A stretch of DNA of 25,837 nt from Gammaproteobacteria bacterium (GTDB taxonomy: Bacteria > Pseudomonadota > Gammaproteobacteria > Acidiferrobacterales > Acidiferrobacteraceae), in NCBI GenBank assembly GCA_028064935.1, contig JAPTWT010000065.1, positions 1 to 25,837 on the forward strand. Direction: 5' to 3'. The notes under the pieces were generated by a model that was not told the DNA's origin, did no database searches, and worked only from the letters and a program-made list of their open reading frames with translations. Positions 1 to 25,837 of this stretch are shown here, piece after piece (position 1 is the first letter of the stretch; every line of letters begins with the position of its first letter). A program made the translations under genes and the position numbers.

Positions 1-9
1 GGGCGTGGC

Positions 10-150
10 ATGAGCGGGCACAAGAAGCGGGCGCGGCCCGCATCGCCACAACGCCTTGCGGTGCCGATCAAGGATATCACCGCCATCGTCGAACGAACGC
101 GCGCGGTCTTGAGCACCGAAGAACACGTCCTACCCGACTCTTTTCTTTGA
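10..150 (+). pseudogene. Truncated transposase-like N-terminus (possibly IS66-type)
   Basis: A short reading frame of 46 codons begins at ATG 10 and is also open upstream to the window edge. It reads as a basic, Lys/Arg-rich start followed by a helical stretch with ITAIVERTRAVLSTEEHVL, which resembles the N-terminal part of IS66-like transposases. It stops at TGA 148-150, close to where the oppositely oriented transposase remnant loses its recognisable sequence near 140. The likely explanation is two broken insertion sequences joined here. The family assignment is a weak impression from a short segment, and the true start may lie before the window. Confidence 0.3.
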
Positions 151-799
151 GCCGCCCCATGCGCTCCTGAAGCTTCGCCAGGCGCTTCTCGCCCCGCGGT
201 GTATTCAGTCCCTCGGCCAATTTGTGCAGACCGGTTTCGAGCCGTGCGCAGAATCGCCTCGCGATGGCCGCCTCCTTCGCCTGGCGTCCCGTGGAGTAGC
301 AATGCAGTTGGACTTCTTGGCCATCGTCGCTTGTGACTTTCTGGATCTGGACCGCCTGTTGGCTTGCGGTCTCGATCGTGATGGCATGGGCGGCCTCGAA
401 GTGGCGCGTGCGCTTGCGGCTGACAACGAGATAGCGATACCCGTGCGCCCACGAGCCAGGTGAGATTCGCTTCGGCGGCGATGCCGGCATCCATCACGAT
501 AAGGCTGCCGCGGGGAGCGTCGAGCCCGATCAGCATGGCCTCCAGCGTTTGGACCTCCGCCGCATGGCCGGCAAAGGTCTCTGAACGGCGCACAAAGCCG
601 CTGCCATCGAGCACGAGCCAAAGTGACGAGCGGACAATCGCTGCGTTTTTCCTTGGAGCGCCCGCGCGCCGCCTGGGGGTTGGCGGCGGCAGCGCCCTCA
701 AAGTAGGTGTTCGTCAGATCGTAAAGCGTGACCGTGGTCTCACACCCAAACAGATCGCGCACGCCAGGCAAACGCCGCGTTGCACGTTGATGTGGGGCA
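77..799 (-). pseudogene. Degenerate IS4/IS1634-family transposase remnant
   Basis: Read on the minus strand from about 796 downward, conceptual translation gives LYDLTNTYFEG followed by a Lys/Arg-rich segment, which is the DDE-transposase core style of IS1634-type IS4-family elements. The frame then breaks. The middle (an FVRRSETFAGHAAEVQTLE-type segment) and the C-terminal part (GYRYLVVSRKRTRHFEAA, then KRLAKLQERMGRLKEKSRVG) lie in different frames, so at least two frameshifts are present. The N-terminal ~200 residues expected for the family are missing, and the C-terminus dissolves near 140. No terminal inverted repeats were found. The copy cannot encode an active transposase. Confidence 0.75.
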
Positions 800-851
800 T
801 CTGAGCCCCGACACCCTGGTGATCGGGACAGCCCCACCACTGCCTTTTTGA

Positions 852-881
852 TTGGAACATTTGTCAACTTCGTGCTATATA
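852..881 (+). promoter_or_regulatory. Candidate sigma70 promoter of the hipBA-like operon
   Basis: TTGGAA (852-857) and TATATA (876-881) are separated by 18 bp, and the AT-rich stretch stands out from the GC-rich surroundings. The -10 element overlaps the left arm of the palindrome at 868-904, so a repressor bound there would block RNA polymerase. The GAAGG ribosome-binding site at 901-905, six bases before ATG 912, lies at the right arm. The positions are seen directly; promoter activity is inferred. Confidence 0.5.
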
Positions 882-904
882 TTCTGGACATTTGTAGCAC
901 GAAG
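868..904. promoter_or_regulatory. Palindromic operator, CTTCGTGCTA / TAGCACGAAG
   Basis: Two perfectly complementary 10-bp arms (868-877 and 895-904) flank a 17-bp spacer directly upstream of the HipB-like gene. HipB-type repressors bind such palindromes in their own promoters and repress more strongly in complex with HipA, so this is the expected autoregulatory site. A second repeat, (G)GA(A)CATTTGT, occurs at 854-864 and 886-895 in direct orientation. The symmetry is seen in the sequence; the regulator is inferred from position. Confidence 0.6.
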
Positions 905-911
905 GTCTCAA

Positions 912-1247
912 ATGCCTACCCCGCATAGCCCTCCAGCGGCTGTACGACGTGCTCTGCGAAAGCTTGGTGCGGATATCCATGACGCGCGACGTCGCCGTAA
1001 GCTCCCCATGGCGGTCGTGGCAGAACGCGCTTTCACGTCGCGCTCGACCCTGCAAAGGGTCGAGGCTGGTGACGCCAGCGTCAGCATCGGAATTTATGCG
1101 GGCGTTCTTCAGGCCCTCGGCCTGCTTGATGGCCTGGTCCAGATCGCCGACATCAGCAACGACCGCGTAGGCCAGGCCCTCGCCAGCGCCGAGCTGCCCA
1201 AGCACATTCACCTGAAACGACCGAAAGGACCGTCCGGCGATGACTGA
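912..1247 (+). CDS. HipB-like XRE-family antitoxin / autorepressor
   Basis: This is a small helix-turn-helix DNA-binding protein of 111 aa. Its core reads as a Cro/C1-type HTH: a RKLPMAVVAERA helix, then TSRSTLQRVEAG as the recognition helix, then an SIGIYAGVLQALG scaffold helix. The tail is basic and polar. The start ATG 912 is chosen because it has a GAAGG ribosome-binding site six bases upstream; an in-frame TTG at 852 would lie within the promoter. The gene overlaps the HipA-like gene by 8 bp, the usual arrangement of type II hipBA modules. By family, the protein should neutralise the kinase partner and repress the operon through the palindrome at 868-904. The class is clear; specific partner binding is inferred. 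Confidence 0.85.
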   Translation: MPTPHSPPAAVRRALRKLGADIHDARRRRKLPMAVVAERAFTSRSTLQRVEAGDASVSIGIYAGVLQALGLLDGLVQIADISNDRVGQALASAELPKHIHLKRPKGPSGDD

Positions 1248-2487
1248 TTTCGAGGTCCATATTGATCTGAGGGGCCGCAAGCGCTCGATTGGACTTGCGA
1301 GAAGCCATCGCGCGCGCGGCGCAGAGAAGATCCTTTTCGAATATGACAGCGCATGGCTTCAGGATCCCGACCGCTTCTCGCTGGAACCGGCCCTTGCTCT
1401 CACGCGGGGCGCCTTCGCGCCTCCTGCCGGGCTGGCCACTTTCGGTTCTATTGGAGACTCGGCACCCGATGCCTGGGGGCGACGTCTCATGCAGCGTGCT
1501 GAACGTCGCTCTGCCGAACGCGAAGGTCGGGCCGTCCGCACCCTAGTGGAAAGCGACTATCTACTGGGTGTCACCGACGAAACCCGGCTCGGTGCTCTTC
1601 GCTTCCGATGGGTCGGCGAAGAGGTCTTCCAGGCGCCGATCCGTGCCGGCGTTCCGGCTCTGGTCGAGCTTGGTCGGTTTCTGCAGATTACCGAGCGCAT
1701 TCTGCGCGATGAGGAGACGGAGGAAGACTTTCAGCTCATTTTTGCCCCCGGGTCGTCCCTCGGCGGCGCGCGCCCCAAGGCTTCCGTGATCGACCAACAT
1801 GGTCACCTCTCCATCGCCAAATTTCCGAAGGAGACCGACGCTTACAGCTTGGAAACGTGGGAAGAGGTCGCTCTGCGGCTGGCCGACCGGGCAGGTATCG
1901 TTACCCCGAAGCATGAACTGGTCAATGTCGCCGGCAAGGCCATCATGCTGTCGCGCCGCTTCGATCGCGACGGCACGATCCGCATTCCGTTCCTGTCGGC
2001 GATGGCGATGATAGGCGCGAAGGATGGCGAGCGCGGCAACTATCCCGAGATCGTAAATGCCCTGGCTGAGCACGGCGCTCAGGGGAAAACGGACGCTCAA
2101 GCGCTTTATCGGCGCGTCGTTTTCAACGTCTTGATCTCAAACGTCGGCGATCATCTCCGCAATCACGGCTTCCTGTGGCGGGGAAAGTCCGGTTGGACTC
2201 TCTCACCGGCATACGACCTCAATCCCGTTCCGGTTGATCTCAAAGCGCGGGTGTTGACGACAAACATCGATCTCAACGAGGGCACTTGCTCGCTTGACCT
2301 GCTCGAGGCGGCGTCGGAGTTTTTCGCCCTCACACTGCCGCGGGCTCGCGCGATCATAAAAGAGGTCGCAACAGTGACCTCGACGTGGCGCCAGATCGCC
2401 GCAACCGTAGGTGCGCGCTCAGCCGAAATCAACCGCATGGCCAGCGCCTTCGAGCACAATGATCTCAAACGGGCATTGGCACTATGA
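1240..2487 (+). CDS. HipA-like serine/threonine kinase toxin, catalytic Asp apparently lost
   Basis: This 415-aa protein has the HipA layout: an N-terminal HipA_N/couple region (about 1-130, including ESDYLLGVTDETRLGALRF) and a C-terminal kinase-like domain. Visible motifs are the Gly-rich ATP loop GSSLGGARPKA (171-181), the ATP-binding Lys194 in SIAKFP, the catalytic-loop region SNVGDHLRNHGFL (300-312) and the metal-binding AYDLNP (324-329). HipA kinases phosphorylate proteins such as glutamyl-tRNA synthetase and slow growth. The family catalytic loop normally reads N-x-D-x-H-x-x-N; here it is N301-V-G303-D-H305-L-R-N308, so the position of the catalytic Asp is Gly. The frame is otherwise intact and of normal length. 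It may be an inactive toxin, or Asp304 may substitute. It is translationally coupled to the upstream antitoxin gene. Confidence 0.85.
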   Translation: MTDFEVHIDLRGRKRSIGLARSHRARGAEKILFEYDSAWLQDPDRFSLEPALALTRGAFAPPAGLATFGSIGDSAPDAWGRRLMQRAERRSAEREGRAVRTLVESDYLLGVTDETRLGALRFRWVGEEVFQAPIRAGVPALVELGRFLQITERILRDEETEEDFQLIFAPGSSLGGARPKASVIDQHGHLSIAKFPKETDAYSLETWEEVALRLADRAGIVTPKHELVNVAGKAIMLSRRFDRDGTIRIPFLSAMAMIGAKDGERGNYPEIVNALAEHGAQGKTDAQALYRRVVFNVLISNVGDHLRNHGFLWRGKSGWTLSPAYDLNPVPVDLKARVLTTNIDLNEGTCSLDLLEAASEFFALTLPRARAIIKEVATVTSTWRQIAATVGARSAEINRMASAFEHNDLKRALAL

Positions 2488-2591
2488 CGAGACCATTTTT
2501 TACACAGCTTCGCGCCAGCCAGCGCAATCCCAGTACCAGCCTCACCCTCAGTCTGGAAGTCTCAGATATCGAGAATACTAGCCTGATATAT

Positions 2592-2604
2592 GGACTCCCC
2601 CTGC
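2592..2604 (+). repeat. Subterminal inverted repeat, transposase-3' side
   Basis: GGACTCCCCCTGC is an exact inverted copy of 3975-3987. It marks the transposase-3' boundary of the IS1111-group element. Confidence 0.8.
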
Positions 2605-2871
2605 ATTGCAAGATCGTCTCGGTCTTTGGAATCAGGGTTGGACTGCTCAAATATATCCGGCCTCTGATGCACCCGTCGGTGCGGGCCCTGATGACATTCG
2701 CGCGCAGGGGCCTCACTTAAGTTGTCGGTGTCGGCCACCGTTCAGATTATCAGGCTCTTCCCGCGTCGGTCTGACCTGTTTCCATCAACGTCCTCGCTCT
2801 CGCAATCCGGGTGGTAAGTACCTCCTCTGTGCTACGGCCCGTGAACGATTCCCGGGGGACCTCGGCCTGCG
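2605..2871 (-). ncRNA. Candidate bridge-RNA region of the IS1111-group element
   Basis: This segment between the transposase stop and the 3' inverted repeat carries no convincing gene. IS110-family recombinases use a structured bridge RNA encoded in a non-coding end, and in the IS1111 group this end is downstream of the transposase. The segment has hairpin potential, for example GCACC-CGTC-GGTGC at 2669-2682 and CGGCCTG-CGT-CAGGCCG at 2863-2879, the latter overlapping the transposase stop codon. I cannot define RNA ends or guide loops by eye, so this is a location prediction only. Confidence 0.3.
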
Positions 2872-3906
2872 TCAGGCCGCCTTATCCTGGGGTTGCACCG
2901 GCCGATACGCCGTACCCCTGGCCAAGAGGGCCCAGGCGATGCGGGCATGCTTTGCCGCCAGCGCCACAGCGGCGACATTCACGTGGCGGCGCTCTTTGAG
3001 GCGTCGCGCCCAGGCGCTCTTGGCGTCGGTTTTCTTGTCGACGACCCGCAGGTAGGCACGGGCGCCGTGCACGAGGAGCGTGCGCACGGTGCGATCACCC
3101 TGCTTGGTGATCGCGCCCAGCCGCGCCTTGCCGCCACTCGAATGCTGTCGCGGGGTGAGGCCCAAGGAAGCGGCATAGTTCCGTCCACTCCGGAAGACGT
3201 GGGGGTCGCCCATGCTGGCGATCAGGGCCGTGGCGGTTTGCGGCCCGATCGCCGCGATCTGCATGAGCCGGCGTGCCGGCTCACTCTGCTGCGCCAGCGT
3301 GCGGATCTTCAGATCGTAGCGCTGCACATGCCGATCGAGCGCGCGCAGCTGTTCAAAGAGGCCGGAGAGCATCTCGCGCGCCAGGTCCGGCAGGCCATTT
3401 TCGGCATCCTCGAGGATCCGCGGCAGCTGCCGGCGCAGGCTCGCCACCCCCTTGGGCACCACGAGGCCGAACTCCCCCAGGAGTCCGCGGATCTGGTTCA
3501 CCTGGGCGGTGCGGTTGGCCACGACGAGCGTCCGGGCCCGATGCACCATGAGCAATGCCTGCTGCTCCGGGCTCTTTACGGCTACGAAATGCATGTTGGG
3601 TCTTCCCACGGCCTCGCAGATGGCCTCGGCGTCGTTCGCGTCGTTCTTGCCGCGTTTGCGGTAGGGGATCACAAACTGCGCCGCCATGAGCCGCACGGTG
3701 TGCCCGAGTGCCGCGAGCTCCCGGGCCCAGTAATGCGCGCCATCACAGGCCTCCATGCCAATGAGACACGGCGGCAGCTGCGCGAAGTACTCCAGCACCT
3801 TCGCTCGAGGCAAGGTCTTGTGGAGCTTGGCGACCCCATGTTCGTTCACGCCGTGCACCTCAAAAACCTGTTTGGCAATGTCCAGTCCGACTCGTGTAAT
3901 CTTCAT
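2872..3906 (-). CDS. IS110/IS1111-family transposase (DEDD recombinase)
   Basis: This intact transposase has 344 aa. The N-terminal RuvC-like domain begins GLDIAKQVFEVHG with Asp9 and continues through GMEACDGAHYW (Glu52) to KNDANDAEAI (Asp89 and Asp92), which together give the DEDD set. The C-terminal transposase_20 domain includes an HhH-like IAAIGPQTATALIA segment (217-230) and the conserved PRQHSSGGKARLG (252-264) carrying the candidate nucleophilic Ser. The start ATG 3906 is the first Met before MKITRVGLDIAK. The reading frame continues upstream, open, into the interrupted patatin gene. With all catalytic residues present and inverted repeats matching, the element may still be mobile. 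Confidence 0.92.
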   Translation of the reverse strand: MKITRVGLDIAKQVFEVHGVNEHGVAKLHKTLPRAKVLEYFAQLPPCLIGMEACDGAHYWARELAALGHTVRLMAAQFVIPYRKRGKNDANDAEAICEAVGRPNMHFVAVKSPEQQALLMVHRARTLVVANRTAQVNQIRGLLGEFGLVVPKGVASLRRQLPRILEDAENGLPDLAREMLSGLFEQLRALDRHVQRYDLKIRTLAQQSEPARRLMQIAAIGPQTATALIASMGDPHVFRSGRNYAASLGLTPRQHSSGGKARLGAITKQGDRTVRTLLVHGARAYLRVVDKKTDAKSAWARRLKERRHVNVAAVALAAKHARIAWALLARGTAYRPVQPQDKAA

Positions 3907-3974
3907 GGCGATTCCCCCTGCTCTGTGATTGAACGAGGATTCTTCTTCAATCTGGCACATCCGATGCCGTAAGG

Positions 3975-3987
3975 GCAGGGGGAGTCC
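3975..3987 (-). repeat. Subterminal inverted repeat, transposase-5' side
   Basis: GCAGGGGGAGTCC is the reverse complement of 2592-2604. A related imperfect copy (ATTCCCCCTGC) lies just inside at about 3911-3921, next to the transposase start. Confidence 0.75.
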
Positions 3988-4182
3988 TGCGCGGAGATCG
4001 TCGGCGTGGGCGGCCAAAACGGTGCCATTGATGGCGCCCGCCAAGGTCCCGCAATAGACGCTGAAGGGGTTGGGTGCATGGCGCGGCAGGAGACGGACGA
4101 GGGCGCGCAGCACGCCGACCTGATAGGCGGCATGGGCGCCGCTACCCGACATCACCAGCGCTGACCGCAATTGGCTGTCCAC
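3988..4182 (-). pseudogene. Patatin-like phospholipase, 5' stub truncated by the IS
   Basis: Minus-strand translation from a possible GTG at 4182 gives SALVMSGSGAHAAYQVGVLRAL, then NPFSVYCGTLAGAINGTVL, and enters the insertion sequence after DDLRAGL. This matches the first ~60 residues of bacterial patatin-like (RssA/YchK-type) hydrolases, where the oxyanion-hole motif GGGxxG is followed by the nucleophile elbow GTSAG. Both are altered here: GSGAHA instead of a GGG motif, and GTLAG with Leu in place of the nucleophilic Ser. The rest of the gene, including the catalytic Asp, is not found on the other side of the insertion sequence. The gene is dead, and the substitutions suggest decay or an already inactive paralogue. 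The start is uncertain. Confidence 0.7.
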
Positions 4183-4298
4183 GGAACAAGTCGAGACGAT
4201 GGCGGGAAGGGCAGGCGGAAGGAGACGCCCGGCAACGCCGGCGAGGCGCGCCGGACGGACCCGCGCAGACACACGCCGCCAGGGTGGCGGCTGAGCGT

Positions 4299-5738
4299 CT
4301 AGGGCGCCAGGAGCCGCTTCAGAATCTCGTTGACCTTGGCGGGGTTGGCCTTGCCGCGACTGGCCTTCATGGTCTGCCCCACGAAAAAGGTGAACACCTT
4401 CTCCTCGCCGGCCCGATATTGGGCCAGTTGTTTCGGGTTGGCCGCGATGACCTGCCTTACGACCTCCTCGATGGCGGAGTCGTCCGAGATCTGACGCAGG
4501 CCGCGCGCGGCGATGACGGTATCGGCATCGCCCTCGCCCGCCCACATGGCCTCGAAGACGTCTTTCGCGGCCTTCCCCGACACCGTGCCGTCGGCAATAC
4601 GGCGCAAGAGGCCCGCCAGGGCCACGGCCCCGACCCGCGAATCGACGATATCGAGCCCATCCTCATTGAGGCGCGCGGCGAGCTCGCCGCTCACCCAGTT
4701 GGCGACGAGCTTGGGCTCGACCCCGGCCGCCGCAACCGCGTCCTCGTAATACCGCGCGAGTTCCCGGCTGGCCGTCAGCACCCCGGCATCGTAGGCCGAC
4801 AGGCCATACTGGGCGCCGAACCGCTCCCGCTTGGCGTCCGGCAGCTCGGGCATGGCGTCTCTCACCTCGGCCAGAAAGGCCTCGGTCAAGACAAGCGCCG
4901 GAAGGTCCGGATCGGGAAAGTATCGGTAATCGTTGGCCTCTTCCTTGCTGCGCATCGAGCGCGTCTCGTCGCGCACCGAGTCATAGAGGCGGGTCTCCTG
5001 GCGCACTTGGCCGCCGGAGGAGATCAGGGCGATCTGGCGGCGCACCTCGTAATCGATGGCACGCTCCACGAACCGAAAGGAGTTGATGTTCTTCAGTTCG
5101 GCGCGCGTGCCAAGCCGCGCCTGCCCCAAGGGGCGGACCGACACATTCGCATCGCAGCGGAACGAGCCCTCCTGCATGTTGCCATCGCAGATATCGAGAT
5201 AGCGGACCAGGGTGTGAAGGGTCTTCAGGTAGGCCACCGCCTCGGCCGCCGAGCGCATATCCGGCTCGGAGACGATCTCCAGAAGCGGGGTACCGGCGCG
5301 ATTGAGGTCGATACCGGTAAAGCCGCCCATGTCCTCGTGCAATGACTTGCCGGCATCCTCCTCGAGGTGCGCGCGGGTGATGCCGACGGTCTTCTCGCCG
5401 GTCGGCGTCGTGATCACAAGCCGCCCGCGCTCGACGATCGGGTGTTCGTACTGGCTGATCTGGTAGCCCTTGGGGAGATCCGGATAGAAGTAGTTCTTGC
5501 GCGCGAACACCGAACGCCTGTGCACGGTCGCGCCGACGGCAAGCCCAAACCGGGCGGCCATGCGCACCGCCTCGCCGTTCAAGACCGGCAGGACCCCGGG
5601 GAACGCCGCATCCACGACATTGGCCTGTGTATTGGGCGCGGCGCCATAAGCGGTCGGCGATGCCGAAAAGATCTTGCTCCGCGTCTTAAGCTGGGCGTGC
5701 ACCTCGAGGCCGATGACCGTCTCCCACTCCATGGTCAC
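4299..5738 (-). CDS. gatB: Asp-tRNA(Asn)/Glu-tRNA(Gln) amidotransferase subunit B
   Basis: GatB is the tRNA-binding and kinase subunit of the GatCAB complex, which converts misacylated Glu-tRNA(Gln) or Asp-tRNA(Asn) to the amidated form in the cytoplasm. The 479-aa product has normal length. Signatures include [13 protein letters not shown] (5-17), [19 protein letters not shown] (36-54), the [11 protein letters not shown] motif (121-131) and [16 protein letters not shown] (145-160), followed by the helical and YqeY-like tail domain ending with the [20 protein letters not shown] region. ATG 5738 lies 3 bp after the gatA stop, so it is translated as the last gene of gatCAB. Nothing downstream belongs to the operon, because the patatin stub follows after 116 bp. 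Confidence 0.96.
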
Positions 5739-5741
5739 CTC

Positions 5742-7187
5742 CTAGATCCCGGCCGGCACACGGGCGTGCCAGTCGGTGGCCTGTTGAAATCGGTGCGCGG
5801 CATTCAGGAGGCGCGCCTCGTCCAGATAGCGGCCTATGAGCTGCAGGCCGACCGGCAGCCCCCCGGCAAATCCCGCCGGCAAGGACAGCGCCGGCAACCC
5901 CGCGAGGTTGACCGGGATGGTGAAGATGTCGTTCAAGTACATCGACACGGGGTCGGTGTTCTTGGTCCCCAGGGCAAAGGCCGTGGACGGGGACACGGGG
6001 CCTGCGAGGACGTCGCACTGTTCAAAGGCGCGGGTGAAATCATCGGCGATGAGGCGCCGCAGCTTCAGGGCCTTCACGTAATAGGCGTCGTAGTAGCCGG
6101 CCGACAACGCATAGGTGCCGACCATGATGCGCCGCTTGACCTCGGACCCGAACCCCTGGCTGCGGGTCTTTTTGTACATGTCCTCGAGGTCCTGGTACTC
6201 CGGGACGCGGTAGCCGTACCGTACCCCGTCGTAACGCGCGAGATTCGAGGAGGCCTCGGCGGGCGCCAACACGTAATAGCAGGGCACGGCATGGGCGCTA
6301 TTGGGGAGGCTTACGTCGACCAAACGCGCGCCCTGCCGCTCATACTCGCGCAGGGCCTCGCGCACGGCCTCCGCCACGTGAGGCTCGACGCCCTGCGCGA
6401 AATGCTCCGCAACGACCCCTATACGCAGACCCCTCAGGTCCTTGCCCAGTTCAGCGGCGTAGTCCGGCACCGGGACATCGAGCGAGGTGGCATCATGCTC
6501 ATCGAAACCGGCCATCGCCGTCAGCAGATGGGCGCAATCCTCGGCCGTCTGGGCCATGGGGCCGGCCTGATCGAGCGAGGAGGCGAAGGCAATCAACCCA
6601 TAGCGCGAGACCCGGCCATAGCTCGGCTTGAGACCGGTGATGCCGCAGAGGGCGGCGGGCTGGCGAATGGACCCGCCGGTGTCGGTCCCGGTGGCGGCGG
6701 GCACAAGGCGCGCGGCGACCGCCGCCGCCGACCCCCCCGAGCTCCCGCCCGGCACGCGGTCGCGATCCCACGGATTACGGACCGGACCGAAATAGGAGGT
6801 CTCGTTGGACGAACCCATGGCAAACTCGTCCATATTGGTCTTACCGACCATGACACAGCCGGCGGCCTTCATCTTCCGGACCACGGTCGCGTCGTAAGGC
6901 GGCACGAAATCGGCGAGCATCCGCGAGGCGCAGGTCGTCTTGACACCCGCGGTACAAAAGATGTCCTTGTGCGCGATCGGCACGCCGGCGAGAATCCCCG
7001 CGCCCCCCGCGCTCCGCGCGCGATCGGCGGCCTCCGCGTCGCGGCGCGCCGCGTCCTCATCCAGGGTGATGAAGGTGTTGAGCGTGGCGTGGGTCTTGAT
7101 GCGTGCCAGGGCGTCGTCCACGAGTTCGCGGCTGGAACAACGGCCGGCGGCGAGATCCTCGGCAATCTTCGTGATCGTGAGCGTCAA
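5742..7187 (-). CDS. gatA: Asp-tRNA(Asn)/Glu-tRNA(Gln) amidotransferase subunit A
   Basis: GatA is the amidase-signature subunit that releases ammonia from glutamine for transamidation by GatB. The 481-aa protein carries the Ser-cisSer-Lys catalytic set with exact family spacing: Lys74 in IAHKD, Ser149 in the [13 protein letters not shown] loop (147-159) and Ser173 in [17 protein letters not shown] (166-182). The stretch [20 protein letters not shown] (187-206) is also typical. The gene lies 83 bp downstream of gatC and 3 bp upstream of gatB. Together these indicate an indirect route for Gln-tRNA and/or Asn-tRNA in this organism; which tRNAs are served cannot be told from this window. Confidence 0.96.
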
Positions 7188-7270
7188 CGGGAGGTCCTTG
7201 AAGGGTGGCGCCTGGGACTATGCGTCCTTTAAAATCTATGGGTGGGCGGCTTGCGCGCAACGCCGCAGTC

Positions 7271-7561
7271 TCACTCGATGACCCTGGGCACGAGATAGAG
7301 GCCATCGCGGGCCTGGGGGGCGGCGGCCATGAGCTGGTTGCGGTCGATTTCCTGACGAACCACATCCCCGCGCAGCCTGAGGCCGGCCGCGTCGGGGTGG
7401 GTCATGGGCTCCACCCCGTCGGTGGCAACGGCATTCATGTGCGACACCAGATCGAGTATCCGGGACAGGTCCTGTGCGTAGGCCTCCCGTTCCGCCCCGC
7501 TCACACCCAGACGGGCGAGGTGCGCCACCTTTTCGATGTCTTTCGCGTCCAAGGCCGCCAA
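7271..7561 (-). CDS. gatC: Asp-tRNA(Asn)/Glu-tRNA(Gln) amidotransferase subunit C
   Basis: GatC is the small subunit that wraps around GatA and stabilises the GatCAB complex. The 96-aa product shows the family pattern: KDIEKVAHLARLGVS at the N-terminus, then LSRILDLVSHMNAVATDGVEPM, and a C-terminal LRGDVVRQEIDRNQLM segment. No in-frame ATG precedes the conserved start. TTG at 7561 (giving MAALDAKD) or TTG at 7552 must be used, and neither has a good Shine-Dalgarno sequence, so expression may be weak or need another initiation mode. It is the first gene of the operon and is divergent from mreB across about 130 bp. Confidence 0.93.
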   Translation of the reverse strand: MAALDAKDIEKVAHLARLGVSGAEREAYAQDLSRILDLVSHMNAVATDGVEPMTHPDAAGLRLRGDVVRQEIDRNQLMAAAPQARDGLYLVPRVIE

Positions 7562-7611
7562 CCCATATAGTCACGTTGATCCGTTGCACGCTACCACATT
7601 TCGGTCTCCGG

Positions 7612-7640
7612 TTGAACCCGGGGGGAGCGGTTGATAGAGT
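7612..7640 (+). promoter_or_regulatory. Candidate sigma70 promoter for mreB operon
   Basis: TTGAAC (7612-7617) and TAGAGT (7635-7640) match the -35 and -10 consensus at four of six positions each, with ideal 17-bp spacing. This would give a leader of about 45 nt ending with an AAGGGA-type ribosome-binding site before ATG 7691. It lies in the 129-bp gap divergent from gatC. Confidence 0.4.
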
Positions 7641-7669
7641 AACGCGATTTTAACCCCACCCCACCCTAA

Positions 7670-8734
<1,065 letters not shown>

Positions 8735-8798
8735 CCCCCTGGGCGGCGCCGGCACGGTTACGCAGCCGCCGCCTTGTTGCAACACTTGTGGTAAACGC

Positions 8799-9662
8799 AT
8801 GGGCACATTTCTAGGCTGGTCTCTCAAGCGGCCGTCCAATCTCGCCAAGCTGATCCTGTTCGCCTGCGCGTCCGTGGCCCTGATGGTGGCGGATGCCCAC
8901 CATAACCGGGACGTGCGCGCGGTGCGTGGGACCATCCTGCGCGCCGACCACCCCCTTCAGGAGCTCGCGGCGCTCCCCTTCGCGCTGATACACGATGCCC
9001 GCCGGGATCTGCGTCTCAATAGCCGCCTGCGCCAGGAAAACGCCCGTCTCAGGGCCCGCGAGCAACGCCTGGAGATCAAGGCGTCCCGGCTCGCCGCCCT
9101 GCGCCTTGAGGTCAGGCACCTGACCGCCCTGCTCCACGGGTCCGCGATCCCCGGCTACCGCGCGGGTCTCGCGCGCATCCTGGATGTGGGTTCGGGCCCC
9201 TTCAAACAGCACCTGACCTTGAACGAGGGCAGGAATGACCACGTATTCGTCGGGCAGGCCGTCATCGACGCGCACGGCATAGTGGGACAGGTGGTATCGG
9301 TGAACCAGGATACGAGCGAGGTGATGCTGATCACAGACCCCGACAGCGGGGTACCGGTGATCTCCGAGCGCAACGGCCTGCGCGCCATCGTTTTTGGGAC
9401 CGGATCGCTCCACCGCGTGAAGATCCCTTACCTGACGGTGACCGCCGATATCCGTCCCGGCGACGTTTTTGTGAGCTCGGGGCTCGGAGGAATCTACCCG
9501 CCAGGCTATCCGGTGGCACGCGTCACGAAGGTCACGAGCAACCCCAATCTCGCCTTCCTGAACATCCGCGCCGTGCCGCTTGCGCGCCTCACTTATCACA
9601 CGCACGTGTTGCTGCTATGGCCGCGCGCACAAGCCGGGGCGCGGGGCACGCATCATGGATAA
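8799..9662 (+). CDS. mreC: Rod shape-determining protein MreC
   Basis: MreC is the bitopic elongasome scaffold that activates PBP2/RodA from the periplasm. The chosen start ATG 8799 gives 287 aa beginning MGTFLGWSLKRPSN, followed by one transmembrane helix (LAKLILFACASVALMVAD) and a periplasmic coiled coil (LRQENARLRAREQRLEIKAS to about residue 100). A beta-rich MreC domain follows, including GIVGQVVSVNQDTSEVMLITD and the RPGDVFVSSGLGGIYPPGYPVA motif. An upstream in-frame ATG at 8667 would overlap mreB and add 44 unlikely residues. The gene overlaps mreD by 8 bp. Confidence 0.93.
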   Translation: MGTFLGWSLKRPSNLAKLILFACASVALMVADAHHNRDVRAVRGTILRADHPLQELAALPFALIHDARRDLRLNSRLRQENARLRAREQRLEIKASRLAALRLEVRHLTALLHGSAIPGYRAGLARILDVGSGPFKQHLTLNEGRNDHVFVGQAVIDAHGIVGQVVSVNQDTSEVMLITDPDSGVPVISERNGLRAIVFGTGSLHRVKIPYLTVTADIRPGDVFVSSGLGGIYPPGYPVARVTKVTSNPNLAFLNIRAVPLARLTYHTHVLLLWPRAQAGARGTHHG

Positions 9663-10146
9663 TCCCCTTACGCTGAAACAGCGCCTGCTCATATTGGCGA
9701 GCTTCGTGTCGGCGATGATGCTGGCGATCATCCCGCTGCCCGACTCCGTGCGACTGTTGCGGCCCGACTGGGTGTCTTTGGTGCTGGTCTACTGGTGTAT
9801 GGCGGTGCCCGAACGCATAGGGGTCGGCAGCGGCTGGGTCGTGGGGCTCTTTCTGGATGCGCTCTACGGCTCCCTGCTCGGGGAACAGGCCCTCGCCAAG
9901 GCCTTACTGGCCTTTCTGGCGCTGCATTTCACGCTGCGGCTGCGCATGTTTCCGCGCTCCCAGCAGGCGCTCGCCGTGGGAACTTTGATTGCCATAAGCG
10001 ACCTTATGGTTATCATGATAAAATCGCTGGTTCATGGTACGCCGCCGCTGTGGCGCGACACCGCGCCCATGATTGCCAACGTTATCGTGTGGCCGGTTTT
10101 GTTCACCATCCTCCGGGAGCTGCGCCGGCGCGCCAAGATCAGCTGA
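9655..10146 (+). CDS. mreD: Rod shape-determining membrane protein MreD
   Basis: MreD is a small polytopic inner-membrane partner of MreC in the elongasome. The 163-aa product starts at ATG 9655 (MDNPLTLKQRLL), overlapping the mreC stop by 8 bp. It shows about five hydrophobic segments, with the family-typical PLPDSVRLLRPDWVSLVLVYW and GWVVGLFLDALYGSLLGEQALA in the first half. Sequence conservation in MreD is low, and the call rests on these motifs plus its position between mreC and mrdA. Confidence 0.93.
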   Translation: MDNPLTLKQRLLILASFVSAMMLAIIPLPDSVRLLRPDWVSLVLVYWCMAVPERIGVGSGWVVGLFLDALYGSLLGEQALAKALLAFLALHFTLRLRMFPRSQQALAVGTLIAISDLMVIMIKSLVHGTPPLWRDTAPMIANVIVWPVLFTILRELRRRAKIS

Positions 10147-10149
10147 GCC

Positions 10150-12030
10150 ATGCGCATCATTCCTCTCAAAAACGACTCCCAGGAACTGCGGTTATTCGAA
10201 TCGCGCATATGGGTTGCCGCGGTTCTCGGGACACTGCTCGTCTCCGGTCTGCTCGCGCGCCTAGGCTATCTGCAGATCGTCAAGCACCGCTACTATGCCA
10301 CCCTGGCGCAGGACAATCGCGTAAGCCCGGTACCGATCGCCCCGGCCCGCGGGCTCATCCTGGACCGCAACGGCGTGGTTCTTGCCGACGACTTCCCGGT
10401 CTTTACGCTCCAGGTGACGCCCGATCGCGTCCCGAACATGGACCGGCTACTCGCCAAGCTAAGGCCGCTCGTGGCATTGAACGCGCAGGATATCCGCGGG
10501 TTTCGCAGGCGTCTCGCGCAACACAAACCGTTTCAAAGCGTCACGCTGCGCGCCCACTTGAGCGAGGCCGAGGCGGCGCGCGTGGCGGTAAACCTCACCC
10601 GCCTGAGCGGCGCGACCTTGCATGCCCAGCTGCGCCGCTATTATCCTCTCGGCGGCCTGGCCACCGCCGCCATAGGGTATGTGAGCCGCATCACCCAGGC
10701 CGAACTGCATGGGCACGATGCCGAGCGCTATGTCGGCTATCGCGACATCGGTCAGATGGGGGTCGAGAAGAGCTATCAGAAGGATCTGATGGGGCGTATA
10801 GGGTACAAGGATGTCGAGATGGACGCGCGCGGGCGGCCGGTCAAGGTGCTAAAGCGCATACTGCCGCATGCCGGCCACAACCTCTACCTGAACATAGACG
10901 CCCAGATGCAGGCGATCGGCGAGCAGATGCTCAATAACCGGCCGGGCACCGTGGTCGCCCTGAATCCCCGCACCGGCGCGGTCCTTACGTTCATAAGCAG
11001 CCCCATCTATGATCCCAACCCGTTTGTCGAGGGCATACGCGAGAAGGCCTACAAGGCGCTTGCGACCAACCCCGATGGCCCCCTGGACAACCGCGCGTTG
11101 AACGGCCTGTACCCGCCAGGCTCCACCATAAAGCCATTCTACGCCTACGCCGCCCTGCAGACCCGGTGGTTCCATCCGCACAAGCACATCACATGTCCCG
11201 GCTATTATCACCTGCCCCATAGCGCGCACCTGTTCCACTGCTGGAAACCGCTCGGCATGGGCCGCGTGGACTTGAAAGAGGCCATAGAGCAGTCCTGCGA
11301 CGTATACTTTTACCGTCTGGCCTTCAAGCAGGGCATCAACCGCATGACCCGCTACCTCACCGATTTCGGGTTCGGACACCGGACGGGCATCGATCTCCCT
11401 GGCGAATACCGGGGGCTCGTGCCCACCAAGGCCTGGATCAAGGCCAGCGGCAGACCCTGGTATCCGGGACAGACAGTCATCACCGGTATCGGTCAGGGTC
11501 CCTTGCTGGTCACGCCGCTGCAACTCGCCGACGCGGTGGCGGCCATTGCCAATCATGGCATCCGCATGCGTCCGGAGGTGGTACGCGGGATCGTGAACCC
11601 GGTCACCCACCGTGTTCGCTTCCGCAAACCCCACGCCTATCCGGCCGTGCCCCGGCACCGCAAGAACAGCCTGAAGCGATTGATCCGGGACATGACGCAG
11701 GTGGTCGAGGGCCCGCACGGGACCGCGCGGGGCATCGCCTACGGCCTCCCGTACAAGGTCGCCGGCAAGACCGGGACCGCCCAACTCTGGAGTGCGGCGC
11801 CCGGCTTCAAGGGGAAACATATCCGCTCCGATGCGCTGTTCATCGCCTTCGCGCCGGTGAGCCATCCGCGCATCGCGATCGCGGTGGTCGTCGAACACGC
11901 GGGCTTTGGGGCACTGGCCGCGGCCCCGATCGCGCGCGCGCTCATGAACTTCTACCTCCTGGGCCATGTCCATGCGCGGCCGCAGAATCAATTGCGACCG
12001 CAGATCGCGCAGGCAAGGATCAGTCCATGA
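10150..12030 (+). CDS. mrdA: Penicillin-binding protein 2, elongasome transpeptidase
   Basis: PBP2 is the class B transpeptidase that crosslinks lateral-wall peptidoglycan in complex with RodA. The 626-aa product has an N-terminal membrane anchor (IWVAAVLGTLLVSGLLARLGY, 20-40) and the dimerisation/pedestal domain with ARGLILDRNG (66-75). Its transpeptidase active site has all three motifs: STIK (Ser325 nucleophile, Lys328), SCD (382-384) and KTGT (540-543). ATG 10150 follows the mreD stop by 3 bp, and the stop overlaps the rodA start by 4 bp, which indicates tight translational coupling with its glycosyltransferase partner. Length is normal and nothing is missing. Confidence 0.96.
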   Translation: MRIIPLKNDSQELRLFESRIWVAAVLGTLLVSGLLARLGYLQIVKHRYYATLAQDNRVSPVPIAPARGLILDRNGVVLADDFPVFTLQVTPDRVPNMDRLLAKLRPLVALNAQDIRGFRRRLAQHKPFQSVTLRAHLSEAEAARVAVNLTRLSGATLHAQLRRYYPLGGLATAAIGYVSRITQAELHGHDAERYVGYRDIGQMGVEKSYQKDLMGRIGYKDVEMDARGRPVKVLKRILPHAGHNLYLNIDAQMQAIGEQMLNNRPGTVVALNPRTGAVLTFISSPIYDPNPFVEGIREKAYKALATNPDGPLDNRALNGLYPPGSTIKPFYAYAALQTRWFHPHKHITCPGYYHLPHSAHLFHCWKPLGMGRVDLKEAIEQSCDVYFYRLAFKQGINRMTRYLTDFGFGHRTGIDLPGEYRGLVPTKAWIKASGRPWYPGQTVITGIGQGPLLVTPLQLADAVAAIANHGIRMRPEVVRGIVNPVTHRVRFRKPHAYPAVPRHRKNSLKRLIRDMTQVVEGPHGTARGIAYGLPYKVAGKTGTAQLWSAAPGFKGKHIRSDALFIAFAPVSHPRIAIAVVVEHAGFGALAAAPIARALMNFYLLGHVHARPQNQLRPQIAQARISP

Positions 12031-13106
12031 CGCTCTTTGAACGTTGGCATATCGACAAGCCGCTCTTTAGCGCGCTGGCGATCCTCGCGATCGTAAGTCT
12101 GGTGGTCCTCTATAGCGCCAGCGGGGAAAGCATCGACTTCGCGTTGAGTGATGCCGTGCGCCTGGCCATCGGGTTTGTAGTCATGATAGCCGTCGCCCAG
12201 ATCCCCCCGGAAACCTATCGGCGCTGGTCGGTCCCGGCCTTTGTCGTAGGGGTACTTAGCCTGGCCGCGGTTTTGGCAATCGGTGTCGTGCGCTTCGGCG
12301 CCCGCCGCTGGATTGCCCTGGGACCGCTGTCCCTACAGCCGTCGGAGTTCATGAAACTGCTCGTGCCCATGGCCTTGTCCTGGTTTTTTTCGCGCAGCCA
12401 CCTGCCGCCGCCCCTCGGGCGCATCATCGCCGCGGCACTCATCCTGCTGATCCCCGTCCTTTTGATCGCCAAAGAGCCGGATCTCGGCACGGCGCTGATC
12501 GTCATGTTGTCGGGCCTCATCGTCTTGTTCCTCGCGGGAATCGGCTGGCGAATCGTCCTCACGGTCCTTATGATGGGCGCAGCCGCGGCCCCGGTGCTGT
12601 GGGCGCACATGCACCATTATCAGCGCCAGCGCATCTATATCCTGTTCCACCCGCAAGCCGACCCCCTGGGGGCGGGCTATCATGCCATCCAGGCGATGAT
12701 CGCAGTCGGCTCCGGCGGCCTTTTTGGGCAAGGCTGGCTGAACAGTAGCCAGGCGCACCTCCATTTTCTGCCGGACAGCACCACCGACTTTGCATTCGCG
12801 GTTTTCTGTCAGGAGTTCGGCCTGCTCGGTAATCTGGCACTGCTCGCCCTCTATCTCTTTATCGTCTATCGCGGCCTGCGCATCGCCTTTTCCGCACAGG
12901 ACAGCTACTCTCGGCTGCTCGCCGGATCCTTGTCGATCCTGTTTTTCTTTGACGTCTTCATCAATATGGGCATGGTGGCGGGGATACTGCCGGTGGTCGG
13001 CGTGCCATTGCCGCTCCTAAGCTACGGCGGTACCTCGCTCATCATCATCATGGCCGGCCTCGGGGTGCTCATGAGCATCCACAGCCACCGCCGTCTGGTG
13101 AATTGA
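12027..13106 (+). CDS. rodA: Peptidoglycan glycosyltransferase RodA (SEDS family)
   Basis: RodA polymerises lipid II into glycan strands for cell elongation. The 359-aa polytopic membrane protein has about ten hydrophobic segments and SEDS motifs: GARRWIALGPLSLQPSEFMK (91-110), KEPDLGTALIV, the periplasmic LPDSTTDFAFAVFCQEFG loop with the catalytic Asp of TTDF, and the C-terminal PVVGVPLPLLSYGGTSLI. ATG 12027 overlaps the mrdA stop (ATGA). Many relatives carry mltB next; here the following gene is rlpA, 4 bp downstream. Confidence 0.96.
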   Translation: MTLFERWHIDKPLFSALAILAIVSLVVLYSASGESIDFALSDAVRLAIGFVVMIAVAQIPPETYRRWSVPAFVVGVLSLAAVLAIGVVRFGARRWIALGPLSLQPSEFMKLLVPMALSWFFSRSHLPPPLGRIIAAALILLIPVLLIAKEPDLGTALIVMLSGLIVLFLAGIGWRIVLTVLMMGAAAAPVLWAHMHHYQRQRIYILFHPQADPLGAGYHAIQAMIAVGSGGLFGQGWLNSSQAHLHFLPDSTTDFAFAVFCQEFGLLGNLALLALYLFIVYRGLRIAFSAQDSYSRLLAGSLSILFFFDVFINMGMVAGILPVVGVPLPLLSYGGTSLIIIMAGLGVLMSIHSHRRLVN

Positions 13107-13194
13107 GGCCATGCCCGCGGGATCCGCCACCAGGATTTCCGTGGAGACCGGGCGTGCTGTACCCTGGATTTCCCAGGTCACGGGACCTCAACCC

Positions 13195-14025
13195 ATGGGC
13201 AGTCGTTTCGGGACTGGCTGCAGGCGCCTTGCGGGCGGTCTGTGTCTTAGCCTTGCGCTCGCCGGTTGCGGTTTTTTGCCAAGCACCGGTTACCGCAATC
13301 CCGCGGACCTTTCGGCGCGCAATGTCGTGCCCCACAAGCTGGCCTTGAGCCCGTACGGCAACAGCCCCTACACGGTCGATGGGCGCACGTACTATCCTCT
13401 AAAAACGGCCGCCGGCTATCGCCAGCGCGGTATCGCCTCCTGGTATGGCCTGCCCTTCAACGGACAAAAGACCTCGGACGGCGAGACGTACAATATGTAC
13501 GCCATGACCGCGGCCAGCAAGGTCCTGCCGCTGCCGTGCTACGTGCTCGTGCGCAATCTCAACAACAACAAGACCGTGATCGTGCGCGTCAATGACCGCG
13601 GGCCGTTCTATCCCGGGCGCATCATCGATCTGTCCTACGCCGCCGCCGCGCGTTTGGGGATGCTCGCCACCGGAACCGCGCCCGTGGAGGTCGAGGGTAT
13701 AGTGCCGGGCCAGGGCCGCCGCCGGCCGATCCCTGTCGATCATCACGGACCCGATGTATTCGGGCCGCACCCCGCCCGCCGCGTGGCGCGCCGGGCCTTT
13801 TTCGTGCAGGTAGGCGCCTTCGCGCGCCATCAGGACGCCGAACGCCTGGCGCACCGCCTCGACAAAAAGGGGCTCACAGATCCCCGCATATTTCATGACG
13901 ACGTGAACGGCCGCGGTCTCTATCTCGTACGCCTGGGACCGGAGGCGGATAAGAACGCGGCCCTGGCCTTGTCGGCGCGACTATACCGGGACGGCATGGG
14001 GCATGGTTTGATCATCGATCCGTGA
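13195..14025 (+). CDS. rlpA: RlpA-family lytic transglycosylase lipoprotein with SPOR domain
   Basis: RlpA proteins cleave peptide-free glycan at the septum and are outer-membrane lipoproteins. From ATG 13195 the 276-aa product begins with a basic n-region and a signal ending LALAGC, a good lipobox with lipidation at Cys25. This is why this start is preferred over ATG 13111, which would put 28 non-signal residues in front. The double-psi beta-barrel domain includes GIASWYGLPFNGQKTSDGE, MYAMTAASKVLPL, VRVNDRGPF and GRIIDLSYAAAARLGM. A C-terminal SPOR domain (FFVQVGAFARHQDAERLAHRL to the end) targets denuded peptidoglycan. It closes the shape cluster. The dacA gene often found next is absent. 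Confidence 0.92.
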   Translation: MGSRFGTGCRRLAGGLCLSLALAGCGFLPSTGYRNPADLSARNVVPHKLALSPYGNSPYTVDGRTYYPLKTAAGYRQRGIASWYGLPFNGQKTSDGETYNMYAMTAASKVLPLPCYVLVRNLNNNKTVIVRVNDRGPFYPGRIIDLSYAAAARLGMLATGTAPVEVEGIVPGQGRRRPIPVDHHGPDVFGPHPARRVARRAFFVQVGAFARHQDAERLAHRLDKKGLTDPRIFHDDVNGRGLYLVRLGPEADKNAALALSARLYRDGMGHGLIIDP

Positions 14026-14088
14026 GCGTATTCGCGTTTTCGCCCGTACGACAACAGCTGGCGGCTGGCGGGCACCAAAGGGTCCTCT

Positions 14089-14094
14089 TATAAT
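14089..14094 (+). promoter_or_regulatory. Candidate -10 element of the dat-ybeD promoter
   Basis: A perfect TATAAT lies in the 203-bp gap between rlpA and the aminotransferase gene. No good -35 hexamer is visible 17 bp upstream, so it may need an activator. A start near 14101 would leave a leader of about 128 nt with GC-rich inverted repeats before the AAGGGGG-type ribosome-binding site at about 14216-14222. Confidence 0.35.
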
Positions 14095-14228
14095 TGTCAT
14101 GGACCGAGGGCGCCAGGCGATCCCAACGGGTGTGGGACATGCCCTTGGCCGGGCGTTGTGACATGGCCGCAGGGCCACGGGGGATCAGCGACCGCAGATC
14201 GTTGCGCGGATAGCCAAGGGGGCATCCC

Positions 14229-15080
14229 ATGCTCGTATATCTGAATGGCGACTGGATACCCGCGGACAGCGCCCGCGTATCGGTCTTCGATCGGGGCTTT
14301 ATCTTTGGGGACAGCGTCTACGAGGTGATACCGGTCTATGGGCATCGCACATTCCGGGAAACGGCGCATCTCGCGCGTCTCAAGGCCAGCATGGCCGCGG
14401 TCGGTATGGACGAACACCTGGGTCCGGTCCACTGGCCTTCGGTATGTGCGCGGCTGGCCGAGACCTTGCCGTCCGGCGACGGGACCTTGTATCTGCAGGT
14501 GACGCGCGGGGCGGCCCCCCGCCAGCATGCCTTCCCGGCGAATGCCCCCCTTACCTTGTTCGCCTATGCGCGGCCACGGGTATCGGAACCGGCGGGCAAC
14601 ACGGCCTGCACCGCAATACTGTGCGATGATATCCGATGGACCCGTTGCGATATCAAGACGACCTCGCTCATCGCCAATGTGCTGCTGGTCCAGGAGGCCT
14701 TGAGTCGGGGTGCCGATGAGGCCCTGCTGGTACGGGACGACCGGGTCAACGAGGGCGCGGTCAGCAACGTATTCGCGGTATGCGGTGAACGACTGCTTAC
14801 CGCACCGCGCAGCCACCTCATCCTAGGCGGCATCACCCGCGATGTGGTAGTGGAGCTGGCCGCCGGGCTTGGTATCGTCGTCGAGGAGCGGGCACCGTCC
14901 CGGGCCGAACTTTCGGGTGCCCACGAAGTCCTCATTACGAGCTCCAGCCGTGAAGTGGCGGCGGTGACGCGCATCGACGGCAAGCCGGTGGGCGATGGCA
15001 GGCCCGGCCCCGTGTTTCATCGTCTGCATGCGGCCTTCCAGACATTCAAGGAGGAAGTCCGCATGGGCAGGAGGATGTAG
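14229..15080 (+). CDS. dat: D-amino acid (D-alanine) aminotransferase, class IV PLP enzyme
   Basis: This 283-aa fold-type IV aminotransferase begins MLVYLNGDWIPADSARVSVFDRGF. The PLP Lys is Lys143 in RWTRCDIKTTSLIAN (136-150), followed by GADEALLVRDDRVNEGAVSNVF. Arg98 and His100 in RGAAPRQHAFP coincide with the substrate-carboxylate residues of characterised Bacillus D-amino acid aminotransferase, which favours D-Ala/D-Glu over branched-chain substrates. It therefore likely supplies D-Glu or recycles D-Ala for peptidoglycan, fitting the neighbouring wall genes. ATG 14229 has an AAGGGGG ribosome-binding site. The stop abuts the ybeD start directly. A branched-chain or 4-amino-4-deoxychorismate role is less likely. 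Confidence 0.88.
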   Translation: MLVYLNGDWIPADSARVSVFDRGFIFGDSVYEVIPVYGHRTFRETAHLARLKASMAAVGMDEHLGPVHWPSVCARLAETLPSGDGTLYLQVTRGAAPRQHAFPANAPLTLFAYARPRVSEPAGNTACTAILCDDIRWTRCDIKTTSLIANVLLVQEALSRGADEALLVRDDRVNEGAVSNVFAVCGERLLTAPRSHLILGGITRDVVVELAAGLGIVVEERAPSRAELSGAHEVLITSSSREVAAVTRIDGKPVGDGRPGPVFHRLHAAFQTFKEEVRMGRRM

Positions 15081-15365
15081 ATGGCGACGAATGGACACGA
15101 TGGCAAGGCACCCGAGATCCTGACCTTTCCGTGCACGATCGACATCAAGGCGGTGGGCAAACACTCTCCGCGCTTCGAGGCCTTGGTCCACGAGATCGTC
15201 TCGCGCCACATCGGCCCCCAGGACCTGTTGTCTTGCACCAGCCGCGAGAGCCGGGGCGGGAATTATCTCGCCATCACACTGACTATCCGCGCCACCGCCA
15301 GGACCCAGCTCGATGCCATCTACGAGGCCTTGAGTGCCCGACCAGAGGTCCTCATGGCCCTTTGA
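15081..15365 (+). CDS. ybeD: YbeD-like DUF493 (UPF0250) protein
   Basis: This 94-aa cytoplasmic protein has the ferredoxin-like DUF493 pattern: ILTFPCTIDIKAVGK, then FEALVHEIVSRHI, SRESRGGNYLAITLTIRATARTQLDAIYEAL, and the C-terminal RPEVLMAL. Its molecular function is not established; the gene is commonly placed just before lipB, as in E. coli. ATG 15081 follows the dat stop with no gap. In this genome the ybeD-lipB link is broken by a transposon remnant of about 630 bp. Confidence 0.9.
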   Translation: MATNGHDGKAPEILTFPCTIDIKAVGKHSPRFEALVHEIVSRHIGPQDLLSCTSRESRGGNYLAITLTIRATARTQLDAIYEALSARPEVLMAL

Positions 15366-15861
15366 CATCCTTCCCCCCTCCAGCAGCGTCTCGGGAGATC
15401 GTGACGGTTGTGATCCTGGCCGCCTTCGGGAGTGTCCGCGACCAGACGATGGCCAGGGGCGCGATCATCTTCGCCAACGTCAGGGTCTTGCCGTCCCACT
15501 GAAAGGCGCTGGTCGTGTATTCAACCGACTGCGTGCCCCATTTGGTTCTAAACGAGGGGTATCGGGACCGCTTGGCAAAGAAGTTGTTGAACATTTGGCC
15601 GTCTGGAGATGGCGCAAGGACTGCTGGAGCGGGACGCTTGAGACTTCGTTCAGCCACCAGCGGTCCGGTTCTTTCTTCAACGGCGTCAGGAGCGCGGAGG
15701 TCGCGTGATAGCCAATGTTCTTATGCGCACTCATCCAGGCCTCGGAGCGCAGACGCAGCATGTGGTTGTCGACATAGCGCGCACCCGAATGTCCGGGTCA
15801 GGATCACTTCCTGATCGGGCGTCGGGTAGAATCGGAAGCGGTAGGCGCGCTTGATGTCCAT
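15366..15861 (-). pseudogene. TnpB remnant of an IS200/IS605 (IS1341-type) element
   Basis: On the minus strand, ATG 15861 opens MDIKRAYRFRFYPTPDQ and EVILTRTFGC, the hallmark N-terminus of TnpB. A 2-base loss near 15777 shifts the frame before YVDNHMLRLRSEAW. A second shift near 15590-15600 precedes NNFFAKRSRYPSFRTKWGTQ, and the sequence then runs through LTLAKMIAPLAIVWSRTLP and TTVTISRDAAG. The RuvC-like catalytic region and zinc finger that should follow are missing, and the remnant ends at the ybeD stop. It is a dead N-terminal fragment (about 160 of roughly 400 residues). No TnpA gene is present. Confidence 0.8.
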
Positions 15862-15958
15862 TCACACATGCTAGATACTCCGTCTAAGAGATAGCCATTC
15901 GATCCAGGAGGAGCGGGAACAGGCGGCTACGACCGAAGGGAGTCCCTGTGGGATCCCT

Positions 15959-15978
15959 CCCCGGCCTGAATGCCGGGG
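15959..15978. repeat. Hairpin CCCCGGC-CTGAAT-GCCGGGG, IS200/IS605-end-like
   Basis: A perfect 7-bp stem with a 6-nt loop, followed by TTTCCCGCGC, ends 16 bp before the lipB start. Such hairpins are typical of IS200/IS605 ends, and resemble the 3' scaffold hairpin of TnpB-associated RNAs. GGGATCCC (15950-15957) and GGGAGTCCC (15938-15946) lie just upstream. Given the TnpB remnant on the minus strand, this probably marks the element's boundary near lipB. It has no T-tract and is unlikely to be a strong terminator. Confidence 0.45.
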
Positions 15979-15994
15979 TTTCCCGCGCAAACCG

Positions 15995-16672
15995 ATGAGC
16001 GAAGACCTCAAGGTTCATCGCTGGCATGGCCTCGTGGATTTCCACGATAGCTGGCAGGCGATGCGCGCATTCAACGAGGCCCGCGCCGACGACACACCCG
16101 ACGAGATCTGGGTCCTGGAACACGCCCCGGTCTACACGCGCGGACGCAATGCCAAGGAGGCCGCGCCCCCGGGTTCGATCCCGACGGTGGACACCGATCG
16201 CGGCGGGGACCTCACCTACCATGGCCCCGGGCAACTCGTCGTCTACACCCTGATCGACCTTACGCGCCGCAAGATCGGGGTCCGGCACCTGGTATCGGCC
16301 CTGGAATCGGCCGTCCAAGACACCCTGGCATTCTTTCAGATAGACGATGTCGGCACGCGTCCTGGCGCGCCCGGCGTCTATGTCGGTGACGCCAAGATCG
16401 CCTCGCTGGGATTGCGTATCCGCGGCGGGCGTAGCTATCATGGGCTGGCCTTGAACGTGGCCATGGACCTGCGGCCGTTCGCGGCCATCGCGCCCTGCGG
16501 CTACCAAGGCCTGCGCATGACGCAGGTCACCGATTGCGGGGTCGCGACGGACTTGGACCAAGTCGCCGCCATCCTGATCCCAGAACTCATAACACGCTTA
16601 CGGCGTCACCCGGAAGACCCCTTTCATGACACAGACATCGGACTCAGAACCCGGCCGTCCGCGGGCCCTTAA
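15995..16672 (+). CDS. lipB: Octanoyl-[ACP]:protein octanoyltransferase LipB
   Basis: LipB moves octanoate from acyl carrier protein to lipoyl domains, the first step of lipoate synthesis. The 225-aa product has the family motifs [12 protein letters not shown] (69-80), [19 protein letters not shown] (121-139) with the conserved Lys134, SYHGLALNV (147-155) and the catalytic Cys168 in PCGYQG. ATG 15995 gives a normal N-terminus ([16 protein letters not shown]). There is no clear Shine-Dalgarno, because the 5' side is occupied by the insertion-sequence end, so native upstream signals may have been replaced. It overlaps lipA by 47 bp. Confidence 0.95.
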
Positions 16673-17588
16673 AGGGCTACAAAAGATCAAGGTGCGCACC
16701 GCGCGCGAACCCGGGCATCCGCCGGCACCCAAGCCCGCATGGTTACGCGTGCGCTCGCCCCTGTCCCCGGAGGTCGGACGTCTGAAGACGGTCCTGCGCG
16801 ACCACGCCCTTCACAGCGTTTGCGAAGAGGCGTCGTGCCCGAACATCGGCGAATGCTTCGGGCATGGTACCGCGACGTTCATGATCATGGGGCGGCTGTG
16901 TACGCGGCGATGTCCGTTTTGCGACGTCGCGCACGGCCGCCCGGACGCGCTCGACCGAGACGAGCCGGCACACCTCGCAGAGGCCATAGCGGCCATGGGG
17001 CTACGCTTCGTGGTGATCACCTCGGTCGACCGCGACGACTTGCGGGATGGAGGCGGGGCCCATTTCGCGGCCTGCGTCGGCGCGATACGCGCACGCGCCC
17101 CCACGGTCCGGATCGAAACCCTGGTGCCGGATTTCCGGGGGCGGGTGGAGGCGGCGCTGGAGGCCCTGGCCGTGGCACCTCCGGACATCTTCAACCACAA
17201 CATGGAGACCGTGCCGCGGCTCTATAAGGCCGTGCGCCCCGGGGCCGATTACGAGGGCTCGCTTGCGCTCCTCCAGGCCTTCAAGCAGCGCTATCCGGAC
17301 ATCCCAACCAAGTCCGGCCTCATGGTGGGCCTGGGCGAGGGCCGCGATGAGATCGAGCAGACGCTCAAGGACCTGCGCGCGCACGGCTGCGAATGGCTCA
17401 CGGTCGGACAATATCTGCGTCCGAGCCTTGCGCATCTGCCCGTGGACCGGTATGTGAGCCCGCAGGAATTCGCCGAGATCGGCGAGATCGCGCGCGGGCT
17501 CGGCTTTCATAACGTCGCGAGCGGCCCGCTCGTACGGTCCTCCTACCATGCCGACCGTCAGGCCGCGGGGGAGGCCGTGGGGACGTGA
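16626..17588 (+). CDS. lipA: Lipoyl synthase LipA (radical SAM)
   Basis: LipA inserts two sulfurs into octanoyl groups using two 4Fe-4S clusters. The 320-aa product carries the auxiliary-cluster cysteines Cys66, Cys71 and Cys77 in [12 protein letters not shown], and the radical-SAM CxxxCxxC motif CTRRCPFC (Cys92, Cys96, Cys99). It also carries [29 protein letters not shown] and the C-terminal VRSSYHAD with the Ser that ligates the auxiliary cluster. The start at ATG 16626 overlaps lipB by 47 bp. A GTG at 16692 is a possible alternative, but the longer form matches family N-termini better. Its stop overlaps the next gene by 4 bp. Confidence 0.96.
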
Positions 17589-18379
17589 TCGTCTGGCATG
17601 GCCTGGTCAATGCCTGCCTCACCCCGCCCGGACTTTTTCTGCTGCCGATGGCCATAGGCCTTATACTGCTCGCGGCGCGCAGGCACAGGACGGGGGCCGC
17701 GCTCGTGGCCTTGTCGTGGGCCGGGCTATGGATCGTGAGTCTGCCGGCGGTGAGCCACCCGCTTGCGCGCGACTGGGAGAGCTACCCGGCCTTGAGCCGC
17801 CCGCTGCCGATCGGTCCGCGGGCCATCGTCGTGCTCGCCGCCGGACGCTACCACGACGCCCCGGAATACGGGGGGCGCGATACCGTGGGCGCCGATACCC
17901 TGGTGCGCCTGCGCTACGCTGCGCGACTCTTTCGCGAGACCCATCTCCCCATCCTGGTCTCGGGTGGCGCCCCGCTCGGGGGAACCGCCGCCGCGCGGCT
18001 CATGCGTCGCGTCCTGAACCGGGACTTCGCGACCCCCGTCAAGTGGGTGGAGGCGAGCTCAAAGACCACCGCGCAAAACGCCCGCTATTCATGGGCCGTC
18101 CTGCATTCCCAGAAGATCCACTCGATCTTTCTCGTGACCCAGGCCTGGCATATGCCGCGCGCGGTGGCACTGTTTCGTGAGGCGGGTTTCAAGGTGGTCC
18201 CCGCCCCCACGGGCTTCGTCACCCGCTCGCGTCGTGGCCAGACGATCCTCGCCTACCTCCCCAGCGCCCACGCGCTCGCCCTGTCGGCGTTGATCTTCCA
18301 CGAGATGATCGGTCTTGCGTGGGTGCGGGTGCGCGCCCTGCTCCCCGCACCCCTGGCGCACCTCATAAGCCACGGCTGA
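17585..18379 (+). CDS. YdcF/ElyC-like DUF218 membrane protein
   Basis: This 264-aa protein has two N-terminal hydrophobic helices (about residues 10-50) followed by a DUF218 domain. Visible signatures are [66 protein letters not shown] and the [21 protein letters not shown] motif. ElyC, the best-studied homologue, is an inner-membrane factor needed for peptidoglycan assembly and undecaprenyl-phosphate use. The wall-gene neighbourhood fits such a role. GTG 17585 is used as start and overlaps the lipA stop (GTGA), indicating coupling. The exact substrate is unknown. Confidence 0.85.
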
Positions 18380-18454
18380 AACCGTCCCTGAAGGTCCGAT
18401 TCTTCGCCCCCGGAGCGCGGGTTAAGCTTGCCTAAACATCGAGCGGAGTGAGCC

Positions 18455-18691
18455 ATGGGCGTTGCCGAACCATTCGCTGCCGACGGCAGTTCCGAATCCA
18501 CCACCACGCACGCCAACCCCTATGTCGAAGAGGCCCTGGCATGGCTGGGGAGATTGAGCGCCTATATGTCCGAGCGTGATATCAACGCCATGCGTCAGGA
18601 TCTCGAGCGGCGCATACGGGAGCATCCGGGCGCCAGTATCGCCATAGGATTCGGTGTCGGCGTCATTCTGGGCAAGCTCTTGAGCCGCTAG
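18455..18691 (+). CDS. Small YqjD/ElaB-like (DUF883-type) membrane-anchored protein
   Basis: This 78-aa protein has a polar N-terminal region, a helical segment (ERDINAMRQDLERRIREHPGA) and a Gly-rich C-terminal hydrophobic tail IAIGFGVGVILGKLL ending SR. That layout matches ElaB/YqjD proteins, stationary-phase C-tail-anchored inner-membrane proteins that can bind ribosomes in E. coli. The N-terminal half is shorter than in E. coli YqjD (101 aa). A GGAG ribosome-binding site precedes ATG 18455. It lies 8 bp upstream of a YqjE-like gene, repeating the yqjDE arrangement, which supports the assignment. Confidence 0.7.
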   Translation: MGVAEPFAADGSSESTTTHANPYVEEALAWLGRLSAYMSERDINAMRQDLERRIREHPGASIAIGFGVGVILGKLLSR

Positions 18692-18699
18692 GGGCGACT

Positions 18700-19152
18700 A
18701 TGGCCACACACTGGAATTCACAGTCCCTGCACCCCGGGCTGACCGTTGACCGCATGTCGCTAAAGGGTCTTTTGCGCCATGCCGCCGATGAAGCGAGCGA
18801 GATCATCCGCAGCGAAGCCAATGTCATCAAGCTCGAGATCGAGGAGAGCACGCGCGCACTCATTACCGACGCCCTGAAGGCCGCGGCCTATAGCGCCGTG
18901 GCCTTGCTCGGCCTCTTGAGCCTGCTGGCATTCGTCATCATCGGGCTCGCCGACATCATAACGAACGCCGCCTCCCCCATGACGAGCGTATGGCTGAGCG
19001 CGCTCATCATCGGCGTATTGTTGACCGGTGTCGGCAGCGCCATGGCAATGAGGCATGCCAAACGCATAGGACGGGACGCGCAGATGAAGAAGACGCGATC
19101 GGAGGTCAATGCCGACAAGGCCTTCATCAAGGATGAATGGAAAAAACTCTAA
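18700..19152 (+). CDS. YqjE-like putative holin-superfamily membrane protein
   Basis: This 150-aa protein begins with an amphipathic helical region (MSLKGLLRHAADEASEIIRSEANVIKLEIEEST, about 21-53). Two adjacent transmembrane segments follow (AAYSAVALLGLLSLLAFVIIGL and VWLSALIIGVLLTGVGSAMAM), then a basic, charged tail. This is the Phage_holin_3_6/YqjE pattern. Despite the family name, no lytic role is known for chromosomal copies of this type; they are linked to membrane or stress maintenance. It follows the YqjD-like gene by 8 bp and is followed by a DUF3618-like gene. Confidence 0.8.
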   Translation: MATHWNSQSLHPGLTVDRMSLKGLLRHAADEASEIIRSEANVIKLEIEESTRALITDALKAAAYSAVALLGLLSLLAFVIIGLADIITNAASPMTSVWLSALIIGVLLTGVGSAMAMRHAKRIGRDAQMKKTRSEVNADKAFIKDEWKKL

Positions 19153-19166
19153 GCCAGGGGGCTCCC

Positions 19167-19640
19167 ATGGACGACGAAGTGGTAGAGGTGTACTCCTCCG
19201 AGGAGGCGCGTCTGGAGGCCGAGCGGCACCGGCGTGACCTTGCCGACACCCTGGATGCCTTGAGCGAGCGCGTCGGCAGCGCCGTGGAACAGATCGAGCG
19301 CCAGGTCACCTTCCCGATTCGATGGTCGCTCAAGCACCCCCTTTTGGCCGTAGGCCTGAGCGTGGGCGCCGGGGTCCTGCTGGGCCACCGCCTGCAGCGG
19401 TCCCGGCCGAAACGCACGAGCGCGCTCGCCCGCGAACTCGAAGGCGCCTACCTCCAGGGGCGTCACGACGAGGCCGAGCAACGCCCGCCACGCGAGCCCG
19501 AATACTGGGCGGGCCTCAAACTTGCCGATGGCCCCGAGGTCGGCGGCCTGCTCCTCGAGGCCGCAAAGCCCCTTTTGCACCATCTCACCCAGGGACTCGT
19601 CGAGAGCTTTAATAACAACGCGCGCGAACCGCGCGAATAA
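19167..19640 (+). CDS. DUF3618-like membrane-associated protein
   Basis: This 157-aa protein starts at ATG 19167, which has an AGGGGG ribosome-binding site; an in-frame ATG at 19137 would overlap the preceding gene. The N-terminal helical region LEAERHRRDLADTLDALSERV is the DUF3618 signature, followed by a short hydrophobic stretch (LKHPLLAVGLSVGAGVLLGH) and a charged C-terminal half with LLLEAAKPLLHHLTQGLVESF. DUF3618 genes commonly accompany YqjD/YqjE-type genes. Function is unknown. The three genes at 18455-19640 are probably one transcription unit. Confidence 0.75.
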   Translation: MDDEVVEVYSSEEARLEAERHRRDLADTLDALSERVGSAVEQIERQVTFPIRWSLKHPLLAVGLSVGAGVLLGHRLQRSRPKRTSALARELEGAYLQGRHDEAEQRPPREPEYWAGLKLADGPEVGGLLLEAAKPLLHHLTQGLVESFNNNAREPRE

Positions 19641-19694
19641 CAACCGGAGACGCCAGGCGGCATGGCGGCCAGCCTACGGGGCCGCGCGGCCTGA

Positions 19695-19703
19695 TGTTAT
19701 ACT
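19695..19703 (+). promoter_or_regulatory. Extended -10 promoter upstream of the hemolysin III gene
   Basis: TG-T-TATACT is an extended -10 element (TG at 19695-19696, hexamer 19698-19703). No -35 hexamer is evident, as is common for extended -10 promoters. Transcription would start near 19710, shortly before an AGGGGGG ribosome-binding site and ATG 19724. It separates this gene from the upstream membrane-protein trio. Confidence 0.5.
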
Positions 19704-19723
19704 GTCCCTGTAGGGGGGACTGC

Positions 19724-20359
19724 ATGCTGCGCTCCGAACGATTCAATAGCCTCAGTCATATCGCAGGCGGTCTGCTGGCCATCGCGGGCACCGTCGTGTT
19801 GATCGTATTTGCGGCCCTGCGCGGGGATCCCTGGCGGATCGTGAGCTTCAGCATCTACGGGCTTACACTCGTATTCCTGTATGCCATGTCGGGCCTCTAT
19901 CACGGCCTTACGGGCCGGGCACGGGCGGTGTTCAAGCGGCTCGACCATGTCGCCATCTATCTTTTGATCGCCGGGACCTATACCCCGTTCGTCCTGGGGC
20001 CTTTGCGTGGGCCGTGGGGCTGGTCCCTGTTCGGGGTGCTGTGGGGTCTTGCGGTGCTTGGCATCGTCCAGGAATTCATCCCCCAGAGATCACGGCGGCT
20101 GTCGATGATCTTCTATGGCGTCATGGGGTGGTTGATCGTCATCGCCCTGCAACCCCTCATGCGCCACCTGCCCCCGGCGGGCTTTGCGTGGCTCGCCGCC
20201 GGCGGACTTCTATACACGGTGGGCGCGATATTTTTTCTCTTCGACGAGAAATGGCCGTTGGCCCACGAGATCTGGCACCTGTTCGTTCTGGGCGGGAGCA
20301 TTGCGCAATACTGCGCGGTGTTATTCTATATCGGACTCACGCCCGTACGCGCCGCGTAG
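19724..20359 (+). CDS. Hemolysin III / PAQR-family membrane protein (YqfA-like)
   Basis: This 211-aa polytopic membrane protein has about seven hydrophobic segments. Metal-site and signature residues of the HlyIII/PAQR superfamily are present: SHIAGG (His12), MSGLYHGL (His60), LDHVAIYLLIAGTYTPF (Asp74 and His75) and HEIWHLFVLGGSIAQY (His181 and His185). Relatives include E. coli YqfA; haemolysis is shown for only a few members, and roles in membrane lipid homeostasis are suggested. ATG 19724 is chosen for its strong AGGGGGG ribosome-binding site. It converges on the DUF2249-hemerythrin gene with 20 bp between stops. Confidence 0.9.
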   Translation: MLRSERFNSLSHIAGGLLAIAGTVVLIVFAALRGDPWRIVSFSIYGLTLVFLYAMSGLYHGLTGRARAVFKRLDHVAIYLLIAGTYTPFVLGPLRGPWGWSLFGVLWGLAVLGIVQEFIPQRSRRLSMIFYGVMGWLIVIALQPLMRHLPPAGFAWLAAGGLLYTVGAIFFLFDEKWPLAHEIWHLFVLGGSIAQYCAVLFYIGLTPVRAA

Positions 20360-20377
20360 GCCCCAGAAGATCGGGGC
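20360..20377. terminator. Short hairpin between convergent genes
   Basis: GCCCC (20360-20364) and GGGGC (20373-20377) can form a 5-bp stem with an 8-nt loop in the 20-bp gap between two convergent stop codons. There is no T-tract on either strand, so it would be a weak or Rho-assisted stop at best. Confidence 0.2.
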
Positions 20378-20379
20378 GG

Positions 20380-21069
20380 TCAAGGAGCGGGGGATGACAG
20401 GCGCCGGCGGACCTCGTTTAGGAGCGTCCCGTGGCCGACGCTCGCGGCCCGTTCCCAGGCATCGAACAAGAGCGTCTCTTCCCGGAACTCGTGCTTGTTG
20501 AGGCTCGCGGCAAGGAGGCCAAGCCACGTGTCCAGGTCCTTGCAGGACTCCTCGGGGGCGGCGCACACCTCCTGGATGGCATCCAGCTGGACCAGGATGT
20601 CGTCGTGCTCGCGGCGCATGAGCGCCGTCGGCTCCTCGGCATCGCGGGCGGCAAGGGGTGCGAGAAGATCGTTTTCGATGAGGATATGGGCGCGCAGGGC
20701 GTGATCGAAGGCCGTGACCTCCGAGACCGCCTCACGCCAGTGCCCGCCATTGACCAGGGACAGCGACCGGACGAGACGGGCATCCATGTCGTCATGATCG
20801 CGCCGCAGGGTGTCGGTGAGCGCGAGCGCCTCGCCCGGGCCGCGGATGTGCAGGGTGACCAGGTAACCCTGGCCATCAGTGGCGGCGTGCCAGACGAGCG
20901 TATGGCGCATGTGATTCTGAAGCTGGGCCATGAGCAGGGTCGGGTCCTCGGGGCTCCAGATGCGCAGGGATTCCCCGGGACCCATCTCGCGCAGGACGGA
21001 GTAGGCATAGGTGGATGCCGGTACGCCTTGCGGCGTAAGACGCAGATCAAGGACGTAGCAGCACGACAT
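20380..21069 (-). CDS. DUF2249 (TusA-like)–hemerythrin HHE fusion protein
   Basis: This 229-aa protein has two parts. Residues about 4-80 fit DUF2249, a TusA-like fold: YVLDLRLTPQGVPAS, then MGPGESLRIWSPEDPTLLM and LVWHAATDGQGYLVTLHIRG. The TusA-type CPxP cysteine motif is absent. The remainder is a four-helix hemerythrin-like HHE domain with candidate di-iron ligands in TLRRDHDDMD, HALRAHILIEND, RREHDDIL and NKHEFREETLLF. Such proteins bind O2 or NO, or sense redox state, in the cytoplasm. ATG 21069 has a GAGG ribosome-binding site 8 bp after the preceding stop; a TTG at 21081 is less likely. It is probably co-transcribed with the flavoprotein gene under the FNR-type site at 22308. Confidence 0.82.
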   Translation of the reverse strand: MSCCYVLDLRLTPQGVPASTYAYSVLREMGPGESLRIWSPEDPTLLMAQLQNHMRHTLVWHAATDGQGYLVTLHIRGPGEALALTDTLRRDHDDMDARLVRSLSLVNGGHWREAVSEVTAFDHALRAHILIENDLLAPLAARDAEEPTALMRREHDDILVQLDAIQEVCAAPEESCKDLDTWLGLLAASLNKHEFREETLLFDAWERAASVGHGTLLNEVRRRLSSPAP

Positions 21070-21077
21070 AGGGCGCC

Positions 21078-22274
21078 TCAAGCGATAAGGGAGACGGCCG
21101 GGCGTGGCGCCTGGGCCGGCGCGACGCCCGTCAGGAGATACTCGAGGAGGTCGCGGACCGGACGGATCTCGCGGCCAAAAGGCAAGGGCGCACCCCCCCG
21201 GAAGAACAGTCCCTGCTCGACATTGCCCTTGGCGGCCGCCGCCAGCTGGGTCTCGATGCAGAATTGCCCGGCCTCGGGATTACCGTCCTTGAAGCCACAA
21301 TGGCTCAGACACTCAAGCCGGCTCGCGCACCCTCCGCAGCGGCCCGTGGCGCGGGCCTTCAAGAGGGTCTCGCGCGCCAGATAGCGCTTGAGCCAGGGGG
21401 TAAGTACCGCGCGCGCCGGCAGCCCGGCGGCGCTCATGAACGTAACGATATCCTCGCCGCGCGCCTCGGCCAACACCCGCTTGAAGTTCGGGTGCGCATC
21501 GCACTCCTCGGTCACCGCGAACGCCGTACCCAGTTGCACGCCGGAGGCACCACGATCGAGCAGATCGCGAATGGCGCGGAACGAGCCGATGCCCCCCGCC
21601 GGAATGAGCGGGATCCGTTCGGCGGCCACACCGAGCCTCTTGAACAGCGCCAAGGCCTCCTTCAGGACATGGCGGAAATCGAAGCGGGGGGAGTCGACAT
21701 CGGCCAATCGTGGGGCGCCAAGATGACCACCGGCGTGGCCGGGGTGCTCTATGATGACCGCATCGGGGAGCCGGCCCTTACGCATCCACTTGCGCAACAG
21801 GACCTCGATCCCACGCTCCTCGGAGAGGATGGGGATCAGGGCGACATCGTGCCCCTGAGTCAGCTCGGGGAGATCGAGCGGCAATCCGGCCCCCATCACG
21901 ATGGCGTTGGCCCCGCTGAGACAGGCCTGGCGGACGAAATCGGCATAATGGTTCAGTGCGCGCATGACATTGACCGCGATGAACGCCGCGGGCCCGGCGA
22001 TGGCGCGCGCCGCCTTGACCTCGCGATCCAGGGCCTCGAGATTGCCGTCGAGCATCTTGTGCGTATCCCGGCAGCGGCGCAGGCGGCTCATGATATCCGG
22101 ATGCAGATGCCGCAGATCAACGCTTGCGATAGTGCCGACCGCGCCCTCGCGCGCCACTGCGGAGGCGAGCTTATGGGCGGAGATGGCCACCCCCATACCC
22201 CCCTGAAAGATGGGCAACAGGTGACGGCCCCTCAGATTCAGTTTCGGTAGGCACGATGCGATTACGGATGTCAT
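21078..22274 (-). CDS. Nitronate monooxygenase-like FMN flavoprotein with C-terminal Cys cluster
   Basis: This 398-aa TIM-barrel FMN protein belongs to the nitronate monooxygenase/2-nitropropane dioxygenase family. Signatures are PIFQGGMGVAIS (21-32), IEHPGHAGGHLGAP (175-188), the phosphate-binding IPAGGIGSFRAI (224-235) and GVQLGTAF (245-252). It also carries a C-terminal module with Cys313, Cys316, Cys322, Cys326 and Cys339 (GRCGGCASRLECLSHCG), plausible metal or Fe-S ligands. Family members oxidise nitronates or act as NAD(P)H-flavin oxidoreductases; the substrate here is unknown. ATG 22274 matches relatives and has no clear Shine-Dalgarno. An FNR-type box lies about 41 bp upstream. The next gene encodes the hemerythrin fusion. 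Confidence 0.88.
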   Translation of the reverse strand: MTSVIASCLPKLNLRGRHLLPIFQGGMGVAISAHKLASAVAREGAVGTIASVDLRHLHPDIMSRLRRCRDTHKMLDGNLEALDREVKAARAIAGPAAFIAVNVMRALNHYADFVRQACLSGANAIVMGAGLPLDLPELTQGHDVALIPILSEERGIEVLLRKWMRKGRLPDAVIIEHPGHAGGHLGAPRLADVDSPRFDFRHVLKEALALFKRLGVAAERIPLIPAGGIGSFRAIRDLLDRGASGVQLGTAFAVTEECDAHPNFKRVLAEARGEDIVTFMSAAGLPARAVLTPWLKRYLARETLLKARATGRCGGCASRLECLSHCGFKDGNPEAGQFCIETQLAAAAKGNVEQGLFFRGGAPLPFGREIRPVRDLLEYLLTGVAPAQAPRPAVSLIA

Positions 22275-22304
22275 GATGTGAGCTTAGTCCGATGACCCGC
22301 CCAT

Positions 22305-22652
22305 TCATTGATGCGGATCAAGGGCCAATCCGTGGGGTTGGACCGCCGCCACCATGTAGCGCACCGCCGCGCGCACCTCGCTATCGGTCAGGGATTCGTC
22401 GCCGCCCTTGGGGGGCATGAAGCTGTACCCGTAATAGCCGTGGATGGCGTGCCCGTACAGGACCTTCATGCCCTTCGCCAAGTGCTTGCGCCAGGCACCG
22501 CGGTTGCCGAACTGGGGCGCGCCGGCGATACCGCGGGCATGACAGGTGTGGCATGTCTGATCGAAGACCTGCCGGCCGGTGAGGACCCGGGCGGACACGC
22601 CGGTCGTGAACACCGCCAGGATCAGGACCGAAAGGGGCATGGGGCGGGGCAT
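22305..22652 (-). CDS. Small class I cytochrome c (c5-like), exported
   Basis: This 115-aa protein has an N-terminal signal peptide (PLSVLILAVFTTGVSA, cleavage near residue 21) and one haem-binding CHTCH motif (Cys34, Cys37, His38). The likely axial Met is Met79 in YSFMPPKGG, followed by the terminal helix LTDSEVRAAVRYMV. It is a periplasmic one-haem electron carrier similar to cytochrome c5 or c552. It begins 13 bp after the hemN stop and is likely co-transcribed with it, linking haem synthesis and a haem protein. Its 3' end lies next to the FNR-type box serving the next gene. Confidence 0.92.
   Translation of the reverse strand: MPRPMPLSVLILAVFTTGVSARVLTGRQVFDQTCHTCHARGIAGAPQFGNRGAWRKHLAKGMKVLYGHAIHGYYGYSFMPPKGGDESLTDSEVRAAVRYMVAAVQPHGLALDPHQ
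22308..22321. promoter_or_regulatory. FNR/ANR-type box TTGATGCGGATCAA
   Basis: This is an exact match to TTGAT-N4-ATCAA. It overlaps the last codons of the cytochrome c gene and is centred 40.5 bp upstream of the A of the flavoprotein ATG (22274). That is the class II activator position if transcription starts at or next to the start codon. Seen in sequence; regulator binding is inferred. Confidence 0.6.
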
Positions 22653-22665
22653 GGGTATCTCTCTC

Positions 22666-24039
22666 CTAGACGACGCGGGAAAACCGCCGGCGATCGGCGA
22701 TGAGCAGGTAACGGTCGAAGACCGCGCACACCGCGCGCACCAGCATCTGGCCGCGCGGGGTCACGGCAATCTTGCGGTCATCCACCTCCACCAGGCCGTC
22801 ATGGATAAAGGGCTCGAGGCGCGCCAGTTCGGAGGTGAAATAGGTGGCGAAGCGCAGACCGTGACGGGCCTCGACGGCCGCCACATCGCACTCCATGTGG
22901 CACAGGAGATCGTTGATCACCTCGCGGCGCAGCTCGTCATCGGCGCTCAATTCGAACCCGCGGCGCACGGGCAGCGTCCCTTGATCGACGAGGGCCTCAT
23001 ATTCCTTCAAGTCCCAGGCATTCTGGCTGTAGATCGCGCCTATGCGGCTGACTGCCGAGGCCCCCACCCCCAGGACATCGAGGTGCCCACGGGTCGAATA
23101 TCCCTGAAAATTGCGCGCCAGGGTGCGGTCGCGCTGGGCCTGCGCCAGCTCGTCGCCAGCCTTGGCGAAGTGGTCGAGTCCGATATAGACGTAACCGGCG
23201 CCGGCCAATGCCTCGGCAGTGCCGCTCAAGATGGCGATCTTGGTCAGGCCGTCGGGGATCTCGGCGGCATCGATGCGCCGCTGCGGTTTGAAGCGTTCCG
23301 GGAGATGCGCATAGTTGAAGAGCGACACGCGATCCGGGGCGATCTCAAGAAGACGATCGACTGTACGCGCGAAACTGTCGCGGGTCTGGCGCGGCAGGCC
23401 ATAGATGAGGTCGACGCTCAGGGAGCGAAACCCCAGGGTGCGCGCGGTCTGCGCGACATGGCGCACCAGCGCGAAGGACTGCTCGCGGTTGATGGCGCGT
23501 TGCACGGCGGGGTCGAAATCCTGGACCCCAAGGCTCAGGCGGTTGAATCCGATGGAGCGTAGGAGCGCGAGCGTGGCATCCGAGGCATGGCGCGGATCGA
23601 TCTCGATCGAATACTCGCCGCCATCATCGGCGCGCAGCGCGAAACGCTCGGCTATCGCGCACATGAGGGCGCGCATCTCGTCATGACTCAGAAAGGTGGG
23701 CGTCCCGCCGCCCCAGTGGAGCTGATCCAGGGGTGGGCGCGCACCGAGCCATGGCGACAACAAGGCGAGCTCCCGGGCGACGCGCGTCACATAAGGCTCG
23801 GCGCGGTCGTGGTGCTTCGTTATCGTCTTATTGCAGGCGCAGTAATAGCATACGGACTCGCAGAACGGGACGTGCACATAGAGCGACCACGGGCGATCCG
23901 CCGGTCGCGCCGCGAGCGTGCGGCCCAGGTCATCGGGGCCGAACTGGCCATGGAATTGAGTCGCTGGGGGGTACGAGGTGTAACGCGGCGCCGATTCCCC
24001 ATAGCGGGCGACGAGTGAGGCATCGAAAGAATCATTCAT
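22666..24039 (-). CDS. hemN: Oxygen-independent coproporphyrinogen III dehydrogenase
   Basis: HemN is a radical SAM enzyme that decarboxylates coproporphyrinogen III to protoporphyrinogen IX without O2. The 457-aa product equals E. coli HemN in length. It has the CxxxCxxCxC motif CESVCYYCAC (Cys60, Cys64, Cys67, Cys69), the HemN N-terminal ARYGESAPRYTSYPPATQFH (11-30), the HWGGGTPTFLS motif, EIDPRHA and the GLPRQT segment. The C-terminal HemN domain includes LDHFAKAGDELAQAQ, the region that separates true HemN from HemW. An FNR-type palindrome upstream, centred 55.5 bp before the ATG, supports anaerobic induction. The cytochrome c gene follows by 13 bp. Confidence 0.95.
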   Translation of the reverse strand: MNDSFDASLVARYGESAPRYTSYPPATQFHGQFGPDDLGRTLAARPADRPWSLYVHVPFCESVCYYCACNKTITKHHDRAEPYVTRVARELALLSPWLGARPPLDQLHWGGGTPTFLSHDEMRALMCAIAERFALRADDGGEYSIEIDPRHASDATLALLRSIGFNRLSLGVQDFDPAVQRAINREQSFALVRHVAQTARTLGFRSLSVDLIYGLPRQTRDSFARTVDRLLEIAPDRVSLFNYAHLPERFKPQRRIDAAEIPDGLTKIAILSGTAEALAGAGYVYIGLDHFAKAGDELAQAQRDRTLARNFQGYSTRGHLDVLGVGASAVSRIGAIYSQNAWDLKEYEALVDQGTLPVRRGFELSADDELRREVINDLLCHMECDVAAVEARHGLRFATYFTSELARLEPFIHDGLVEVDDRKIAVTPRGQMLVRAVCAVFDRYLLIADRRRFSRVV

Positions 24040-24087
24040 AAGCTAACCCTAAAACGCGACGGTAACGCCCGGGTCCCTCGGTGCGCC

Positions 24088-24101
24088 TTGATCAATATCA
24101 A
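24088..24101. promoter_or_regulatory. FNR/ANR-type box TTGATCAATATCAA upstream of hemN
   Basis: This is an exact TTGAT-N4-ATCAA match in the 72-bp gap between the ubiD stop and the hemN start. With class II placement at -41.5, transcription would start near 24053 and leave a 14-nt leader. No strong -10 hexamer is seen, so dependence on an activator is plausible. Anaerobic hemN genes are well-known FNR/ANR targets. Confidence 0.75.
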
Positions 24102-24111
24102 CCCGAACCGA

Positions 24112-25575
24112 TCAGATCCCCAGGGCCGCACAGATATCGGCCACCGCCGCCTGAGTCCGGGGATCAGGCTGGATCGGTCGACCCGGAGGACGCGTGACCT
24201 CGGGGGGCCGCTTCAATGTGGCATCCAGGCCCATCTTACCGCCCAGACCGGCCTCGGGGCTCGCGAAATCCAGGTAATCGATGGGCGTATTCGTCAAGAT
24301 GACCGCATCGCGAGCGGGATCGGCACGGGTCACCAGCGCCCATACGACCTCAGACCAGTCGCGAATGTTGATATCATCGTCGGTCACGATCACGAATTTG
24401 GTGTAGGTGAACTGCCTAAGGTAGGACCATACACCGAACATGACGCGGCGCGCGTGGCCAGGATAGCGTTTGCGAATGCTCACCACGGCGACCCGGTAGG
24501 AACAGGCCTCGGGGGGCAGGTAAAAGTCGGTGATCTCGGGGAATTGTTGCTGCAAGAGCGGCACGAAGACCTCGTTCAAGGCCCCGGCCAGCACCGAGGG
24601 CTCGTCGTGCGGTGAGCGCCCCATATAGGTCGTTTGATAGAGGGGGGCGTGACGATGCGTCACGCGGGTCACAGTCATGACCGGGAAATGGTCCTGGGCG
24701 TTGTAATAGCCGGTATGATCGCCGAACGGCCCCTCCAGGGCGGTATCGCCTGGGGCGATCACCCCCTCCAGGACGATCTCAGCGCGCGCCGGGACCAGCA
24801 AGCCGTTGCCGGCGCGCGTAAGTTCGGTGCGCGCCCCCCGCAAAAGACCGGCAAACTGATACTCCGACAGGGTGTCCGGAATGGGTGCGACCGCGGCTAT
24901 GGTGAGGGCCGGATCCGCGCCTATGGCCACCGCCACCGGAAACGGTTCATCCGGGTGGGCCTCGCGAAACCGCGCATAATCACCGGCCCCGCCACGATGT
25001 GCGAGCCAACGCATGATGAGGCGATTGCGGCCGATCAGCTGCTGGCGATAAACCGCGACGTTGTGCCGCTCATCGCGCGTCGGGCGGGTGATGACCAGAC
25101 CGAAGGTGAGCAGCCGCCCGGCATCCCCAGGCCAGCAGTGCGAGATCGGCAGGGCCTCGAGATCGACGGCCTCACCCTCCTGAACGCACTCGTGGACCGG
25201 CGCGCCGTCTTCCACGATGCGCGAGCGCGCCGCCCACAGGCGACCGATGATGGGGAGATGACGAATGGCCTCGCCCGTGCCACGTGGCCAGCGCGGCTCC
25301 TTGATCCGTCCAAGCAACTCCCCGAGCGCGCGCAAGGCGGTGCTATCGTCCAAGTCCATGGCCTGCAAGACCCGCTCGCGGGTCCCAAACAGGTTGCCGA
25401 CCACGGGCATGGTCCCGCCATCGACATGCTCGAACAGCAATGCGGGTCCCTGGGCCATGATCGCGCGCCGGCAGATCTCGGTAATCTCCAGGTGGGCGCT
25501 GACCGGCGCGGCCACGCGCGCGAGGAGGTTTCGGCGCTCGAGGTGCGCGAGGAATTGGCGCATGTCGGTAAACAT
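24112..25575 (-). CDS. ubiD: 4-hydroxy-3-polyprenylbenzoate decarboxylase UbiD
   Basis: UbiD uses prenylated FMN to decarboxylate 4-hydroxy-3-polyprenylbenzoate in ubiquinone synthesis. From ATG 25575 the product has 487 aa, close to E. coli UbiD (497). It begins MFTDMRQFLAHLERRNLLARV, which aligns with the family N-terminus; an upstream in-frame TTG at 25626 sits 5 bp from an FNR-type box and is unlikely. Signatures are VYRQQLIGRNRLIMRWLAHR with the prFMN-binding Asn/Arg, AEIVLEGVI with the catalytic Glu, EGPFGDHTGYY, and the C-terminal DDDINIRDWSEVVWAL. A ubiX prenyltransferase gene must exist elsewhere. The FNR-type box at 25632 hints at oxygen-responsive expression. Confidence 0.94.
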   Translation of the reverse strand: MFTDMRQFLAHLERRNLLARVAAPVSAHLEITEICRRAIMAQGPALLFEHVDGGTMPVVGNLFGTRERVLQAMDLDDSTALRALGELLGRIKEPRWPRGTGEAIRHLPIIGRLWAARSRIVEDGAPVHECVQEGEAVDLEALPISHCWPGDAGRLLTFGLVITRPTRDERHNVAVYRQQLIGRNRLIMRWLAHRGGAGDYARFREAHPDEPFPVAVAIGADPALTIAAVAPIPDTLSEYQFAGLLRGARTELTRAGNGLLVPARAEIVLEGVIAPGDTALEGPFGDHTGYYNAQDHFPVMTVTRVTHRHAPLYQTTYMGRSPHDEPSVLAGALNEVFVPLLQQQFPEITDFYLPPEACSYRVAVVSIRKRYPGHARRVMFGVWSYLRQFTYTKFVIVTDDDINIRDWSEVVWALVTRADPARDAVILTNTPIDYLDFASPEAGLGGKMGLDATLKRPPEVTRPPGRPIQPDPRTQAAVADICAALGI

Positions 25576-25631
25576 TCTGGCGGCATCGTAGACCGGGGTC
25601 CGCGCCGGCCCTTTGATCCATCGCAAAACAT

Positions 25632-25645
25632 TTGACGCACATCAA
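25632..25645. promoter_or_regulatory. FNR-like box TTGACGCACATCAA between ubiD and right-edge gene
   Basis: This matches nine of ten positions of TTGAT-N4-ATCAA. Its centre is 41.5 bp from the A of ATG 25680 on the plus strand, with AACAAT (four of six to TATAAT) at the -10 position, which fits a class II, leaderless promoter for the right-edge gene. On the minus strand it lies 57 bp or more upstream of ubiD ATG 25575. Confidence 0.5.
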
Positions 25646-25679
25646 CTCACGGGGCCCGCAAACCGCGAACAATGACCGC

Positions 25680-25837
25680 ATGGCCTTTCTGTCTGATATC
25701 GTCTCGCAAACCGCGCCGCGCGCCCTGGATTTCGGCGCCAGGGTCGTGCCGGCGCCCGCCATCGCCTTAGGCGGCGCGCTCATGGCCAATGCCCTGTTGG
25801 TGTCGGACCACACCCTGGAGGCCCTGTCGGGCACGCG
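25680..25837 (+). CDS. Unrecognised gene, N-terminal part, cut by window end
   Basis: An open frame starts at ATG 25680 and runs off the window after 52 complete codons. It begins MAFLSDIVSQTAPRALDFGA, followed by a moderately hydrophobic Ala/Pro/Leu-rich stretch (ALGGALMANALLV) that could be a membrane or signal-like segment. No family is recognised. There is no Shine-Dalgarno, but an FNR-like box with matching -10 spacing points to transcription starting at this ATG, which supports it as a real gene. It is divergent from ubiD. Confidence 0.5.
   Translation, partial: MAFLSDIVSQTAPRALDFGARVVPAPAIALGGALMANALLVSDHTLEALSGT

Follow-up and report, generated by a model that had tools for sequence, protein, structure and literature searches.

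In E. coli, Fnr activates ubiUV and ubiT, which belong to an O2-independent pathway of ubiquinone synthesis (mBio 2023, PMC10470549). The reports on the ANR and DNR regulons of Pseudomonas and Burkholderia describe boxes of the form TTGAT-N4-ATCAA and include hemN among the targets (PMC1274295, PMC6588701). Both ubiT and hemN are already known to be under FNR control. For unsaturated fatty acids, FabX of Helicobacter pylori is described as an FMN-containing TIM-barrel protein with a catalytic histidine and four cysteines that ligate a [4Fe-4S] cluster, for which O2 was the only acceptor found; the same account states that no other characterised member of the family has the cluster (PMC8626469). 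Neisseria gonorrhoeae reportedly needs UfaA (NGO1024), of the nitronate monooxygenase (NMO) family, to make unsaturated fatty acids anaerobically (PMC11300592, PMC4549310), and UfaA is reported to be induced anaerobically (PMC3032703); one of these accounts calls its electron acceptor unknown (PMC11300592). Our literature searches found no published report of FNR control of a FabX/UfaA gene.

The window analysed here is a stretch of 25,837 nucleotides. In comparison with the Pseudomonas and Burkholderia regulons as described, hemN shares a single island in it with ubiT, ubiD and a FabX-type gene. We consider it likely (a probability of roughly 0.78) that these genes belong to an island under FNR/ANR control that serves oxygen-independent biosynthesis and is conserved in Acidiferrobacter and its family. 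The genes and boxes concerned are as follows.

20380..21081, minus strand: RIC-like di-iron protein of the DUF2249-hemerythrin type, the next gene downstream of fabX; PF01814 passes its cut-off and PF10006 narrowly misses its own
21078..22274, minus strand: fabX, probable FabX/UfaA-type FMN and [4Fe-4S] acyl-ACP dehydrogenase/isomerase; nitronate monooxygenase in databases
22305..22652, minus strand: small c-type cytochrome, between hemN and fabX; PF13442, PF00034
22308..22321, minus strand: FNR box TTGATCCGCATCAA, upstream of fabX, overlapping the cytochrome c gene end
22666..24039, minus strand: hemN, oxygen-independent coproporphyrinogen III oxidase; TIGR00538 539.3 bits, cut-off 324.95
24088..24101, minus strand: FNR box TTGATATTGATCAA, upstream of hemN, centre about 55 bp from the ATG
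24112..25626, minus strand: ubiD ORF, 3-octaprenyl-4-hydroxybenzoate carboxy-lyase; PF01977, PF20695, PF20696
25613..25626, minus strand: degenerate FNR-like box TTGCGATGGATCAA, facing ubiD
25632..25645, plus strand: FNR box TTGACGCACATCAA, where a class II activator of ubiT is predicted to bind
25680..25837, plus strand: ubiT, 5' part, accessory factor with an SCP2 domain, for making ubiquinone without O2; truncated by the window edge

A pattern scan of the whole window placed exact copies of TTGAT-N4-ATCAA at 22308-22321 and 24088-24101 and, at 25632-25645, a copy in which a TTGAC half-site makes the one mismatch, with no further site within one mismatch. The first-pass annotation had named these three boxes and no others, correctly to that level of mismatch, although it overlooked the fourth, degenerate box at 25613-25626. 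Its description of the positions as intergenic or gene-end holds for box 22308 in the second sense and not the first, this box lying over the final codons of the gene for cytochrome c, whose stop codon is at 22305-22307. That the boxes exceed chance, as it also claimed, is borne out by the nearest genome examined, G001 (3.4 Mb; 88% of the window's sampled 31-mers), where five exact boxes were found against one match to a reversed-pattern control; from its own counts, the probability is about 7e-4 for two exact boxes per 25.8-kb window and about 1e-6 for three TTGAY-N4-RTCAA boxes in 3.3 kb. Across 14 genomes of the genus, TTGAYN4RTCAA occurs 226 times, versus 6 for the reversed controls. In G001, nrdA and nrdD, the latter for an anaerobic ribonucleotide reductase, are also preceded by boxes. 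The degenerate boxes of this genome number 20, not all of them regulatory, since some lie inside predicted genes and three identical ones (1324061, 1324179, 3035170) are in or beside a repeated ORF.

Conservation in relatives, a check that the first-pass annotation had put forward, is extensive. A TTGAYN4RTCAA box accompanies ubiT at 29 of the 30 loci examined, the fabX-like gene at all 24 loci with upstream sequence, and hemN, at -61/-62, in 17/17 loci examined from the window's family; from each genome's own box count, 0.18, 0.13 and 0.07 loci, respectively, would be expected by chance. Beyond the family, only 3 of 13 hemN loci carry a box within 100 bp of the gene start, and a single fnr locus out of 12 has one. 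In G015, G017 and G018, the box of fnr stands 210-274 bp upstream of the start. The ubiD box, TTGAYN4SGCAR on the plus strand (a pattern picked post hoc from the alignment itself), stands 18-21 bp ahead of the ubiT box in 17/17 family loci and in 0/12 outside. In the aligned loci, the box arms carry 1.82-1.91 bits per column and the flanks 0.33-0.83, a contrast that is partly one of construction because the rows were aligned on the box pattern. The gene order fnr, hemN, ubiD, box, ubiT recurs in another family (L206). No box was found at the four of 13 fabA loci checked (G025, G027, G038, G041), nor at four desaturase loci, all outside the window's family (G023, G029, G036, G039). The hemN loci come from 30 of the 41 genomes; 40 genomes have an FNR match, and 30 of these supplied the FNR loci. 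The UbiT and HemN loci of G016 and four more UbiT genomes were left out of the locus set, G008 gave a clipped FNR locus, and G020 has no sequence upstream of fabX.

The other proposed check, for an FNR/CRP-family regulator of the right specificity, led to a gene about 20 kb away in G001 that has a box of its own. The best solved relative of its product is FNR (7e-53), and the two share the same cysteines when aligned; the four FNR cluster cysteines, which we take to be C20, C23, C29 and C122 in E. coli numbering, are present with ETVSR in 30/30 loci, the nearest genome included, and strong matches, with E no higher than 2e-43, occur in 39 of 41 related genomes. An E..SR recognition helix reads TTGAT. 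The protein, which would be expected to bind these boxes, is called FNR/ANR-type here because the NCBIfam Fnr model NF008365 scores the G001 regulator at 222.2 bits, marginally under the cut-off of 228.

A DNR-type protein with the same E..SR recognition residues is found in 17/17 family loci (closest protein of solved structure: P. aeruginosa DNR, at 1e-38), so that an NO input is possible: the boxes, above all the one before fabX and the hemerythrin gene, could be read by this protein, the signal being NO or nitrite and not oxygen. It would fit this that boxes in G001 are found beside the dnr-GcvH-hemerythrin genes and ahead of a gene resembling quinol NO reductase, and that a DNR homologue is encoded about 3-13 kb from fabX in four genomes of another family (G024, G029, G033, G040). 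However, ubiT boxes are kept in G025, G030 and G038, where the best match to this DNR reaches only E 1e-11 to 1e-14, and E. coli ubiT is a shown Fnr target (PMC10470549). These two points concern the ubiT box and not the fabX box; we nevertheless think control by DNR unlikely. Under control by the FNR/ANR-type regulator, oxygen would be the signal, and the direction of regulation would follow the scheme given below.

The boxed flavoprotein is, on its sequence features, most likely a FabX/UfaA-type enzyme of unsaturated fatty acid synthesis, which would catalyse an acyl-ACP reaction. Its nearest solved fold is H. pylori FabX, and five FabX structures take ranks 1-5 among the best 50 listed and outrank every FabK and NMO listed; FabK also stands above the NMOs. 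Residues C316, C322, C326, C339 and H184 are present in 26/26 aligned rows, and among the homologues listed the cluster cysteines are found in 120/120 and the catalytic histidine in 118/120. In the structural model, the cluster loop (312-338) is poor, with pLDDT <50. The likeness to H. pylori FabX as described comprises the FMN TIM-barrel, the catalytic histidine, the four [4Fe-4S] cysteines and the missing FabA; the differences are an identity of about 33% and, here, an FNR box upstream and a di-iron protein as neighbour (PMC8626469). The protein is also likened to UfaA, by description (PMC11300592, PMC4549310). The O2-only acceptor reported for H. pylori FabX fits oddly with the proposed low-oxygen control (PMC8626469).

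A different identity is suggested by the names of the homologues among the matches listed (nitronate monooxygenase, NAD(P)H-dependent flavin oxidoreductase or 2-nitropropane dioxygenase) and by the Pfam NMO match: the flavoprotein might be an ordinary NMO, or else a FabK-type enoyl reductase, for which there is a FabK model match, though at 78.5 of 453 bits and far under cut-off. The pair would then be a nitrosative or oxidative stress module, in keeping with a weakly YtfE-like hemerythrin. We consider this improbable in view of the fold ranking, the cysteines of the listed homologues, the reported absence of the cluster from all other characterised family members (PMC8626469) and the distribution of FabA. 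FabX-like genes, counted at an identity of at least 59% with NMO-family matches of 33-40% excluded, occur in 25 of the 41 genomes and FabA above cut-off in 13; both occur together in 0/41 (0 of the 25 with a FabX-like gene) and neither in 3, while the desaturase family PF00487 is present in 41/41. The raw Fisher value for this exclusion, 3e-8, is not relied on because it ignores kinship; a kinship-aware test, with only about three independent contrasts on the tree, gives p 0.25 and is not significant. The name nitronate monooxygenase was rejected on the cluster cysteines, the fold ranking and the FabA exclusion. If the FabX/UfaA assignment is right, the group so named would be re-read as probable FabX/UfaA enzymes.

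The right-edge gene is identified as ubiT, of oxygen-independent ubiquinone synthesis; its orthologue in the nearest genome (L021:6569-7051) scores 71.9 bits with NF047962 (cut-off 46.9). UbiT matches occur in 35/41 genomes; in G001 UbiV is encoded at a distance of 5-6 kb, and a relative has UbiU. The likely start of ubiD is the ATG at 25575. As in E. coli, there are Fnr-type sites and divergent promoters with separate sites, and the degenerate box is alike in form to one E. coli site, TTGAT-N4-GGCAG; the divergent partner of ubiT is ubiD here and ubiUV in E. coli, and the ubiT site here, unlike that of E. coli, is a near-perfect palindrome (PMC10470549). In a further difference from E. coli, ubiT may be leaderless here. 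The identity of ubiT sharpens the link between haem and quinone that the first-pass annotation had drawn, whereas hemerythrin-based sensing or protection as its main theme was dropped because the box accompanies fabX more widely than the hemerythrin does: its boxed flavoprotein and hemerythrin pair stands in so far as 24/24 testable fabX loci have the box, but the hemerythrin gene follows in 17 of 25.

Predicted -10 elements in the window are as follows.

25668..25673, plus strand: predicted -10 AACAAT of ubiT, hexamer at box+36
25585..25590, minus strand: predicted -10 TACGAT of ubiD, TAnnnT at degenerate box+36
24059..24064, minus strand: tentative -10 TACCGT of hemN, picked by eye
22281..22286, minus strand: predicted -10 TAAGCT of fabX, TAnnnT at box+35

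The hexamer scan covered about 42-46 offsets per gene, its z values being uncorrected for that number and hemN boxes outside -90..-40 being left out. Of the 17 family loci of ubiT, 13 have a -10-like hexamer at box+36 and the other four have one within 1 bp of that offset; in the 12 loci outside the family no position stood out. TAnnnT stands at degenerate box+36 before ubiD in 17/17 family loci, and before fabX at box+35 in 16/18 family loci and at +36 in 6/6 others. Before fnr, the hexamer is at box+22 in 16/17, and for hemN the top-ranked offset differs from that of TACCGT. Within the window's family, these spacings predict class II activation of fabX, ubiT and ubiD and repression of fnr, the case of hemN being less clear. 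The predicted transcription start of ubiT is its ATG at 25680, and that of fabX is on or beside its ATG at 22274. Motif matches are the sole direct observation, and the boxes might be functionless relics or chance, but their presence at 29/30, 24/24 and 17/17 loci and the near-fixed -10 spacing make this scarcely credible.

In the scheme that we propose, FNR would occupy boxes near -41.5 when oxygen drops, activating ubiT and ubiD for ubiquinone, hemN for haem, and fabX with its DUF2249-hemerythrin neighbour for unsaturated fatty acids; over the -35 of fnr it would repress fnr itself. With ubiT and the FabX/UfaA-type enzyme identified as above, the island probably turns on the making of haem, ubiquinone and unsaturated fatty acids by routes that need no oxygen. 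Such a low-oxygen switch would let the cell keep making haem, ubiquinone and probably unsaturated fats without air, and suggests that one oxygen sensor coordinates replacement of the oxygen-requiring steps for haem, ubiquinone, deoxynucleotides and unsaturated fatty acids.

The DUF2249-hemerythrin, of which a protein search gave only 24 homologues, has H96, H132, E136, H159, H197 and E201 in 24/24 rows (fragment P0144 left out). It is conceivable, though rather doubtful, that it is the missing redox partner of FabX/UfaA, taking electrons from reduced FMN or guarding or repairing the [4Fe-4S] cluster, which would allow unsaturated fatty acids to be made without free oxygen. In that case FNR would act directly on lipid desaturation, replacing an O2-dependent desaturase by FabX/UfaA at the same time as it switches haem and ubiquinone synthesis. 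No published report of such a partnership was found in our literature searches. The two genes offer a natural pair for testing the electron acceptor of an anaerobic FabX/UfaA, called unknown in one account (PMC11300592). A plasmid origin of the block was rejected, there being no near match in the plasmid collection. The source organism of the window is close to Acidiferrobacter.

On the best reading, FNR would activate genes of this region for making ubiquinone, haem and unsaturated fatty acids without oxygen. The features concerned are:

20380..21081, minus strand, DUF2249-hemerythrin gene
21078..22274, minus strand, fabX, encoding a FabX-like flavoprotein
22308-22321, exact TTGAT-N4-ATCAA box before fabX
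22666..24039, minus strand, hemN
24088-24101, exact box before hemN
24112..25626, minus strand, ubiD
25632-25645, box with one mismatch before ubiT
25680..25837, plus strand, 5′ part of ubiT

The box positions are those of the first-pass annotation, which had also claimed no others; both points are borne out, a scan of the window finding nothing else within one mismatch. In the nearest genome (G001; 3.4 Mb in a single contig, with 88% of the window's sampled 31-mers in common), the exact pattern occurs only five times, two of these being the window's exact boxes, against one for the reversed control. TTGAY-N4-RTCAA occurs 20 times in G001 (control 1), 226 times in 14 genus members (control 6) and 1265 times over G001 and 40 relatives (control 114). 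An identical box, TTGATTGGCGTCAA, is found at 1324061, 1324179 and 3035170 of G001, in or adjoining a repeated ORF, and these three are probably not regulatory. Elsewhere in G001, nrdD and nrdA are also boxed; an exact box lies upstream of a ribonucleotide reductase alpha subunit gene (L023 7432-11160; 3243 kb), whose product matches an intein N-terminal splicing model.

Orthologous loci in relatives were scanned for TTGAY-N4-RTCAA from about -400 to +150 around each estimated gene start, and the boxes are kept. The ubiT box is present in 29 of 30 loci fetched, spanning five families of the order (G020 is the sole miss), and that of the FabX-like gene in 24 of 25; here the G020 locus has no upstream sequence. 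Within the family, hemN is boxed in 17/17 loci fetched, at 61-62 bp 5′ of the ATG every time; outside it, 3/13 loci have a box within 100 bp of the start and 5/13 in the whole scanned range. Chance expectations from per-genome box counts are 0.18 (ubiT), 0.13 (FabX-like) and 0.07 (hemN) loci. With every family locus that had sequence retained, the box arms carry 1.82-1.91 bits per column versus 0.33-0.83 for the flanks, a conservation that is partly by construction because the rows were aligned on the pattern.

In class II activation the site centre lies near -41.5, and the spacings at fabX and ubiT are of this kind, so that the sign of regulation would be positive. Before fabX, TAnnnT (a -10-like hexamer) is placed at box+35 in 16/18 family loci and at box+36 in 6/6 others; before ubiT it is at box+36 in 13/17 family loci and at most 1 bp away in the other four, while in the 12 loci from other families the hexamer scan resolved no position. 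For both genes the predicted start coincides with the ATG or adjoins it, and both messages may therefore be leaderless. At hemN, TAnnnT can be seen by eye at +36/37 in many rows, a position that the hexamer scan did not rank first.

The FNR/CRP-family regulator of fitting specificity that the first-pass annotation presupposed has a candidate in G001, where the Pfam Crp HTH is matched by a single protein and a cNMP-binding domain by three. The single Crp HTH protein is FNR/ANR-type, and its four cysteines and ETVSR recur in 30/30 loci fetched; the best solved relative of the G001 protein is FNR (7e-53), and its score is marginally under the NCBI Fnr cut-off (222.2 vs 228). Matches at E 2e-43 or better occur in 39/41 genomes. 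The gene lies at 238-239 kb, some 20 kb from the window's boxes (259-262 kb), and has its own box, as in 17/18 family loci (the 18th is clipped) and 1/12 outside; in G015, G017 and G018 this is 210-274 bp upstream. A hexamer stands at box+22 in 16/17, so that the box covers the -35 and autorepression is predicted. Hemerythrin, DUF2249 and membrane protein genes lie a few kb from fnr (L020 11313-14457; 243-246 kb), a locus with no strict-pattern box besides that of fnr.

The main rival is that a DNR-type protein reads the boxes, above all that of fabX. Such a protein, with ETFSR, without the FNR cysteine set and with P. aeruginosa DNR as best solved relative, is encoded in G001; both regulators occur in 14/14 genus members. 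However, the ubiT boxes are kept in G025, G030 and G038, genomes without a close match to this DNR, and FNR is therefore favoured there. We infer that FNR binds the boxes and that low oxygen is the signal. The DNR-type gene (L024 8285-10550; G001 723-726 kb) comes with boxes close to paired GcvH-like and hemerythrin genes and to another hemerythrin gene, possibly a separate NO regulon. A quinol NO-reductase-like gene (PF22085, PF00115; L046 1713-4031; 2997 kb) has the box TTGACCGCGGTCAA about 90 bp upstream.

FNR would activate oxygen-independent haem synthesis through hemN, a match to TIGR00538, and oxygen-independent ubiquinone synthesis through the right-edge gene, identified as ubiT from its G001 orthologue (NF047962). 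DNR sites at hemN are already known in Burkholderia (excerpt of PMC1274295). UbiV (NF047965) lies 5-6 kb further on in G001, and UbiU (NF047963) is recognised in a relative. In another family (L206, from G019) fnr is followed in turn by hemN, ubiD, a box and ubiT, with a match to the UbiT model; two following ORFs resemble UbiV and UbiU by first residues only. Fnr control of ubiUV/ubiT is already known in E. coli, where ubiT/ubiUV also have two sites, one read as TTGAT-N4-GGCAG (excerpt of PMC10470549). A degenerate FNR-like box at 25613-25626, between ubiT and ubiD, is found in 17/17 family loci and 0/12 outside, by a pattern picked after the alignment was seen. On the ubiD strand, TAnnnT follows at this box+36 in 17/17 family loci (z 4.2 over 46 offsets, uncorrected).

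For unsaturated fatty acids, whose oxygen-independent synthesis FNR would likewise activate, the candidate is the flavoprotein, named nitronate monooxygenase or similar in databases where it is named at all. Its nearest solved relatives by sequence are entries called 2-nitropropane dioxygenase, titled H. pylori FabX in the fold search, where FabX gave the best 5 of 50 matches listed, above FabK and nitronate monooxygenases (query model pLDDT 85.6, cluster loop weak). The four cluster cysteines and catalytic histidine assigned in H. pylori FabX (excerpt of PMC8626469) are present in 26/26 aligned FabX-like proteins; among 120 homologues listed, the cysteines are in 120 and the histidine in 118. 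The enzyme would have FabX-like activity. In H. pylori, FabX performs the role of FabA, with O2 the sole acceptor found (PMC8626469); a gonococcal homologue is required for anaerobic unsaturated fatty acid synthesis, its acceptor being unknown (excerpt of PMC11300592), and is anaerobically induced (excerpt of PMC3032703).

Of the 41 genomes, 25 have the FabX-like gene and 13 have FabA above cut-off, with no genome having both; a HemN tree of 30 genomes yields about three independent contrasts, nearly all opposite in direction, too few for the exclusion test to reach significance. Three genomes (G028, G035, G039) have neither, and a PF00487 desaturase-family match is present in 41/41. A second NMO-family paralogue (L107 1129-2418; L103 1468-2481), also found in G039, could be another unsaturated-fatty-acid enzyme.

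The DUF2249-hemerythrin gene is directly 3′ of fabX in 17/25 loci, and six His/Glu positions are kept in 24/24 aligned sequences, the window's own and those of 23 out of 24 homologues; a role for it beside the flavoprotein is presumed. Among the matches listed in open-licence literature, none joined FabX with FNR or hemerythrin, the sole match to FabX and Fnr together concerning, in the part available, antibody Fab production. In other families, fabX adjoins genes for two-subunit pyruvate:ferredoxin oxidoreductase (by models in L199, by likeness in L201 and L204), as does a hemerythrin gene in L202 (by models); this is an oxygen-sensitive type of enzyme, and such neighbours fit low-oxygen use.
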